From: Planctomycetaceae bacterium
GTDB lineage: Bacteria > Planctomycetota > Phycisphaerae > Phycisphaerales > SM1A02
Length of the DNA: 64,000 nt
Reading direction: 5' to 3'
Assembly (NCBI GenBank): GCA_947490615.1
Contig: CANLHK010000001.1
Span: 248,001 to 312,000 of the forward strand
Positions 1 through 64,000 of this stretch are shown piece after piece. Numbering within the stretch: the first letter of the stretch is position 1; every line of letters begins with the position of its first letter. A model generated the notes under the pieces. It was given only the letters and a program-made list of their open reading frames with translations. It did not search any database and was not told where the DNA came from. The position numbers and the translations under genes were made by a program.

Positions 1-1
1 G

Positions 2-571
2 ATTCGCACCATCAACGCGCCATGGGGACTCGGGATCGGTGCGCGCAAGATCACCGTGTCAACCGTGGGACTTCCCGCGGCGATCCGCAAGCTCTGCACG
101 CTTGAGATTCCCGTGACGCTCGCGCTTTCGTTGCACGCTCCCTTTGATGAGTTGCGACGCAGCATCATTCCGTGGGCGGAATACTCCACCATCGAAGAGT
201 TGCTCGATGCCTGTCAGGAGTGGTTCGTCAAGACCGGCCGCGAGATCACCCTCGAGTACATCTTGCTTGGCGGCGTGAACGATCGCTTCGAACACGCGGA
301 AGAGCTCGCCCGACTTGCGCGAAGCATGCGCGCCAATGTGAACCTCATTCGCTACAACGAGGTCAAGGGCTTGCCCTTCCTGCGCCCGACCAACGAAGAT
401 GTGCGGCTCTTTCAGGAGACGCTGCGCGAGCGCGGCGCAAACAGCCATATCCGCGCCAGTCGTGGGCGCGACATTGCTGCGGCCTGCGGGCAACTTCGTC
501 ATGAAGCGCAGCATGAGACGCAGCAAGGCAGCGCGCCCGCGCGCTCAGAGTCCCTCGACTCCCGCGCGTAG
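2..571 (+). CDS. rlmN: 23S rRNA (adenine2503-C2)-methyltransferase RlmN, 3' part
   Basis: Radical-SAM enzyme that methylates C2 of A2503 in 23S rRNA, and of A37 in some tRNAs in characterised members. Only the C-terminal ~190 residues are inside the window; the frame is open to the left edge, so the CxxxCxxC iron-sulfur motif is outside. Visible family signatures are INAPWGLGIGARKITVSTVG near the edge, LALSLHAP, and RGRDIAAACGQL near the C-terminus, which contains the conserved methyl-carrying cysteine. A short low-complexity tail follows this motif. The 3' end overlaps the convergent IOR-like gene by 27 bp. Identification is firm; the start cannot be seen. Confidence 0.95.
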   Translation: MRTINAPWGLGIGARKITVSTVGLPAAIRKLCTLEIPVTLALSLHAPFDELRRSIIPWAEYSTIEELLDACQEWFVKTGREITLEYILLGGVNDRFEHAEELARLARSMRANVNLIRYNEVKGLPFLRPTNEDVRLFQETLRERGANSHIRASRGRDIAAACGQLRHEAQHETQQGSAPARSESLDSRA

Positions 572-3500
572 TTCGGCAGCCGTGAGCGACCGCAGCCCGC
601 CGTCACCCGCAAGCATCGCAAAGCGACGCATGCACATCGCCCAGTGCGCGGGATCACTCTCGAATCCTTGCGACGCGCGTTCAACGAGAGAGCTGGCGTA
701 GGCGCGGATTTCTTGCGCGCGAACCTCTCCGCGCAGCGACCACGGCACCAACGGACGGACAAGGCGCACGACTTCCGCGGGCCAATCGCTGGAACGGAAG
801 TCGAAGCGGAATCGCGTGGCTCCCGCGAGAAACTCGAACCGACTCAGAAACCGTCGCTTGAGCGTGTCGCCGTGCGAACTTCGAACGCCGAGGCGTTCCC
901 GCACGCGACGGCGCTGCTCCAAGCTCGTCGACATCGAGAGCACATAGAGAATGTCGCGCACCAACAGCGCATCGGCGAGCGGCTCGCTGGCGCACAGGGC
1001 GAGACTTCCGCTCGGATCGGCGCGCAACAGTGCCGCCACTTGCCGCTCATACACACGCATCATGCGGGTTCCGCCCCACACAATCGCGCGATGCAGTGCC
1101 GTGACGACCGCACGGGTGGCGCGGTCGTTGGTCTCACTCTCACCATGCCGCGCAAACGCCGCGATCATTCCTGACGCGCTCAGCGCGAAGCGTTGCGCGC
1201 GACGCCGACCACCAAAGCGCTCGCGCACGAGTTCGAGGGCGAGTCGACGCACCAATCGCTCGTGCGATTCACCTTCTTCCACCATGCGCCGCGTCACGCC
1301 TCCACTGGCCAAGCGACGCCCAAAATGAAACGCCTCGACCGTGCGTCCAGTACCGAGCGACTCGGCACGACGCACCGCACCCTCGATGGCGTCGAGCGAG
1401 ACTGGGATGAGCCCCCGCTGAAAGGCCAGCCCGAGCAAGGCCACATCGACGAGTCGCTCCGAAAGCAGATTCGTTCGGCACAGCGCAGCAAAGTCATCGG
1501 TCACCGAGTGCGTCGTCTGCGCCGCGCGATCGATGGCACTCTGCAAGAGCGCGCACGCAGCGAGATCGGCGTCATTGAACTGGTCTTCAAGCGGACCTGT
1601 GTTCGCCACAATCGCCGTGCGTCCGCGGGAAGCCACGCGCAACGCTGGATCTGGACCAAGGGCGCGCAGCGTCTCAACCGCATCCACGCCGATCACGAGA
1701 TCCGCCTCGCCATAGGGAATCGCGCCCGTGCGCGGCGCGCGCGGTTCGGCACCGCGCAAACGCACGAAGAGCAATTGCGACCACGCGCGTCGGCCGCGTC
1801 CACAGGGTTCATCACTCGTACGACTCTCAACGCGATAGCCCATCGCCCGACCAGCGTCCGCGAGAATGCGCGCGACGACTCCAGGCGCTGCTGTGCGGAA
1901 ACCCGCCAGATGGACGCGGTAAACGCCTTGCTCGCCATGCAGAGGCCTTGGTGGCGCGAGCCCCATCGGCGCGCGAGAGTACGCCGTGATCGGCGGCTTG
2001 AGTCGCACCACTTCCACCTGTTCGAAGATCGCCCGCGCGCAGAACTGAAATCCCTCGATCCGCGTGCCGAGATCTTCCCGCGTGAAGTTCCCTTGAATCG
2101 GCGTCGCGCCCTCTTCTTCGGCTTCGTCGAGCAATCCCGCGAGTGACGGTGGACGAATCTCGCAGGCGATGTCGGCGTTCCACACCAACCGTTGCTGCGG
2201 TTGGTAGCCGAGCCGATCGCGTTCGACAAAGCTGCGCTCGATGCCCTCGGCATCGAGACGCGCGGGCGGTCCATCGGCGAGCACGAGCACGGTGACGGGC
2301 GCGGACTCCAACGCGACGGCCTCGAGGATCTGCTCACGCACCGCGGCGCGATCGTTCACATCGACCTTCCGCACTCGCACACGCCCACTCGCACCTATGG
2401 GAATGGCGGCGTCCGCGAGCCGAAGGAGGTCCGCCTCGCCGCCGCCGACATCGAGTGCAAGGAGAACCCGCCGTGATGGATCGCGCGCTGCTTGCGCAAC
2501 GGCCTCTCGGCCTTCGCGCGTGAATCGCTGCTGCGAGAAGAGCTCCACGGCGACGACGCCCGCACCATCGCTGCGCGGTGGAAGCGCGTCGATGGCCAGC
2601 CGTCGCACCCGCGGATCGCCTTCAACAAGATCAGGACGCGCGCGCAACTCTTGGTCAATCTCGACGAGCATCTGCTGCATCGATCGCATCGCGCTTCCCA
2701 CGCCCAACTGCGCATCGCGCGATGGGATCGCAAGGGACTCCAGTGTGGCGTCGGGCTCTTCCAACCGTGTCGCGACGGCGAGTGATGGCCGCACCGCGTG
2801 CAAAAGATGGATGATCTTGCGCACGAGGATCGACGGATTGCACGCGTCGTTGCGCAACAACTTCTGCGCGGGCGTTGTTCCATCGCGCGCGGCGGGGAGC
2901 TCGTGGAAGTGGAGTTCAGGAAGTCGCGCGGCACGACGGCGCATCGATTCAATCGCCGCCAAGATCCCTGGTGCAGCGGCTCCTGGCCGCGCCTCCAACA
3001 CCACGGCTTGCTGCACTCGATCAAGAAGGCGCTGCAGTGGTGCCTCGTCGACGGGCGAGACCAATCCGAGGCGGAGCACCGGAACGCGACCGTCCAGAGC
3101 AAGCTCTTCAAGCACATGCGCGAGTGCGCGCTCGCAGACGCCGACAGCGATAAAGCCCACGACTTCGCGCTCACCAGGACTCGGCAGGCTCGTGATTGGA
3201 TTGAGTTCCAATCGACGGGCCACCCGCAAGAGGTCTCCCGTGTCCGCCGCACGCGCGCCCGCGCGCAGTCGCCGCTGCAAGATCAACTCGTCGACATTGC
3301 TCACCACACGATTGGGCCGCGCGAGAATCGTGTCACTCGAATTGAGCAACGACGCATGCGCGATGATCGCCACCGGAGCAGAGCCCGCGCGACTGAGCCG
3401 CAACGCCTGCTCGATCGCATCGCGGAGGCTTGAGAGATCGGCGGGCTCAAGCACCGGCAAACCGGCATCAATCGCGAGGCGACGCGGGCAGAGCATCGGC

Positions 3501-3916
3501 TCCAAGATCGGATCATCTTCAAGGATGATCGCGAGGCCCTGTTCTGGATCACGCCACGCCGACGCCGCCGCACGCAATGCCTCCACGGCGTAAACGAGAT
3601 CAGTCGCGGGCACCACCGCCACACCGCTGCGACCAGCGCGAACTGCGCCTAACGCTAAAGAGACCGCGCGCGCACCGTCGCCGCCGAGGAGCACTTCCGT
3701 CTGATGGCGCGCGAGGAGCTTTGCCATCGCCTCTCCGTGCATCACCCGTGCAAAACCCGCAAAGCGCGCGGAAGTCTGCGGCGCCGCCACGACTCCAACC
3801 GGCACCAGCGACTCCAAGGCGCCCTTCAGGATCGCCTCGCACGCATCCACGAGCACTGGCCCATCCGCCGCATGGAGCGGCGTCGCGGGCGCAGAAGAAA
3901 CAGTCGAAGGAAGCAC
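545..3916 (-). CDS. Fused indolepyruvate ferredoxin oxidoreductase-like protein (possibly degenerate)
   Basis: Large protein of ~1123 aa resembling fused-subunit indolepyruvate:ferredoxin oxidoreductases, which decarboxylate aryl-pyruvates to acyl-CoA using TPP and ferredoxin. The N-terminal third follows the PFOR domain I plan (DACEAILKGALES, then LLGGDGARAVSLAL), followed by a transketolase-C-like segment ending in QQAVVLEARPG, a short remnant of the TPP domain, a gamma domain, and an IOR-type C-terminus (LGLAFQRGLIPVSLDAIEGA). I find no CxxCxxC ferredoxin cluster, no AMTGGQ-like TPP loop and no YPGTPS motif (VAAPQTS stands in its place), so activity is doubtful. The frame stays open to 4243 but would overrun the divergent HAD gene; a GTG at 3916 just before the first conserved block is the likely start. 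Family assignment is by pattern; substrate unknown. Confidence 0.7.
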   Translation of the reverse strand: MLPSTVSSAPATPLHAADGPVLVDACEAILKGALESLVPVGVVAAPQTSARFAGFARVMHGEAMAKLLARHQTEVLLGGDGARAVSLALGAVRAGRSGVAVVPATDLVYAVEALRAAASAWRDPEQGLAIILEDDPILEPMLCPRRLAIDAGLPVLEPADLSSLRDAIEQALRLSRAGSAPVAIIAHASLLNSSDTILARPNRVVSNVDELILQRRLRAGARAADTGDLLRVARRLELNPITSLPSPGEREVVGFIAVGVCERALAHVLEELALDGRVPVLRLGLVSPVDEAPLQRLLDRVQQAVVLEARPGAAAPGILAAIESMRRRAARLPELHFHELPAARDGTTPAQKLLRNDACNPSILVRKIIHLLHAVRPSLAVATRLEEPDATLESLAIPSRDAQLGVGSAMRSMQQMLVEIDQELRARPDLVEGDPRVRRLAIDALPPRSDGAGVVAVELFSQQRFTREGREAVAQAARDPSRRVLLALDVGGGEADLLRLADAAIPIGASGRVRVRKVDVNDRAAVREQILEAVALESAPVTVLVLADGPPARLDAEGIERSFVERDRLGYQPQQRLVWNADIACEIRPPSLAGLLDEAEEEGATPIQGNFTREDLGTRIEGFQFCARAIFEQVEVVRLKPPITAYSRAPMGLAPPRPLHGEQGVYRVHLAGFRTAAPGVVARILADAGRAMGYRVESRTSDEPCGRGRRAWSQLLFVRLRGAEPRAPRTGAIPYGEADLVIGVDAVETLRALGPDPALRVASRGRTAIVANTGPLEDQFNDADLAACALLQSAIDRAAQTTHSVTDDFAALCRTNLLSERLVDVALLGLAFQRGLIPVSLDAIEGAVRRAESLGTGRTVEAFHFGRRLASGGVTRRMVEEGESHERLVRRLALELVRERFGGRRRAQRFALSASGMIAAFARHGESETNDRATRAVVTALHRAIVWGGTRMMRVYERQVAALLRADPSGSLALCASEPLADALLVRDILYVLSMSTSLEQRRRVRERLGVRSSHGDTLKRRFLSRFEFLAGATRFRFDFRSSDWPAEVVRLVRPLVPWSLRGEVRAQEIRAYASSLVERASQGFESDPAHWAMCMRRFAMLAGDGGLRSLTAAELRAGVEGL

Positions 3917-4024
3917 GAGGACACGATACGGCGTGAGGCACTCCTTCGCACCGCGCCACGCCGTGCAGCACCGCGCCGCGTCGCGCGCGAGGGCGCCGCG
4001 CACAGTGTGTGCGTGTATCCTCCA

Positions 4025-4891
4025 ATGGTGCGCTACAAGCTCCTCGTCACCGACCTTGACGGAACACTGCTCAATCGCCAAGGCGCCGTGAGCGCACGCA
4101 ATCTCGAAGCGATTCGACGGCTGCAAGACGCGGGTATCGAGGTCATCCCCGCGACGGGCCGATCGCTGCGCGAGTGCGATCACATCCTCGACCACATCAA
4201 CCACACTGGACACGCCATCACCGCGGGTGGATCGCTCGTCCACGACGCGCGCGATGGGTCGGTCGTCCTGCGCCGTGCGCTTGCGTCAGAGCTCGTACAC
4301 GGAGTCACCGAGATCCTCGCCAAGCACGGACACCTTGCTCACCTCCTGCAAGATCACACCGCGGCGGGCATCGACTACCTCATGATCGGCGACCAGCCCT
4401 TCGACCCCGCTACCCAGTGGTGGTTTGACCATCTTCCCGTGCAGTACCGCCGCCTCGCGTCCCTTCAAGAGCATGGCGCCGCCGAGCACACCGTGCGAGT
4501 CGGGACCATTGCGCTCGGCAACACCCTCGGACCCGTTGTGGCGGCCGTGGAACGCGCGTTTGGCGAGTTTGTGGCGGTGCAACACTGGTCTGCCCTGACC
4601 GCCGAGCAGGCCATCGGGAGCGAAACCCACCTCCTCGAGACCTTCAGTCGGAAGGTAAACAAATGGACCGCGATCGAGGCCCTGTGCGCCCAATACGGCA
4701 TTGACCCCGCCCAGACGGCTGCGATCGGCGACGGGCTCAATGATCTCGAAATGATCAGGGAGGCTGGCCTCGGGATTGCCATGGAGAACGCCGACCCGCG
4801 GATCACCGCCGTGTCCAAGGCGCAAGGTGGTCACCACGACCGCGATGGCTTTGCGCAGGCGGCTGAACTCCTACTTCAGCTCAATCGCTGA
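4025..4891 (+). CDS. Cof-type HAD-superfamily phosphatase
   Basis: Cytosolic HAD hydrolase of 288 aa in the Cof/YbiV-like (type IIB cap) subgroup; such enzymes dephosphorylate sugar phosphates, nucleotides or cofactor intermediates. Motif I is DLDGTLL (residues ~7-13, nucleophile and acid/base aspartates), motif II is the T of ATGRS, a lysine lies near residue 217, and motif IV is GDGLND (~235-240). Length is normal for the family. The ATG at 4025 is chosen because the protein begins five residues before motif I; the frame is open further upstream but lacks conservation there. It is divergent from the IOR-like gene with ~108 bp between starts. Substrate not predictable. Confidence 0.9.
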   Translation: MVRYKLLVTDLDGTLLNRQGAVSARNLEAIRRLQDAGIEVIPATGRSLRECDHILDHINHTGHAITAGGSLVHDARDGSVVLRRALASELVHGVTEILAKHGHLAHLLQDHTAAGIDYLMIGDQPFDPATQWWFDHLPVQYRRLASLQEHGAAEHTVRVGTIALGNTLGPVVAAVERAFGEFVAVQHWSALTAEQAIGSETHLLETFSRKVNKWTAIEALCAQYGIDPAQTAAIGDGLNDLEMIREAGLGIAMENADPRITAVSKAQGGHHDRDGFAQAAELLLQLNR

Positions 4892-5036
4892 ATTCGGACT
4901 TGCATCGCTTCAGGCGCGCTTTAGGCTTTCGAGATCAGTGACCGCGTGCTGCGAGGCATGAGGTCAGACCGCACTTGATCCGTTCTGGACCCTTCTGGAA
5001 CCCCTGCCAAACCTCTGCCGTTACTACGGAGCCTTC

Positions 5037-6224
5037 ATGCACGAAGCACCGAGTGGGCACGCGATCGCGAACCGTGTTGGAGCTCCTGCTCCCGTTTCGC
5101 CAACTCCAATTCCAATTCTCAGTTCTGGTCTTCTCTCGCCGTCGCCGCAGCGAGACTCGCTTGGCAACAGCAGCGGAAACGGCATCGCGTCGATCGATTC
5201 GAGTTCACTCGCGACCATGCTTCGCCCGATGCTCGAAGCCGAACTCGAACGCGCCACAGGCGAGCGTGTCGACGAACTCGTCTTCTTCCGCACCGAGTGG
5301 CAGCGCGGCGGCGCCGCAACGGGCCGCGCGCGCACGGCGCGTCACGACCTCGTGGTGAAGTTGCCCGTGAATGATGCGGAACTCCGCTGGTTTCGCAGGC
5401 TCGGCGCCGAAGATCCCGATGAGCGTCAGCCCGTCGCACGACTGATCGCCAGTGGCGAACACCTCGGCGGATTCGACCTCGCCTGGATCGCCCTCGAACG
5501 ACTTCCGCGCGGTCCGGTCCTCCGCGACCTGAACGGCAGCGGCATCCAACGACTCGCAGAAGCCTCGGCGCGATTCTCACTCGCGGCCGCGGCCTTCGAG
5601 GTCGACCGCGATCCAACCATCGAGGACTGGAACGCACTGCTCCATACCGCGATTGACGCCGTGCGCGATCGCCGCCTCGACCATCGACAAGTGTGGAACC
5701 AATTGCTCAAGCAAGTCGTGCGTGATGTCGAACCTCTCGCGACACTGTGGGACCACCGTGAACCGATCGAGTGGATCCACGGTGATCTCCATCCTGGCAA
5801 CGGACTCTTGCGAAGCGCCGAGCCAAACGCACCGATCATCCTCATCGACCTCGCCAATGTGCGCGCTGGTCATTGGCTCGAGGATGCGATCTACCTCGAG
5901 CGACTTCTCTGGACGCGCGCGGACCTGCTCAAGAGCGGCCGTCCACTTCGGGTGATCGCGGAGGCGCGCCGCGCCGTGGGCCTTTCGCTTGGGCCTGACT
6001 GGGACCGACTGGCCCGCGCCCGCCGCATCCTGCTCGCGGCGACCGCTCCCGCCTTTCTTCGAAGCGAAGGAAGCCCGAGTTTCCTCGCGGCCTGCATCGG
6101 TCAGCTTGAGCGCAATCTGCGCGAGATCGGGCCGCTGAAGGGAAGCCGTGCCGCATCGAGCGGCACGCCGCCCGCGGATTCTCGGAAGCGCGCCGCGCCC
6201 AAGCCAGAGTCCGATCCCACCTAA
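5037..6224 (+). CDS. Aminoglycoside phosphotransferase-fold kinase
   Basis: Protein of 395 aa with an APH/choline-kinase fold. The Brenner motif WIHGDLHPGN (~245-254) supplies the catalytic Asp and metal-binding Asn, and ILIDLANVRAGHWLEDAIYLE follows as the equivalent of the metal-binding D motif plus its downstream helix. LVVKLP (~100-105) fits the ATP-anchoring lysine strand. The first ~60 residues are low complexity and an internal ATG at 5217 could be the true start. The last ~30 residues are a Ser/Pro/Lys-rich tail. Family members range from antibiotic kinases to small-molecule kinases; a housekeeping role is more likely here because there are no resistance or mobile genes nearby. Substrate unknown. 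Confidence 0.8.
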   Translation: MHEAPSGHAIANRVGAPAPVSPTPIPILSSGLLSPSPQRDSLGNSSGNGIASIDSSSLATMLRPMLEAELERATGERVDELVFFRTEWQRGGAATGRARTARHDLVVKLPVNDAELRWFRRLGAEDPDERQPVARLIASGEHLGGFDLAWIALERLPRGPVLRDLNGSGIQRLAEASARFSLAAAAFEVDRDPTIEDWNALLHTAIDAVRDRRLDHRQVWNQLLKQVVRDVEPLATLWDHREPIEWIHGDLHPGNGLLRSAEPNAPIILIDLANVRAGHWLEDAIYLERLLWTRADLLKSGRPLRVIAEARRAVGLSLGPDWDRLARARRILLAATAPAFLRSEGSPSFLAACIGQLERNLREIGPLKGSRAASSGTPPADSRKRAAPKPESDPT

Positions 6225-6320
6225 CTCCGTCGAACCTGCCGAAACGCGCGCGGGGCTCTCTCGGAACGCGACGAATTGCCTCCGACGCGCCGCGCGAGGA
6301 ACCGATAGATTCCCTCCTCT

Positions 6321-7184
6321 ATGTCCTCGCTCAACTCTGACAAGAAGCGCCTGAACCAAGTCCAGACCCAGGACCTCACCGAGAGCCGTCTCAACGACGA
6401 CTTCGTGTACTGGCTGAAGAAGCACGGCATGAACACGCTGCTGGTGGTGCTCATGGCCGCCTGCGCGATGCTCGGCTTCAACTACTGGCAGCGCAAGAAT
6501 GTCGACAAGACTTCGCAGGCGTGGTCGGACCTGATGAGCGCCACTCTGCCCGAGGCCTTTGAGCAGGTCGCCAAGGATCACGCCGATGTGCCGCAAGCCG
6601 CCATGATGGCGCTCCTGCGCGCAGCCGACCTGCGTCTTCTTCGCCTGCAGAGTGGTGTGTTGAGCGCCGCCGAAGGAACTACGCCCGCTGTCGTTCTCGA
6701 CGAGGCTGGCCGCAAGATTGCGCAAGACGCAGCCGACGAGGATTACTCGCGCGCGTCAGAGATCGCCGTCCAACTCGCTGGCGGAAAGCGCGATCAAGCT
6801 GCGCTCGTCGTGCTTCAGTCGCTCTTTGGTCGAGCGGCCGTCGCTGAGAGCCGCGGCGACCTTGACGCAAGCGCGAAATTGCTCGCCGAAGCAGAGACGG
6901 TCGCTGGTGAAGACTGGGCGCCCATTGCCAAGCTCGCCAAGGCGCGCATCGAAGGGCTGACCACGCTCGCGGTCGCAACCACCCTTCCCAAGAACGCTGA
7001 TCTTCCTGCCCCAGCGCCGATTCCTGGTGCGACTGCGCCAGGATCTTCCGTCCCAGGCTCCTCTCCTGGTGCAGCGCAGGGCATCGCTGATGATCTCTTC
7101 CAGAACATCATCAACGAGCAGCAGAAGCAGAACGCTGCCCCCGCTCCTGCACCCGCGCCCGCACCCGCACCCGCACCGAAGTAA
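6321..7184 (+). CDS. Single-pass membrane protein with TPR/YfgM-like region and Ala-Pro tail
   Basis: 287 aa. A basic N-terminus is followed by one membrane helix (roughly residues 37-53, NTLLVVLMAACAMLGFNYW), then a helical region with TPR_21/YfgM-like spacing (AWSDLMSATLPEAFEQVAKD and following). The last ~60 residues are rich in Ala and Pro and end in a pure Ala-Pro repeat before a final Lys. In YfgM/BamD-like proteins such an arrangement serves as a periplasmic scaffold; that function is only an analogy here. It lies 24 bp upstream of the pseudouridine synthase gene on the same strand and may be co-transcribed with it. Confidence 0.65.
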   Translation: MSSLNSDKKRLNQVQTQDLTESRLNDDFVYWLKKHGMNTLLVVLMAACAMLGFNYWQRKNVDKTSQAWSDLMSATLPEAFEQVAKDHADVPQAAMMALLRAADLRLLRLQSGVLSAAEGTTPAVVLDEAGRKIAQDAADEDYSRASEIAVQLAGGKRDQAALVVLQSLFGRAAVAESRGDLDASAKLLAEAETVAGEDWAPIAKLAKARIEGLTTLAVATTLPKNADLPAPAPIPGATAPGSSVPGSSPGAAQGIADDLFQNIINEQQKQNAAPAPAPAPAPAPAPK

Positions 7185-7208
7185 AGCTTTCGGGCGCGAA
7201 AGATCCGC

Positions 7209-8381
7209 ATGAACGACGCACCCGACGAGCGCTCCGACCGCACCGCGGCGTTGCTTGGCGCTGGCGGAGCGATCGATCGCGACGCGCTCTTCGCGCTCTA
7301 CGAAGAGAACGCGGGCAAAGACGACGAGTCGCCCGTCACCGTCGAGTTTGAGTTGCTGAAGGATCTCGAGAAGCGACTCGACCGTTACCTCGTCGATCGC
7401 GTGCCCTTTCTCTCGCGGACGCAGATCCAGCGACTCATCGACGAAGAGGCGATCACCGTCAACGGCCGCGTGCCGAAGTCCTCAACCAAGTTGCGCAAGG
7501 GCGATCGCATCGTCGCGGCGCTGCCGCCGCCGCCATCGGGCACGATTCAGCCCGAAGATATTCCGCTTGATGTGCTGTTCGAAGACGACGCGATCATCGT
7601 GGTGAACAAGCCCGCTGGCCTCATCGTGCATCCGGCGCGCAGTCACAAGTCGGGCACGCTGGTCAACGCGTTGGCGTGGCGATTCAAGTACATCTCAGGC
7701 GGCGAACTCTCGAAGCTCGGTGAGGAATACGCGCGGCCTGGCGTGGTGCATCGTCTTGACAAGCACACCTCCGGCGCGATCGTGAGCGCCAAGAACGACA
7801 CCGCGCACTGGAGACTCGGCAAGCAATTTGAGATGCGCCGCACCGACAAGCGCTACCTCGCGTTGGTGCACGGCAGTCCTGAAAAGGATGTCGAAACCAT
7901 CGATCTTCCGCTGGGCAAACATCCCGCGATCAAAGAGAAGTACGCGGTGCGCTTTGATGAGACAGGCAAGCAATCGCTCACCATCGCCCGCGTCCGTGAG
8001 CGCTATGTCGGCACTGATGGCGAACGCTACAGCCTCGTCGAACTCGAACTCAAGACGGGGCGGACCCATCAGATTCGCGTGCATCTCTCGTATCTCGGCA
8101 TGCCCATCGTGGGCGATGACATGTACGGCGGCCGCCATTCGTCCGAGCGAATGTTCGGTGGATCGTCCGACACGATGCTGTTGACTCGGCAAGCACTCCA
8201 CGCCACAACGCTGGGATTCAAGCATCCGATGACCGAGATCCCGATGCACTTCACGGCGCCCATCGCTGCGGATATTCGACGGGCCATCACGCTGCTGCGC
8301 GAGACGACGCAAAGCGCCAACGCAACGATCGAAGTTCGCGCGCCAGGCGCCACGATCGACCTCAACGCTGCGGGACTCTGA
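7209..8381 (+). CDS. RluA-family 23S rRNA/tRNA pseudouridine synthase
   Basis: 390 aa. An N-terminal extension of ~50 residues precedes an S4 RNA-binding domain (LEKRLDRYLVDRVPFLSRTQ to KLRKGDRIVAALP, ~55-112) and then the RluA catalytic domain, with IVVNKPAGLIVHPA and the catalytic-Asp motif HRLDKHTSGA (~181-190), RTHQIRVHLSYLGMPIVGDD and a C-terminal FTAPI strand. This domain order is that of RluC/RluD, which make pseudouridines in 23S rRNA; which sites are modified cannot be told from sequence alone. Start at ATG 7209 gives a slightly long acidic N-terminus. Confidence 0.92.
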   Translation: MNDAPDERSDRTAALLGAGGAIDRDALFALYEENAGKDDESPVTVEFELLKDLEKRLDRYLVDRVPFLSRTQIQRLIDEEAITVNGRVPKSSTKLRKGDRIVAALPPPPSGTIQPEDIPLDVLFEDDAIIVVNKPAGLIVHPARSHKSGTLVNALAWRFKYISGGELSKLGEEYARPGVVHRLDKHTSGAIVSAKNDTAHWRLGKQFEMRRTDKRYLALVHGSPEKDVETIDLPLGKHPAIKEKYAVRFDETGKQSLTIARVRERYVGTDGERYSLVELELKTGRTHQIRVHLSYLGMPIVGDDMYGGRHSSERMFGGSSDTMLLTRQALHATTLGFKHPMTEIPMHFTAPIAADIRRAITLLRETTQSANATIEVRAPGATIDLNAAGL

Positions 8382-8398
8382 GTGCACGACCGCACGCG

Positions 8399-8932
8399 TC
8401 ACTCGCCCTCGTCGTCATCGACCAGCGCGTAGAACCCGCCGCCTGTGTTCTTCAATCGTCCCGCCGCCACGAGCGCGTGCCACACCGAGGTCGGATAGTC
8501 GCGCGGCGCTTCAAGCGCATCGATGTCGCTCTTCTTGCCGCTTGTCATCGGTCCAACGCCAAGCCGTGACTCCGCATCGAGCCTTGCGTAACGGAGCCGC
8601 TTCCGAAACGTTTTCATCGCTGCGCGCAGGATCTCGGGGTCAATCGCAGCCACCACTGGTACGGGGGCCGCGACGACCTCTTCGATCACCTCGCCTGAAA
8701 GCCAACGGACCAGATCGGCGAGTCCCGCAACATCGCGGTTGGCGACGAGTCGCATGATCACGGCTGGTTGGACCTTGGCCTTGAGCAACACCTTGTGCAT
8801 CGCGCCCCAGCGCGGCCCTGCTTCGGCCGCGCCAGCTGATTGCACGAGGCTCGCGTGCGAAACGATCTCCGCAAGAAGCGATGGCGCGAGCGGCGCGGGA
8901 CGCGTTCCAAACCGTGAGTTCACCTCAGTCAT
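8399..8932 (-). CDS. Conserved-looking hypothetical protein
   Basis: 177 aa, no family recognised. The middle contains a Pro/Ala/Val-rich linker (VAAPVPVVAAIDPEILRAA) between two helical segments, then a basic helix (MKTFRKRLRYARLDAESRLG) and an acidic C-terminus ending in DDDEGE. The segment YPTSVWHALVAAGRLKNTGGGFYAL looks like a small winged-helix or hairpin element. No signal peptide or membrane segment. Codon use matches the neighbours, and the frame is long and uninterrupted with an ATG start, so I regard it as real. It is convergent with the pseudouridine synthase gene and divergent from the pullulanase. Confidence 0.65.
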   Translation of the reverse strand: MTEVNSRFGTRPAPLAPSLLAEIVSHASLVQSAGAAEAGPRWGAMHKVLLKAKVQPAVIMRLVANRDVAGLADLVRWLSGEVIEEVVAAPVPVVAAIDPEILRAAMKTFRKRLRYARLDAESRLGVGPMTSGKKSDIDALEAPRDYPTSVWHALVAAGRLKNTGGGFYALVDDDEGE

Positions 8933-8982
8933 GCACGAAGAGTACCGTTCGCTGCCGTAGTGCCAACCAGTACACTCGAACG

Positions 8983-11490
8983 ATGCGTCGAATTCGCAGA
9001 GCCATCGCAGAACTGCAGGCCTGGGTCCTCGTCGCGTTCTTGGCCTTGATCCCTGTCGCGCTGGCCTCGGCGTCGACTCCAGCCTTCAGCGCTGATTCTG
9101 ACACAGTTCTGCGCCTGCACTACCACCGACCTGATGGTGACTACACGGCGTGGAATGTCTGGTGTTGGCCCGAAGCGGGACAAGGCCAGGCGTTTGCGTT
9201 GGACCAGCGCGATGCCTTTGGCGCGTGCGCGACCATGGAGTTGCCGGAGAGTCCGATGCGCGTTGGGTTCCTGATTCGCAAGGGCGAGTGGGAAGCGAAG
9301 GACTTTGACCAAGATCGATTCGTCGACCTCACGGTGGGCGCTGTGACCGACATCTGGGTGATCTCAGGCGACGCGACGGTCGGGCTGGCACCAACGAAGA
9401 TTGATCGCCGCATCAAGGTTCACGGCGCGTTCCTCGACGATGCTAAGACGATCACCCTCGCGCTCTCTCACCCGCTCGATCCTCGCGAGATGACGGATGG
9501 CCTCACCGTCGTCGATCGCCGCGACGCCCGTCGAGCGCTGCGCGTTCAATCGATCGCGGGTGACGCGCTGGTGCGACTCACGCTCGCGCGTGAAGTCGCT
9601 GCCGACGAGCTCGCACAACTGGAAGTCTGCTTCAAGCCTGCGCTGTTTGGCGAGATTCCACCCGTGACGGTCTATGCACGCGGCGTGCTCGAGCTTGACG
9701 CGTGGACGCCCAGTGAAGCGACGCGCTTTGGCGCCTTCTGCACCAGCGCGTCCACGCGCTTCGCCACTTGGTCGCCGGTCTCGGACGCTGTGGAGCTGCT
9801 GCTCTATGAACCCTTCGACGCCACGAGCCCCACGCGCACGATCACTCTGACACGCGGCGCCAAGGGCGCGTGGGAGAGCACCGTGCCGGGCGACCTCCAC
9901 CAAGTCGCGTATCGCTATCGCTTCACGAACTATGGCCAGACCCACGAAGCACCCGACATGTGGGCGTTCGCCGCCAACAGTGACAGCACGCGCACCATCG
10001 TCGTCGACCTCGCGCGTCTCGAGCCGCCGAACTTCACATTGACGCCCGCTCCTGTGGTGGCGCACCAGACCGACGAGATCCTCTACGAACTGCATGTGCG
10101 CGACTTCTCGATCCACAAGCCCGAAGTGTTGCCTGCGCAGCGCGGCACCTACCTCGGGCTCACCGACACGACGCACCTGAAAGAACTCGGCGTGACGGCG
10201 GTGCATCTCCTTCCGATCCACGATTTCTCTGCCAAGACCAGCGAGTACAACTGGGGCTACTGGACCACGCTCTTCAATGTGCCTGAGTCCAACTACGCGA
10301 CGGACCCCGCTGATCCGACCCGCGCGGTCACCGAACTGCGCACGGCGATCACCGCGCTCCACCACGACCATCTGCGGGTGATTCTTGATGTGGTCTACAA
10401 CCACACTTCGGACGCAAGCGCACACTCGCCGTTGGGCGCGCCCGTGCCGTACTACTTCTTCCGCACCACGCCCGATGGCAGGCTCACCAACGATGCAGGC
10501 ACGGGCAACAGCATCGCCGACGAGCGACCGATGGCGCGGAAGTTCATCCTCGACAGCCTCGAGCATTGGTTGCGCGCCTACCGCGTTGACGGCTTTCGCT
10601 TTGATCTGCTTGGCACCCACAATCCCGCAACCGTGCGCGCCATCTGCGCGCGCGTGAAGGCCATTCGTCCAGACGCCACGCTCTACGGCGAGCCATGGAC
10701 GGGCGGCGGCGCGATTCGCTTTGGCAAAGGCGCACAACGCGGGCTTCCCATCGCGGTGTTCAACGATCACCTTCGAAACGCGATTCGTGGCGACCTTGAT
10801 GGCACCGCCGTTGGATTCGCAACAGGTGTTGGTGGCGACGATGCAGCGATCCGCAGAGGCATTGCGGGTTCGATCGATGATTTCACAGAAGAACCAAGCG
10901 AGACGATCAACTACGCCGACGCGCACGACAACCTCTGCCTGTGGGACAAGATCGAGCGCACCCAACCGTCGGTGTCGGATTCGATCAAGCGCTCGATGCA
11001 ACGACTCGCCCTAGGCATCGTCCTGACGAGTCAAGGTGTGCCTTTTCTCCACGGCGGAAGTGAGTTCGCGCGGACCAAGCAAGGCAACCACAACAGCTAC
11101 AACGCGGGCGACGCGATCAACGCGTTGGACTGGTCGCGCGCCAAGGAGTATCGCGAGATCACGCAGTACACCGCGGGGCTCATCGCACTGCGCCGCGCGC
11201 ATTCATCGTTTCGGTTGCAGCGCGGTGTGGAGGTGCGTCGCGCGCTGAAGTTCCTCACGCAAGGACGCACGGTCGTGTTCACGCTCGATGGTTCGGTGGC
11301 CAACGATCCGTGGCCACAGATTCTCGTGGCCTACAACGATGAGCCAGAGCCGACATCGATCACGCTGCCGCCTGGGGGATGGGAAGTCGTGGTCGACGAG
11401 CACAGTGCGGGAACCGCAACCATCCGAGTGGCGCGCGACACCACCGTGTTGCCGCCCTACTCACTCTTCGTTGCGCACACGAAGCCGTGA
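8983..11490 (+). CDS. Secreted type I pullulanase (GH13)
   Basis: 835 aa secreted alpha-glucan debranching enzyme that cleaves alpha-1,6 links of pullulan or glycogen. A signal peptide occupies residues ~1-35 (hydrophobic core VLVAFLALIPVALASAS). A pullulanase-associated carbohydrate-binding module follows (LRLHYHRPDGDYTAWNVWCW), then a CBM48-like region, then the GH13 barrel with the type I marker YNWGYWTTLFNVPES (~422), VILDVVYNHT, the nucleophile in GFRFDLLG (Asp ~541), the acid/base in YGEPW (Glu ~570) and NYADAHDN (Asp ~649). Classical type I enzymes have YNWGYDP; here the DP is replaced. The ATG at 8983 is chosen because it gives the signal peptide directly. Confidence 0.9.
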   Translation: MRRIRRAIAELQAWVLVAFLALIPVALASASTPAFSADSDTVLRLHYHRPDGDYTAWNVWCWPEAGQGQAFALDQRDAFGACATMELPESPMRVGFLIRKGEWEAKDFDQDRFVDLTVGAVTDIWVISGDATVGLAPTKIDRRIKVHGAFLDDAKTITLALSHPLDPREMTDGLTVVDRRDARRALRVQSIAGDALVRLTLAREVAADELAQLEVCFKPALFGEIPPVTVYARGVLELDAWTPSEATRFGAFCTSASTRFATWSPVSDAVELLLYEPFDATSPTRTITLTRGAKGAWESTVPGDLHQVAYRYRFTNYGQTHEAPDMWAFAANSDSTRTIVVDLARLEPPNFTLTPAPVVAHQTDEILYELHVRDFSIHKPEVLPAQRGTYLGLTDTTHLKELGVTAVHLLPIHDFSAKTSEYNWGYWTTLFNVPESNYATDPADPTRAVTELRTAITALHHDHLRVILDVVYNHTSDASAHSPLGAPVPYYFFRTTPDGRLTNDAGTGNSIADERPMARKFILDSLEHWLRAYRVDGFRFDLLGTHNPATVRAICARVKAIRPDATLYGEPWTGGGAIRFGKGAQRGLPIAVFNDHLRNAIRGDLDGTAVGFATGVGGDDAAIRRGIAGSIDDFTEEPSETINYADAHDNLCLWDKIERTQPSVSDSIKRSMQRLALGIVLTSQGVPFLHGGSEFARTKQGNHNSYNAGDAINALDWSRAKEYREITQYTAGLIALRRAHSSFRLQRGVEVRRALKFLTQGRTVVFTLDGSVANDPWPQILVAYNDEPEPTSITLPPGGWEVVVDEHSAGTATIRVARDTTVLPPYSLFVAHTKP

Positions 11491-11500
11491 CCTGCGGTGG

Positions 11501-14500
11501 TCAGGCAACGCGACGATCGCGCACGAGCACCGCCATCACCAACGGAACGACTGCGATGGTGAACACCGTCGAGACCAGCAGTCCGCCACCAAGCACTGCA
11601 CCAAGTCCGCGGTAGAGCTCGCTCCCCGCGCCAGGCGCGAACACCAGTGGAAGCAGCCCCGCAACGCTGGTGAACGCGCTCATCAAGATCGGCCGCACGC
11701 GCGTGCGCACGCTCTCGGCGATTGCGGCGCGCAGCGGCAACTTGCCGCCTTCGGTCACCTCGGGTGCGCCAGGAAGTCCGCGAAACGACGCGTCCGATGG
11801 AGTCTCGTCCGCGGTTCCTCGCTGGAAGTTCAGCGTCTGATGCACGAGCAAGATCGCGTTGTTCACCACGATGCCGATGAGGATCACGAAGCCAAGCATC
11901 GTGAGCACATCCAGCGACTGCATCGGAAGCGTCGGGCTGGTCAAGCTCACGATGAACACGATAAAGAGCGCCGCAAATCCGCCGACAGCCGCCAGCGGCA
12001 CACTGAACATGATCACGAACGGCAAGAGGAAACTCTGGAAGAGCACTGCCATCACGAGGTAGCAAGCCAAGAGCGCGACAAACACCGTGCTCGTCAGGAA
12101 CCCCGTCACGGTGCCATCACCAATGAGTTCCGCCCGAACTGCGGCCAACGCGCTGGCAGTGCCCGCCACATCGCTCATGACGCCCGCAGGAATCGCGCCG
12201 TCTTTGCGCGCCGTCGCGAGGTCAGCGCGAATCGCCTCGACCGCGGTCTCAAGCGACATCGTCGGAGGTGGCGTGACTTGCAATCGCACTGAGCGCTGCC
12301 GATCCGCGTGATTGATCTGCGTCGGCGCAGAGCCGCGCTCGATCGTCGCCAATTGGCCGACCGTCGCGAGCCGCCCGCTTGGAAGGACGACGGGAACATC
12401 GGCCACCGCGTCGGCACTCATCGAACGCAGCTCGTCCGCTGCCGCCGCGCTGGCGCGGTCGATCACGATCAAGTCAATGGCATCGCCGCCGGCCTTGTAC
12501 TCGTCGATGAGTGCGCCATCGCCCGCCGCGGCCACCGACATGGTGAGATCCGCAGAAGAAATCCCAGCGTCAGAGAGTCTGCGTTGGTCGGGCTTCACGC
12601 GAACCTCAACACCTGGCGTGAGGAAGTTCGATGGATCGGGCTGCACGCTCCTTGGGCCAAACTCGCTGCTGAAGCGCCCCATCATCGCGCCCGCCGCAGC
12701 CTTGACCTCTTCAAGATTGTCGCCGCGCAGATCGACCGCGACCGCGCTTCCTGAAGATCCGCTGGTGCGAAAGAGCGGCACTTGGAAGGCAAACGCCATC
12801 GTGCCTGGCAAGACCTCGCTGCGCGTGGCGTATCCGAGCAAGTGCTCGTTGTAACTCGCGCGCGCGGCGTCGACGGCAATGCCGCCGTGGAACATCATCC
12901 CGCTGAAGCCGACGACGAAGTAATTTTCCAAGGGCGCAGGAAGGACATCTGCGCCGAACTTGAACGCCATCCACGGCGAGACGGGAACGCGCGGCAATGC
13001 CGCCTCGGCCGCAGCGCGCTCTGCGGTCCCCCGCGGGGGAAGCTTGCGCTCCCAATACGGCTCCACGCTCTTCTCGACGCGCACCGCAAGTTCTTCTTGC
13101 ATGGCGTTCGAGGTCCCTGGCGGAGGGATGATCAATCCGAACACGAGATTGCGATTCCCGTGCGGCAAGTAGTCCGAGGGCGGCATGAGATAGAGGCTGC
13201 CGACGAGCGAGACCGCCATCATCGCCAGCACGAAGGCAATGCTCGCGAGTTTGCGTCCGGACATCTTGAAGACCCAGCGCGCCATGCCTGTGGCAAACCG
13301 ATCACCAAGGGTCGACTCGCGAACGGTTGCGCCAACCGAACTGGGCTTCGATGCTGGTGCCTTGAGTAAGAACGCACACGCACACGGCGTGACCGTGATC
13401 GAAACCACCATCGAAAGCAGATTCGAAATCAGGATCGCCAAAGAGATGTCGCGGAAGAGCTGTCCCACTTCGTCGCCGATGAGGAAGATCGGCAGGAAGA
13501 CCACGCAGGTCGCCAGCGTGGAACCGAGGATCGCGCCCGCGACTTCCTGCGTTCCCACGAGCGCAGCCTTGCGCGCGTCTTTGCCCATCTCCATGTGACG
13601 CACAACATTTTCCAACACGACGATGGAGTTGTCGATGAGCGTGCCGATGGCAAACGCGAGTCCCGCGAGGCTCACGACATTGATGGTCCGCCCCATCGCC
13701 AACATCACAATCACGGTGGCGACGACGGCCAAGGGAACACTGGTCGCGACGATGACGATGTTGCGCCAAGAGCGAAGAAAGACCACGAGCGTGAGCACGG
13801 CCAGCAATCCGCCCTGCCAGATGTTGTTCAACACGAGGTTGAGCGCGTCGTCGATGTAGACGGTCTGGTCGTACACCAACTTGGCGGTGAGAGGCTTCGA
13901 GAGCTCCAGCGCATGGGAAGTGCTGTCCAAGACCCCGCCCGCGACGCCGAGCTCCGCGATCGCCTCTTTGACTCCCTCCATGACCTCGATCACATTGGTG
14001 CCGACTTCCTTCTGCACATTGATCGCCAGAACAGGAATGCCCTGCGAGCGCACGAAACTCTGCGGCTCTTCCCAAGTCAGGACGACCTCAGCGACATCGC
14101 CGACGAGAATTGGACCGCTCTGACCCTGCGCGATGGCGACAGCCGCGACATCCTCGGGAGATTCAAACTGCCCGACGCTGCGCAACACGATCTCGCGCTT
14201 ACTTTCGGAGAGCGCTCCCGCCGGCGCGTTCTGATTGGCCGCACGCAAGGCATTCGAGAGTTGCGACATGGTGACGCCGCGTGACGCGAGCGCTGCGGCG
14301 TCGATGCGTACTTGCAAGACTCGCTCGCGGCCGCCGAGCACATTGACTTCGGCGACACCCTTCACCCGTTCGATCTGCGGCTTCACGCGATCGATGGTGA
14401 AGTCCTGCAGGGTTCGCACATCAAACGGTGCACCGCTCTTGGTGGTCGCATCGGAAGCCGAGAGCACAATCCACGCGATGTAATCCTTGTTCTCAGGATC

Positions 14501-14890
14501 ACTCGCTTCGACCACTGGCTGATCGACGCCGAACGGGTAGTCCGACACCTGACGCAGTCGATCGCTCACTTCGCGAATCGCCACATCAGGATCGGTTCCT
14601 GGCGCAAACTCCATGCGGACACGCGCAGAGCCTTGCGAGGCGCTGCTGGTCATCGCGCGCACACCCGCGACACCCTGCAGCTTCTCTTCCTGCTTCTCAA
14701 CGATGGACTGCTCGACCTCTTCGGGCGAAGCGCCTGGCCAGACCGTTGAGATGCTCACGATGGTGTCGTCGACATCGGGCGTGAGTTGCACGGGAACTTG
14801 GCGCAGCGCAATCAACGCGCCAAGCACGACAAGAACCACAGCCACCAGCACGGTGACGGGCTGGCGAATCGACCCCTCGACAATCTTCAC
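11501..14890 (-). CDS. RND multidrug efflux permease (HAE1/AcrB-like)
   Basis: 1129 aa inner-membrane proton-driven transporter of the AcrB/MexB type. N-terminal helix PVTVLVAVVLVVLGALIAL, porter-domain motif TVWPGASPEEVEQSIVEKQE, a TM4 proton-relay motif GTLIDNSIVVLEN with the buried Asp, and duplicated TM blocks in the C-terminal half (MLGFVILIGIVVNNAILLVH). The segment MPPSDYLPHGNRNLVFGLII is typical of environmental bacterial members. Its start overlaps the stop of the adaptor gene by 4 bp, so translation is coupled. No outer-membrane TolC partner is encoded in the window. Confidence 0.95.
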   Translation of the reverse strand: MKIVEGSIRQPVTVLVAVVLVVLGALIALRQVPVQLTPDVDDTIVSISTVWPGASPEEVEQSIVEKQEEKLQGVAGVRAMTSSASQGSARVRMEFAPGTDPDVAIREVSDRLRQVSDYPFGVDQPVVEASDPENKDYIAWIVLSASDATTKSGAPFDVRTLQDFTIDRVKPQIERVKGVAEVNVLGGRERVLQVRIDAAALASRGVTMSQLSNALRAANQNAPAGALSESKREIVLRSVGQFESPEDVAAVAIAQGQSGPILVGDVAEVVLTWEEPQSFVRSQGIPVLAINVQKEVGTNVIEVMEGVKEAIAELGVAGGVLDSTSHALELSKPLTAKLVYDQTVYIDDALNLVLNNIWQGGLLAVLTLVVFLRSWRNIVIVATSVPLAVVATVIVMLAMGRTINVVSLAGLAFAIGTLIDNSIVVLENVVRHMEMGKDARKAALVGTQEVAGAILGSTLATCVVFLPIFLIGDEVGQLFRDISLAILISNLLSMVVSITVTPCACAFLLKAPASKPSSVGATVRESTLGDRFATGMARWVFKMSGRKLASIAFVLAMMAVSLVGSLYLMPPSDYLPHGNRNLVFGLIIPPPGTSNAMQEELAVRVEKSVEPYWERKLPPRGTAERAAAEAALPRVPVSPWMAFKFGADVLPAPLENYFVVGFSGMMFHGGIAVDAARASYNEHLLGYATRSEVLPGTMAFAFQVPLFRTSGSSGSAVAVDLRGDNLEEVKAAAGAMMGRFSSEFGPRSVQPDPSNFLTPGVEVRVKPDQRRLSDAGISSADLTMSVAAAGDGALIDEYKAGGDAIDLIVIDRASAAAADELRSMSADAVADVPVVLPSGRLATVGQLATIERGSAPTQINHADRQRSVRLQVTPPPTMSLETAVEAIRADLATARKDGAIPAGVMSDVAGTASALAAVRAELIGDGTVTGFLTSTVFVALLACYLVMAVLFQSFLLPFVIMFSVPLAAVGGFAALFIVFIVSLTSPTLPMQSLDVLTMLGFVILIGIVVNNAILLVHQTLNFQRGTADETPSDASFRGLPGAPEVTEGGKLPLRAAIAESVRTRVRPILMSAFTSVAGLLPLVFAPGAGSELYRGLGAVLGGGLLVSTVFTIAVVPLVMAVLVRDRRVA

Positions 14891-16092
14891 TTCGTGCCCT
14901 TCTGTGCTGCGTCTGTTTCGGCCACAACCGAAGCAATCGGCGCGACGCGCGTCATCGGTGCCAAGCGTTCGTTTCCTTCGATGATCACCTGTTCGCCCGC
15001 CTCGACAGCGCCCGCTTCGATCGCAACGCCATCTCCCACGGGGAAGGCGATGCGCACCTGCACTTGCGTGGCGATTCCCGCGCGCACGGCGTAGAGATAG
15101 GGCCCTGCGTCACCGCGAATGATCGCATCCTTGGGAACAACGATGCGCGGCGCGCGCTCGCCGGACGGGACATAGGCGGTCAGTGCGAGACCCGCGGCAA
15201 GAGGACTCTTGTCCTTCATGATCGCGAGCACAGCACGGAACGTGCGCGCGCGCGGATCGATCTCTGGAATGACGCGAATGCCGACCGCAACCAACGACGC
15301 GCCTGTCGCGGACTCAATGTCGATAGGAATGGCGCGGGTTTCCTTCTTCGCTGCGTCTGCGACCAAGGCGTCGGCCGCTGCGAGAAACTCCTGTGGGATC
15401 TCAAACCACGCTTCAAGGCGATCGGTGCCGAGCAGGTCGACGATGGCGCCACCCTCGGCAATCCACGCGCCCACTTCGGCGTGTCGCTGGGTCACAACTC
15501 CTGCAAAGGGCGCGCGAACCGCGTGATCTTCTACCTTCTTGGCCAGCAGCAAACCCTGCTGCTCTGTCACCGTCACCGCAGCGCGAGCTTGCGCGACTTG
15601 GGCGACAGCGATCGAAAGCCCGCTCTCAGCGTCGGCGATTTCGCGAGGATTGGTTCCACCCTGTGCCGCAGCACGACGCACGAGTTCGAGCGCACGCGCG
15701 GTGCGGCCGTGCATCGCCTCGCGCTCGGCGACCGCCACACGCGCAAGGGCGAGGCTGGCGTCGTTGGCTGCGAGTTCGAGTTTGGCGCGCGTGTCATCAA
15801 GCCGCACGAGGACCGTGCCCTCTGCAGCAAACTCGCCTTCGCGGACCGCAACTTCGCGCACGATTCCGCCATCTTGCGCGGCGATCGTGGAGCGCCGTGC
15901 AGCACGCAACTCCCCAAAGACCTTCTTGCGTGGTGCAAGCATCGCGGAGCGAGCCTCGGCCACACGCACGGGAGTCGGCGGCGGACCTTCACTTGGTGCC
16001 GTGGACGCGCCGTCCTGCGCCCACGCCGTGGGAAACAGGCACACCAAGGACGCAGCGATCACTCCGACGACACGACGCAAGTCTTGAGACAT
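14887..16092 (-). CDS. RND efflux periplasmic adaptor (membrane fusion protein)
   Basis: 401 aa. A signal peptide (VVGVIAASLVCLFPTAWAQ, ~8-26) is followed by the MFP plan: lipoyl half-motif RRSTIAAQDGGIVREVAVREG, a coiled-coil hairpin (~115-180), second lipoyl half DHAVRAPFAGVVTQRHAEVG, a beta-barrel domain and a membrane-proximal domain. It bridges the RND pump and an outer-membrane channel. It is the first gene of a two-gene operon with the permease, which overlaps it by 4 bp. Start at 16092 puts the signal peptide at the N-terminus. Confidence 0.92.
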   Translation of the reverse strand: MSQDLRRVVGVIAASLVCLFPTAWAQDGASTAPSEGPPPTPVRVAEARSAMLAPRKKVFGELRAARRSTIAAQDGGIVREVAVREGEFAAEGTVLVRLDDTRAKLELAANDASLALARVAVAEREAMHGRTARALELVRRAAAQGGTNPREIADAESGLSIAVAQVAQARAAVTVTEQQGLLLAKKVEDHAVRAPFAGVVTQRHAEVGAWIAEGGAIVDLLGTDRLEAWFEIPQEFLAAADALVADAAKKETRAIPIDIESATGASLVAVGIRVIPEIDPRARTFRAVLAIMKDKSPLAAGLALTAYVPSGERAPRIVVPKDAIIRGDAGPYLYAVRAGIATQVQVRIAFPVGDGVAIEAGAVEAGEQVIIEGNERLAPMTRVAPIASVVAETDAAQKGTK

Positions 16093-16175
16093 AGGGCGCG
16101 CATGGTAGCGATGGCAGACATGGCCGACCCTCGTTCGCTACCATCCCCGCCCCTCAACGAGTCGAGAGAAACACT

Positions 16176-17276
16176 ATGGAAGCAGGAATCGTCGGTCTCC
16201 CCAATGTCGGTAAGAGCACGCTCTTCAACGCCCTCACTGCTGCGGGCATCGAAGCTGCGAATTACCCATTCTGCACCATCGAGCCCAATGTCGGCGTCGT
16301 GAGCGTTCCCGACGATCGCCTCGAGCGCATCCAGAAGTTCGTCAAGACGCAGAAAGTCATTCCTGCTGCGGTGCGACTCGTGGACATCGCGGGCATCGTC
16401 AAAGGTGCCTCCACAGGCGAGGGACTCGGAAACAAGTTCCTCTCGCACATCCGCGAAGTGGACGCGGTCCTGCATGTCGTTCGCTGCTTCATCGATCCCG
16501 ATGTCACCCATGTTGAAGGCACCGTGGATCCGCTGCGCGACATCGGCACGATTGAGACTGAGCTCCTGCTCGCCGACCTTCAGGTCGTCGAAGGCTCGCT
16601 CGACAAGACGCGGCGCACCGCCAAGGGCGGCGACAAGGAAGCGATCCTCCGCGTCGCTGTGCTCGAGAAGTGTTACGCCGCGCTCAACGCTGGCGAACCC
16701 GTGCGCTCGGTGCGCTTCGAAGGTGACGAGGTCAAAGCGGTCGCCGCGCTCGGGATGATCACAGGCAAGCCCACGCTCTATGTTGCCAATGTCGACGAGT
16801 CGCAAGTTGGTGGCGATGGCACGAACGAAAGTGAACTCGTCGCCCGCGTGCGAGCTCACGCCAAGACCACTGGTGGCGAGGTCGTCGTTGTTTGCGCCAA
16901 GATCGAGAGCGAGCTCGCTGAGCTCTCTGCGTCCGATCGCACTGAAATGCTCGAAAGCATGGGGATGAAGGAGCCTGCGCTGGCGACAGTCGTCCGCGGC
17001 ACCTACACGCTCCTTGGGCTGCAGAGCTACTTCACAGCAGGCGAGAAGGAAGTGCGCGCCTGGACGATCCACAAGGGCTTTACGGCGCCTCAGGCTGCGG
17101 GCGTCATCCACACTGACTTCGAGCGTGGATTCATTCGCGCCGAGATCTACACCCTCGCGGACCTCGAGCAGTTCCACAGCGAGAAGGCGATCCGCGAAGC
17201 AGGCAAGCTGCGTTCTGAAGGCAAGAACTATGTGATGCACGATGGTGACATCACGCACTTCTTGTTCAACGTCTAA
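16176..17276 (+). CDS. ychF: Ribosome-associated ATPase YchF/OLA1
   Basis: 366 aa Obg-like P-loop NTPase that binds ribosomes and prefers ATP over GTP; involved in translation and stress control. G1 loop [12 protein letters not shown] (~6-17), switch region with [20 protein letters not shown], an inserted coiled-coil hairpin in the middle, and a C-terminal TGS domain ending [13 protein letters not shown]. Length is normal (~363 aa). The ATG at 16176 is preceded by GAGAGAAA as a plausible ribosome-binding site. It sits alone between divergent and convergent neighbours. Confidence 0.97.
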
Positions 17277-17351
17277 CGACCTCAACCAGCGCGCCGTCGG
17301 AACTTGAAGACTCCACAGGGAGCTGTCTTCGACGCCCGTTTCACGCTCGGC

Positions 17352-17389
17352 AAAAAGGGCAAGACCCCGCCAGAGGCAGGGCCAGACCC
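17352..17389 (-). terminator. Likely intrinsic terminator of the PEP-CTERM-like gene
   Basis: On the minus strand an imperfect GC-rich stem (core GGCCCTGCC / GGCGGGGTC with a 3-nt loop) is followed by CTTGCCC and TTTTT. It lies ~32 bp beyond the stop of the minus-strand gene. The stem has two mismatches, hence moderate confidence. Confidence 0.5.
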
Positions 17390-17420
17390 TTCAATCATCA
17401 AAGTCCGCGTTCGCTGGAAT

Positions 17421-18044
17421 TCAGCGGCGACGGCGACCAGCGAGTCCTGCGAGTCCGAGCAGCGCGATGGCGCTTGGAGCTGGCACAACCGCGAAGGTCA
17501 TGTTGTCAAAGGTCGCGAACACATCGTTGGTGCCGCCTGGAAGAGGCTGCGCGCTGATGGTGATCGCGGTGATCGCGGAGGTCGTCGAGTAGAACCCGAC
17601 GAACGCGGTCGCGGAATCCACGAAGCCGATGTAGGAGGTGCCATCCTGCATCGAGAGCTGAACGATGCTTGGAACGACATTGAAGTTGATGTCGGTTCCG
17701 TAGATGTTGCCCGCCACACCCTGCACGGCAAGGCCCGTGAAGGAGATGGTCATCGGCTCGGGAGCGTTGGTCGAAAGCGCTTGGCTCGAGCCAACCGCGC
17801 CGACGAAGATGCCACCAGGAGCGGCGGCAGACCAGTTGACGCCACCGATGGAACCAGCGAGCGGGCTTCCGTAGAAGCCGTTGTAGCTCTCGAAGGTCTC
17901 GGTGTACATCGCCGCGTCGCTCGCGGTGGCGTAGTTGTCCCACACGAACTCATTCGTGAAGACAATGATCGCTGCCGACGAAGTCGTCGCGACGACTGCG
18001 GCGGCCAGGCATGGAAGAAGGACAAGGTTCGCGTTGCGTTTCAT
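17421..18044 (-). CDS. Secreted PEP-CTERM-like protein
   Basis: 207 aa. Signal peptide at the N-terminus (MKRNANLVLLPCLAAAVVAT, cleavage near SSA-A). The body is a beta-rich, Gly/Ser/Thr-rich domain typical of exported planctomycete proteins (FESYNGFYGSPLAGSIGGVN). The C-terminus is a PEP-CTERM-type sorting tail: VPAPSAIALLGLAGLAGRRRR, with a PxP-like motif, a short hydrophobic stretch and terminal arginines. In systems with exosortase this tail directs anchoring and cleavage at the envelope. The start at 18044 has a clear AGGAG 8 nt upstream. No exosortase or polysaccharide genes lie nearby. Ligand or role unknown. Confidence 0.85.
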   Translation of the reverse strand: MKRNANLVLLPCLAAAVVATTSSAAIIVFTNEFVWDNYATASDAAMYTETFESYNGFYGSPLAGSIGGVNWSAAAPGGIFVGAVGSSQALSTNAPEPMTISFTGLAVQGVAGNIYGTDINFNVVPSIVQLSMQDGTSYIGFVDSATAFVGFYSTTSAITAITISAQPLPGGTNDVFATFDNMTFAVVPAPSAIALLGLAGLAGRRRR

Positions 18045-18397
18045 AAACAGCTCCTGAAGGGCCCACCCCGGAATGAGGGGCGGACGGTGCACACAAACAG
18101 AGGACTTTGATGAGGGGACAGGACAGGACTACAAGTCGGGACTACTTCACTTCGCGTGAAGGTGCTGCCACTCGCGTGCCATACACCTTCGTCGTTTTCC
18201 GTTCGGTGACCGTGTTTGGTGTCTTGGCTGGGATGAGCCAAAAAACACAAGCAGGGTCGTTCAGCACGGATGCTCCGCGCTGCCCAAACCCTGCTCTCCG
18301 ACCACAAGATGGACCAGGATGCCGCCGAAGCAAATGGTCCGAAACAGAATTCCCGAATTGATGTCTCTACACAACTTCGTCCTGCATGAACGGTCGC
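18045..18397. other. Intergenic region between PEP-CTERM-like gene and aat
   Basis: 353 bp without a supportable gene. It must hold the promoter of the minus-strand PEP-CTERM-like gene and contains the terminator downstream of aat (18240-18295). The 84-codon plus-strand frame here has no recognisable domain or ribosome-binding site. Confidence 0.6.
18240..18295 (-). terminator. Intrinsic terminator downstream of aat
   Basis: On the minus strand AGCAGGGT pairs with ACCCTGCT around an inner CAGC/GCTG hairpin, and the stem is followed by TGTG and then six T. It lies ~100 bp past the aat stop. Confidence 0.7.
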
Positions 18398-19018
18398 CTA
18401 CCGCCAACGCGCGTCGACTCGAACCGCCGCAGCGAGTCGCTCCCGATACTCCTCGAACTCGATGCAGCAGCCCCCAAACTGCGCCATGTGCTCGTTGGAC
18501 TCTTGGCTGTCGAGCAAGATGTAACCGCCTGCCGCCAAACGCCTTTCGAGCTCAAGGAGGCAGAGCTTTGATGCGTTGCTTCCCCCGAGTTCGCGACGCG
18601 TGAACATGCTCTCGCCGAAGAACGCGCCACCGATGGCGACGCCGTAGAGCCCCCCGACGAGGACGCCGCCACGCCACGCCTCGACAGAGTGGGCAAACCC
18701 CTCATGATGGAGTTCGGTGTAGACATCGATCATCCGCGGCAGGACCCACGAGGGGTTTTCCTCCGCCCGCGCCTCGGCGCAAAGTTCCATCACGCGGCGG
18801 AACTCCGTGTCGACCCGAAACTCGAAGGGCTGCTTGCGGGCAAGCCGTTCGAGCGAGCGCGGCACATGGATCGCGCCGATGGGCAGGACGAACCGCGGCT
18901 CGCTGACGATCCAGTGAATGACATCGTCTTCGTCACCCATCGGGAAGAACCCGTTGAGGTACGCAGTGAGGACCGACTCAGCGTCGAATCGATGGGCGAT
19001 GCCAGCGTGGTAGTACAC
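18398..19018 (-). CDS. aat: Leucyl/phenylalanyl-tRNA--protein transferase
   Basis: 206 aa enzyme of the N-end rule pathway that adds Leu or Phe from charged tRNA to N-terminal Lys or Arg of target proteins, marking them for ClpSAP. Family signatures are AYLNGFFPMGDE near the N-terminus, SWVLPRMIDVYTELHHEGFAHSVE, the substrate-binding GGLYGVAIGGAFFGESMF, and SNASKLCLLELERRLAAGGY. Length is close to the family norm. It lies 6 bp downstream of the aldehyde dehydrogenase stop, so the two are probably one transcript, although no functional link is evident. Confidence 0.95.
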   Translation of the reverse strand: MYYHAGIAHRFDAESVLTAYLNGFFPMGDEDDVIHWIVSEPRFVLPIGAIHVPRSLERLARKQPFEFRVDTEFRRVMELCAEARAEENPSWVLPRMIDVYTELHHEGFAHSVEAWRGGVLVGGLYGVAIGGAFFGESMFTRRELGGSNASKLCLLELERRLAAGGYILLDSQESNEHMAQFGGCCIEFEEYRERLAAAVRVDARWR

Positions 19019-19024
19019 GGAGGA

Positions 19025-20416
19025 TTACTTCAGGCGCGAGAGCACGCGGACTTGGGCAAACTGGCGATGTCCTTCGGGTCCCGAATGGAAGCCGTATCCC
19101 GACTCCTTGCACCCGACCCACGGGCAGCCGTCGGCGCCACCGCATCCTTGATTGACTCCAACCATGCCCGCGTCGATGCGCGCGGCAACCGCGGAGGCGC
19201 GAGTGGTATCCCGCCCAAAAACCGCTGCGCCCAGGCCAAAAGGCGAGTCGTTGGCCAGATCAACCGCCTCATCAATGGTGGTGAACGACTGCACGCACGC
19301 GACGGGGCCAAAGGTCTCATCGCGCATGATGTCCATGGTGTGGTTCACGCCCGTGAGAATCGTCGGCGCCACGAAGTTGCCGCGACTGTTCGGTTCGTCG
19401 CTGCCGCCACCGTGGAGCGCCGTCGCGCCTGAGGCGATCGCAGCGTCAATCTGCGCCACGACCTTGGCCTTCTGTCGCGCGGAAACCATTGGGCCGACCT
19501 GCACGCCTTCGACGGCCGGATCGCCCTGCACAAGCGCGCGGGTCTTGCTCAGCATGGACTCCACAAACGCGCGGTGGATCCGCGCATCGACATAGATCCG
19601 CTCGGTACTTACGCAGACTTGACCTGCGTTTCGAAAGCTGTTTCGCACGGCAAATGCCGACGCAAGTTCGAGGTCGGCGTCGTCAAGGACCACGAGCGGA
19701 TCCTTGCCGCCGAGCTCCAGAATGACGCGTTTCAGGCCTGGACCAGCGTCCCCGAGGATGCGCTTGCCGGTCTCACGACTACCCGTAAAGACGATGAGGT
19801 TCACATCCGCCAGCACCAACGCCCGCCCCTGCTTCCCGTCTCCAATCACCACCGAGAGGACGCCATCGGGCAGGAATTCGTTGAGGATCTTGGCGTATTC
19901 GCAGGCCACGAGCGTGGTCTCTTCACTGGGCTTGAGCAGCACGGTGTTGCCCGCCACCAGCGCGGGAATGACCGACTGGTGCGGCATGAGCAGCGGGAAA
20001 TTCCACGGGGTGATGGCCGCGCAGACCCCCAATGGCGCGTAGCGCAAGATGCTCGAAACGCGCGTGTCTTCACGCGGCGTGTCCGCGAGCGCCGTCACGA
20101 TTTCATCGAGTTCGCCGCCGAGTCCCTCGGCGCAGTAGTTCGCCTCGCCGATCGCCTCTTGGATGGGTTTACCCATTTCACGAGAGGCAAGCGCTCCAAG
20201 TCGTGTGGCCTCCGACTTGAGCCGCGCCGCGGCAGGGCGCAGGATTTCCGCGCGTTGCGCGTGTGTGAGCGCCCCCCAACTTTGCTGCGCAATCCGCGCG
20301 GCCTCGACCATTGCCGCGATTCCCTCGATGGGTGTGAGCGCCACACTCCCCACGACGGTTCCATGCGCTGGATCGATGGAGACGAGTTCGGGGAGGGCGG
20401 TCTGCGTCGAGGTCAT
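19025..20416 (-). CDS. NAD(P)-dependent aldehyde dehydrogenase (short succinate-semialdehyde type)
   Basis: 463 aa aldehyde dehydrogenase. Cofactor-binding ITPWNFPLLMPHQSVIPAL and FTGSRETGKRI, general-base glutamate in ILELGGKDPLVVLDDADLE, catalytic cysteine in NAGQVCVSTERIYV, and the C-terminal GVNQGCGGADGCPWVG segment. Length and motifs resemble short NAD(P) succinate-semialdehyde or related non-phosphorylating dehydrogenases, but the substrate cannot be fixed from sequence. The end of the gene is followed after 6 bp by aat. Confidence 0.88.
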   Translation of the reverse strand: MTSTQTALPELVSIDPAHGTVVGSVALTPIEGIAAMVEAARIAQQSWGALTHAQRAEILRPAAARLKSEATRLGALASREMGKPIQEAIGEANYCAEGLGGELDEIVTALADTPREDTRVSSILRYAPLGVCAAITPWNFPLLMPHQSVIPALVAGNTVLLKPSEETTLVACEYAKILNEFLPDGVLSVVIGDGKQGRALVLADVNLIVFTGSRETGKRILGDAGPGLKRVILELGGKDPLVVLDDADLELASAFAVRNSFRNAGQVCVSTERIYVDARIHRAFVESMLSKTRALVQGDPAVEGVQVGPMVSARQKAKVVAQIDAAIASGATALHGGGSDEPNSRGNFVAPTILTGVNHTMDIMRDETFGPVACVQSFTTIDEAVDLANDSPFGLGAAVFGRDTTRASAVAARIDAGMVGVNQGCGGADGCPWVGCKESGYGFHSGPEGHRQFAQVRVLSRLK

Positions 20417-20805
20417 GCGCCAAGACTAGCACGGGTGACGGCCGATATTGAGTAAGCACGAACCTCCCCTCAACTCGCTGATCGAGTGATTGCCGCCGCT
20501 GCCAGAGTTCGCTACATTGCGCGACCCTCCCCAGATGGGCCGTCGAGGACTGCGCACCACGCAGGCCTCGCATGGAGCACCAACGCGGCCTTTGCCGGTG
20601 CCCCAGCCTTGGAGAATTGGCCGCGGACAGGATTCCTTGCCGCCGACGAACTCGTCGTGCGCGCTGGGACCTCCCGCGGGTGCGTGCCACGGTGGCTCGC
20701 ACATCGTCGAGAGTCCCGCGACCGATTTCGAAGTCGCCGTATCAGGAACCGTCCGCAACGAACTCAGTGGTCAGCACGATCCGAGCTGCGCTTTGGCCAT
20801 CCCGA
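20417..20805. other. Intergenic region upstream of tRNA-Gln
   Basis: 389 bp between the divergent aldehyde dehydrogenase and the tRNA gene. Open frames through it run on across the tRNA and show no domain. A sigma70-like pair on the plus strand, TTGCCG and TACATT separated by 17 nt (20489-20517), is possible but ~290 bp from the tRNA, so I do not assign it firmly. Confidence 0.4.
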
Positions 20806-20876
20806 TGGCCCGTGGTGTAAAGGTAGCACAAGTGGTTTTGGTCCATTTAGTCTTGGTTCGAATCCAGGCGGGCCAG
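20806..20876 (+). tRNA. tRNA-Gln (anticodon TTG)
   Basis: A complete cloverleaf can be drawn: 7-bp acceptor stem TGGCCCG/CGGGCCA, D arm with GTGT..GCAC, anticodon stem AGTGG/CCATT with loop TTTTGGT giving anticodon TTG, and T arm CTTGG-TTCGAAT-CCAGG. The discriminator base is G. CCA is not encoded. It is followed 48 bp later by the GlmU-like gene and probably shares its transcript. Confidence 0.95.
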
Positions 20877-20924
20877 TTCAGGATCGCGACATTCCGCTAG
20901 TCGTCGCGGCGCTCGAGCGCCGAG

Positions 20925-21740
20925 ATGAGCAACACACCCTCACCCAATCGCGGGCTCGTCGCCGTCATCCTTGCCGCAGGCAAAGGCACGCGCATGCAGT
21001 CCGACCTCCCAAAGGTCATGCATCGAGTGATGGGACGCGCGATGGTGCACTGGGTCGTTGACGCCGCGCGAGCGGCAGGCGCGACGAAGATCGTGCTCGT
21101 CATCGGTCACGGCGCGGAGTTGCTGCGTGCCGAGTTTGCCGAGGCCAATGATGTCGAATTCGCGCTGCAAGAGCGGCAACTCGGGACTGGCCACGCGGTC
21201 ATGATGGCCAAGGCGAACCTCACGAGCGTGGCTTCGAACAGCGACGCATTTGTCCTGTGCGGCGATGGACCACTCATTCGCGCCGAGACGCTTTCGACGC
21301 TGCTTTCGGTGCATCGCACGGCTGGCGCGGCCGCGACGCTCGCCACGAGTGTGATCGCTGACCCCAAGGGCTACGGTCGCATCGTGCGCGATGCCAATGG
21401 CGCACTCGCGCGCATCGTTGAGCAGAAAGACGCCAGCGAAGCCGAGCGGCAGATCAACGAAGTGAACCCGAGCTACTACTGCTTCCGCGCCGACGCGCTC
21501 TTTGGTGCGCTCGATCGCGTGGGAAACACCAACGCCAGCAGCGAGTACTACATCACGGATGTCTTTGAGATCCTCCGCAAGGACGGGCGCATCGTTGCGG
21601 CCGTCGACGCGGTTCCGAGCGAAGATGTCCTCTCGATCAACGACCCCACGCAGCTCGCAGAGGTTGATGGAATCCTCCGCGCGCGTCACGCCACAACACG
21701 CGGCGTTCAGCGTGATCTCCAGAACGGAGCGCAGCGATGA
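20925..21740 (+). CDS. UDP-GlcNAc pyrophosphorylase-type nucleotidyltransferase (GlmU N-terminal domain only)
   Basis: 271 aa. The uridylyltransferase half of GlmU: nucleotide-binding LVAVILAAGKGTRMQSDLPK (~10-29), QERQLGTGHAV, LCGDGPLI with the metal-binding Asp, and YYITDVFEIL. It ends right after this domain, so the left-handed beta-helix acetyltransferase half of bifunctional GlmU is missing; the acetylation must be done by another protein, or this enzyme acts on a different sugar phosphate. The stop overlaps the start of prs by 4 bp. Gene order glmU-prs-ctc-pth matches the Bacillus gcaD region and supports the GlcNAc-1-P assignment. Confidence 0.85.
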   Translation: MSNTPSPNRGLVAVILAAGKGTRMQSDLPKVMHRVMGRAMVHWVVDAARAAGATKIVLVIGHGAELLRAEFAEANDVEFALQERQLGTGHAVMMAKANLTSVASNSDAFVLCGDGPLIRAETLSTLLSVHRTAGAAATLATSVIADPKGYGRIVRDANGALARIVEQKDASEAERQINEVNPSYYCFRADALFGALDRVGNTNASSEYYITDVFEILRKDGRIVAAVDAVPSEDVLSINDPTQLAEVDGILRARHATTRGVQRDLQNGAQR

Positions 21741-22720
21741 GCGCCAACGATCGAAATCACCTGAAGGTCTTCGCGGGAAGCAGCGCGCGCGAACTCACGC
21801 AGGGGATCTGCGCGCATCTCGATCTGCCCGTCGGTCTCGGGACCGTCACGCGCTTTCCTGACGGCGAGACGATGGTGAAGGTCGACGAGGATGTGCGCGG
21901 ACGCGATGTCTATGTCGTGCTCTCGACCTGCGAACCCGTCAACGACAACTTGATGGAGCTCCTCGTCTTCATCGACTGCCTTCGCCGCGCCAGCGCCAAG
22001 CGAATCACCGCCGTGATCCCTTACTACGGGTACGCCCGCCAAGACCGCAAAGACGAAGGTCGCGTGCCGATCACCGCGAAGCTCGTGGCCAATCTCATCG
22101 TCGCCGCAGGCGCTGAGCGCGTCCTGTGCATGGATCTCCACGCCGCGCAGATCCAGGGTTTCTTCGACATTCCCGTGGACCACATCAGCGCCACGCCCGT
22201 GTTCGCGGATCACTTCCTCAAGATTCGCGAATCGCTCGGCGACATCGTGGTGGTCTCACCTGATGTTGGCAATGTCAAAGTCGCGAACATGTTTGCCAAT
22301 GTCCTCTCCTGCGATCTCGCGATCATCGACAAGCGTCGACTCTCGGGCTCGAAGGTCGTCGTGAAGAATCTCATCGGCGATGTCGAGGGTCGCACCGTCG
22401 TGATGTTCGACGACATGATCTCGACCGCAGGCACCGTGTGCGAGGCGGCGCGCCTCGTCATGGAGCGCGGCGCCACCGATGTCATTGCGGCGTGCACGCA
22501 CCCAGTCCTTGTCGGGCTTGCCATGCAGCGATTGCTCGACAGTCCGATTTCAAAGGTCATCGTCGCCGACACGATTCCTTGCGGCGCACGCACCAAGCCG
22601 CTCGACTCCAAGATCGAAGTGCTCACCGTCGCGCCGCTCATCGGCGAGGCGATTCATCGCATTCACCACGACCAATCCATTTCCGCGCTCTTCCGGCATG
22701 CCGGCGGAGCCAAGCGCTAA
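21737..22720 (+). CDS. prs: Ribose-phosphate pyrophosphokinase
   Basis: 327 aa class I PRPP synthetase making PRPP from ribose 5-phosphate and ATP for nucleotide, His, Trp and NAD synthesis. Motifs: FAGSSARELTQGICAHLDLP at the N-terminus, the flexible loop YYGYARQDRKDEGRVPITAK, metal site MDLHAAQIQGFFDIPVDH, and the PRPP-binding loop VMFDDMISTAGTV. Normal length. It is translationally coupled to the upstream GlmU-like gene through an ATGA overlap. Confidence 0.97.
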   Translation: MSANDRNHLKVFAGSSARELTQGICAHLDLPVGLGTVTRFPDGETMVKVDEDVRGRDVYVVLSTCEPVNDNLMELLVFIDCLRRASAKRITAVIPYYGYARQDRKDEGRVPITAKLVANLIVAAGAERVLCMDLHAAQIQGFFDIPVDHISATPVFADHFLKIRESLGDIVVVSPDVGNVKVANMFANVLSCDLAIIDKRRLSGSKVVVKNLIGDVEGRTVVMFDDMISTAGTVCEAARLVMERGATDVIAACTHPVLVGLAMQRLLDSPISKVIVADTIPCGARTKPLDSKIEVLTVAPLIGEAIHRIHHDQSISALFRHAGGAKR

Positions 22721-22810
22721 GCGCGCGTCCGACGCCGACCGCGTCGGATGCTCGCGAGAGCGCCTCTTTCCCTCGTTCATTCACACCCTTTCAGAATCGG
22801 AGTACATGCA

Positions 22811-23461
22811 ATGGCCAAGGAAGTTCCAACCATCCAGGCGTCCACGCGCGACCGCCTCGGCAGCCGCTATTCGAAGCGTCTTCGCGCAGCGGGACGCCTT
22901 CCCGCAGTCATCTACGGTCACGGCAGCGAGCCGCTCTCGGTCCATGTCGACGAGAAGATCACCGTCGGTGCGCTCAAGAAGGGCCTCCATGTGCTCAACC
23001 TCGAGATCGAGGGTAAGGCCGCAGAGACCTGCCTTGTGCGCGACCTGCAGTTCGGATTCCTCGGCGACAACGTGATCCACATGGATCTTGCGCGCGTGAA
23101 CCTCGACGAAGTCGTGAATGTCGTCGTCTCCTTCGAGTTCTACGGCGCGCCAGACGCGGCCAAGCGCTCGGGCGTCGTCATCGTCAACGAGCTCAGCGAC
23201 ATCCATGTCGTGTGCAAGGTGCGCGACATCCCCGAGCACATCCGCATCGACCTCACCACGATGCACGAGGACACCTTCACCGCGGGCATGCTCAAGCTCC
23301 CCGCTGGCGTCGCCATCGCTGGCGATTCGCACGCTGTGATCGTCCGCGTCCAGATCGTCAAGGAAGAGGCGACCGCCGAGGCCGCTGCTCCAGCCGCCGC
23401 AGCCGCTCCTGCAGCAGCAGCGCCAGCAGCCGGCGCCGACAAGAAGGACGACAAGAAGTAA
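22811..23461 (+). CDS. rplY: Ribosomal protein bL25 (CTC type)
   Basis: 216 aa 5S-rRNA-binding large-subunit protein of the long CTC (TL5) form. The L25 domain covers residues ~5-95 (ASTRDRLGSRYSKRLRAAGR, LPAVIYGHG) and the CTC C-terminal beta domain ~100-190. The last ~30 residues are an Ala/Pro-rich tail ending in DKKDDKK. The ATG at 22811 is the start just before the conserved region. Position between prs and pth is a widely conserved arrangement. Confidence 0.95.
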   Translation: MAKEVPTIQASTRDRLGSRYSKRLRAAGRLPAVIYGHGSEPLSVHVDEKITVGALKKGLHVLNLEIEGKAAETCLVRDLQFGFLGDNVIHMDLARVNLDEVVNVVVSFEFYGAPDAAKRSGVVIVNELSDIHVVCKVRDIPEHIRIDLTTMHEDTFTAGMLKLPAGVAIAGDSHAVIVRVQIVKEEATAEAAAPAAAAAPAAAAPAAGADKKDDKK

Positions 23462-23547
23462 GGAACGAGTTCGAAACCAACTGGCCGTGGAGCACGGCAA
23501 GACATCAGAGAACCCAGCAACAGGAACGAGAGCACCTCGAAAGCACC

Positions 23548-24201
23548 ATGAAGATCGTCGTCGGACTCGGCAACCCAGGACTCGAATACCAGCGAACGCG
23601 CCACAATGTGGGCTTCGACTGCATCGATCGTCTTGCGCGCAGAGTCTGCGACGCTTCGCAAACGCCGCGCGCGCGCTTCCAAGCGCTCGCCGTCGAAGGC
23701 GAGAAGTCGGGAGAGAAGGTTCTCCTTCTCAAGCCGATGACCTACATGAATCTCTCAGGCTCGTCGGTCGCGGAAGCGTTGCGCTTTTACAAGCTCGATG
23801 CGACCAACGACCTCCTGGTGATCGTCGACGACATCGCCCTCCCCTGCGGAGCCATTCGGCTTCGCAGCGAGGGCAGCGCCGGCGGCCACAACGGGCTCTC
23901 AGATATTGAAACCAAGCTCTCGACGCATCTCTACGCGCGTTGCCGTATCGGCATCGACGCGCCAGGGCGCCTCGGTCAGAAGGAGTATGTGCTCGGTCGA
24001 TTTCGCGAGGACCAACAACCGCTCGTCGAGGAGGCGCTCAGCCTCGCCACCGACGCGGCGGAATGTTGGATCACCCGCGGCATCACCGAGGCCATGAATC
24101 GATTCAACCGCCGCGCGGTCGACGACCGCCCGACGAATACCCCCGCGAAACCCGCGGATTCCAATGGTCCTGCGGGACTTCCGCCTGGACTCAACAACTA
24201 A
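23548..24201 (+). CDS. pth: Peptidyl-tRNA hydrolase
   Basis: 217 aa. Recycles peptidyl-tRNA released from stalled ribosomes. Motifs: VVGLGNPGLEYQRTRHNVGF with the catalytic His and substrate Asn, LLKPMTYMNLSGSSV, VIVDDIALPCGAIRLR with the Asp that orients the His, and EGSAGGHNGLSDI. The domain ends near residue 190 and a proline-rich tail follows. ATG 23548 lies one residue before the first conserved strand. Confidence 0.96.
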   Translation: MKIVVGLGNPGLEYQRTRHNVGFDCIDRLARRVCDASQTPRARFQALAVEGEKSGEKVLLLKPMTYMNLSGSSVAEALRFYKLDATNDLLVIVDDIALPCGAIRLRSEGSAGGHNGLSDIETKLSTHLYARCRIGIDAPGRLGQKEYVLGRFREDQQPLVEEALSLATDAAECWITRGITEAMNRFNRRAVDDRPTNTPAKPADSNGPAGLPPGLNN

Positions 24202-24247
24202 CGACACGCATCACCCGCTGCTCGCGCAGCACAGAATGGAAAGCACA

Positions 24248-24706
24248 ATGTCTGAGATCCGCAACAACACCTACGAAGGCATGTTCCTCTTCCCGCAGAC
24301 GGTCGCCGCCGACCTGCAAGGCGCAGCCGACCACATCCTCGAGACGCTCTCCAAGGGCGGCGCACAACTCATCAGCCTCTGCAAGTGGGATGAGCGTCGC
24401 CTCGCCTACGACATCAAGGGCAACAAGCGCGGCGTCTACTTCCTCGCGTACTTCAAGTGCGATGCGCAGCGCCTCACCGCCATCGAGCGTGACTGCCGAC
24501 TCAGCGAGCGACTCCTGCGTTCGATGATCACGCGCGCTGATCATGTCACCCCTGAGCAGATCACTGCGATGGATGGCCGTCAGCAACTCGCCGACGAGAT
24601 CGCGCTCCGTAAGACGCAGCCGGCTGCCGCGCCCGCCGCCGAGACAGCGACCGTGACTGCTGCCGTGACTGCTGCCGTGACTGCTGCCGTGACCTCTGCT
24701 GAGTAA
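24248..24706 (+). CDS. rpsF: Ribosomal protein bS6
   Basis: 152 aa. Small-subunit protein that pairs with bS18. The S6 fold spans residues ~5-105 (YEGMFLFPQTVAADLQGAAD, KWDERRLAYDIKGNKRGVYF, LLRSMITRAD). The C-terminal ~35 residues are Ala/Thr/Val-rich and built from an in-frame 12-nt tandem repeat. Start 24248 is preferred over the in-frame ATG at 24236 because GGAAAG lies just upstream and homology begins there. rpsR and ssb, its usual operon partners, are not adjacent; ssb and rplI lie 4 kb away. A strong terminator follows. Confidence 0.94.
   Translation: MSEIRNNTYEGMFLFPQTVAADLQGAADHILETLSKGGAQLISLCKWDERRLAYDIKGNKRGVYFLAYFKCDAQRLTAIERDCRLSERLLRSMITRADHVTPEQITAMDGRQQLADEIALRKTQPAAAPAAETATVTAAVTAAVTAAVTSAE
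24653..24700 (+). repeat. 12-nt tandem repeat in the bS6 C-terminus
   Basis: GTGACTGCTGCC occurs three times exactly in a row (24653-24688), followed by a degenerate fourth copy. It encodes repeated VTAA and sits outside the folded S6 domain. Confidence 0.9.
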
Positions 24707-24743
24707 GCCGTCGCGCCTCTCAGGCGATCAACCAGCAACAATC

Positions 24744-24785
24744 AACCGCCCGCGCGACAAGTTCGCTCGGGCGGTTTTCTTTTTT
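24744..24785 (+). terminator. Intrinsic terminator after rpsF
   Basis: AACCGCCCG pairs with CGGGCGGTT, followed by TTCTTTTTT. It lies 38 bp past the rpsF stop and ends the glmU'-prs-rplY-pth-rpsF series. Confidence 0.9.
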
Positions 24786-24800
24786 CGGACGACGAGCGAG

Positions 24801-26573
24801 TTACTCAGCGAGAGTCGGAGGCTCGAGGCGCATTCCCGACTCGTCGATGAGCGTGGTGATGTCGCACTCAAGACAGGCGAAGAGTTCTGCATGACGCCGC
24901 TCCAATTGCGCCCGATGCGCAGGATCGCTCGGCGACAGCGGGATGGCTGCCAGCGCGGCGCTCTCGGCGTCGCGCACAAAGGTCATCGGCGCCGACAGAA
25001 CAGCAAGAGCGCGATCGACGGTGAGCACATCGAGCCGACCCTCCCACGCGGCGGCGTCAGGCGCGCCGCTGGCCAGCATCGCTCGCACCCCGCGCAGACG
25101 ATTGACCGCACGCACGCGACACTCGCACGCTCCGTGAGGGAATCCCTGCATCGTGCCGTGGCGAATCGCGAGGACCTCCATCGAGAACAGCACATCGCAC
25201 GCATCGTGGTGGTCAGCAATGGCGTGCGCTGCCAAGGAAACCAGCGAGACCTCGACACCCCTCGACTCGACCTTGAACGCGGCAGCCAACCGTTGCCCCA
25301 ACTCATGTCCCGTCGAATCGGCGGCGATGCGTTCGAAGGCAGCCAACAGCGCGGCGCGCTCGTTTGGATCGGCCATGCGAACGCGGAGCGCCACAGCCTT
25401 ACCCTGCTGCTCATCCCAATGCGGTCCCCTAAATCGTGAGGTCGGCAGATCAATCACCTCGTCGGCAATCCCACCGGGCGCCACGTAGAGATGACTCCAC
25501 GCGAAGCGCTGCGCGACCAAGATCTGGTTGCATGACCATCCGCTCAAGCCCACTTCCTTAGTGCTTTCGTCCGCGAGTTTGTCGGGGTCCATGGCCATCA
25601 CCGACTCGAAGCCGCGCATGATCGCCTGATTGGCTGATTGGTTCCAGCCGAGTCGAGTCTGCGCAGTGACCGCTGCGATCGCAGAACTGAACACTCCCAA
25701 CAGCACAACCAGTACTGCGAGTTTCAGGAGCCCGCGCGCAGGAGTCCTCGCGGCGGCGTGTTGGCCTGCAATCCAACCTCGCGCATGCCACGCGCTCCAG
25801 ACGCCGCACAGAAAGAGCGAGCTCAAGATCGACAGGAGCAGAGGAGACTCGACATGCCGCCAGAAGTTCGCCTTGTTCGAGACCTCGTCGATATCGAAGC
25901 GGGTGTCCGATGGGAAGAACCTCGCGTCGAATCCGATGGAAGCCCAGATGAGATCGCGGAAGATCGGAGTGACCACATTCGCAACAACAAGGAGGCAAAG
26001 GAAGGCAAGGAATGGCAGTGCGGTCGCAAGTCCAAACCCGCTGGCAATACCGCGGGTGAAGCCTGCAGCGCCAAAGCCCCAGCACAGGCCAATGAGCGCG
26101 ACCGCGACGACCCACCCTCGCTCCGCTCCTGCCACCAACGGCATCGCCGCACCAACCATTTCCAGAGTGGCGAACGCGATCAGCGCGAAGACCGCGTACA
26201 CCAAGAGCGCTACCAAGAACTTTGATCTCCACTTGGTTGCGCCTTCAAGTGGAAGCGTCGCCGTGAGGACCTCACCTTTCCGTGAGAGCTCGCCAAAGCT
26301 CAGGGCCACGGCAGTCCATGCTGGAACGAGGCAAAACGCGAACACATTGAGCGGCACCAAGAACCAGGAGCCATCGCGCCCAGTGGGTAGCCCCATCAGA
26401 CGCGCCAACGACGGGGCCACGAGAGGCAGACCGCAGACGAGCAGCGCGATGGACGAAAGCACCCCAAGTGCGGGTCCGACGACAACCCGCGCGAGACGAA
26501 GGTCCTTGATGAGCAGCGTCTGCGTGATGGAGCGCTTGAAGGAAGCGCCTTGTTCAAGAGCGCGCGCGTTCAT
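24801..26573 (-). CDS. ABC-2-type membrane permease, multi-pass
   Basis: 590 aa. The N-terminal ~340 residues contain about six to seven hydrophobic helices (VVVGPALGVLSSIALLVCGL, LVALLVYAVFALIAFATLEM, LPFLAFLCLLVVANVV, LLKLAVLVVLLGVFSSAIAA); the last ~250 residues are soluble and helical with no recognised domain. It is the third gene of a GntR-ATPase-permease cassette, overlapping the ATPase gene by 4 bp, so it is the likely membrane partner of that ATPase. Cassettes of this YtrA type respond to envelope-active compounds in other bacteria; the substrate here is unknown. Confidence 0.75.
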   Translation of the reverse strand: MNARALEQGASFKRSITQTLLIKDLRLARVVVGPALGVLSSIALLVCGLPLVAPSLARLMGLPTGRDGSWFLVPLNVFAFCLVPAWTAVALSFGELSRKGEVLTATLPLEGATKWRSKFLVALLVYAVFALIAFATLEMVGAAMPLVAGAERGWVVAVALIGLCWGFGAAGFTRGIASGFGLATALPFLAFLCLLVVANVVTPIFRDLIWASIGFDARFFPSDTRFDIDEVSNKANFWRHVESPLLLSILSSLFLCGVWSAWHARGWIAGQHAAARTPARGLLKLAVLVVLLGVFSSAIAAVTAQTRLGWNQSANQAIMRGFESVMAMDPDKLADESTKEVGLSGWSCNQILVAQRFAWSHLYVAPGGIADEVIDLPTSRFRGPHWDEQQGKAVALRVRMADPNERAALLAAFERIAADSTGHELGQRLAAAFKVESRGVEVSLVSLAAHAIADHHDACDVLFSMEVLAIRHGTMQGFPHGACECRVRAVNRLRGVRAMLASGAPDAAAWEGRLDVLTVDRALAVLSAPMTFVRDAESAALAAIPLSPSDPAHRAQLERRHAELFACLECDITTLIDESGMRLEPPTLAE

Positions 26574-27535
26574 GGCAGCACCTCCATCCCGCGCAAGCGA
26601 TCGGCGCAGGCTTCGTGAATCGAAAGGGGCACGCGCTCGATGCGAGCGTTGGGATGCGACGAAAGAATTCGTTGCTCGACCACCGCAACATCACCTTGGA
26701 TCGTGAGCACCGCCGCGTCGTCAAGCCATCGCGTATGCACGAGATTCGGAGGTGGGACCCAGCCGCGGGGCACGCCGTGAACATGAAGGCGAGTCGTCTT
26801 AGTGACGAGCTCATCAGTCGGAACCGACTCGATCACCTTGCCGCGATCGACAAAGACGACGCGATCGGTCAACCGCGCGAGGTCGCCGAGTTGATGGGAG
26901 GCGATCAGCATCGTGGCACCGATCTCGCAGCGCATGCGCGCGAGCGTTTCGAGAACGACATCGTGGGTGACCGCGTCCACGCCAAGCAGCGGCTCGTCGA
27001 GCAACACGAGCGAAGGCCGATGGGAGAGTCCAAGCACAAACGCGAGTCGGGCCTGCATGCCACGCGAGAGATCCCGCACCTTGGCGGACCGATCAATCCC
27101 TAGGAGCCGCTGCAGCTGCGCGCACCAAGCGGAATCAAAGCGCGGTTGGAGCGCAGCGACATAGGCGATCGCGTCGCCCGCCGACATCCAGTCATAGGCG
27201 CTCAGCGTGTCAGGAACGAATCCAACGCGAGAGAGAAACTCCACGCGGGAGAGGCCCGCAGGAAGTTCAATCGCGCCCGCATCGAGCACCTCGGTCCCAA
27301 CGATGCAGCGAAAGAGCGTGCTCTTGCCCGCGCCGTTGCGACCGACCAACCCGACCGACTCTCCCTCTGCGAGATTGAGATCAAACCCTGCCAACGCATG
27401 CACACGGCCAAAGCGCAGCGCGAGCGCTTTGCAGGTCAGCGCAAGTCCTCCCGCAAGTCCTCCCGCAAGTCCTCCCGCAAAGAACGCAGGGGTTGGCTCG
27501 AGGCGAGTTTCGGTTTCCTTCGGGGCATGACTCAC
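26570..27535 (-). CDS. ABC transporter ATP-binding protein
   Basis: 321 aa. Walker A GLVGRNGAGKSTLF, signature LSRGMQARLAFVLGLSHRPS, Walker B VLLDEPLLGVDA, and switch His in IASHQLGDLA. The signature is LSRGMQ rather than LSGGQ, as is common in the CcmA/YtrB group. The N-terminus carries a GGLAGGLAGGLA run from a 12-nt repeat, unusual for this family. Both ends overlap neighbours by 4 bp (GntR upstream, permease downstream), so the three genes are translationally coupled. Confidence 0.93.
   Translation of the reverse strand: MSHAPKETETRLEPTPAFFAGGLAGGLAGGLALTCKALALRFGRVHALAGFDLNLAEGESVGLVGRNGAGKSTLFRCIVGTEVLDAGAIELPAGLSRVEFLSRVGFVPDTLSAYDWMSAGDAIAYVAALQPRFDSAWCAQLQRLLGIDRSAKVRDLSRGMQARLAFVLGLSHRPSLVLLDEPLLGVDAVTHDVVLETLARMRCEIGATMLIASHQLGDLARLTDRVVFVDRGKVIESVPTDELVTKTTRLHVHGVPRGWVPPPNLVHTRWLDDAAVLTIQGDVAVVEQRILSSHPNARIERVPLSIHEACADRLRGMEVLP
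27441..27476 (-). repeat. 12-nt tandem repeat in the ABC ATPase N-terminus
   Basis: GCAAGTCCTCCC (plus-strand reading) occurs three times exactly and encodes GGLA units on the minus strand, ahead of the folded ATPase domain. It is the second in-frame 12-nt repeat in this part of the window. Confidence 0.9.
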
Positions 27536-27939
27536 GGTGCACCTCCTGGCTGGGTCGTTGCAGACGCGCGCTGGGCGCGGCGCACGAGTTGATCAAACTT
27601 GTCGGCGCTCATGCCCGCCGCACTCGCGAGTCGCGCGGCCTCGATGAGGTGTGCGAGCACGGCCTCGTCGCCGCTGGCCCGCGCCATCGCACGCGTACCG
27701 CCACGCACAACCATGCCCCGCCCCCGCTCTGGCTCAACCAGTTTTTCCCGCTCGAGCTCGGCGATCGCCTTGTGAACCGTGTTGGGATTCACGCCGAGCT
27801 CCTCGGCGATCGAGCGGACGCTCGGCAACAAGTCGCCCGCGGCATAAGTGCCGCGGGCGATCGAGGCGCGGAGTCCATCGGCGATCTGTCGGAAGATCGG
27901 CTGCGCGGCGCTGGAGTGGACAAGGAACGGAAGCGGCAT
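27532..27939 (-). CDS. GntR-family transcriptional regulator, YtrA subfamily
   Basis: 135 aa. N-terminal winged helix (PIFRQIADGLRASIARGTYA, LPSVRSIAEELGVNPNTVHK, GRGMVVRGG), then a short two-helix C-terminus without an effector domain, which is the YtrA plan. Such proteins repress their own ABC-transporter operon. The stop overlaps the ATPase start by 4 bp. An inverted repeat begins 1 nt upstream of the ATG (27941-27962), and there is no Shine-Dalgarno sequence between it and the start, suggesting a leaderless or nearly leaderless mRNA. Confidence 0.9.
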   Translation of the reverse strand: MPLPFLVHSSAAQPIFRQIADGLRASIARGTYAAGDLLPSVRSIAEELGVNPNTVHKAIAELEREKLVEPERGRGMVVRGGTRAMARASGDEAVLAHLIEAARLASAAGMSADKFDQLVRRAQRASATTQPGGAP

Positions 27940-27940
27940 G

Positions 27941-27962
27941 GTGTACTAGTACAGTAGTACAC
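27941..27962. promoter_or_regulatory. Inverted-repeat operator of the GntR/ABC cassette
   Basis: GTGTACTA and TAGTACAC form a perfect 8-bp inverted repeat with a 6-nt centre, ending 1 nt before the regulator's ATG. Location and symmetry fit autorepression by the YtrA-type regulator. Confidence 0.75.
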
Positions 27963-28004
27963 CGAATCGACCGCTTCGGATCCCCGCCTCCAACGGATTT
28001 CCAA

Positions 28005-28413
28005 AAATAGTCAGGCGCGCGCGCCCTCGCTCCGCGCGACGCGACACCACCGCGCCCGCCTGCGCCGCGACGCAGCAGCCTCAGCGTGAGACAACTCTTG
28101 GCAGCACCACCGACCGCAAGCGGCGACTACGCCGACGGTTGAACGCACCGCCCAAGCACCAGAGGGAGCCGCCGCAGCGGCGCCAAAGGACACCGTCGCC
28201 CGAGCACCAAGCGCCCTCCACGCCCAAGCACCAGAGGGAGTCACCGCCCGAGCACCAGAGACAGCCGCCGCTCAAGCACCAGAGGCAGTCACCGCCCAAG
28301 CACCAAAGGAAAACCACCGCCCAAGCACCAAAGGGAGCCGCCGCAGCGGCGACCGCTTAGATACGCGGCGACCGCTTAGATACGCGGCGACCGCTTAGAT
28401 ACGCGGCGACCGC
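28005..28413. repeat. Non-coding low-complexity repeat region
   Basis: About 400 bp between the GntR operator and ssb. From ~28145 to 28340 a degenerate unit of ~27-30 nt built around CCGCCCAAGCACCAGAGG is repeated six to seven times. From 28346 to 28414 a 19-nt unit GCGGCGACCGCTTAGATAC repeats three times plus a partial copy. Several frames on both strands stay open through the first block because the unit length is close to a multiple of three; none has a ribosome-binding site or recognisable domain, so I call no gene. Confidence 0.75.
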
Positions 28414-28414
28414 T
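28346..28414. repeat. 19-nt tandem repeat abutting the ssb 3' end
   Basis: GCGGCGACCGCTTAGATAC at 28346, 28365 and 28384 exactly, then a 12-nt partial copy that runs up to the ssb stop codon. Read on the minus strand it lies directly downstream of ssb. No hairpin with a T tract is formed, so it is not an ordinary terminator. Confidence 0.9.
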
Positions 28415-28866
28415 CAAAACGGAATCTCGTCCTCTTGGATCCCGCTGTGCGGCGCGCCGCCGCGGTTTCCGCCGCTCGAGCGCGATGGCGCGTAGTTCGC
28501 CTCTTCGGCGCCACCACCACCGCCGCCCGCGCCACCACGACCCTCTACAAACTGGAAGTCATCGATGACGACGCGCATCTTGGAGCGCTTCTGGCCGTCT
28601 TTGTCTTCCCACGAGTCGAGCTTGAGGCGTCCCTCGATGAAGATGGGCTTACCCTTGGTGAAGTACTTGGAGATGACCTCAGCCCGAGGTCCCCAGCACT
28701 CGCAGTCCACATAGGTCACTTCCTCACGGTCCTGTCCGTCCTTGGTCTTGAACTTGCGGTTGATCGCAATCGAGATGTCCGCGACAGGCTGGTTGCCCGC
28801 CGTGTGCTTGAGCTGGACATCGCGCGTGAGGTTGCCCATGAGGATGACTTTGTTGTAGCTGGCCAT
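28414..28866 (-). CDS. ssb: Single-stranded DNA-binding protein
   Basis: 150 aa. OB fold at residues ~4-108 (YNKVILMGNLTRDVQLKHTA, DGQDREEVTYVDCECWG, YFTKGKPIFIEGRLKLDSWE), a Gly-rich linker, and the acidic protein-interaction tip EDEIPF. Normal size for bacterial SSB. Separate from rpsF, unlike the common rpsF-ssb-rpsR order. Upstream lie an inverted repeat and three 13-bp direct repeats. Confidence 0.97.
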   Translation of the reverse strand: MASYNKVILMGNLTRDVQLKHTAGNQPVADISIAINRKFKTKDGQDREEVTYVDCECWGPRAEVISKYFTKGKPIFIEGRLKLDSWEDKDGQKRSKMRVVIDDFQFVEGRGGAGGGGGGAEEANYAPSRSSGGNRGGAPHSGIQEDEIPF

Positions 28867-28920
28867 GTGTTTGTTCCTTTGGCTTGCGCCGGTTGTTGCC
28901 CGCCTTTAGGGAGGGCGTGT

Positions 28921-28948
28921 GCGCTGCGTTGGACCTCCCACGCAGCGC
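28921..28948. promoter_or_regulatory. Inverted repeat upstream of ssb
   Basis: GCGCTGCGT and ACGCAGCGC form a perfect 9-bp inverted repeat with a 10-nt spacer, 55-82 bp upstream of the ssb ATG. It could be an operator or a leader hairpin. Confidence 0.5.
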
Positions 28949-28950
28949 GA

Positions 28951-28989
28951 GCTTCTCTGACCCATCTCTCTGACCCACTTCTCTGACCC
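28951..28989. repeat. Three 13-bp direct repeats upstream of ssb
   Basis: Consecutive 13-bp units all ending in CTCTGACCC (minus strand: GGGTCAGAG) at 28951, 28964 and 28977, differing only in their first positions. They could be stacked protein-binding sites for control of ssb; no known regulator is recognised. Confidence 0.7.
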
Positions 28990-29306
28990 GCGGCTGAATC
29001 CGACGCGCGTGAGAGATCCCGATAGAAGGGGCTCCCTTTGCTACCGGGCCGCTCTTACGAACGGTTCACCTGACTTTTCCACCGTACCTTGAATGCGATG
29101 TTCGGATTCTATCAGGGTATCGAACCGACAGGTCTTCCACCCCCGACTTCCCCGAAAAAGTCCCAGGGCTCCGACCGCCACCGATCCGCCCCTTCCCTTT
29201 TGAGCGGGTTTCTCCCATACTGCGCGGCTCGCCACTCGTTGGGCGCCTCGACCGCGTTGGTCTCTGGCGTCCTAACTCACGGGGCCTTGCCCCAGGACAG
29301 CGACTC

Positions 29307-29888
29307 ATGGCCCGCCCAGTTGAATTGCTTTTGCTTCAGAATGTCGAAAACCTCGGCATCGTCGGTGACATCGTGAAGGTCCGCGCGGGTTTCGCGCGCA
29401 ACTACCTGCTCCCGCACGCCTTGGCGGAGCATCCCACCGAAGCCAAGATCGAAGCCCTCAAGGAAATCCGCGCCAAGGCGCTCGCAACGCTCGCCTCGCA
29501 GCGTGCGCAGCGCTCGGAGACGATCGCCAAGCTCACGGGCGTCACTATCAAGCTCACCCGCAGCTGCAACGATCAGGGCGTGCTCTACGGCTCGATCACC
29601 CAGCGCGATATCGCCGATGCGCTCGTGGCTGCTGGCTACGCCGTGGACATGCGCGCTGTCCGTCTCGCGGCGCCGTTCCGTCGCATTGGTTCCTACACCT
29701 GCACGATCCAGTTCGAGCGCGATCTGCGCGCGGACATCTCCATCGATGTCGCAGCCGATCGCGCGCTCGAGCTCATCGAGGCGCAGCGTCAAGCTGACCT
29801 CGTCGCCGAAGCCGCGATCTCCGCGTCGGAAGCCGAGGACCGTGAGGAAATGGCCTCGAAGCCACGCCGCCCGAAGTCCAAGGCGTGA
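29307..29888 (+). CDS. rplI: Ribosomal protein bL9
   Basis: 193 aa large-subunit protein. N-terminal rRNA-binding domain (LLLQNVENLGIVGDIVKVRA, GFARNYLLPHALA, ~7-46), connecting helix, then the C-terminal domain (~80-150). A helical/basic extension of ~40 residues ending in RRPKSKA exceeds the usual ~150 aa. Start ATG 29307 is two residues before the first strand. A terminator follows at 29911. Confidence 0.95.
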   Translation: MARPVELLLLQNVENLGIVGDIVKVRAGFARNYLLPHALAEHPTEAKIEALKEIRAKALATLASQRAQRSETIAKLTGVTIKLTRSCNDQGVLYGSITQRDIADALVAAGYAVDMRAVRLAAPFRRIGSYTCTIQFERDLRADISIDVAADRALELIEAQRQADLVAEAAISASEAEDREEMASKPRRPKSKA

Positions 29889-29910
29889 GTTGAACAACAG
29901 TTGAAAAACG

Positions 29911-29943
29911 ACAACGCCCTGTTCGCAGGGCGTTGTTGTTTTT
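29911..29943 (+). terminator. Intrinsic terminator after rplI
   Basis: Perfect 11-bp stem ACAACGCCCTG/CAGGGCGTTGT closed by a TTCG tetraloop and followed by TGTTTTTC, 23 bp past the rplI stop. Confidence 0.92.
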
Positions 29944-29974
29944 CATCTTCGTGTGGGACTTGCTTCAGGCACGC

Positions 29975-30343
29975 TCAGGCGCCGCGACCGAACTCACGAT
30001 CGAGGTAGCGCGCGACATAGTCAAGGATGCTCGAGCACTCAGGGATCTCCGCGTTGGAGGTTCCGCCCATGGGTTCGAAGCGCATGCCTTTGAATCGATC
30101 GCAGGCATCGGGAAGCGAAAGTCCGTGCTGCAGGCAGAGGCTGAAAGCGCGGCAAAAGCCTTGGATCAGGCCTGAAAGCGTCGATCCCTCTTTGGACATC
30201 TTGATGAAGATCTCGCCTGGGCGCCCGTCCTCAAACAACCCGATTGTCAGATACCCCTCGTGTCCGTTGATCGCGAACTTGTGGGTCAAGGAACGCCGCG
30301 TTTGCGGCAGAACTTCTCGGTGAAGTGAGGTCAGGGCGGGCAT
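29975..30343 (-). CDS. Stand-alone TSCPD domain, like the C-terminus of B12-dependent ribonucleotide reductase
   Basis: About 122 aa. The sequence HKFAINGHEGYLTIGLFEDG, EIFIKMSKEGSTLSGLIQGF and MRFEPMGGTSNAEIPECSSI matches the TSCPD region found at the C-terminus of NrdJ class II reductases. No catalytic barrel precedes it and the upstream sequence is non-coding, so it is an independent small protein. Start 30343 is preferred because AAGGATGG lies 5-12 nt upstream; in-frame starts at 30352 and 30379 (GTG) are possible. Function outside the full reductase is not known to me; it might act with a truncated NrdJ encoded elsewhere. Confidence 0.8.
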   Translation of the reverse strand: MPALTSLHREVLPQTRRSLTHKFAINGHEGYLTIGLFEDGRPGEIFIKMSKEGSTLSGLIQGFCRAFSLCLQHGLSLPDACDRFKGMRFEPMGGTSNAEIPECSSILDYVARYLDREFGRGA

Positions 30344-30579
30344 CGGTTCCATCCTTGGATCTGTTCTCTTTGTCGGCACAATCGGCGGTCAAACTCGACC
30401 AACCCAGCACGCGGTTGGCACACACGCACACCTCTCCTCCGAGCGAGGCACCGCACTCCATCGTGCTGCGCGCCTCGTCGATCTGCCGCTAGGCAGATCA
30501 CCGATCGTAACGAGAACCAATCCCCCTGTGTCCGCTCGAAAGACGCGTTGATTTCACTCGTCGTACCTCGCGGCGCGCG

Positions 30580-33500
30580 TCAGACCTGCAGCCGCTTGCG
30601 GAGGACCGCTGCGAGGGACTTCGGCTCAAGGAATGCCTTGGGCGGACGAAGGTAGACATCGGTGAGGCCCGATGAGTCGGGACTCCCGACGAGGCGCACC
30701 ACTCCCTGCACGCCGTGCAGCAACCGCTCGAGTTCGCGCGGTCGAGAGGTGCGAAGGATGACATCAGGATCGGCCCGCGTGATCGACCGCACGCCAAGTG
30801 TCGCGGCGCGCAGACGAAGGTCAGCGAGCTCAAAGAGTGTCTTCGTCGCCACGGGCGCGCTGCCGTAGGCGCTCTCAAGATCGCGCACCACTCCGTCGAG
30901 TGCAACAAGTGTGTCAGCTTGCCCGATGCGGCGATACGCCTCCATGCGTCGCGCGTCACTGGGAATCCAACTCTTGGGCACGATGCCTGCAAGACCAATG
31001 TCGACGATGGTGTCGAGCGGCGAGACCTTCACCTCGTTGCGCAGCCCCGCCACTGATTGCTCGAGCAACTGGCAGTACATCTCGTAGCCAACGGCGCAGA
31101 TGTGGCCGCTCTGCTCGGCACCAAGCAGATTGCCCGCGCCACGAAGCTCAAGATCACGCATGGCGATGCGAAAACCCGCGCCAAGCATGGAGAATTCCTC
31201 GACGGCGTGCAGGCGCTTCAGGGCCTCGGCGCGCACGGGTCGGTCTTTCGGCAGCACGAGATAGCAATACGCTCGGTGCTTCCACCGTCCGACGCGGCCG
31301 CGCAACTGGTGGAGTTCGGCCAGGCCGAACATGTGCGCGTTGTTGATGATCATGGTGTTCGCGGTCGGGATGTCGATGCCGCTCTCGATGATCGTGGTGG
31401 ACACGAAGATGTCTGCGTCACCGCGCATGAAGCGAAGCATCGCGTCTTCGAGTTCTTTCGGAGCCATCTGACCGTGACCAACGGCGATGCGCGCATCAGG
31501 CGCGAGGCGCTGCAGATCATCCGCAACACTCCGCAAATCAGTGATTCGATTGTGCACGAAGAACACTTGTCCTTCGCGCGCGAGTTCTCGGAGAATCGCC
31601 TGTTGGATGCGCCGCTCGTTGTAGGGGATGACCTCGGTCACGATGGCGCGGCGATCGGCGGGCGCCGTGGTAAGCGAGCTGATGTCGCGCAAGCCAAGCA
31701 TCGACATGTGCAGCGTGCGCGGAATCGGAGTCGCCGAAAGCGTCAGCACATCGGCGGTGACACGAAACTCCAGCAGTCGCGTCTTATGTTCGACGCCGAA
31801 GCGCTGCTCTTCGTCGACGATGACCAGCCCGAGGTTTTTGAACGCGACATCCTTCGACAAGACACGGTGGGTGCCGATGATGACATCGACGCGGCCCTCG
31901 GCGAGCGCGTCGAGCGTCTTGCGTTGCTCGGCGTCACTCTTGAAGCGACTCACGCTCTCCACACGAAACGGATAGCCGCGAAAGCGATCGCGGAAACTTC
32001 GCTCATGCTGCTCGCAGAGCACGGTTGTTGGCACAAGCACGGCGACCTGCGATCCCGCATCAACGGCCTTGAACGCCGCGCGAATGGCGATCTCGGTCTT
32101 TCCGAAACCGACATCGCCGCAGACGAGTCGATCCATGGGACGCGGGCGTTCCATGTCGCGTTTCGTGGCAGCGATGGCGGAAAGCTGATCCTCGGTTTCC
32201 TCGTAGGGGAACTGCGACTCAAACTCGCGCTGCCAGTCGGTATCCGCGGGAAAGGCCAGACCCTTGGTGGCCGCGCGCGCCGCTTGGACGCGCAGCAATT
32301 CGCTCGCGAAGTCGCGCGCCGACTCTTCGGCCTCTTCCTTGGCGCGCTTCCATCGCTTGCCACCGATCGTCGAGAGCTTCGGCCGCACACTCCCCGCGCC
32401 AACATAACGCTGAACCAGCTCGATTCGGGTCGCGGGCACATGGATCTTCGCGCCACCGTCAAACTCCAGCGTGAGAAACTCCTGCGCGGGTTCGTCGGGC
32501 GCGAGCAGCGTGCCTTCAGGACGAATCAGCTGCAAGCCGACGAAGAGCGCGATGCCGTGATCGCGATGGACCACATAGTCGCCTGGCTCAAATCCAAGGA
32601 ACGCGTCTTTCGCGCGCGCGCCAGCAAGCGTGCGACCGCGACGACGCACCGGCGGCCGATGCAGCACTTCACTCGCCGAGACGACGATTCCTTCTTGGCC
32701 AGGAGCGTCGATCAGAAATCCGCGAGCGAAGTGTCCGACAGCAAGCGTGAACGAAGGCGCGTGCGCGTGCATCGCCAACAACTCAGTCATGCGCGCGCGT
32801 TCGCCATCACTCTCACAGACGATCACCGCGCTGCGCCCCTGTGCCAAGGCTGCGACTTCGCCCGCGGCTTTCGCGGCGTCTTCATCGAAGCTCGGAACCA
32901 CGCGCGCTGCGAGCGTGCGCGTGGCACCGAGCGCTGCGCCCGTCGCGGGTGGAAGCGCGCTCGGCGCCGCAGCGCGCGGCTGATTTTTCGTCGGCGCAGG
33001 GCCAAACGCGTGGAGTTCGATGATGGCGACCGAGCGCTGCGCGATGGCTGTGAGCGTCGCGGGCGGACCGAACACGCCGCGTCCATCGCGGACGCGATCC
33101 CAATACGCCCTTGCTTGCTCGATGATTTCGGACATCTCCGCGAGCACCGTCACTGTCGTCGTCGGCAGGCAATGCGCAAACGGCTGCGCGCCCGCGCCTG
33201 ATTTGGCGTCACCGAGGACTGCGTCGAGCGCGACAGCCACGAGTTCGACCTTCTCGACCTTTCGATCAGACGCCTGCGTGGCGATGTCGATCTCAAACAT
33301 GCGCTCGATCTCGTTGCCGAAGAAGTCGAGCCGAATCGGCGCACCGCCGCCTGGTGGGCAGACATCGATGATGCCGCCCCGCACCGCGACTTCTCCAGGT
33401 GATTCCACCGATTCAACGCGTCGGTAGCCGCCTTCGACCAACCATGCGACAAGTTCCGTCGGCGCCACACGAGAACCAGGTGCAAGATCGCGCACGAGGG

Positions 33501-33942
33501 AAGCCATGCGCTTGGGTTCTGGCACCGACTGCATGAGCGCAGCAATCGGCGCGACGATCACTCGTGGTGGTGTTCCGTCGGCAAGCCGACGCACCACCGC
33601 GAGTCGTGCGACGGTGAGATCCGCGCTTGGACTCGTCTCACCAGGCAATACTTCGATCGCAGGAAACGGGACAGCGTCGACACCGAGGCTGCGCAACTCT
33701 TCGACGGCATCGTCTGCTTCGTCGAGATGCGCCACGACGAGGAGCACGCAGGATTTCGCGTCAAGACGCTCTGCGGCGGCGCCAGCCAACAACGAGGGCA
33801 TGCTGCCCGCGGATCCGTCGACGACGGTGGTCCCACGATGCTCGAGCGCGTAGTCGACGAGTGGAAGTAGCGTGCGCGTGAAGAAGGGTTGGACCGCAGC
33901 GCGCAATGGAGTTTGATCGACGCCCCTTGGCGCCGCGGTCAT
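30580..33942 (-). CDS. mfd: Transcription-repair coupling factor Mfd
   Basis: 1120 aa DNA translocase that removes RNA polymerase stalled at lesions and recruits UvrA. Order: UvrB-like N-terminal region with FPAIEVLPGE and RGGIIDVCPPGGGAPIRLDF, CarD-like RNA-polymerase interaction domain (FEPGDYVVHRDHGIALFVGL), translocase with Walker A GDVGFGKTEIAIRAAF (~609), DEEQ motif IVDEEQRFGV (~710), motif III LSATPIPRTLHMSM, RG motif, and a TRCF C-terminal domain. ATG 33942 overlaps the stop of the upstream HhH gene (ATGA), supporting it over the frame's first codon at 33987. Confidence 0.97.
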   Translation of the reverse strand: MTAAPRGVDQTPLRAAVQPFFTRTLLPLVDYALEHRGTTVVDGSAGSMPSLLAGAAAERLDAKSCVLLVVAHLDEADDAVEELRSLGVDAVPFPAIEVLPGETSPSADLTVARLAVVRRLADGTPPRVIVAPIAALMQSVPEPKRMASLVRDLAPGSRVAPTELVAWLVEGGYRRVESVESPGEVAVRGGIIDVCPPGGGAPIRLDFFGNEIERMFEIDIATQASDRKVEKVELVAVALDAVLGDAKSGAGAQPFAHCLPTTTVTVLAEMSEIIEQARAYWDRVRDGRGVFGPPATLTAIAQRSVAIIELHAFGPAPTKNQPRAAAPSALPPATGAALGATRTLAARVVPSFDEDAAKAAGEVAALAQGRSAVIVCESDGERARMTELLAMHAHAPSFTLAVGHFARGFLIDAPGQEGIVVSASEVLHRPPVRRRGRTLAGARAKDAFLGFEPGDYVVHRDHGIALFVGLQLIRPEGTLLAPDEPAQEFLTLEFDGGAKIHVPATRIELVQRYVGAGSVRPKLSTIGGKRWKRAKEEAEESARDFASELLRVQAARAATKGLAFPADTDWQREFESQFPYEETEDQLSAIAATKRDMERPRPMDRLVCGDVGFGKTEIAIRAAFKAVDAGSQVAVLVPTTVLCEQHERSFRDRFRGYPFRVESVSRFKSDAEQRKTLDALAEGRVDVIIGTHRVLSKDVAFKNLGLVIVDEEQRFGVEHKTRLLEFRVTADVLTLSATPIPRTLHMSMLGLRDISSLTTAPADRRAIVTEVIPYNERRIQQAILRELAREGQVFFVHNRITDLRSVADDLQRLAPDARIAVGHGQMAPKELEDAMLRFMRGDADIFVSTTIIESGIDIPTANTMIINNAHMFGLAELHQLRGRVGRWKHRAYCYLVLPKDRPVRAEALKRLHAVEEFSMLGAGFRIAMRDLELRGAGNLLGAEQSGHICAVGYEMYCQLLEQSVAGLRNEVKVSPLDTIVDIGLAGIVPKSWIPSDARRMEAYRRIGQADTLVALDGVVRDLESAYGSAPVATKTLFELADLRLRAATLGVRSITRADPDVILRTSRPRELERLLHGVQGVVRLVGSPDSSGLTDVYLRPPKAFLEPKSLAAVLRKRLQV

Positions 33943-34313
33943 GGCGCGGTCCCGTGTCGAGTCGCTTCCGTCAGCGGCTGCTTCCACACCTCATCACTCG
34001 CGCGCAACGCCTGCAGTGTCCGCTCGCCCATGCCGTCGACTCGCGTGAGTTCATCGAGTGAACCCGGACGACCATGCAGCGCGCGATCGGCGATGACGCG
34101 CGCCGCGAGCGCTGGTCCGACTTCTTGAAGCAGCGCGAGTTCCGCTGCCGAGGCAGTCGCAAGATCGATGCGATGCCGCGGCGCAGCGATGCGCGCTCGC
34201 TCGCCCGTCGGAAGCAACACTCCCGCAGTGAACGCGACAACCAACGACACGGCGCCAAGCACGAGGGCGCCGTGCGCAATCCGCACAGCGTGGGCACCAC
34301 GCTCAGGCGTCAT
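33939..34313 (-). CDS. Membrane-anchored helix-hairpin-helix protein, ComEA-like
   Basis: 124 aa. One N-terminal membrane helix (ALVLGAVSLVVAFTAGVLLP, ~16-35) and a C-terminal double helix-hairpin-helix DNA-binding domain (IDLATASAAELALLQEVGPA, LTRVDGMGERTLQALR). This is the ComEA arrangement for binding incoming DNA in competence, but no other competence gene is near and many such proteins are uncharacterised. Overlaps the GH10-like gene upstream and mfd downstream by 4 bp each, so it is co-translated with a repair helicase. Confidence 0.82.
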   Translation of the reverse strand: MTPERGAHAVRIAHGALVLGAVSLVVAFTAGVLLPTGERARIAAPRHRIDLATASAAELALLQEVGPALAARVIADRALHGRPGSLDELTRVDGMGERTLQALRASDEVWKQPLTEATRHGTAP

Positions 34314-35842
34314 GAAGCTGCTCCATCACCATGCACATCGTCATCGGGATCGGTGCCGTGCGCGTCGCCGTGCGTCATGCGCGAACGCAACATGAGCAGT
34401 TCTTTGAGAACAGGCTTGGCGTGCGCCCGCCGATCGAGCAAACCATCGCTCGCGGTAGCAGTGTCCTGAAGGCGCGACCACCACGCTCCTTCGATCCACT
34501 TGCGCGCCATCGAGCTCTTGAGCATTTCGCCGCCCCACCGCGCCTGCGACTCAGGGGTCCACGCGCCATGCCAACAACCGCCATCGCCGCCGTCACCCGA
34601 ACTGGGCACTCCAAAGCCTGAGACAAACACGGGAAGCTCGCAACCGAGGTATCCATCGAGCAAATCGGTGATCGTGAGAAACTCGCGCGCAGGATCTTGG
34701 CCGAGCGCTTCGACGACGCGGACTCCGACCGCGAAGAACCCCAAGTTCTCACCGACGATTCGTTGCAAGAACGAAGTGGGCCACGCCGCACCATGCGCGC
34801 CGCACCAATGCTCCGCGCCTGGAGACTGGATCTCAAGAATCGCTTTGGCATCGCGTCGCGCGTCACGCACCGCCGCAGTCGCGGTGCGCACGAGTTCGAT
34901 CATGCGCTCAATGCCGTCGCCGCGCCAAGTCGGAAGATTCGCGCCACTGGCTGTGATGAAGAACGGCGAGATCGCCTTGTATCGATCGGCCACGGCGCGC
35001 GCCTGATTCCAGATCAGTTCGCGAAACCGCTTGGCGTCGATGTGCGTGGCCAAGACATGATCAGGAATGGCGCACTTGCCGCCGTGATCGGAGGGACCGA
35101 AGTCGATGAGCGGACCGAAGATCACCCGCTTCTTCTCAGAGTGCGCCCACTGCACCCACGCGTCAATCTCTGAGAAATCCAGTTTGCCTGCGCGTTTCTC
35201 GATGCGACGCCACGGCGTGCGCAGCGCGATGACACCGAAACACTTGGCGGCGTCTGCGGCGGCGCCTGTGGGCGCAATCGCAGGATCGACGCACAAACCA
35301 AAGGCATCGCCGTTGATCCCTTTGCGCGCCATGCGACGCACGAGCAAGAAGTGCGAGTGCCGTTCGGCAAGCCGCTCGGCGGCAGCGACACCCAACGCGA
35401 TGGCCTTGCGTGCGAGCCGTTCGGCCTCGGGACCATCCATGCAGCGGAGCGCCACACGAAACGCTTCGCGCGCTCCGTCCCATTGGTTGAGCGCTTCGCC
35501 ACTCAGCGCGGGGTTCCACATCTGCCAGGATTCCGACTGCAAAATAAACTGCTTGATCAGCCAGCGCGCGATCTCGATAAAGAGGTCAAACGGTTCCTCT
35601 TGAGATGGGAGGAAGCAGGTTTGCAGCACGATCCGACCCGCGCTGCCTGCGTCGACAAGCAACGCGAGACCAACAGGATGCTCGCGATCGCTGCGGCAGA
35701 CGATGAGTCCTCCATCGTGCACCACGGTGCCGAGCGTGGGTCGACCATCCGGACCAACGAGGTACGCGCTGCGCAGCGCCCACGATCCGTTGGATCCCGT
35801 TCCGTCAGGTCCTTTGGGGTCATGTACGCGGAATCGAAGCAA
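34310..35842 (-). CDS. GH10-like TIM-barrel protein, probably non-catalytic
   Basis: 510 aa cytosolic-looking protein without signal peptide. An N-terminal beta domain (~1-120) precedes a barrel-like region with GH10 xylanase flavour: TPWRRIEKRAGKLDFSEIDA, VIFGPLIDFGPSDHG, AVADRYKAISPFFITASGAN, ILEIQSPGAEHW and PVFVSGFGVPS. In GH10 enzymes the acid/base glutamate follows Asn in the WDVVNE-like strand and the nucleophile lies in xTELDV; here the strands read FFITASGAN and FVSGFGVPS with no Glu at either place. I infer a degenerate, possibly structural or binding protein. TTG start at 35842 with GAGGAA just upstream. First gene of the operon with the HhH protein and mfd. Confidence 0.6.
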   Translation of the reverse strand: MLRFRVHDPKGPDGTGSNGSWALRSAYLVGPDGRPTLGTVVHDGGLIVCRSDREHPVGLALLVDAGSAGRIVLQTCFLPSQEEPFDLFIEIARWLIKQFILQSESWQMWNPALSGEALNQWDGAREAFRVALRCMDGPEAERLARKAIALGVAAAERLAERHSHFLLVRRMARKGINGDAFGLCVDPAIAPTGAAADAAKCFGVIALRTPWRRIEKRAGKLDFSEIDAWVQWAHSEKKRVIFGPLIDFGPSDHGGKCAIPDHVLATHIDAKRFRELIWNQARAVADRYKAISPFFITASGANLPTWRGDGIERMIELVRTATAAVRDARRDAKAILEIQSPGAEHWCGAHGAAWPTSFLQRIVGENLGFFAVGVRVVEALGQDPAREFLTITDLLDGYLGCELPVFVSGFGVPSSGDGGDGGCWHGAWTPESQARWGGEMLKSSMARKWIEGAWWSRLQDTATASDGLLDRRAHAKPVLKELLMLRSRMTHGDAHGTDPDDDVHGDGAAS

Positions 35843-35976
35843 TGTTCCTCACTGCATCCATGCAGGACTCGTCAGAGTGCATGCGGAGTTCTTGCAAGAC
35901 TGTTGCGGAGTGCTGCGCCAAGCTGCGATTCCGCGCGGAGCGCCAATTGGGGTGGCGGAGTGTACTCTGTCGCACG

Positions 35977-36963
35977 ATGGTTTCCTCGCTCCACTCCCTT
36001 TCCGCGCCGAGTGTGTTGCGCACCACCCTGAGCCTTCCCGATCGACGCGAAGGCAAGGTGCGCGATGTCTACCGCACCAGCGATTCGCCCAGCGCGCCGC
36101 TCCTCATCGTGGCCACCGATCGCCTCAGCGCCTTCGATGTGGTGATGCCCACCGCCATCCCGGGCAAGGGTCGTCTCCTCACCGCGATGAGCCTTGGTTG
36201 GTTTGGTTTTCTGCGCACACGCGGGATCATCGGCGACCATGTCCTCAGCACCGATCTCAGCGAAGTCGAGGGGCTTGGGGATGCCGAACTGAGGATGCTC
36301 GCGGGGCGCTCCATGCTCTGCCGTGCTGCGCGGGTCGTTCCCATTGAGTGCGTGGCGCGCGGCTACCTCGCGGGAAGCGGCTGGAGCGAGTACCGCCAAA
36401 GCGGAACCGTCTGCGGAATTCCTCTTCCGAGCGGCCTTGAGCAATGCAGCCGACTGCCACAACCGATCTTTACCCCCGCGACCAAGGCCGCCGAGGGTCA
36501 CGATGAGAATGTCTCGTTTGAACAGGCTGCGAAGCAGGTCGGCGCGGGCCTGATGTCGCGTTTGCGTGACCTCACCTTGGCGATCTACAGCGCCGCAGCG
36601 CAGTACGCGTTGGAACGCGGAGTCATTCTCGCCGACACGAAGTTCGAGTTCGGTTTTGCGCTGGGCGCCGACGGAAAGCCAACCGACGAGCTCATCCTCG
36701 TCGATGAAGTGCTGACGCCTGATTCGTCGCGGTATTGGCCAGCATCGGAGTACGCGCCAGGCCGCGATCAAGCGAGCTATGACAAGCAGTTTGTCCGAAA
36801 CCATCTCCTGCAACTCGTCGCCGACGGACGATGGAACAAGGAGCCGCCTGGCCCGCCACTTCCTGAAGAAGTCGTGGCCGCGACGCTGCTCCGTTACGAA
36901 GAGGCGCTCGCGAAACTCGCGCTCCCCGCCTTCAACGCGGTGCCCTGCGGAGAGAGCCGATGA
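35977..36963 (+). CDS. purC: Phosphoribosylaminoimidazole-succinocarboxamide synthase
   Basis: 328 aa SAICAR synthetase joining aspartate to CAIR in purine synthesis. Signatures: LPDRREGKVRDVYR, VATDRLSAFDVVMPTAIPGKG, PIECVARGYLAGSGWSEY, FTPATKAAEGHDENVSFE and ILVDEVLTPDSSRYWPAS. The protein is the longer yeast/Pseudomonas-like form (~300 aa) rather than the short E. coli one. ATG 35977 is followed by the conserved region. The stop overlaps folD by 4 bp, coupling purine synthesis to C1-folate supply. Confidence 0.96.
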   Translation: MVSSLHSLSAPSVLRTTLSLPDRREGKVRDVYRTSDSPSAPLLIVATDRLSAFDVVMPTAIPGKGRLLTAMSLGWFGFLRTRGIIGDHVLSTDLSEVEGLGDAELRMLAGRSMLCRAARVVPIECVARGYLAGSGWSEYRQSGTVCGIPLPSGLEQCSRLPQPIFTPATKAAEGHDENVSFEQAAKQVGAGLMSRLRDLTLAIYSAAAQYALERGVILADTKFEFGFALGADGKPTDELILVDEVLTPDSSRYWPASEYAPGRDQASYDKQFVRNHLLQLVADGRWNKEPPGPPLPEEVVAATLLRYEEALAKLALPAFNAVPCGESR

Positions 36964-37805
36964 GCGCGGTGGTGATCGATGGCAAGGCACTGAGCGCGGC
37001 CGTGCGGGAGCGTCTTGTGGCGCGGATCAAGCAGGCCAATCGACCCGTGCGACTTGACGCGGTCCTCACTGGAAACGATCGCGCCGCGGGCATCTACGCA
37101 GAGAATCAGGCCAAGACCTGCGCCGCCATCGGCATCGACTATCGATTGCATCGACTCGCCGATGGAGCGGGCTACGACGACATCGCGGGTCGCGTGCTCT
37201 TGCTCAACACCGATGAAGATGTCCGCGCCATCATGATGCATCTGCCGCTTCCTGCGGGGATCGATGTCGAGCGCGTGCAATCGCTCATCGCTCCTGAGAA
37301 GGATGTTGAAGGCGTCAATCCCGCGAACATCGGCAATGTTGTCTATGGACGACGAAGCCTCGTTCCCTGCACGGCACTCGCTGCGGTCGAGATGATCGAG
37401 TCGACGGGCGTCACGCTCCGCGGCGCGCGCTGCGTGATCGTGGGCGCGTCGAACATCGTCGGAAAACCGATCGCGGTCCTGCTCATGCGCGCTGAAGCAA
37501 CGGTCATCTCGACGAATAAGTTCACCGTCGATCTTCCCTCGCTCACGCGCTCGGCCGATGTCGTGGTGGCGGCCGCGGGCGTTGCAGGCTTGATCACCCG
37601 CTCCATGGTCAAGCCAGGCGCCGTGGTGATTGATGTTGGCATCAACCGTGTGGTCGGCCCCGACGGCAAGTCCATGACCGTTGGAGATGTTGCACACGAG
37701 GAAGTACGCGAAATCGCTGGGTTTTTGTCTCCCGTGCCAGGCGGTGTCGGCCCCATGACCGTCGCCATGCTTTTGCGAAACACCGTCGACGCAGCGCTGC
37801 GCTGA
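36960..37805 (+). CDS. folD: Methylenetetrahydrofolate dehydrogenase/cyclohydrolase
   Basis: 281 aa bifunctional enzyme interconverting 5,10-methylene-THF and 10-formyl-THF with NADP. Motifs: LDAVLTGNDRAAGIYAENQA with a family-type N-terminal strand, MMHLPLPAGIDVERVQSLIA, EKDVEGVNPANIGNV, PCTALAAVEMIESTG, VIVGASNIVGKPIAVLL and PVPGGVGPMTVAMLL. The usual PVGxxSxxY reads TGNDRAAGIY; the catalytic Tyr is retained, while the usual catalytic-Lys region reads YAENQAKTC with a Lys. Co-translated with purC. Confidence 0.95.
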   Translation: MSAVVIDGKALSAAVRERLVARIKQANRPVRLDAVLTGNDRAAGIYAENQAKTCAAIGIDYRLHRLADGAGYDDIAGRVLLLNTDEDVRAIMMHLPLPAGIDVERVQSLIAPEKDVEGVNPANIGNVVYGRRSLVPCTALAAVEMIESTGVTLRGARCVIVGASNIVGKPIAVLLMRAEATVISTNKFTVDLPSLTRSADVVVAAAGVAGLITRSMVKPGAVVIDVGINRVVGPDGKSMTVGDVAHEEVREIAGFLSPVPGGVGPMTVAMLLRNTVDAALR

Positions 37806-37873
37806 GAGGGTCGGGTGGTAGCATGATTCCTCGCCGCGATCCCGACTCACGGGCTCGCCACGAAAGGAACACC

Positions 37874-39004
37874 ATGCTCGTACTTGCCTCGCTCGTGTCT
37901 GCAGCACTCCTCGGACTTCCCCAAGATCAAGGGAAGACCGTCCCCGCCACTCCCATCAAGCCCGCCACCGTTGCAGCACCCGCTGCTCCGCAGGCTCCCA
38001 TCAAGAAGCTCGGCGTCGGCGACCCAGCTCCCGCGCTTCAGTACGACGCGTGGGTCAAGGGCGACAAGGTCACAGGCATCGAGAAGGGCAAGGTCCATGT
38101 CATCGAGTTCTGGGCAACTTGGTGCGGCCCATGCATCGCCGTCATGCCGCACTTGTCCGAGATTCAGAAGAAGAACCCCTCGGTCATCGTCGTGAGCGTT
38201 GCAGCAAGCGAGCGCGGCAAGGACGAGTCGTCCATGCTCGAGAAGGTCAAGACCTTCGTCGAAGGCAAGGGTGACACGATGGGCTACCGCATCGTCTTTG
38301 CGAGTGATCGCGAGAAGATGTCCAAGCCTTGGATGCAGGCCGCTGGCCAGAACGGCATCCCCTGCTCGTTCATCGTCGACAAGGATTCCAACATCGCTTG
38401 GATCGGCCACCCCGCCACGATGGACGCGCCATTGGCGCAAGTCCTCGCGGGTACCTGGGACGCCGCTGCAGCCAAGAAGCTCTTCGAGGAAGAGCGCGCC
38501 GCCGAAGAGGAGCAGAACAAGCTCCGCACCACGATGCGCGACGCGATGAAGTCGGGCGACTACGGTCCCGCGATTGACGCGATGAAGGCGAGCCTCGCAA
38601 AGGTTCCCAACGACGCGCTCAAGATGGAACTCATGCGCATTCTCGCGGGTCCTGCGGGCAAGCCCAACGAGGCGTGGAAGTACGGCGAGGAGCTCCTCGA
38701 GAGCGGCAAGAACAACGAAATGATGATGAACCAGCTCGCGTGGACGATCGTCGATCCTGAGGGCGGCGTCGAGAAGCCAAACCTCGAGCTCGCCCGCAAG
38801 GCTGCCGAAGCTGGCATGAAGGCGGGCAAGGGCGAAAACGGCGCTTTGCTCGACACTTTCGCGCGCGTCCTGTTCCTCAAGGGTGAAGTCGCGCGCGCCA
38901 TCGAGACGCAGAAGAAGGCGATCGAGAAGGCAGCCGATGGTCCGATGAAGGACGAAATGAAGACCACGCTTGCTGAGTACGAAGGCGCGTTGAAGAAGGC
39001 GTGA
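37874..39004 (+). CDS. Exported TlpA-like thioredoxin with C-terminal helical repeats
   Basis: 376 aa. Signal peptide (MLVLASLVSAALLGLPQ), a Pro/Ala linker, then a thioredoxin domain with FWATWCGPCIAVMPHLSEIQ (CxxC ~87-90) and a cis-Pro region GIPCSFIVDKDSNIAWIG. The C-terminal ~170 residues are charged and helical with TPR-like spacing (EAWKYGEELLESGKNNEMMM, ARVLFLKGEVARAIETQKKA). Members act as extracytoplasmic thiol reductants or in cytochrome maturation; the TPR part suggests a protein partner. Start at 37874 follows AAAGGAAC. Terminator at 39051. Confidence 0.88.
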   Translation: MLVLASLVSAALLGLPQDQGKTVPATPIKPATVAAPAAPQAPIKKLGVGDPAPALQYDAWVKGDKVTGIEKGKVHVIEFWATWCGPCIAVMPHLSEIQKKNPSVIVVSVAASERGKDESSMLEKVKTFVEGKGDTMGYRIVFASDREKMSKPWMQAAGQNGIPCSFIVDKDSNIAWIGHPATMDAPLAQVLAGTWDAAAAKKLFEEERAAEEEQNKLRTTMRDAMKSGDYGPAIDAMKASLAKVPNDALKMELMRILAGPAGKPNEAWKYGEELLESGKNNEMMMNQLAWTIVDPEGGVEKPNLELARKAAEAGMKAGKGENGALLDTFARVLFLKGEVARAIETQKKAIEKAADGPMKDEMKTTLAEYEGALKKA

Positions 39005-39050
39005 GCCAACTTCAGCTTCAGGGTTCTCAAGGACCACCACGAAGAAATCA

Positions 39051-39087
39051 AAGGGGCGAGCGCATCACGCGCTCGCCCCTCTTTCGT
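39051..39087 (+). terminator. Intrinsic terminator after the TlpA-like gene
   Basis: Perfect 11-bp stem GGGGCGAGCGC/GCGCTCGCCCC with a 5-nt loop followed by TCTTTCGTT, 49 bp past the stop. Confidence 0.82.
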
Positions 39088-39110
39088 TGGCGGCTGTATT
39101 CTCGTAAGGC

Positions 39111-40433
39111 ATGTCGCGGACAAATCAGTTTGGAGGCTCGCTTAGCGAGGGCATCAAGAAGCGCGTGGTCGTCATCGGTGCTGGCATCGTCGGTGCCTCA
39201 ACGGCGTGGCATCTCGCGCGTCGCGGTTGCGAAGTCACCGTGGTTGAGCGCGACGAACAGTCGGCGATTCCTGAGAGTGCCAGCGGCGGCAACGCGGGCT
39301 TACTCTCGATCGGCCACTATCCACTCACGCGTCCTGGCGCCTCGTGGCGCGGCATGCGCTGGATGCTCTCGCGCACCGCACCGCTCTACATCAAGCCGCG
39401 ACTGGATCGCGAACTGATTTCCTGGCTGTGGAACTTCCATCTCCATTGCAACCAACGCTCGCTTGATCGCTCGATGAGTCTGCTGGCCGAAATGGGTTGG
39501 CAAACACTGACCGTCCTTGAAGAGATGCTGAGCACCGAACAAATCGCCTGCGATTACGCGCGCGACGGTTGGCTTGATGTCGTCCTCAAGAAGGAGAACA
39601 TGGCCGCTGCCGAGGCAGAAGCGCGCGCGTTAGAACGCTACGGCTACGCGTGGGAACGGCTCGACGGCGACGCGCTTCGAAAGCGCGATCCCTGCTTCCG
39701 CGCCGAGGTTGCCGGCGCGATCCACATGAAAGACAGCGCTCATTGCGCACCGAACGATCTCATCGCTGGACTTGTCGCTGCTCTCCCGCGACACGGCGTG
39801 ACCATGCGCTACGGCTGCGCCGCGAGAAACTTTCGCCAGTCACGGTCAGGCACCATCTCGGCGGTCGAACTCGCCAACGGTGAAACGCTCCACGCCGATG
39901 CGGTGGTCCTGGCTGCGGGAGTCTGGAGCGATGCCCTTGGTCGACTCGCGGGTGTGAAGATCCCACTGCAAGGCGCGCGCGGCTACCACGCCCAACTTGA
40001 CTTGCCTGATGCGGATCGCCCCGCGTTGCCTTCGACGGGACTCGTGCTGCACGAGACCTTTGTCGCGGTGACTCCGATGGAGCGCGGCGGCAAGAAGCAG
40101 CTGCGACTCGCGGGAACCTTGGAGATCGGTCCACTCGATCAACCGTGGATGCGCGAGCGCCTGTCCATGCTCTTCAAGGGAAGTGCCGCGTATCTGCACG
40201 GAATCGACCGCCTCGTGCGCACCAGCGAGTGGGCGGGCTATCGACCGTGTACCTCTGATGGACTGCCCGCTGTGGGTGCAGTGCGAAGGAAGCCTGGACT
40301 CTTCGTCGCCACAGGTCACGCCATGATGGGCATGACGCTCGGCCCTGTGACAGGCAAGGCGCTCGCGCAACTCATCGTTGGTCAACGACCATGCTTCGAT
40401 CTCTCGATGCTCGATCCTGAGCGCTTCGAGTAG
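39111..40433 (+). CDS. FAD-dependent D-amino-acid dehydrogenase-like oxidoreductase
   Basis: 440 aa DAO-family flavoprotein. N-terminal dinucleotide-binding motif VVVIGAGIVGASTAWHLARR with the acidic VVER end of the second strand, substrate-side motif SASGGNAGLLSIGHYPLTRP, VVLAAGVWSD, and the C-terminal FAD-contacting GLFVATGHAMMGMTLGPVTG. This order matches DadA, which oxidises D-amino acids to 2-oxo acids and passes electrons to the respiratory chain; glycine or hydroxyproline substrates are alternatives. No signal peptide. Lies between a terminator and convergent ROK gene. Confidence 0.85.
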   Translation: MSRTNQFGGSLSEGIKKRVVVIGAGIVGASTAWHLARRGCEVTVVERDEQSAIPESASGGNAGLLSIGHYPLTRPGASWRGMRWMLSRTAPLYIKPRLDRELISWLWNFHLHCNQRSLDRSMSLLAEMGWQTLTVLEEMLSTEQIACDYARDGWLDVVLKKENMAAAEAEARALERYGYAWERLDGDALRKRDPCFRAEVAGAIHMKDSAHCAPNDLIAGLVAALPRHGVTMRYGCAARNFRQSRSGTISAVELANGETLHADAVVLAAGVWSDALGRLAGVKIPLQGARGYHAQLDLPDADRPALPSTGLVLHETFVAVTPMERGGKKQLRLAGTLEIGPLDQPWMRERLSMLFKGSAAYLHGIDRLVRTSEWAGYRPCTSDGLPAVGAVRRKPGLFVATGHAMMGMTLGPVTGKALAQLIVGQRPCFDLSMLDPERFE

Positions 40434-40439
40434 CAGGAC

Positions 40440-41363
40440 TCACCAGAGCCACGCCGCACCGATGACGCCCGCGCTGTCGCCGAGACTCGCGCGCACAATC
40501 GGAGTCGTGCAAGAATCGCCAAAGGTGTAGTGCGCGACTTGCGCAGGAACGAGTTCCGTTGCTGCGCGGAGATTGCTCGCACCTCCGCCGAGGACGATGC
40601 AGTCGGGGTCAAGCGTGTTCACCACATCGCCAAGACTGATCGCCACGCGATTCGCCCAACGCGCAATCGTTGCACGCGCCTCTTCGTCCCCTGCCAGCGC
40701 AGCCGCCTCGATCTGCGGCAGCAACAGCGCGCGGCCAGTGCGTTGGAGAAACTCGCGCTCAACGGCAGAACCTGCGATGTACTGCTCGCGGCAATCGACC
40801 TGGCCGCAGTAACACGCGCGCGGTGCATGAGGGCGGCCTTCAGCGAGCGCTTCGCCCGCGAGTCCTTGTTGTTGACCGTGGCCGAACTCCCCGCCGACCC
40901 CGTTGCGTCCCTCACGAGCAGCACGATGAATGACGACGCCGCCACCGACACCCGTGCCGAGGATGACACCGAAGACGACTTCCGCGTCGCGCGCGGCGCC
41001 TGCGATCGATTCAGCCAGAGCAAAGCAGTTCGCGTCGTTGGCGAGACGCACCTTCCGCCGCAGCGCCCGAGCCAGGTCTTCCGAAAACGGCCGACCGTTC
41101 AAGCATGTTGAGTTCGAATTGCGCTGGAGTCCAGTGACGGGCGATCTCGAACCAGGCGCCCCGATTCCCACAGGCGTGCCTGCCGACAAACCGCAATCGA
41201 CGGCAAGCCGATCGACGAGGTACACCACCGCGCGCACCGTTGCGTCGTAGTCGCCATGCGGAGTCGCCACGCGCTCGCGCCAGAGCACTTCCGATTCGCC
41301 GTGCACCACGGCGGCCTCAATCTTGGTTCCACCGAGATCCACACCAATGCGATTCGCAATCAC
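40440..41363 (-). CDS. ROK-family sugar kinase (fructokinase/GlcNAc kinase type)
   Basis: 307 aa. ATP-binding IGVDLGGTKIEAAVV, GIGAPGSRSP, catalytic Asp in LANDANCFALAES, VILGTGVGGGVVI, the zinc site GEFGHGQ followed by CYCGQVDCREQYIAG, and adenosine-binding IVLGGGASN. Cytosolic phosphorylation of a free hexose; which hexose is not determined by these motifs. The start overlaps the upstream formimidoylglutamase-like gene by 4 bp. Confidence 0.9.
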   Translation of the reverse strand: MIANRIGVDLGGTKIEAAVVHGESEVLWRERVATPHGDYDATVRAVVYLVDRLAVDCGLSAGTPVGIGAPGSRSPVTGLQRNSNSTCLNGRPFSEDLARALRRKVRLANDANCFALAESIAGAARDAEVVFGVILGTGVGGGVVIHRAAREGRNGVGGEFGHGQQQGLAGEALAEGRPHAPRACYCGQVDCREQYIAGSAVEREFLQRTGRALLLPQIEAAALAGDEEARATIARWANRVAISLGDVVNTLDPDCIVLGGGASNLRAATELVPAQVAHYTFGDSCTTPIVRASLGDSAGVIGAAWLW

Positions 41364-42463
41364 GACTCGTCCTCACTGCTTCCTGAGGAAGCGTCATCAC
41401 TGCCACGATCTCGGCCTTCCTCACCCTCGGCTTCACTCTCGTCTCCGTCCCCGTCCTCATCCGACTCTTGCTGCGCGCGCTGCGCCTCGAGGAGTCCGAG
41501 TGCGACTTCAAACGCGATGGCGGCGCCGAGTCGGGCCGTCGCGTCATCGAGATCATGCGGCGGACAGAGCTCCGCGATCTCCACGCCTCGCACCAAGCCT
41601 GAAGCGAGAATTCCGCGTAAGACGCGGCGAAACGCAGTGTCGGGCGCGATGCCCATCGCCGTCGGCGCAGACACTCCAGGAGCGAAGGCTGTCGCAAACA
41701 CATCGAGATCAACCGACAAACAGATCTCACCCTCGTCAACGCCATCGTTGATCGCGTCCATCACGACATCGATGGTGTCGAGCGCAAAGCCGTCAGCATC
41801 GACCAGCGTCGCGCCCGCAAGTTCGGCCCGCGCAAACAACGACGCTGAGTTTCCAAGCCGCTGAACTCCCAGCGCGAGATAGCGAAACGGCGCGCTGCGT
41901 GCCTTGCACCACTCCCAAGCCTGCGTGAATGGAGTGCCCGAGTTGGGTCCGTCTGCAGGAATGGGGCGAAGGTCGAGGTGCGCATCAAAGTTGATGCACG
42001 ATGGCGGCGTCCCTAGTGCTTGTGCGATCCCGAGAAAATGTCCGAAGGCAAGATCATGTCCACCGCCAAGAACGACAGGCAACGCGCCAGCGCGCACGAT
42101 GCGCTCCACGGCATCGGCAAGTGCCTGCTGCGTGGCATGGACCGAACTTCCCGCGACGATGTCACCAAAGTCGATGAGCGTGACGCCTTCAACGACAGGA
42201 AACGACGCCATGCGCGCGCGCAATCGCGCGGGACCTTCGGCGGCACCCGCGCGTCCTTGGTTGGCGCGCACACCGAGGTCACTCGCGTACCCGATGAAGC
42301 AGATCGTCGGGTCGAAGTAATGCTCGAGTGGTTGCGTGAGATCAAGGCACTGCACCACTTGATGCCAGCGCTGCAGGTCAGGCGTCTCACCGTCGACGCG
42401 TCCTTTCCAAAGGGCGCGAATCGTGGCGTCTGCGGGGCGATAGTGGGCGAGCGATGCGGTCAT
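41360..42463 (-). CDS. hutG: Formimidoylglutamase-like ureohydrolase
   Basis: 367 aa arginase-superfamily enzyme. Manganese ligands: GGGHDLAFGHF, INFDAHLDLRP with SGTPFTQ, and SVDLDVFATAFAPGVSAPTA. The LDLRP...SGTPF segment is characteristic of HutG, which hydrolyses N-formimidoyl-glutamate to glutamate and formamide in histidine degradation; agmatinase or another ureohydrolase remains possible because no other hut gene is present. The last ~40 residues are an unusual Glu/Asp/Ser/Gly tail (DEDGDGDESEAEGEEG). Start 42463 just follows the AsmA-like stop. Coupled to the ROK kinase. Confidence 0.75.
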   Translation of the reverse strand: MTASLAHYRPADATIRALWKGRVDGETPDLQRWHQVVQCLDLTQPLEHYFDPTICFIGYASDLGVRANQGRAGAAEGPARLRARMASFPVVEGVTLIDFGDIVAGSSVHATQQALADAVERIVRAGALPVVLGGGHDLAFGHFLGIAQALGTPPSCINFDAHLDLRPIPADGPNSGTPFTQAWEWCKARSAPFRYLALGVQRLGNSASLFARAELAGATLVDADGFALDTIDVVMDAINDGVDEGEICLSVDLDVFATAFAPGVSAPTAMGIAPDTAFRRVLRGILASGLVRGVEIAELCPPHDLDDATARLGAAIAFEVALGLLEAQRAQQESDEDGDGDESEAEGEEGRDRGSDDASSGSSEDES

Positions 42464-42470
42464 GAGGTGC

Positions 42471-43415
42471 TCACTTCTTCTTTCCGCCAAACAAACCGTC
42501 GAGCGCATCGCCGACGCCGTCGAGCACCTTGCCCGCGCCCTCTTCGATGCCCTTGCCGAGTCCCTTGCCGATGTCGCCGAGTCCCTTGCCGACGCCCTTG
42601 AGCGCGTCCGAGGCACCGCGAATTCCCACATCGACCGCGTCACGCAACGGGCCGCCGATGAAACCGCCGATCCCCTCAACCGCGCCCTGCATGGCACCGA
42701 CGACTTCCGAACCAAGGCCTTCGATGTTCGCGGCGATCACCGACTTCATCACCGCGCCGATGACGACGCCTGAAACTTCGCTCGCTAGGACATCGACTCC
42801 ACCCTTGGAGCTGAGATCGCGCAAGACCAGATCGGGCAACTTCACGGGCACCACGCCATCCTTGCCGCCTGCAATGTTGCGGAGTCGCACCTCGATGCGC
42901 TCGATGCGCAACTCGCGGATGATCGCTTCGCGCGAGTCCGCGGTAGGCGGCGGAGATTCGGTGGATGGTGGCGGCGCAGTCTCTTGTGCGGGCATCGACT
43001 TCTTGAGGTTCTCCACAATGCGCTCGACATTGAGTGTGCCATCGGACGCCTTCTCAATCTCAAGCGTGAGGTCGCGGATCGCCAAGCGATCGATGACGAT
43101 CACTGAACCGATGAGTCCTTGAAAGGGCGCATCGACCTCGATGGATCCCACGCTCAAGAACTTGACGGGCGCGAAGCCCGCAGGGTTGTCCACTTCGAGT
43201 CCTTCGATCGTGGACTTGCTCGAGAGCACACCGATGGAGACCTCGCGCACGCTTGTCGGCACGCCGAGAACATGGGTCCCAGCAAGAGAGATGCCCTGCT
43301 TGGCGATCGAGTCAATGAAGAGCAGCGCGCCGACGGCGAGAAGCACGCCCACGAGGAGCACCGCGATCACGATCCTGCGGAACTTCCTGAGAGGACGAGC
43401 TGCTGGCTGAGACAT
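42471..43415 (-). CDS. AsmA-like envelope protein
   Basis: 314 aa. N-terminal basic region and one membrane helix ([20 protein letters not shown], ~14-33), then an AsmA/DUF748-type start ([49 protein letters not shown]). AsmA relatives are bridge-like or envelope lipid-homeostasis proteins, usually far longer. The C-terminal ~60 residues are Gly-rich amphipathic repeats ([18 protein letters not shown]) ending in GGKKK. It ends 7 bp before the formimidoylglutamase-like gene and probably shares its transcript without an obvious functional link. Confidence 0.75.
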
Positions 43416-43493
43416 GGCGGACAGAATACGGCGTTTGCGCGGCATTGCGGGCGCGCGACACCCACCACGCTCTGCCATTATCATCGTCGCCCC

Positions 43494-44087
43494 ATGCAGG
43501 AACCCGACATGCAATCGCCCGAGGCCATCACGGCGATGTCTCATGTGCGCTCGCTCCTTAGTTACATCGGAGAAGACCCTGATCGCGAGGGGCTCGTCGA
43601 CACACCCGCGCGTGTGGTCAAGGCGATGCACGAACACTTCTGGGGTTACGCCGCCGATCCCTACGAGCCGCTGCAACGGACCTTCAGTGAGGTCGAGGGC
43701 TACGACGAACTCGTGCTCTTGCAGGACATCGAGATCCACAGCCACTGTGAACACCACATGGTTCCCTTCGTGGGCAAGGCTCATGTCGCCTACATCCCCA
43801 ATGGGCGTGTCGTCGGGCTCTCCAAACTTGCCCGCGTCGTCGAGGTCTACTCCAAGCGCCTGCAGGTGCAAGAGAAGTTGACCGCACAGATCGCCAACGC
43901 CATCAACACCACGCTTCGACCGCACGGCGTGGCGGTGGTGATTCAGGCGCGACACTTCTGCATGTGCTACCGCGGTGTCCGCCAGCCCGGCGCCGTCACC
44001 ACGACCTCGAAACTCCACGGTTCGTTCCTCTCGAACCCCGCCGCACGCATGGAGCTCTTCACGCTCCTGAGCCTGAAACCAGACTGA
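43494..44087 (+). CDS. folE: GTP cyclohydrolase I
   Basis: 197 aa. First step of tetrahydrofolate synthesis, converting GTP to dihydroneopterin triphosphate. Zinc-binding and catalytic residues in [20 protein letters not shown] and [10 protein letters not shown]; substrate-binding [19 protein letters not shown]. Normal length. ATG 43494 used; an in-frame ATG at 43509 is equally possible. glyQS follows after 5 bp. Confidence 0.96.
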
Positions 44088-44092
44088 TCGCC

Positions 44093-45727
<1,635 letters not shown>

Positions 45728-45756
45728 TCGGGCGTCCTTCACTCAGTTGATGGCGC

Positions 45757-45806
45757 AAAAAAAGGCGCGGCGCCGTGCGTCTTTCCGCAACGCACGACAC
45801 CACGCC
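45757..45806 (-). terminator. Very strong minus-strand intrinsic terminator near the glyQS end
   Basis: On the minus strand GGCGTGGTGTC+GTGCGT pairs continuously with ACGCAC+GGCGCCGCGCC (17 bp with three G-U pairs, 9-nt loop) and is followed by seven T. It faces away from the astD side, so a transcript from the minus strand reaches this point. Confidence 0.88.
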
Positions 45807-45959
45807 GTCTGGCCAATGTTGTCGCCCTCTTGCGTGCTCTAGAGGCAGGCAGGAGAAGGCCTCATGTCTTCGTCGCAATCCGCGATGGAGGTCGAGCCAA
45901 ATCTGAAGTTCTCTGAATTGGCACCTAAGAACGCAGGCAGGGATCTGAAAGTCCTGTCT

Positions 45960-45992
45960 AAAAAGCCCCATGCCGCCTTGCGGCGGCATGGG
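45960..45992 (-). terminator. Intrinsic terminator of the rod RNA/ast operon
   Basis: Perfect 11-bp stem CCCATGCCGCC/GGCGGCATGGG with a GCAA tetraloop on the minus strand, followed by GCTTTTTAG. Confidence 0.88.
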
Positions 45993-46014
45993 ACTCGTCC
46001 CTAACAGGGAGCAT

Positions 46015-46205
46015 GCCCTTTCGGGGGACCCGTCGTGAGGAGTCGTCGGGTCACAGCTCCCATGGATACCCGCGGTACTCGCGCATCGCAGGGCAACCCG
46101 GGTAGGCACCGCGCGAGCGAGCGGACAGCGGACATCCGTCAACAGAAGTATCCGCCTTTGGGCATCCCTTCTCCACTAGGTGAACTCCCTAAACCCGCGG
46201 GTCAT
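46015..46205 (-). ncRNA. Candidate rod-shaped structured RNA, 6S-like in size and form
   Basis: On the minus strand five nested helices can be drawn: 46198-46203 with 46027-46032, 46184-46188 with 46039-46043, 46159-46162 with 46059-46062, 46148-46153 with 46064-46069, and 46111-46117 with 46078-46084, separated by internal loops. A ~190-nt single rod with a large internal bubble and a downstream intrinsic terminator is the plan of 6S RNA. I cannot match a conserved 6S sequence, so it could also be a structured 3' UTR of astD. SRP RNA, tmRNA and RNase P hallmarks are absent. Ends approximate. Confidence 0.45.
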
Positions 46206-46247
46206 CGAGCACGACTGCTCGGCAGATGATCGGCGACGAGAGCAGAA

Positions 46248-47753
46248 TCACGCGAAGAAGCGCGCGTCGACGCACATCCCCTGCGGGATGATCGGGTCGG
46301 CGCGATCGATCATCGTGGCGACGGGATAGACCACAGCGTCAACGGCAAACGCGCCCGCAGGTCGATGGTTTCCGCTGCGACCGAGTCCGCCGAACGGCAA
46401 CTTGCTGCTAGCACCTGCCGTGCCCGTGTTCCAATTCACGCAGCCCGCGCGACACTCCGCGCGAAACTGCTCCCACTGCGACTCGTTGCTGCTGAACAGA
46501 CTTGCTGCGAGTCCGAAGTTCGTAGCGTTGGATTGTTCGATCGCGTCATCGAGATCCCGCGCGCGAGAGATTTGCAGGAATGGGCCGAAGACCTCGGATT
46601 CGTCGCTGCTGCGAGTAAACCGATCGACCTCCACAACGCCAGGCGAGAGAAAGTGTCCCTCGCGCGTGAGCGGCGTGGCTTCGAGGAGCAACCGACCTTG
46701 GCTCGCAAGCGTCTGCTGCGCCGTCAAGACCGCCTCGCGCGCCCCGCTGGTCACCAGTGGCCCCATGAAGGCAGGAACGCCATCGTCGGCGGCTGCAATC
46801 ACGAGATTGGAAGCAAGTTTCAGGATGGTTGGGATGAAGTGATCCGCGATCGAATCCTCCACGATGAGCCGCCGCGTGCAGGTGCAGCGCTGTCCCGTTG
46901 TCGCAAACGCAGCGCGAACGCACTCGATCGCGGCGCGGCGCAGGTCCGCACTCTGCAACACCACCGCAGGATTCGATCCGCCCATTTCTAAGGCGATCAA
47001 GCGTCCTGGCGTGTCGAGGTTCGCTTCAAGGATGCGACGACCAACAGGGAACGAACCCGTGAAGAGCACGCCATCAACATTGCGATGCGTCGAGAGTCGC
47101 GCAGCGATCGCCGCGGTCCCCTGCACAACATTGAAGACACCAGGCGGGAAGCCCGCTTCGTGTGCGAGCTCCGCCATCAACTGCCCGACTGCTGCCGCTT
47201 TCTCGCTGGGCTTGAAGACGATGGTGTTTCCAAGCAGGAGTGCTGGAACGATGTGACCGTTGGGGAGATGCGCAGGAAAGTTGAACGGACCAAGCACCGC
47301 CATCACGCCGTGCGGACGGAAACTGCAGATGCCTGTCTTACCTGCACCTGCTTCGACGCTGAATCCCGTGACGCGCGCGAGCACGCGATCCTCGAGTGTG
47401 ATCGTGACCTTCTCGGCGACGATCTTGGCTTCGAGCTCCGCTTCCCATTTCACCTTGCCGACCTCACGCGAGATCGCTGCGGCAAGTCGCGCAGCGTGCC
47501 GCACGCACACTTCCCGCCAACGCTCGAGGAAGATGCGACGCTCCTCAACGGTGCGGGCGCTCCACGCGGGAAACGCTCGGCGTGCTGCGTCGACCGCGCG
47601 TTGGGCGTGGTCGAAGTTGGGCGTGCCCGTCCACACGACGCGCGTCGGTTGGGCAGGATCGCGCGTGACGATCTCGTCACCCTGAAGCGGATGAAACGCG
47701 CCGTCGAAGTAGTCGCATGGTTGGTGTGAGAGAAACGCGCCAGACGCGAGCAT
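46248..47753 (-). CDS. astD: N-succinylglutamate 5-semialdehyde dehydrogenase
   Basis: 501 aa NAD-dependent aldehyde dehydrogenase of the arginine succinyltransferase pathway. Motifs: VMAVLGPFNFPAHLPNGHIV, LFTGSFPVGRRIL, general base in ALEMGGSNPAVVL (Glu ~256), catalytic Cys in TTGQRCTCTRRLIV (~291), FGPFLQISR and LPFGGLGRSGNHRP. The PAHLPNGHIVPAL stretch is typical of AstD. Start 47753 has CCAGGA ~9 nt upstream; the frame opens upstream with TTG. Follows astA by 45 bp in the same orientation. Confidence 0.9.
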   Translation of the reverse strand: MLASGAFLSHQPCDYFDGAFHPLQGDEIVTRDPAQPTRVVWTGTPNFDHAQRAVDAARRAFPAWSARTVEERRIFLERWREVCVRHAARLAAAISREVGKVKWEAELEAKIVAEKVTITLEDRVLARVTGFSVEAGAGKTGICSFRPHGVMAVLGPFNFPAHLPNGHIVPALLLGNTIVFKPSEKAAAVGQLMAELAHEAGFPPGVFNVVQGTAAIAARLSTHRNVDGVLFTGSFPVGRRILEANLDTPGRLIALEMGGSNPAVVLQSADLRRAAIECVRAAFATTGQRCTCTRRLIVEDSIADHFIPTILKLASNLVIAAADDGVPAFMGPLVTSGAREAVLTAQQTLASQGRLLLEATPLTREGHFLSPGVVEVDRFTRSSDESEVFGPFLQISRARDLDDAIEQSNATNFGLAASLFSSNESQWEQFRAECRAGCVNWNTGTAGASSKLPFGGLGRSGNHRPAGAFAVDAVVYPVATMIDRADPIIPQGMCVDARFFA

Positions 47754-47798
47754 CGAGTTCAATCCTGGCCTTTCGAGCCTGCAGCCACCCAAACGACA

Positions 47799-48860
47799 TC
47801 ACGGCTTCTTCACGCGGCGATGCTTGCGCTTGGACTCAGGGAGCGGCGTGAAACCAACGGACACTCCACCCTTGGAAACCGCGCCCGCGCCGATCGCCTC
47901 AAGCGTCGCCTCGGGAAGCACGAGGCCACTCGGGGTCATCGCATAGACGCTTCGCGTGGCGCGGAATCCACCGCGACCCTTGTGCGAGACGAGGCACTCC
48001 TCGCCCTGTTCGACCGTTCCAACTTCGGCGCGGGTTGAAATCGTGCTCTTCACGAGAGGCACATCGTCGACCCGCGCATCGAGATACGGGCCTCCGTCAA
48101 AGGGATCGACATGGCCGTGGTACTTGAACCCCTGCTTCTCAAGCATGCGTTTGGCGGGTTCGGTTTCATCACCGACGCGACCGATGAGGGCGCGCGCTTC
48201 TGGTGGAAGCAACGACACGAAGATCTGTTCCTTGGGCCAAAGCGAGAGCAGGAACTCCTTCGAGCGTGAGCTGAAGAGATCGGCTTCTTTGTAGGAGAGG
48301 TTGATGAAGCGCCGCCCGAGATACTCCCACAAGAGCGTGCCCGAGTCAGGCGTGAGCGGACCCATCATCTCGGCAAGGATGCGCTCGGCGAACATCTCCC
48401 GATGAAGCGCGATGAAGTGAAAGCGAATGAGTGAGAGCAAGGAGCCGAGGCGCTCAGGATGTCCGCGGAAACCAGGAGCGAGGATGAGGCCGCCGACTTC
48501 GCTTGGCCCGCTGGTGTCGGTGCCGATCTCGAGCGTGGTGTGCACCTGTCCGCCTCGCAGATCTTCGCTGTAAAACTCGCGTTTTCCCGTCTTGAGGTAG
48601 ATGTGCGGATGCCCATCCCACGAGACGCAGCAGAGCACCGAGCAGGTGCCGATGACCTCGCCCGCCTCGCGGTCTTCGAGCACAAACATGAACTCGCGCT
48701 GGCGGATGTCCTCGACATCACCGCTGAAGCTGTTGCGACTGCGGCCAATCTTTGCAGCAAGGAGATCCTTGTCCGCAGGAAGATTGATGAAGTGGACCAT
48801 CTTCGCGAGCTTCAAGAGCGTCGAGAGATCGTCGAGGATGGCTGGTCGAATCACGAACAC
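47799..48860 (-). CDS. astA: Arginine/ornithine N-succinyltransferase
   Basis: 353 aa GNAT-like enzyme of the AST pathway, transferring succinyl from succinyl-CoA to arginine (or ornithine in some members). Signatures: FVIRPAILDDLSTLLKLAKM, NSFSGDVEDIRQREFMFVLE, EVGGLILAPGFRGHPERLGS, and GHVDPFDGGPYLDARVDDVP. The C-terminus is basic (KRKHRRVKK). GTG start with GAAGG ~10 nt upstream. Lies between astC and astD; astB and astE are not in the window. Confidence 0.93.
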   Translation of the reverse strand: MFVIRPAILDDLSTLLKLAKMVHFINLPADKDLLAAKIGRSRNSFSGDVEDIRQREFMFVLEDREAGEVIGTCSVLCCVSWDGHPHIYLKTGKREFYSEDLRGGQVHTTLEIGTDTSGPSEVGGLILAPGFRGHPERLGSLLSLIRFHFIALHREMFAERILAEMMGPLTPDSGTLLWEYLGRRFINLSYKEADLFSSRSKEFLLSLWPKEQIFVSLLPPEARALIGRVGDETEPAKRMLEKQGFKYHGHVDPFDGGPYLDARVDDVPLVKSTISTRAEVGTVEQGEECLVSHKGRGGFRATRSVYAMTPSGLVLPEATLEAIGAGAVSKGGVSVGFTPLPESKRKHRRVKKP

Positions 48861-48887
48861 GGTGCGATGGCCTTCAGGGTGGGCGCT

Positions 48888-50327
48888 TCAAATGGTCCGC
48901 GCGAAGGACTTCTCCATGATCTCGAACACGGGACCGAACTGCTCAGGCTTCATCACTGCAAACGGCGGAAGGAAGCGCAGGTGATACGGCCCGTGCCCGC
49001 AGCTGAACGCGATGACGCCATCCTCAAAGAGGTTGTTGAGCAGTCGCCCAATCATCTCGCGATTGCCACCGTAGGGCGTGAGTCGCATCATGCCACCGAC
49101 TCCGCCAACAACCGACTTCGTGGTTCGACCTTGCGCGTTGGTCACTGGAGGGAACCACGAGGGATGCTTGCTGACGAAGGCCTCGGCGTGCTGGCGGTAC
49201 GCGGCGAAGAGCGCTGCAATGCGTCCGTTCTTCCCATAGAAACCACCCGATTGGAGCCGCTCAAGAATGGTGATGCCCGTGCGCAGCGCGCTCGTCGAGG
49301 CTGCGAAGGTGCCCGAGAGCAATCCCGCCTTCGGATTGAACTCGGCGGTGTACAAGCAGGCGCAGGCTTGGGTGATCTTGCCCACAGTCACCACATCGAT
49401 GTAGGAGCCCAACTCGAGCGCTTCAAAGGCAAACATGCTCTCGGTGCGCCCGAAAGTCTGCACTTCGTCATCCCACACGGGGATGCCCGCCTTGCGTGCC
49501 GCCTCAAAGAGCGCCACGAAGAACTCGCGCGGCGCAGCGTTGAAACCGCCTTCACCTTGCACGAGCTCCGCGATCAAACAGCCGTGTTGGCCTGGGTAGC
49601 GATGGATGTACTGCTCCAACTGCCCGAGGGTCGCAGCCAGCGAGCGCTCGAGCCCGAGGTCCGCGTCGTAGAACGGGAGATAGTCGACGAGCACATTGAG
49701 CGCGATCCCTTGCCGATACGCCGAGGTGTCACCGATCTGTGACATCGTGGTCGACCGACCCATGAAGCAATCGGCGAACGCGATGATGCGCGGCGCGGCG
49801 CCCGTCTTCTGCTGACAAAGTTTCAGCGCAGCTTCGTTGGCCATGCATCCTGAGTTGGTCACGAAGCAGTGACGAAGGCGCGAGCTCTTGGCGGCTTCTT
49901 TGGCGAGGATTTCGCCGAAGGCAATCGCATCGGTGTTGAACTGCAAGTTGCCTTGCATGATGAGATCGCTCATCGAGCCGCGCATCGACGCTTCCACGAG
50001 GTCGAGGTCGCCGTGCCCAAACATGTGCACGCCGATGCCGTTGATGAGATCCCACTTCACGCTTCCATCGATGAGTTCGACGAGCGCGCCGTGGCCGAGG
50101 CCTGAGCCGAGGTAGGGATAGAGCGGCGCGCGTCCGCGCACCTCGGTCGCGCGCTTGAGCCACGCGTCGAGCGTGACTTTGAGTTCGGCGCGAGGAGCAC
50201 GCGCGCCCGTCAAGGTGCGCTGCTTGGCGGCGAGCTCTGCGCGAATCGTTCGAATCGCCTCTTCGATCGCGGGGTTCGACTCGAGTTCAGAGGCGACGGT
50301 CCGAGGGGCTGTTGGTTGCGTCATCAT
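48888..50327 (-). CDS. astC: Class III aminotransferase, probable succinylornithine aminotransferase
   Basis: 479 aa PLP enzyme. Substrate/cofactor motifs YPYLGSGLGHGALVELIDGS, FVTNSGCMANEAALKLCQQK, ELVQGEGGFNAAPREFFVAL, WDDEVQTFGRTESMFAFEAL and the Schiff-base lysine in VVTVGKITQACACLYTAEFN (~317). Position directly upstream of astA-astD implies it converts N-succinylornithine to succinylglutamate semialdehyde, the AstC step; by sequence alone it could be an acetylornithine, ornithine or lysine aminotransferase. Two adjacent ATG codons (50327, 50324) are possible starts. Confidence 0.82.
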   Translation of the reverse strand: MMTQPTAPRTVASELESNPAIEEAIRTIRAELAAKQRTLTGARAPRAELKVTLDAWLKRATEVRGRAPLYPYLGSGLGHGALVELIDGSVKWDLINGIGVHMFGHGDLDLVEASMRGSMSDLIMQGNLQFNTDAIAFGEILAKEAAKSSRLRHCFVTNSGCMANEAALKLCQQKTGAAPRIIAFADCFMGRSTTMSQIGDTSAYRQGIALNVLVDYLPFYDADLGLERSLAATLGQLEQYIHRYPGQHGCLIAELVQGEGGFNAAPREFFVALFEAARKAGIPVWDDEVQTFGRTESMFAFEALELGSYIDVVTVGKITQACACLYTAEFNPKAGLLSGTFAASTSALRTGITILERLQSGGFYGKNGRIAALFAAYRQHAEAFVSKHPSWFPPVTNAQGRTTKSVVGGVGGMMRLTPYGGNREMIGRLLNNLFEDGVIAFSCGHGPYHLRFLPPFAVMKPEQFGPVFEIMEKSFARTI

Positions 50328-50418
50328 GGAATTCGGCTCTCGCTGCGCGAAATGCGGAGTCCTGTTGTCGTCCGTTGCACGGGGTGGCCTGCAGCGTATG
50401 CCGAGGGATTCGGGCGCG

Positions 50419-51642
50419 TTACAGGACGCGTGCCTGCCGCGCGAGCAGGATCGCGAGCATGGCGGCCCGCGGAGCCATCGAATCGAGCTCGATGTACTCG
50501 TCGGTGCGGTGCAGATTGCCGCCGCGCGGGCCCATCGTGTCGATCGTGGCCAGCCCCTCCGCCTGCATGAGATTGCCGTCGGACACGCCGCCCGACTTGC
50601 CAAAGCCGATCTTCTCACCGAGCAGTTCGCCGATGGCGCGCGCCTGTTGGGCGAGTTCGCGCACCGCAGGAGTCTCGGGTTTCGCGGGGCGGTTCGACTC
50701 GTACTCAAGGCGCGTGCGTGGAAGTGGTGCGTCGACAGAAGTCGTGAGGGCGAGCAAGCCACGCTTGAGCGCCTCCTCCCTCGCGCTGTCCTTGAAGCGT
50801 GCGTTGCCCCATCCGCGGGCGCAGTCGGCAACGATGTTCGTGGCCTTGGCACCCTCAAGTGGACCGATGTTCACAACCGTCCCCGCGTCGAGGTCCACGA
50901 GTTTCGCAGCGTCGAGAATCTTGCCAGCAAGCGCGTTGACGGCGCTGACTCCTTGCGCAAAGTCGCGTCCAGCGTGCGCGGCGCGCCCTTCACACTCGAT
51001 GCGGAATGTCGCGCTTCCCAAGCGCTCGAGCACCAGTGAGCCATCAGGAAGTGACGGCTCCATCGCAAGTCCGATGCCGCCAACCTTGGCGTGCGCGCAT
51101 GCTTCACTGCGCACGGCGCGCTGACTTTGCAGACTTCCCGTCTCTTCATCGGAGTTCAGCAGCACCGTCCATGCCGACTGCACGCCGACTTCGGCAAGCA
51201 CTTCAAGCGCATGCATCAGACAGACCAAACCGCCCTTCATGTCGATCGCGCCGGGACCGACCGCGCGCGTGGAACTGCTCCGCACCAGCGTCTGAAAGTC
51301 GCCATGCGGATCGTGCACGGTGTCAAGATGTCCTGTGATGAGGACGCGCGTGCCGACTCCGTCGCGGCGTGCTGCGCGCAAGGCGACAGGCGGTTTCGCG
51401 TCGACTGCTTGGCCAGGCTGCACGATCCACGCAGGCTTGGGATCGCCTGGAATCTCGCTCATTTCAGCACCCAACGCCTGCAGACGCGCAGCGAGCAGCG
51501 CGCGAAGTTGCGCGAGTCCAACCTCGTGACCCGTGCCCGTGGGGATCGCCACATAGCGCGCGAGATCCGACTCCATGCTCGCGCGGCGCTCGATGAGTTT
51601 CGCTGCGATGCGTTGTTCGAGTTCGGACAACTGCTCAGACAT
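50419..51642 (-). CDS. M20-family zinc hydrolase (deacylase/carboxypeptidase)
   Basis: 407 aa. Zinc ligands and catalytic residues: ITGHLDTVHDP (His and Asp), GPGAIDMKGGLVCL (bridging Asp), LLNSDEETGS (catalytic Glu), EPSLPDGSLV and a C-terminal MGPRGGNLHRTDEYI (His). Members include ArgE, DapE and carboxypeptidase G2. Its place beside astC-astA-astD makes N-succinylglutamate or N-succinylornithine a plausible substrate, replacing AstE; its overlap with dapF also allows a role in diaminopimelate synthesis. The ATG at 51642 overlaps the dapF stop by 8 bp. Confidence 0.88.
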   Translation of the reverse strand: MSEQLSELEQRIAAKLIERRASMESDLARYVAIPTGTGHEVGLAQLRALLAARLQALGAEMSEIPGDPKPAWIVQPGQAVDAKPPVALRAARRDGVGTRVLITGHLDTVHDPHGDFQTLVRSSSTRAVGPGAIDMKGGLVCLMHALEVLAEVGVQSAWTVLLNSDEETGSLQSQRAVRSEACAHAKVGGIGLAMEPSLPDGSLVLERLGSATFRIECEGRAAHAGRDFAQGVSAVNALAGKILDAAKLVDLDAGTVVNIGPLEGAKATNIVADCARGWGNARFKDSAREEALKRGLLALTTSVDAPLPRTRLEYESNRPAKPETPAVRELAQQARAIGELLGEKIGFGKSGGVSDGNLMQAEGLATIDTMGPRGGNLHRTDEYIELDSMAPRAAMLAILLARQARVL

Positions 51643-52597
51643 GCGCCGCTCCATCAACCACAACTCCATGCTCACGCAGCGCGCCTGAGAGCGCCGAAAG
51701 ATCGACCTCGCCCTCAAACACTTCGGTCGCTGGCCCCGTCATGCGCACGCTCGCGCCATCGTGTGGCCACTCGAGCCGAAGCGGACCTCCAGGAAGTTGC
51801 GCGCGCAGCGTGCGCGGACATGCGCGCAGCAACACACCCGCAACACACACGGCACTCGCACCAGTGCCACATGCGAGCGTGATGCCTGAGCCGCGCTCCC
51901 AAGTTCGCATCGTCGCCTCACCTGCGGTCGGACCGAACTGAACAAAGTGCGCGTTGATGCGCGCGGGAAACCACGGGTCCTGCTCGATGCGCGGACCAAC
52001 GAGTTCGAGTGGCACCTTCGACGGATCCTCACACGCGAAGATCGCGTGGGGATTCCCCATCGAAACTAAGGTGAGATGCGGCTCGACCGCAGCGTCCTTC
52101 CACCATTGCGTCGGGCCCCAGCGCGCGAGATCGATCGGGTGGGCGACGACTGTCGCGTCGGCCGCGACGCCGTCGATCCGTGCGGGAATCCGCGCGTGCG
52201 CCAGAATCGGCGCACCCATCGCCACACTCGCGCGCGCCACGCGTCCATCGCTGCCGCGCTCCCAGGAAACTTCCAGCACGCCACGAAGCGTCTCGATACG
52301 CAGCGGATTCATGGTGGAGAGCCCGCGATCGACGGCAAACTTCGCGACACAACGAATGCCGTTGCCGCACATCTCACCTTCGCTGCCGTCGGCGTTGAAC
52401 ATGCGCATCCGCAAGTCAGCGTCGGCACGCGTCGGCGCGCAGACGGCGATCAATCCGTCGCTACCGATGGCAAAGTGACGATCACTGACCAACCGCGCAG
52501 CGCTTGCGAAATCGTGCGCGTGATCGGCCATCGCCTGCTGCGTGGCGTCGATGTAGACATAGTCGTTGCCGATGCCGTGCATCTTCGTGAAGCGCAT
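51635..52597 (-). CDS. dapF: Diaminopimelate epimerase
   Basis: 320 aa cofactor-independent epimerase converting LL- to meso-diaminopimelate for lysine and peptidoglycan. Motifs: FTKMHGIGNDYVYIDATQQ, MFNADGSEGEMCGNGIRCVA with the first catalytic Cys, VSMGNPHAIF and WERGSGITLACGTGASAVCV with the second Cys. The usual ERGxGET reads ERGSGITLACGTGA, a minor variation. Slightly longer than the ~275 aa norm. Reaches meso-DAP, implying a DAP-type peptidoglycan. Confidence 0.95.
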   Translation of the reverse strand: MRFTKMHGIGNDYVYIDATQQAMADHAHDFASAARLVSDRHFAIGSDGLIAVCAPTRADADLRMRMFNADGSEGEMCGNGIRCVAKFAVDRGLSTMNPLRIETLRGVLEVSWERGSDGRVARASVAMGAPILAHARIPARIDGVAADATVVAHPIDLARWGPTQWWKDAAVEPHLTLVSMGNPHAIFACEDPSKVPLELVGPRIEQDPWFPARINAHFVQFGPTAGEATMRTWERGSGITLACGTGASAVCVAGVLLRACPRTLRAQLPGGPLRLEWPHDGASVRMTGPATEVFEGEVDLSALSGALREHGVVVDGAAHV

Positions 52598-52614
52598 GGG
52601 CTGAGTGTATCGGT

Positions 52615-54051
52615 TCAGAACGGGAAGAAGCCGACGACGAGCCCCGCGAGGACGATCACCAACGCGCTCCAACGAAGGACAGCCACGAAGGTGTCGATCG
52701 TCATGGCACCTGTCTCGCAACCGACGAGCGTGCGCAGATACGCCTGCCTCCACGCGATCGAACCGTGTCGCCAGCTCGATCGTTCGGCAGGCACATGGTT
52801 CAGAAGCGCAACCGTTCCGAGCGCACCGACCATCGCTTCGATCGCGCCATTGGTCGACTTGATCGATCCGTCGCGCTGCGTTGGCGCGCTCGCCTCAAGC
52901 TCGCGAACACTGAGTAACTGCACCGCAAAGGTGTCGGCTTGTCGCTCAAAGCGCCGGCTCGCAAAGCCGAAGAGCAGCAGTCCGAGCACCATCACACAGG
53001 CCTCTCGTCCAAGACTCGCGGCCTGCGCGATCGACTCCTGCGCGCTCGGCGCTGCTGTTGCTGCGAGTTCTTGATAGAGCATCTCGGCCACGGGCGTCAC
53101 CGCCACGCCTGCGATGGTCCAGCAGGCGAGAATCACCGCGAGCATCCACGCGAGGTGCCGTCGCACCACATGCCCTAGTTCGTGGGCCATGACGGCGCGC
53201 ACCTGCTCTCGCGGCATGCACTCCAAGAGTCCATCCGAAAGCATGACGCAGCGAAGTCCAGGAAATGCACCCATCACCGCCGCGTTGGCGATCAGCCCTT
53301 GCGTGGGCCAGACCCAGATTTCACGCACGCCGACGCCTGCCTCGTGCGCGAGTGCTTCCAGATCATCGCGCGTGGGACCAGCCGCGAGTCTGGTGAGTCC
53401 AAGGAGCGGCGGCACAATCAGCGGAACCAACGCAAAGAGCAGAAGCGCGCCGAAGACTCCGCCCGCCAATCGCGCTTCCTGCACGAGTTCAGGATCCCAT
53501 TGCATCGCCAGCGCGCGCGCGCCTTCACTCGAAAGCAGAGGAACTAAGAGTGGCGCGAGGAGCGGCACGAGTCCAGCGCGCGCCTGAGCGAGCACGAACG
53601 CACCGCGTGACGGCATCGCCTGCAGCGGAGCCAGTTGATCGAGCGCGCGCAGCATCGAGCTCTCGCGCAACCGTTTCTCAACGCTCCACGCTGTCACTGC
53701 CCAGAGCAAGGACGACGCGATCGCGCTGAGCATCAACACCGCGGACACACCGATCGCGCTCAGCGCAGGCTCCCAGACAAGCGGCAGCTCACTCGAGGCA
53801 GCCGTGATCAAGAGGAGCGCGACCGCCCAACCGATCACGCTGTTCGAGGCGAAGAACAACTCGACACCTCTGCGTTGCGCACGATCCATTCCTCTATGCG
53901 CGTTGCGCGCCAGCAACGCACCCGCGGTCAGCGCGCCGATGGGTGCCGCGAGCAACACCAGCAATCCAGCGAACCATCCAAGTGGCAAGAGACCGCCCAG
54001 CTCGCCCGCAAGGAGCGCGATCGAAACTTGCACGATCAAGATCAACTGCAT
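52615..54051 (-). CDS. M48-family membrane zinc metalloprotease
   Basis: 478 aa integral membrane protease of the HtpX/Ste24 class. N-terminal membrane segments (LIVQVSIALLAGELGGLLPL, LLVLLAAPIGALTAGALLAR, VIGWAVALLLITAAS), zinc motif VMAHELGHVVRRHL (HExxH), the downstream catalytic ligand region with GREACVMV, and later FERQADTFAVQLL (third ligand Glu of the family is usually in ExxAD; here RQADTFA). Quality control of membrane proteins is the family role. Ends 17 bp before dapF. Confidence 0.85.
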   Translation of the reverse strand: MQLILIVQVSIALLAGELGGLLPLGWFAGLLVLLAAPIGALTAGALLARNAHRGMDRAQRRGVELFFASNSVIGWAVALLLITAASSELPLVWEPALSAIGVSAVLMLSAIASSLLWAVTAWSVEKRLRESSMLRALDQLAPLQAMPSRGAFVLAQARAGLVPLLAPLLVPLLSSEGARALAMQWDPELVQEARLAGGVFGALLLFALVPLIVPPLLGLTRLAAGPTRDDLEALAHEAGVGVREIWVWPTQGLIANAAVMGAFPGLRCVMLSDGLLECMPREQVRAVMAHELGHVVRRHLAWMLAVILACWTIAGVAVTPVAEMLYQELAATAAPSAQESIAQAASLGREACVMVLGLLLFGFASRRFERQADTFAVQLLSVRELEASAPTQRDGSIKSTNGAIEAMVGALGTVALLNHVPAERSSWRHGSIAWRQAYLRTLVGCETGAMTIDTFVAVLRWSALVIVLAGLVVGFFPF

Positions 54052-54098
54052 GATGGGCTGCGCGAGTGATGACTACGAGTCTGCGGACAGTGCGGCGA

Positions 54099-55556
54099 TC
54101 AGTTCTCAGGTCTGGCCACAGCGCCGAGATCGACCACGAAGCGGTCGTAGCGATAGAAGTCGACACCAATGAGATCCGTCGAGAGGAAGGTGAAGACGAG
54201 CCCGTTGCATCGCGTGCTGTCGGCAAACGCGAAGTCACCGGTGTGCGGCCCCGCGTAGGCGCTGTTCTCGTACTTCTGCGTGTGGTTGTGGTAGTGGAAC
54301 AGCCCGGTGTAGAGCGCATTGAAGAGCGCTTGCGGGCTTTCGTAGCGCAGATCGCCCGACTTGGTACGAGGCGCGAACTCCAGCAACTCGCCATGCCCCG
54401 ACTCGTCAACCGCGACGACTCCACCAAGCTCGGTCGTGCGATCTTCGAGGTCGCGGTCCGCCTGCTCAAACAGGTGGCGGAGCAGTGCTTCCTCGCTCAG
54501 GACATCGAGCGCCATGACCATCGCCGCGAGGTCCGACCAGTGCGCGCGGTGACGCTGCTCGTAGAGATTCTCGGTGAAGCCTGCGCCAAAGCCAGTGAAG
54601 TCAGGGGATGATTTGCGGCGATCGGCGATGCGAGCAGCGATCTCGTCGTAGAGGACCTGCTCGGGTTCGATGAGCAAGTTTGGTCGACGCTCTTTGGCCG
54701 CCACCGCGATCGGCAGCGAACGAATCTCGATCGACTCGCGTCGCTCCTGCGGCATGACCGCGAGCGCTTCGCGCGCCGCTGCAAAAAACGCTGCGTGCTG
54801 CGGCTTGCAGAGTTCGCGCGCCCAGAGCACTTCCTCACGCGTGGTGGGCAACACACCGAGTTCCACGGCGCACCGGGCGAGGTCGGTGAGCATCAAGTCG
54901 CCACGCACGGAGTCTGCGTCGGCAAGCAACGCGCGCAATCGCGCCGAATCGCCCGACTTCATCAGAAGCTCCCAGCAGCGCGCGCGCAGATTGGCCGCTG
55001 TGATTGGGCTTGCCTCTCTCATGGTGCGCAAGAGCGTCGCGCTCACCTGGTCTTCACCGACGATCTTGGCGATCGCAGCGCGTTCGGGACGCTCGTCTTT
55101 CATCACAAAGCCCGTGGCGGGATTGGCCCACGCGCGAATCAGCGTTGGAACCAACGCCTCGATCTTGGCCTCACCGATCATCGCGCAGACGCGCTCGCGC
55201 CACGCCACATCACCCATGCGCGGCAGGCTGTTTTCAAGCGCTTCGACGACGGACTTCGGGTGGGTTTCTTGCAGAAGATCAAACGCCTGAACGCGCGCAT
55301 CGATCGCGTAGCCGTCAGCGGAGATCATCCGACGCAAGGCCGTCTCGGAGGCAGCATCGACTCCGCGCTGACGCGCCGCAGCGATCGCGTCGAAGTACTG
55401 CTCGCGGCCGAGACCTGAGCGCGACATCACTTCCCCTGGGTTCTTCACGCTGTCAGGTCCGCTCTGGCAGCTGAAGAGCGCCGAGGCGAGGAGCGCTGCG
55501 ACGATGCACCGCGTGTGGAGATTTCGGACGTGAACGGCGTGTCGCTTGATGGGCAT
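54099..55556 (-). CDS. Lipoprotein with helical-repeat region
   Basis: 485 aa. N-terminal basic segment, hydrophobic stretch and lipobox (VAALLASALFSCQS) with Cys ~30, so it is probably membrane-anchored. The middle has HEAT-like helical pairs (VDAASETALRRMISADGYAI, VVEALENSLPRMGDVAWRER, EALVPTLIRAWANPATG). The C-terminal part is unlike known families (YTGLFHYHNHTQKYENSAYA). No function assigned. Divergent from the NifU-like gene. Confidence 0.7.
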   Translation of the reverse strand: MPIKRHAVHVRNLHTRCIVAALLASALFSCQSGPDSVKNPGEVMSRSGLGREQYFDAIAAARQRGVDAASETALRRMISADGYAIDARVQAFDLLQETHPKSVVEALENSLPRMGDVAWRERVCAMIGEAKIEALVPTLIRAWANPATGFVMKDERPERAAIAKIVGEDQVSATLLRTMREASPITAANLRARCWELLMKSGDSARLRALLADADSVRGDLMLTDLARCAVELGVLPTTREEVLWARELCKPQHAAFFAAAREALAVMPQERRESIEIRSLPIAVAAKERRPNLLIEPEQVLYDEIAARIADRRKSSPDFTGFGAGFTENLYEQRHRAHWSDLAAMVMALDVLSEEALLRHLFEQADRDLEDRTTELGGVVAVDESGHGELLEFAPRTKSGDLRYESPQALFNALYTGLFHYHNHTQKYENSAYAGPHTGDFAFADSTRCNGLVFTFLSTDLIGVDFYRYDRFVVDLGAVARPEN

Positions 55557-55691
55557 GCACAGACTCTTGAGGTAGAAACTCGTGATGAAGCGCGCGCTGC
55601 GGAGGGCGGCGCCAGCGGCATCAGCGGTCGGAGTGGCTGCGGCTTCAAGGCGCAACGCTCCAAGAGCGCGAAACCGTATCATCCACGACCC

Positions 55692-55991
55692 ATGCCTGAT
55701 CCGCGCACGAGCAACCCCAACCCGAGCGAGCCGAGCCTGCCCGCGGCCGAAACCCGTGGCGAACAGTTGCGGACTGAGGTCTTGCGCGTGCTGGCACTGA
55801 TTCGGCCATCGGTTCAAGAGGACGGCGGGGACATCGAACTGGTGTCAGTCGACGATGCGGGCTTGGTCCGAATCCGCTTCCTGGGCGCCTGCATCGGCTG
55901 CCCTTCCTCTGGAGTAACGCTCCATCACGGGATCGAGCGCTCCCTGCGAGGCCAATTGGGCGCGCACATTCGCGTGGAAGCCGCGCCGTAA
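55692..55991 (+). CDS. NifU C-terminal (Nfu) domain protein
   Basis: 99 aa. Short iron-sulfur scaffold/carrier: VLALIRPSVQEDGGDIELVS and FLGACIGCPSSGVTLHHGIE with the CxxC that binds a [4Fe-4S] cluster between two monomers. This is the SufT/NifU-C stand-alone form common outside Proteobacteria. ATG 55692 has no strong Shine-Dalgarno. csrA follows on the same strand after ~160 bp. Confidence 0.92.
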   Translation: MPDPRTSNPNPSEPSLPAAETRGEQLRTEVLRVLALIRPSVQEDGGDIELVSVDDAGLVRIRFLGACIGCPSSGVTLHHGIERSLRGQLGAHIRVEAAP

Positions 55992-56101
55992 CCCGCGATC
56001 GGTGGCGTCGGCGAGACGGTTCGGCAAGATCCGCGCGCACAAGCAAGTGCGAATCTCCCTGAGGTTTCCTTCCGCGCCAACGGTTCGTCGGGTAGTCTGA
56101 T

Positions 56102-56153
56102 CCTGTCAGCCATGTGGCAGACAGGTCCAACGACCTGGACAGGAGGTCCTCAG
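56102..56153 (+). promoter_or_regulatory. csrA leader with CsrA-type GGA hairpins
   Basis: Leader of csrA. CCTGTC/GACAGG with inner GCC/GGC forms one hairpin, CAGGTC/GACCTG another, and GGAC (56137-56140) pairs with GTCC (56146-56149) leaving AGGAG in the loop. That loop is the Shine-Dalgarno sequence of csrA and holds a GGA, the CsrA-binding core. CsrA occupying it would block its own translation, as in E. coli. Confidence 0.7.
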
Positions 56154-56387
56154 ATGCTGGTGATCACTCGACGCGAAGCTGAAGAAGTTGTCATCGGAAA
56201 CCCTGCGTCTCCGATCGGAGTCGTTCGCATCGTCGCCATCAAGGGCGACCGAGTGCGGATCGCTTTCGAGTTCCCACGCTCTGTCGAAGTCCATCGTCGC
56301 GAAGTCGCCGATGAGATCCTCGCCAACGCCAGCCCCGAAGAGCGCCCCGTCATCGGGCAGATTCGACCTGCGACCGAAGGCGGCTGA
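56154..56387 (+). CDS. csrA: Carbon storage regulator CsrA
   Basis: 77 aa RNA-binding dimer that represses or activates translation by gripping GGA in hairpin loops near ribosome-binding sites. MLVITRREAEEVVIGNPASP, IGVVRIVAIKGDRVRIAFEF and VEVHRREVADEI match the five-strand CsrA fold; the RNA-contacting Leu-Thr-Arg near the N-terminus (here VITRR) and R in VHRREV are present. The C-terminal helix extends normally. AGGAGG lies 8 nt upstream of the ATG. Convergent with mraZ. Confidence 0.96.
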   Translation: MLVITRREAEEVVIGNPASPIGVVRIVAIKGDRVRIAFEFPRSVEVHRREVADEILANASPEERPVIGQIRPATEGG

Positions 56388-56834
56388 GCCTCGATCGAGG
56401 TTCGCAGCCCAAGATCGAACAACCGAATGAACAACAGCGCGCGCCGCAGACCTGTCTGCGGCGCGCGCTGTTGAGTTTCCGCGTGTGTCCCACCACTGCG
56501 CGGAGCGATGTTGAAAGCGGCTCCGGCCCTTTCGGGTCGGAGCCGCGAATCCTGATGGACCGCGTTCCGTGCGGTCCCCAGTGACTGCCTGGCCGTCCTT
56601 GGCCAAGCGGAGCGATGCGAGGGTCCTGCACGCACCCGTGAGTGCAGGATTTCTGCAGGAATCCGACCGTTGCCTCAACGATCGTGCCTTGGAATCGTGC
56701 CTCGGCGCATCCTTGCGCCTCAGTGATCCCGCAGCGGTTTCCCGACTCCCTCGCTCCTAGGGCGTGACGATCCGTGTCTCGCGTCTAGGTGTTCGTTCCA
56801 ATCGCAACGACTCCCTTTCGGGATCCATCGCGCT
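56388..56834 (-). ncRNA. Candidate CsrB-like CsrA-titrating RNA / structured mraZ 3' region
   Basis: 447 bp between convergent csrA and mraZ without a protein gene. On the minus strand hairpins follow one another: 56748-56762 (loop AGGAGCG), 56704-56719 (GGCGCA-AGGA-TGCGCC), 56624-56649, 56590-56605 (loop AAGGAC), 56557-56577 (loop ACGGAAC), 56517-56546 (loop GAAA) and 56433-56472 (18-bp stem, loop CAGG). I counted 18 GGA on this strand in 56477-56834 against 8 on the other. Multiple GGA-loop hairpins are the hallmark of CsrB/C/RsmY/Z. No promoter of its own was found, so it may be a 3' UTR-derived RNA from mraZ. Confidence 0.5.
56433..56472. terminator. Long perfect hairpin between csrA and mraZ
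   Basis: 18-bp uninterrupted stem beginning AACAGCGCGCGCC with a 4-nt loop. Neither side is followed by a real T tract (TTGAGTTT on plus, TTGTTCATT on minus), so it may act as a weak bidirectional terminator or protect RNA 3' ends. Confidence 0.55.
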
Positions 56835-57254
56835 TCATGCTGTTCGTTTGTTCGCGAGCGTCTTCTGGCGCTCCACTTCACGCTCCGAGGTCGACGCGAG
56901 CTCGAGATGGTCGCGCACTCCAAGGATCACCACTTGGCCACTCAACCCAAAGTCACTCAAGAGCCGATCAGGGATGCGCACCCGACCTGCACTGTCAAAG
57001 GGGATTCGTGCGGATCGGGGAAACAAGTCCCTGTTGAATCGCACGACTTCTTCTTGGGTGACCAGACCGCTCTCGATCCGATCAGCTTGCTCTTCAAACT
57101 TCTTCTCTGGCCAGAGCCAAAGCGCACCGTTCTGTCCAGGGGCGGCGATGAATGCCTCGCCGTGTCGGTCCTTCTTCCAGGCGTCGCGAATCTCTGACGG
57201 GATCGCCAGTCGCTGCTTCGCGTCGAGAGAATGGTCGTACTCGCCGAGAAACAT
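56835..57254 (-). CDS. mraZ: Transcriptional regulator MraZ
   Basis: 139 aa. Two SpoVT/AbrB-like halves: FLGEYDHSLDAKQRLAIPSE at the N-terminus and PFDSAGRVRIPDRLLSDFGL in the second half, with LWLWPEKKFEEQADRI between them. MraZ forms rings that bind direct repeats upstream of its own gene and represses division/cell-wall genes. Normally first in the dcw cluster before rsmH and ftsL; here it stands alone with a gene-free structured region downstream. Start 57254 is the first ATG before the fold. Confidence 0.95.
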   Translation of the reverse strand: MFLGEYDHSLDAKQRLAIPSEIRDAWKKDRHGEAFIAAPGQNGALWLWPEKKFEEQADRIESGLVTQEEVVRFNRDLFPRSARIPFDSAGRVRIPDRLLSDFGLSGQVVILGVRDHLELASTSEREVERQKTLANKRTA

Positions 57255-57303
57255 GTCTGACGCTCCGAGTCCCGCATCCGTTGGGCGGCTGCAGGTAATT
57301 GGG

Positions 57304-57332
57304 ACAATACCACACCTTGCCCCACCTTTCAA
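57304..57332 (-). promoter_or_regulatory. mraZ promoter
   Basis: On the minus strand TTGAAA (57327-57332) and TATTGT (57304-57309) are separated by exactly 17 nt, giving a 5' UTR of roughly 40-45 nt to the mraZ ATG. Confidence 0.75.
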
Positions 57333-57347
57333 CACCTCCACCCACAT
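57313..57347 (-). promoter_or_regulatory. MraZ-type direct-repeat operator
   Basis: Minus-strand boxes AGGTG start every 10 nt at 57317, 57327 and 57337, with a related ATGTG at 57347. They overlap the -35 and spacer of the mraZ promoter. Ten-nt-spaced G-rich repeats are the known binding signal of MraZ, so this fits autoregulation. Confidence 0.75.
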
Positions 57348-57510
57348 GTCCCCCTTTTTCCTTGAGAAAATTTTTGGCAATCGCAGGGGGCGGAGTGGCG
57401 CGGTCTCGCAAGCAGCCCATATTTCGAGGGTTCCGACGAGTACGAATCAGCGCACGGTGTTTGGCCCTGGCCCGTCGGCCCGCGTGATCGCACGCGATAG
57501 CAGTCTGTTG

Positions 57511-58110
57511 ATGCACCAAGCTCCCACCCCTGAGATGTTGCAGGCGCTGGCGTCGCTGCCGAACCCGCAGTTCCTCCTCACCACCGCTCTCGGCGAAGCT
57601 CGCGACGGTCGCATCATCGACCGCGTGCAGCAGTGCGGTACTCAACCCCCCATGCTGCTCGTGGCGATGGAGAAGGGCCACACGCTCTCTCCGATGATTC
57701 GCGACAGCCGCACTTTTGCGCTCTCGCTGCTTGATCCGCACGAGACGCTGCTGCAACGCGTCTTTGGTCCCGATCGTCGTATCGGCGAAGATCCGTTCCT
57801 CACCTACCCCCACCGCTCGGGCGTGATGGGCGCACCGATCGTCACCCGTGCGACGGCGTGGTTCGACTGTGAAGTCGTCCGCCACCTCGACATGGAGACG
57901 AACTTCGAGCTCTACATCGGCGTGGTCCGCGCTGCGGGTATCGGCAACGCCCCCCCGCATCGTCTCGGCGCCGCGTTGCGCGCCGTGCGTCCGACCGAAC
58001 CGCGCGCGGTTCGTCTTCGCCCCACCGCTGATCGCACGCCGATCGTGGAAGCACCAGCCGATCGCCCCCGTTCGAGTCTGCCGATTCGTAACGGCACGCG
58101 CGTCGGGTAG
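57511..58110 (+). CDS. Flavin reductase-like protein
   Basis: 199 aa. FMN-binding split-barrel of the flavin reductase (DIM6/NTAB) family: FLLTTALGEARDGRIIDRVQ, QPPMLLVAMEKGHTLSPMIR, TFALSLLDPHETLLQRVFGP and a WFDCEVV strand. The C-terminal ~40 residues are a Pro/Arg-rich tail. ATG 57511 chosen because the fold starts there; the frame remains open upstream across the mraZ regulatory region, which argues against a longer form. Redox partner unknown. Confidence 0.82.
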   Translation: MHQAPTPEMLQALASLPNPQFLLTTALGEARDGRIIDRVQQCGTQPPMLLVAMEKGHTLSPMIRDSRTFALSLLDPHETLLQRVFGPDRRIGEDPFLTYPHRSGVMGAPIVTRATAWFDCEVVRHLDMETNFELYIGVVRAAGIGNAPPHRLGAALRAVRPTEPRAVRLRPTADRTPIVEAPADRPRSSLPIRNGTRVG

Positions 58111-58149
58111 CGCACTCCGAGTTTGCGTCGAAGCCCTAGGCTAACGGCG

Positions 58150-59301
58150 ATGCTCCGACTGCCCAACGCACCCACGCCGCTGCGCGACGATCCTTCGAAT
58201 CGCCTCGGACTCGACTACAGCGCCGAGGCGTTGCGATTTCCCACGCTTGGCTACGGAATCGTGGACATCCACACGCACATCAACGGCCTCGAAGCCAGTG
58301 CGATCTGGGAGCCGATCGCGCGCGGATACGGGATTTCCAAGACTTTTTCGATGTCGCGGCTCGAGGATGTCCCGACGCTGCAAGAGCGTTTCGGTGAGGC
58401 GCTCGAGTTCATCGCCGTCCCTGATTGGTACGCGAAAGACAAGCGCGTCGGCCACGGCAGCGACTTCCTCGCGCGCATCGAGCAGTTTCACGCGCATGGC
58501 TCGCGCATCGTGAAGTTCTGGAACGCGCCACGCTTCATCGACTTCGGATTGGAGTCGGGCGACAAAGACTTGCTGGCTCTCGATGGACCGATGCGCGTCG
58601 AACAGATGAAGCGCGCGGAACAACTTGGCATGATCTGCATGACGCATGTCGCCGATCCCGATACTTGGTTTGCAGCCAAGTACACCGATACGGCGCGCTA
58701 TGGCCGCAAGCTCGATCACTACACACCGCTGCGTCGTGCGCTTGACCGCTTTGCGATGCCGTGGATCGCTGCGCACATGGGCGGCTTTCCTGAAGACCTT
58801 GCCTTTCTTGATCGTCTTCTCGAGTCCCATCCCAATCTGCACCTCGACACCAGTGCGACCAAGTGGATCGTGCGCGAACTCGGTCGTCACTCTCGTGATG
58901 AGATCATCTCGTTTCTCAGCAAGTGGTCGGGCCGTGTGCTCTTTGGCTCGGACACCGTCACCACCGACGAACATCTGCGCGCGGGTGACAAGCTCTCCGA
59001 GATGGGCAAAAAGGCCGCAAGCAGCGAGAGTGCGCATGATCTCTATGCGAGCCGCTACTGGGCGCTGCGCATGCTGTGGGAGGGAACGGGCGAGGTGACC
59101 TCGCCGATTTCCGATCCCGATCTCGCGATGATTGATCCGGTGCGGCACACGCCTCTTGATGCGCCGCTCTTGCGAGGACTCGCGCTTCCAGCGCCGCTGC
59201 TGCGCACGCTTTACTGCGACGCGGCCACGACGCTCTTGGCCAAGGTGCCCCGCGCCAGCGCGTCGAGTCCGCGCGCCAAGCGTGCCACATCGTCGTCGTA
59301 A
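58150..59301 (+). CDS. Amidohydrolase-2 family TIM-barrel hydrolase
   Basis: 383 aa metal-dependent hydrolase/decarboxylase. First metal motif VDIHTHIN, second-domain histidine in MTHVADPD, HMGG (third ligand region), FGSDT with the catalytic/metal Asp, and ALRMLWEGTG after it. The C-terminal ~20 residues are a Ser/Ala/Arg tail. The last 91 bp overlap the minus-strand gene below on the opposite strand; both frames look genuine. Substrate not predictable. Confidence 0.85.
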   Translation: MLRLPNAPTPLRDDPSNRLGLDYSAEALRFPTLGYGIVDIHTHINGLEASAIWEPIARGYGISKTFSMSRLEDVPTLQERFGEALEFIAVPDWYAKDKRVGHGSDFLARIEQFHAHGSRIVKFWNAPRFIDFGLESGDKDLLALDGPMRVEQMKRAEQLGMICMTHVADPDTWFAAKYTDTARYGRKLDHYTPLRRALDRFAMPWIAAHMGGFPEDLAFLDRLLESHPNLHLDTSATKWIVRELGRHSRDEIISFLSKWSGRVLFGSDTVTTDEHLRAGDKLSEMGKKAASSESAHDLYASRYWALRMLWEGTGEVTSPISDPDLAMIDPVRHTPLDAPLLRGLALPAPLLRTLYCDAATTLLAKVPRASASSPRAKRATSSS

Positions 59302-60179
59302 CGCGCGAGTAGAGGATGCGCTGCGTGCACACCAAGATCCACCGAGTCGTGCGCGAGCACCGGGAGACCACAGGCAAGACCCCACAAGGCAGGAAGCGGC
59401 GAAACGCGGCCCGCCTCTGCGGTTGTTGGAGCAAACTCATCGGCTCCGCGCCAACCGCGACAGTCCAAGGGTGCGCGGATCGCGCCGTCGCGGTCGACGA
59501 TCACAGCGTCGAGCGCGGGCAACAACTCCCACGGCGTGTCGGCGCGCGCATCAACGATGATCGATTCATCGTGAACGGCGCGGGCTAAGAACGCTCGCGC
59601 CTTGTCGATGTGCGCGGCGCGCGGCGAGACGACAAACCGAAGGTGCGCCCCACCGACTCGGATCATCGCTAGAGCACGCGCGGTGTACGAAAGATCAACC
59701 CACTCCGATGGATCTCCCGCCAGCAGCGCGACGATGCCATCGCGCGTCAGGCCGAGTTCGCGGCGCACGCGCGCACGACGACCTTCATGCCAGAGAGGTC
59801 GCGGCGGAAGTTCAGTCGGTGTGGACGCGAGAACGCAGGATGGGACTGCACTCGCGGCACCCACCGTTGCGCAGGCGGACATCCAGCGCCAGGTGATTGG
59901 GCCGTAGACAAGCCGCGTCCGTCGCGCGCCATCTCCATCAATCGTGGCAAGCGCTGCGGCGACTCGTGGCGGCAACCATGCGCCACCGACGCGGCCAAGC
60001 GCGGTGACAGGGACTTGCCTGCTCAACCCGAAGGAATGAAGCCGCTCGCGCCACGCCTCAGGACCGAGCACGAGCACCGCGTCACCGTCGCGCGACTCAC
60101 GGGCCACGCGTTCAAGTGTGCAATCCCCCGCTTCCTCGAAGCAGACGATGTGAAGTCGAGCGGCGTCAGAGTCGGTCAC
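59211..60179 (-). CDS. Glycosyltransferase-like (GT-B) protein
   Basis: 322 aa. No strong family match; the layout of Rossmann-like strands (LHIVCFEEAGDC, DAVLVLGPEAW, RLRFVVSPRA-like strand, ALWGLACGLPVLAHDSVDLG) resembles GT-B/glycosyltransferase family 4, where the Gly-Leu-Pro-Val segment near the C-terminus contacts the nucleotide sugar. Its start overlaps the stop of the lipoprotein gene upstream by 4 bp, so it is translationally coupled to envelope lipoproteins. Medium-low certainty on function, good on being a gene. Confidence 0.6.
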   Translation of the reverse strand: MTDSDAARLHIVCFEEAGDCTLERVARESRDGDAVLVLGPEAWRERLHSFGLSRQVPVTALGRVGGAWLPPRVAAALATIDGDGARRTRLVYGPITWRWMSACATVGAASAVPSCVLASTPTELPPRPLWHEGRRARVRRELGLTRDGIVALLAGDPSEWVDLSYTARALAMIRVGGAHLRFVVSPRAAHIDKARAFLARAVHDESIIVDARADTPWELLPALDAVIVDRDGAIRAPLDCRGWRGADEFAPTTAEAGRVSPLPALWGLACGLPVLAHDSVDLGVHAAHPLLARYDDDVARLARGLDALARGTLAKSVVAASQ

Positions 60180-60895
60180 TGCTTGCGCGTGCCCAGGTTT
60201 TCGCCGAGATCGATGCGATCGTGCTTGTAGAAGAGTCGGCAGATTTGCACCGCCAACTTCTTGGCAAGCTCGTCTTCGACTTGCGCCCGACCAGCGCGGC
60301 TGCGCAGGATCGAAGGATCGCTTTCACGCAGTGTGGCCGTGACCTCACGACCCTCAGGCAGAATCGCTGACGCGGGGAAGACCCGCGATTTCGTGTCGAT
60401 GTCGATCACCTTGACGCGCACGCTGGCCGTCGGGCGCAGGCCTTGCGTATCGCTTCGTCCAGCGAGGTCAAAGATCGTCGGTTGGATGTAGAGCACTTGG
60501 CTCGCGTCGAGCGCGCGCGCCACAGCCTCGATCGACATGAGCTTGTCCGCATCGCCGCCCTTGCCGCCACGCGAAATGGCGATCGCATCGCGCGACGCAA
60601 CGGTCGAGGTCAGGATCTCGCGACCCATCAGATCAAACGAGACCGCGTCGCCGATGGTGACACGCAGTGCAGTGCGCGAGAGAATGTTGCGCGGATCATC
60701 GACGAAGACCACAGTCTTCTTGTTGGTGAGCGTGTACTCCGCCTCGATCTGGCCTGGGCCATCGATGGCGTAGGCAACGGGCGTGAGAATGTTGCAGCCG
60801 CCAAGGACGAATGGGCTCGCCGCCAACGCGAGTGCCGTGCAAGCAAGACACGCGGCGCGCAGTCGAGTGGAAAGTTCAGGTCGTTCGCGGTTCAT
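60176..60895 (-). CDS. Envelope lipoprotein A of a paralogous pair
   Basis: 239 aa. Signal with lipobox (ALALAASPFVLGGCNI; Cys ~34). Mature part: KKTVVFVDDPRNILSRTALR, ALDASQVLYIQPTIFDLAGR, and a C-terminal AVQICRLFYKHDRIDLGENL. The same three landmarks recur in the neighbouring lipoprotein, so the two are likely paralogues. ATG 60895 with GGAG 6 nt upstream is preferred over earlier in-frame TTG and ATG codons. Couples to the glycosyltransferase-like gene. Function unknown. Confidence 0.8.
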   Translation of the reverse strand: MNRERPELSTRLRAACLACTALALAASPFVLGGCNILTPVAYAIDGPGQIEAEYTLTNKKTVVFVDDPRNILSRTALRVTIGDAVSFDLMGREILTSTVASRDAIAISRGGKGGDADKLMSIEAVARALDASQVLYIQPTIFDLAGRSDTQGLRPTASVRVKVIDIDTKSRVFPASAILPEGREVTATLRESDPSILRSRAGRAQVEDELAKKLAVQICRLFYKHDRIDLGENLGTRKQ

Positions 60896-60931
60896 GGTGT
60901 GCTCCATGGTCTTTCGCAAGAGTCGCGGGCC

Positions 60932-61639
60932 TCAGCCCTGCGGGTACTTATCTTCGATGTGTCGGTAGAACAGCCACGAGGTGCGTTGGATGAAGAGCGT
61001 CAGCAGGCCGCGCTCGATGTCCTCGCGCCGCGCTGATTCTTTCCCGACGCCTTCCTTGTCGGGAAACTTCGAGACGATGCTCGTGGTGTAGACGAACTCG
61101 TCGGGCGCGAGCCCGTCGGCCTCAATCACGCCGATGTTTCCGCCCGAGACGCCATCCCAGAGGTAGCTGTTTCCCGTTGGATTCAGGCGGTATTCGTAGA
61201 GATCGATGTACACGAGGCGCTCGACTCCGAGTTCCTTGGCGACTTCGCCATAGGGAAGTGCGCGCCACTGCGGAGTGCGGTATTGCCAGTTGAGGATCGT
61301 GGCAGGCGTGAGAACCGTGGCGTCCTTCACATACTGTCGGATGCGCACTGCGACATTCGCGGTGATGTTGCTCACGACCGCGGGATGCTCCACAAGCGTC
61401 GCGTAATCGGCGTTGACGATCACAGCGCAGGTCTTGCCTTCGAGTCCGTCGTAGGCCGCTGGAACATCGAGTTTCTTGCCGCGCTCAATCTGCTGACCGA
61501 TCGCGCCCACCGCACCTGCGATGCAGCCTTGCATGAGGCCAGCTGCGACACACGCTGCGCCAGCCAAGGCCAGACAAAGCGTGTGACGCGCGACGGCGCG
61601 CGTAGGTCCAAGGGCTCGTGTTTGACAGTCGTTCATCAT
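60932..61639 (-). CDS. Envelope lipoprotein B of a paralogous pair
   Basis: 235 aa. Signal with lipobox (GAACVAAGLMQGCIAG). Mature part: KTCAVIVNADYATLVEHPAV, KELGVERLVYIDLYEYRLNP, and SWLFYRHIEDKYPQG at the C-terminus, matching the spacing of landmarks in lipoprotein A. Start 61639 lies just after the DUF2752 stop. Unknown role; might form a heteromer with lipoprotein A. Confidence 0.8.
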   Translation of the reverse strand: MMNDCQTRALGPTRAVARHTLCLALAGAACVAAGLMQGCIAGAVGAIGQQIERGKKLDVPAAYDGLEGKTCAVIVNADYATLVEHPAVVSNITANVAVRIRQYVKDATVLTPATILNWQYRTPQWRALPYGEVAKELGVERLVYIDLYEYRLNPTGNSYLWDGVSGGNIGVIEADGLAPDEFVYTTSIVSKFPDKEGVGKESARREDIERGLLTLFIQRTSWLFYRHIEDKYPQG

Positions 61640-61641
61640 GC

Positions 61642-62187
61642 TCAATCAATCCATCCGCGCATCGAGGCGGCCTTGTAGCCCCACGCCAGCACGACGGCCA
61701 GACCGAGGAACCATGCTCCGCGCGCGGTCCAGAGGCGCTCATACACAGGCCACACAGTGCGACCAGTGACGAGCGTGAGCGCGGCGCCCACCATAGCCAT
61801 GCCCGCCGCCACGGCGAGCAGCAATCCCATCGGCTGCGCCACAAATCCGTCGATCAATCTCCCCTTGGCGGCGAGGGAGAAAGCCGTCGTCATTCCGCAA
61901 GAGGGGCATGGTACTCCGAAGCGCGCGGGCCACGAGCACGCGGGGAGTCCGAGTGCTTGGTGCGTCCCGAAACCGCGCTGCGCGGGTTCAAGCATCCACG
62001 CCACCAGAAGCACGCCAGCTGTCGCCGTGAAGACCAATCCGGCCGCGATGCGCCGACGACGGACCTCGTCGACCGCGAAAGATTGTGCCAGCGCTCCACC
62101 CATGGGCGCTGGTGGCGCGCTGCCTGCGGGCGCTCCACTTGCGTGCATCGCACAGGACGGCGTCGGGTGGTGATTCGGCTCAGACAC
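61642..62187 (-). CDS. DUF2752 membrane protein
   Basis: ~181 aa. Three to four membrane helices (AAGLVFTATAGVLLVAWMLE, GLLLAVAAGMAMVGAALTLV, AWFLGLAVVLAWGYKAA) and the family motif VPCPSCGMTTAFSLAAKG, a conserved CPxCG.T segment. GTG start at 62187 gives an N-terminal cytosolic tail; ATG 62148 is an alternative. Heads the lipoprotein-B, lipoprotein-A, glycosyltransferase series. Molecular role unknown. Confidence 0.8.
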   Translation of the reverse strand: MSEPNHHPTPSCAMHASGAPAGSAPPAPMGGALAQSFAVDEVRRRRIAAGLVFTATAGVLLVAWMLEPAQRGFGTHQALGLPACSWPARFGVPCPSCGMTTAFSLAAKGRLIDGFVAQPMGLLLAVAAGMAMVGAALTLVTGRTVWPVYERLWTARGAWFLGLAVVLAWGYKAASMRGWID

Positions 62188-62244
62188 GGGCGCGCAGCGT
62201 AGCCGCAACCCCCTTTCAAGGCCCGCGCGCCGTACCGTTCCACC

Positions 62245-63306
62245 ATGACGCAATGCGACAACTCGGACCCGTTCTGGGTCGATGCACACCTCGACTTGGC
62301 CTACTTGGCCGTGAACGGCCGCGACCTTCGCGAAGCGGTCTCGGACGATTCGCCGCACGCGCTGACGCTTCCTGCGTTGCGCGAGGGCGGCGTGCGCGTC
62401 GCCTTTGGAACGATCTTCACCGAGCTCGGCGCTGATCCTGCGAAAGAGAAGGCGGGCTATCGCGACTCCGACGACCTCACGGGCGCACATCGTGCTGGAG
62501 TCGCACAGCTCGAGTGGTACGAGGAGATGGAGCGTTGCGGCGAAGTGAAGATCATTCGCAGTGAGCGCGACCTCGACTCATCACTGCGCGGTGAGGACGC
62601 TCGCATCGGCATCATCCTCTTGATGGAGTGCGCCGATCCGATTCGCTCACCCGACGAAGTTGCCTGGTGGCACGCGAGGGGACTGCGCGTTGTGGGCATG
62701 TCGTGGGGACATGGCAGCCGTTACGCAGGCGGCAATGCGCGCGCGGGCGGAATCACTCCTCTTGGACGGCGCTTCGTCGAGGCGCTCGATGCTTGCGGGA
62801 TTCTCCATGATGCCTCGCATCTCTCTCGTGCGGCCTTTGACGACCTGCTGACGCTCACGCCGCGCACGATCATCGCGTCGCACTCCAACGCGCAGGCTCT
62901 GCTGCAACCGTCCGAGCGTCACCTCACCGACGCGCAGATCACGGCGATTCGCGATCGCGCGGGCTGGATCGGTCTCAATCTCTACGGGAAGTTTCTCGCG
63001 CACGATCGACGAGCCACCCTCGCGGATTGCATCCATCACACCTTGCATGTGGCAAGGCTCGTTGGTGCAGATCGTGTCGGCCTCGGCAGTGATCTCGACG
63101 GCGGATTTAGCCGCGCTGATCTTCCAAGAGAGATCCAAGCACCGCGCGACTACCGACAGCTTCTTGCTGGATTGGATGCCGCGGGATTCGCGCGACTCGG
63201 CGGAACGCACCAAGGTTTCGCGCATGGAAACATCGTGCGAGTGCTTCGCGAATGTGGTTGCCTTAGCGGCCAGCGCGCTCAATCGACGAGCGTTTGCGCG
63301 TCGTAG
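62245..63306 (+). CDS. Membrane dipeptidase (peptidase M19)
   Basis: 353 aa zinc dipeptidase of the renal dipeptidase family, cleaving dipeptides with an L- or D-residue at the C-terminal side. Metal ligands in VDAHLDLAY, the bridging Glu in ILLMECADPI, and the histidines of ILHDASHLSRAAF and IIASHSNAQAL; GLGSDLDGGF near the C-terminus is the usual barrel-end Asp. No signal peptide, so probably cytosolic, fitting peptide or D-amino-acid turnover together with the DadA-like gene. Overlaps the next minus-strand frame by 28 bp. Confidence 0.93.
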   Translation: MTQCDNSDPFWVDAHLDLAYLAVNGRDLREAVSDDSPHALTLPALREGGVRVAFGTIFTELGADPAKEKAGYRDSDDLTGAHRAGVAQLEWYEEMERCGEVKIIRSERDLDSSLRGEDARIGIILLMECADPIRSPDEVAWWHARGLRVVGMSWGHGSRYAGGNARAGGITPLGRRFVEALDACGILHDASHLSRAAFDDLLTLTPRTIIASHSNAQALLQPSERHLTDAQITAIRDRAGWIGLNLYGKFLAHDRRATLADCIHHTLHVARLVGADRVGLGSDLDGGFSRADLPREIQAPRDYRQLLAGLDAAGFARLGGTHQGFAHGNIVRVLRECGCLSGQRAQSTSVCAS

Positions 63307-63998
63307 CACCGTCGGCCCGCGAACTCAAGATGCCGAAGCAAGCGCACTGTCGCTCCAGTGATGGGCGCGAAGTCTCGTTGCTCCTGCACAAAGATATGGA
63401 CTGCTGGTCCGTCGACACGGGTGATCTCGGGGTAGGCCTTGCGGAAGAGCGCCGCGTTCTCGCGCAGCCAAGTCTGCGCGCGCTCAAGCATGCGCAGGTC
63501 GTCGATACGACAGACCAGTTGCAGCGAACCGTTCGCGTCGATCGCAAACTCGATCCGCTCGCAGCGTGGGGCCACATGATCGATGCGACCGATGCCATCG
63601 ACAAACGAGACGAGTGACTCCGGCAGCGCGCCCTCAACGAGTCGTGCTACGGCGGGAGCAACCGATGGTCCGTTGACCGCCGAGGCCACAAAGTTTGGTG
63701 CCACGGCACGCTGGACTTCCACCGCGGCCTCACGAATGGTCTTCGACGCTTGCGAGAGAACTTCACGATGCAACGCCTCGCGTCCAGCGTCATCAAGCGG
63801 AGGCATCGACGAATCGGCGCGCGCGGGTGCAGCGGACGGTGGAGTTCGAACAGGCTCCATGCCGCGTCCGCCACGCGGAGGAAGATCGGCGCGGAACGGA
63901 ATCGCGTCGGCCGAACTCAGCGGAGCCATCGACGCTGCTGCCGCAGGAGCGCGCCGCTCCGCGCGCGGTGCGAATCGGCCCGATGGTTCGAATGGCAA
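63279..63998 (-). CDS. Unknown protein, C-terminal part (gene runs to the window edge)
   Basis: At least 239 aa visible. Pro/Ala/Arg-rich N-terminal region followed by a folded part (LLRHLEFAGRRCYDAQTLVD at the end). The first codon in the window is a TTG two bases from the right edge, so the true start is probably outside. No family recognised. The 3' end overlaps the M19 gene by 28 bp. Confidence 0.55.
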   Translation of the reverse strand: MPFEPSGRFAPRAERRAPAAAASMAPLSSADAIPFRADLPPRGGRGMEPVRTPPSAAPARADSSMPPLDDAGREALHREVLSQASKTIREAAVEVQRAVAPNFVASAVNGPSVAPAVARLVEGALPESLVSFVDGIGRIDHVAPRCERIEFAIDANGSLQLVCRIDDLRMLERAQTWLRENAALFRKAYPEITRVDGPAVHIFVQEQRDFAPITGATVRLLRHLEFAGRRCYDAQTLVD

Positions 63999-64000
63999 GC

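Follow-up and report, generated by a model that had tools for sequence, protein, structure and literature searches.

A conserved structured RNA downstream of mraZ in planctomycetes, with CsrA-type hairpin loops, is a candidate CsrA-titrating RNA

CsrA is present in many phyla. RNA antagonists of this protein have been described for gammaproteobacteria (PMC7652899), and the closest comparisons for the present locus are CsrB and CsrC of E. coli and RsmX, RsmY and RsmZ of Pseudomonas. The published CsrA site reads RUACARGGAUGU in SELEX and is also given as an ANGGAN hexaloop (PMC7652899). The BarA-UvrY system is described as characteristic of gammaproteobacteria and as anti-correlated with FliW, a protein that several groups, Planctomycetes among them, may use and that is presented together with the sRNAs as an alternative solution (PMC4682653). 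In line with this, sRNA mimicry and FliW are named as the mutually exclusive mechanisms described to date (PMC7366521). A further relative in terms of gene context is UpsM of Rhodobacter sphaeroides, which, like the RNA proposed here, is an sRNA from the mraZ/dcw transcription unit; it resides, however, in the 5' leader upstream of mraZ, its cleavage is Hfq-dependent and probably target-dependent, and the abstract of that study describes no role as a CsrA sponge (PMC5089854). An RNA antagonist of CsrA from planctomycetes, or one linked to mraZ, did not appear among the matches listed in a search of mostly open full-text literature.

The stretch of planctomycete DNA analysed here, which we call the window, is 64,000 nt long, and we propose, with a probability of about 0.8, that it encodes a non-coding RNA of ~320 nt downstream of mraZ that sequesters CsrA through four hairpins with ANGGA loops and probably belongs to the mraZ unit. 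The design resembles that of CsrB/CsrC and RsmX/RsmY/RsmZ in its serial ANGGA-loop hairpins, its terminal hairpin and its lack of coding capacity, and, as in the CsrB/RsmZ systems, the presumed partner is a CsrA with the key RNA-binding arginines. Unlike CsrB and RsmX/Y/Z, the RNA occurs in a planctomycete host, is tied to mraZ, is not known to be linked to BarA-UvrY and contains a domain closed over a long range; furthermore, CsrB has 22 GGA motifs (PMC7652899), compared to four conserved sites here. Features of the CsrA-titrating class, namely GGA loops of the CsrA consensus, a conserved non-coding structure and a CsrA with conserved arginines, are present. The Rfam models of CsrB, CsrC and RsmX/Y/Z gave no gathering-level hit in the window and no hit up to an E-value of 5 at the locus, and the CsrB-like models gave none up to an E-value of 1 in 18 related loci. 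It is most likely, by analogy of design, that the RNA would work like CsrB or RsmZ without detectable homology, and not as a member of those families. A known Rfam RNA was also considered and dismissed, the best match below the gathering score (sX6, E 0.027) falling in the palindrome of the csrA trailer and not being CsrB-like. The features of the locus are collected in Table 1.

Table 1. Positions of the RNA, its parts and the neighbouring genes, numbered from the first letter of the window.
Feature	Position	Strand	Support or remark
Structured non-coding RNA, proposed CsrA-titrating	56511-56834	-	16/16 genus genomes; 91-pair consensus, 44 with double-sided changes
5' hairpin, 2 nt past the mraZ stop codon	56803-56832	-	helix 1; GNRA in 13/16
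Predicted CsrA site 1, loop ACGGAUC (56769-56775)	56761-56783	-	GGA in loop 16/16
Predicted CsrA site 2, GCGCA-AGGA-UGCGC (loop 56710-56713)	56705-56718	-	GGA in loop 16/16
Predicted CsrA site 3, loop AAGGAC (56595-56600)	56587-56608	-	GGA in loop 16/16
Predicted CsrA site 4, loop ACGGAAC (56564-56570)	56553-56580	-	GGA in loop 15/16
Hairpin CGUUG-AGG-CAACG, without GGA	56664-56684	-	helix 9; loop GAGGC 15/16
Hairpin with CGGGU loop	56624-56649	-	helix 10; conserved
Domain closed by long-range helix (GCGAGGG with CCC..UCGC)	56612-56754	-	helices 5 and 6
3' G+C-rich hairpin (56517-56546), then UUU	56514-56546	-	helix 14; 98.4% of cells paired; probable intrinsic terminator
Near-perfect palindrome, 42 nt	56432-56473	none	self-match to opposite strand, 95% identity
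mraZ	56835-57254	-	Pfam MraZ 2.2e-17
mraZ promoter TTGAAA-17-TATTGT, overlapping GTG direct repeats (MraZ-box-like)	57304-57332	-	promoter scan
csrA1, convergent neighbour, proposed partner	56154-56387	+	Pfam CsrA 4.8e-14
csrA leader, two overlapping hairpin options	56132-56149	+	GGA in each loop at Shine-Dalgarno

An earlier sequence-only reading had placed a possible CsrB-like RNA in the interval 56388-56834, convergent to csrA and downstream of mraZ, and the gene calls on both sides, with the mraZ stop codon at 56835-56837, agree with that position. Its GGA counts, 18 for the minus and 8 for the plus strand, are exact; dinucleotide shuffles contain 11.9 +/- 2.6 and reach at least 18 in 15 of 1000 cases, and the same number is reached in 0.12% of the 2544 strand-windows of 447 nt in the 64-kb window. 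Taken by itself, the number of GGA is of modest weight as evidence; the strength of the case lies in the loops and their conservation. Among the four loops that had been named, AGGA, AAGGAC and ACGGAAC are real and conserved, but AGGAGCG is supported neither by the fold nor by the consensus: a local 4-bp hairpin is possible there, no loop forms in the minimum-energy fold, and in the consensus GCGAGGG pairs at long range instead. A better fourth loop, ACGGAUC, had been missed and is kept in 16 of 16 genomes. The description of the strand as gene-free holds insofar as no frame on either strand spans the RNA in the window, but mechanical ORFs cross parts of it; among the relatives, some frame on the RNA strand is open throughout in 8 of 16 rows, and none is open in all rows. 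Finally, the interval divides into the conserved RNA and a csrA trailer (56388-56510) containing the palindrome, which lies between the RNA end and csrA and is probably a terminator for both directions.

By DNA similarity, the region matches all 16 genus genomes and none of the 45 other relatives. In 15 of the genus genomes it is flanked by mraZ and csrA; in the sixteenth (G006) the contig stops before csrA. The aligned RNA has a mean pairwise identity of 0.70 over 16 rows, and its consensus structure comprises 14 helices in which 93.7% of cells are paired. Double-sided changes were found in 44 pairs, compared to 23.3 +/- 2.7 in shuffled alignments, which reached this number in 0 of 500 cases, and when the structure was slid by 1-3 columns just 33-42% of cells remained paired. 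The covariation extends to individual elements, with double changes in 6 of 10 pairs of helix 1, in 8 of 10 pairs of the site 4 hairpin and in 2 of 7 pairs of helices 5 and 6, whose cells are 92.2 and 95.7% paired. In the four hairpin loops, CANGGA is conserved in 16, 16, 16 and 15 of the 16 genomes, each GGA being preceded by CA and one free base. Two hairpins of the minus strand end in GNRA tetraloops (13/16 and 11/16 rows), and the strong 3' hairpin is followed by a CTTT tail in 16 of 16 genomes; its U run is short, and a stricter scan that demands five T reported no terminator there. It is nearly certain that the minus strand specifies a conserved RNA with CsrA-type loops.

Two further elements are nearly invariant in the 16 genomes, the hairpin CGUUG-AGG-CAACG, which is not a typical CsrA hairpin, and the unpaired segment GAUUGGAACGAA (56793-56804, minus strand), which is not of the CsrA-hairpin type either. 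Their role may lie in tertiary structure or in contact with another partner.

Folding energies say less about the strand. The single-sequence fold leaves it undecided, because both strands fold far better than shuffles (z -8.4 for minus and -7.7 for plus). The consensus energy favours minus over plus with default scoring (-115.0 versus -84.9), but it is weak evidence, because RIBOSUM scoring hardly separates the two (-196.6 versus -189.6). The strand is settled by the comparative data, that is, by ANGGA hairpins that accumulate on the mraZ strand and are not in excess on the reverse.

These comparative data come from the whole family, where matches to mraZ and csrA were found in 168 and 176 of 181 genomes, respectively. 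From the 48 family loci that were taken, 44 mraZ-csrA intergenic regions of 259-790 nt were obtained, which together with the window make 45 regions from 38 genera, csrA being convergent to mraZ in 34 of them and co-directional in 11; the four loci left out (L066, L073, L077, L091) had mraZ or csrA missing from the stretch or an unexpected order. Hairpins were counted when ANGGA lay in a loop of 4-9 nt on a stem of at least 4, and thus only the A, the GGA and the stem were fixed. The mraZ strand of the 45 regions carries 145 such hairpins, compared to 16.0 +/- 3.7 expected from 100 shuffles with a maximum of 26, while the reverse strand carries 11 against 11.5 expected. At least two hairpins are present in 40 of 45 regions on the forward strand and in 2 of 45 on the reverse, and five regions (L064, L065, L067, L089, L094) have one only. 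A looser count of any GGA in a loop yields 221 versus 105.7 expected (reverse 87 versus 81.6). As the sequences are related, none of these hairpin counts represents independent events.

The positions left free by the test are informative as well. At -3, C occurs in 132 of the 145 hairpins compared to 196 of 607 in shuffled ones, T or C stands at +3 in 122, G stands at +4 in 107, and -1 is free, and the family loop consensus, as read from these hairpins, recovers the published CsrA site with the unselected positions included. Counted apart from the 45 regions, the 15 other genus members have 56 hairpins (5.7 expected; reverse 1). The left-out loci L073, L077 and L091, tested later, have 3, 2 and 4 hairpins behind mraZ; in L073 csrA is ~12 kb away and in L077 it lies beyond the other side of mraZ, and the hairpins still follow mraZ. 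In addition, the 165 family genomes that do not belong to the genus were searched with a covariance model built on the RNA's 3' half (R2). It matched 25 of them weakly, and the match lies just behind mraZ in 16 (8 by fetched loci and 8 by coordinates) and not behind mraZ in the other 9, of which 6 were inspected as loci.

Within the 64 kb of the window, the study locus is the best 400-nt stretch for ANGGA hairpins. A weaker cluster of three lies at 35451-36100 on the minus strand and is possibly a CsrA-regulated mRNA or a product of chance. A second genomic copy of the RNA was considered on account of weak R2 matches elsewhere and dropped as unsupported, the matches inspected in five genomes having no hairpin cluster.

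The rest of the order separates the RNA from csrA. In the other families, none of 24 sampled csrA loci has mraZ within about 1.5 kb, although the same mraZ profile recognises all 26 mraZ loci of those families (27 genomes searched), and just 1 of the 24 csrA loci reaches three ANGGA hairpins within 400 nt. By contrast, the 26 mraZ loci carry 59 hairpins in the 600 nt that follow mraZ, compared to 10.3 expected and 5 on the reverse; 18 loci have at least two and 8 at least three, while 8 have fewer than two, three of these having none. Separate counts were made for two families (28 genomes searched, 3 of them lacking a match to mraZ): family f6 has 37 hairpins in 16 mraZ loci (6.1 expected; reverse 3) and family f5 has 14 in 9 loci (2.9 expected; reverse 4), three f5 genomes (G040, G044, G048) being common to both order counts. 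Since the hairpins follow mraZ where csrA lies elsewhere, the RNA is tied to mraZ, and the idea that it belongs to csrA was abandoned. Outside the order, 50 mraZ loci, which serve as a negative control, have no clear excess (29 hairpins versus 20.0 expected; reverse 14), and a phylum-wide presence behind mraZ was rejected on these numbers.

Conserved GGA-loop pairing in relatives, the check that the sequence-only reading had named for itself, is thus present, with compensating stems in the genus, and the same GGA-hairpin design recurs on the same strand across family and order. The CsrA-titrating interpretation gains support from this, but its linkage has to be amended, the RNA being tied to mraZ and not to csrA, with a promoter that is probably that of mraZ.

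With regard to transcription, the sole promoter-like site in 56380-57500 is the one upstream of mraZ (0.3 expected), its TTGAAAGGTG being retained in 14 of 16 genus members, and the same scan revealed no promoter of the RNA's own. No block of sequence is conserved just ahead of the RNA on the mraZ side, and in the window the first helix begins 2 nt past the stop codon, which favours a product of the mraZ transcript; the RNA probably shares the mraZ transcription unit, judging from this arrangement, and a promoter within mraZ is a possible, less favoured source. GTG recurs about every 10 bp around 57300-57360 on the minus strand and in the same place in 15 relatives, with 59 direct repeats in the 16 genus upstream regions compared to 9.3 expected and 6 on the reverse. 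Beyond the genus the excess is smaller, with 50 versus 14.5 in 43 family loci and 32 versus 9.9 in 26 order loci. These repeats resemble the MraZ site of Mollicutes, which consists of repeats of AAAGTG[T/G] (PMC8475190). As a side observation, the MraZ proteins of four genus members (L008, L009, L011, L016) share only ~47% identity with the MraZ of the window, while the CsrA beside them, in those that have it, reaches 74-75% and the RNA is kept; mraZ may have undergone replacement or an unusual divergence in several genus members.

The proposed partner, CsrA1, has arginine at the residues aligned to R6 and R44 of E. coli CsrA in 62 of 62 family sequences, which suggests that it binds RNA, and isoleucine in 61 of 62 at position 4, where E. 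coli CsrA has leucine. The neighbouring csrA had also been said to carry a matching hairpin in its own leader, and this hairpin exists: in a strict test 46 of 62 leaders have the Shine-Dalgarno GGA inside a hairpin loop, 54 of 62 have some GGA hairpin close to the start, and 59 of 62 have AGGAG close to it. In the window the two options are GACCU-GGACAGG-AGGUC (56132-56148) and GGAC-AGGAG-GUCC (56137-56149), and the leader would be compatible with a possible CsrA autoregulation.

Our preferred reading is that each of the four hairpins would present its ANGGA loop to CsrA, and from the number of loops we propose that about two CsrA dimers would be held per RNA. CsrA-bound mRNAs would thereby be set free, as with CsrB/CsrC and RsmX/Y/Z. 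The RNA very likely binds CsrA, and it would likely act mainly by titration. It would arise as a 3' product of the mraZ unit or via an unrecognised promoter inside mraZ; if it is made from the mraZ transcription unit, its supply would follow mraZ expression.

The same hairpins could, however, be a cis element, in which CsrA sites in the mraZ 3' UTR, or in the csrA leader of the tandem genomes, control only the mRNA that carries them, through its stability, termination or translation. The tight link to mraZ on the same strand, the start of the RNA 2 nt past the stop codon with no promoter between, the 11 of 45 family regions in which csrA follows in the same direction and the GGA hairpin that csrA leaders bear themselves would all fit such an element. 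As 34 of the 45 regions are convergent and csrA is elsewhere in other families, though, the element is not, as a rule, a csrA leader, and a simple 3' UTR would hardly seem to need a terminal hairpin, a domain closed over a long range and at least four sites. An RNA derived from a 3' UTR is, moreover, able to act both ways, and overall we regard control of the carrier mRNA only as unlikely.

Much less probable still is a structured RNA whose main function is another one, such as binding a different protein or catalysis, with the GGA loops being incidental. The conserved parts that are not of the CsrA type, namely the CGUUG-AGG-CAACG hairpin, the CGGGU loop and the single-stranded GAUUGGAACGAA, speak for it, but the loop consensus recovers the CsrA site even at positions that were not selected, the GGA hairpins persist outside the genus where DNA similarity vanishes, and no Rfam family is matched at the gathering score, with only weak unrelated matches below it. 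That the hairpins are chance structures, terminators or repeated palindromes is scarcely credible: the high G+C content of the region and the good folding of both strands would fit this explanation, but the stems have compensatory changes, the enrichment is confined to one strand with the reverse unenriched, and beyond the order the stretch behind mraZ shows no clear excess.

If the RNA does titrate CsrA, FliW becomes relevant, since it too has been proposed to relieve CsrA in planctomycetes (PMC4682653), although as a protein and not an RNA. Of 61 relatives, 58 have FliW, and 102 of 121 genomes of the order have two or more csrA matches. Both positions are listed for 12 genomes, and in 11 of these FliW sits within 0.6 kb of the second csrA; the exception (G054) carries three matches to csrA. 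The FliW-less relatives (G016, G020, G032) have a single csrA match each, which suggests that csrA2 and fliW were lost together, and RNA hairpins are kept in the G016 region and in regions of fellow members of the genera of G020 and G032 (L085, L081, L084). The pairing rule is not strict, as G023, G027 and G035 have FliW yet one csrA match at the cut-off used. A dependence of the RNA on csrA1 was weighed as well, and family f5 does not fit cleanly: a distant match is all that its 9 genomes have for csrA, with the hairpins still behind mraZ, and the partner there would therefore have to be the other CsrA. Because G023, G027, G035 and f5 break strict pairing, the idea that two CsrA paralogues divide the work between them is something that we infer, and not a result. 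A circuit spanning the order, in which MraZ would set the supply of the sponge via the GTG repeats while FliW antagonises the neighbouring csrA2 and the RNA antagonises csrA1, is conceivable and would couple the regulator of the division cluster to post-transcriptional control; we put it forward tentatively, as somewhat less probable than its opposite.

The significance of the RNA lies in its host. If the titrating reading is true, a control trick of gammaproteobacteria would also exist in a very distant phylum, and RNA sponges would have arisen in, or would reach back to, a very distant lineage. An RNA sponge and FliW would then coexist, perhaps on different CsrA paralogues, and the circuit with two antagonists, if true, would break the exclusivity of sRNA and FliW as described. 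In addition, the link to mraZ offers a testable tie of cell-division gene control to the Csr system.
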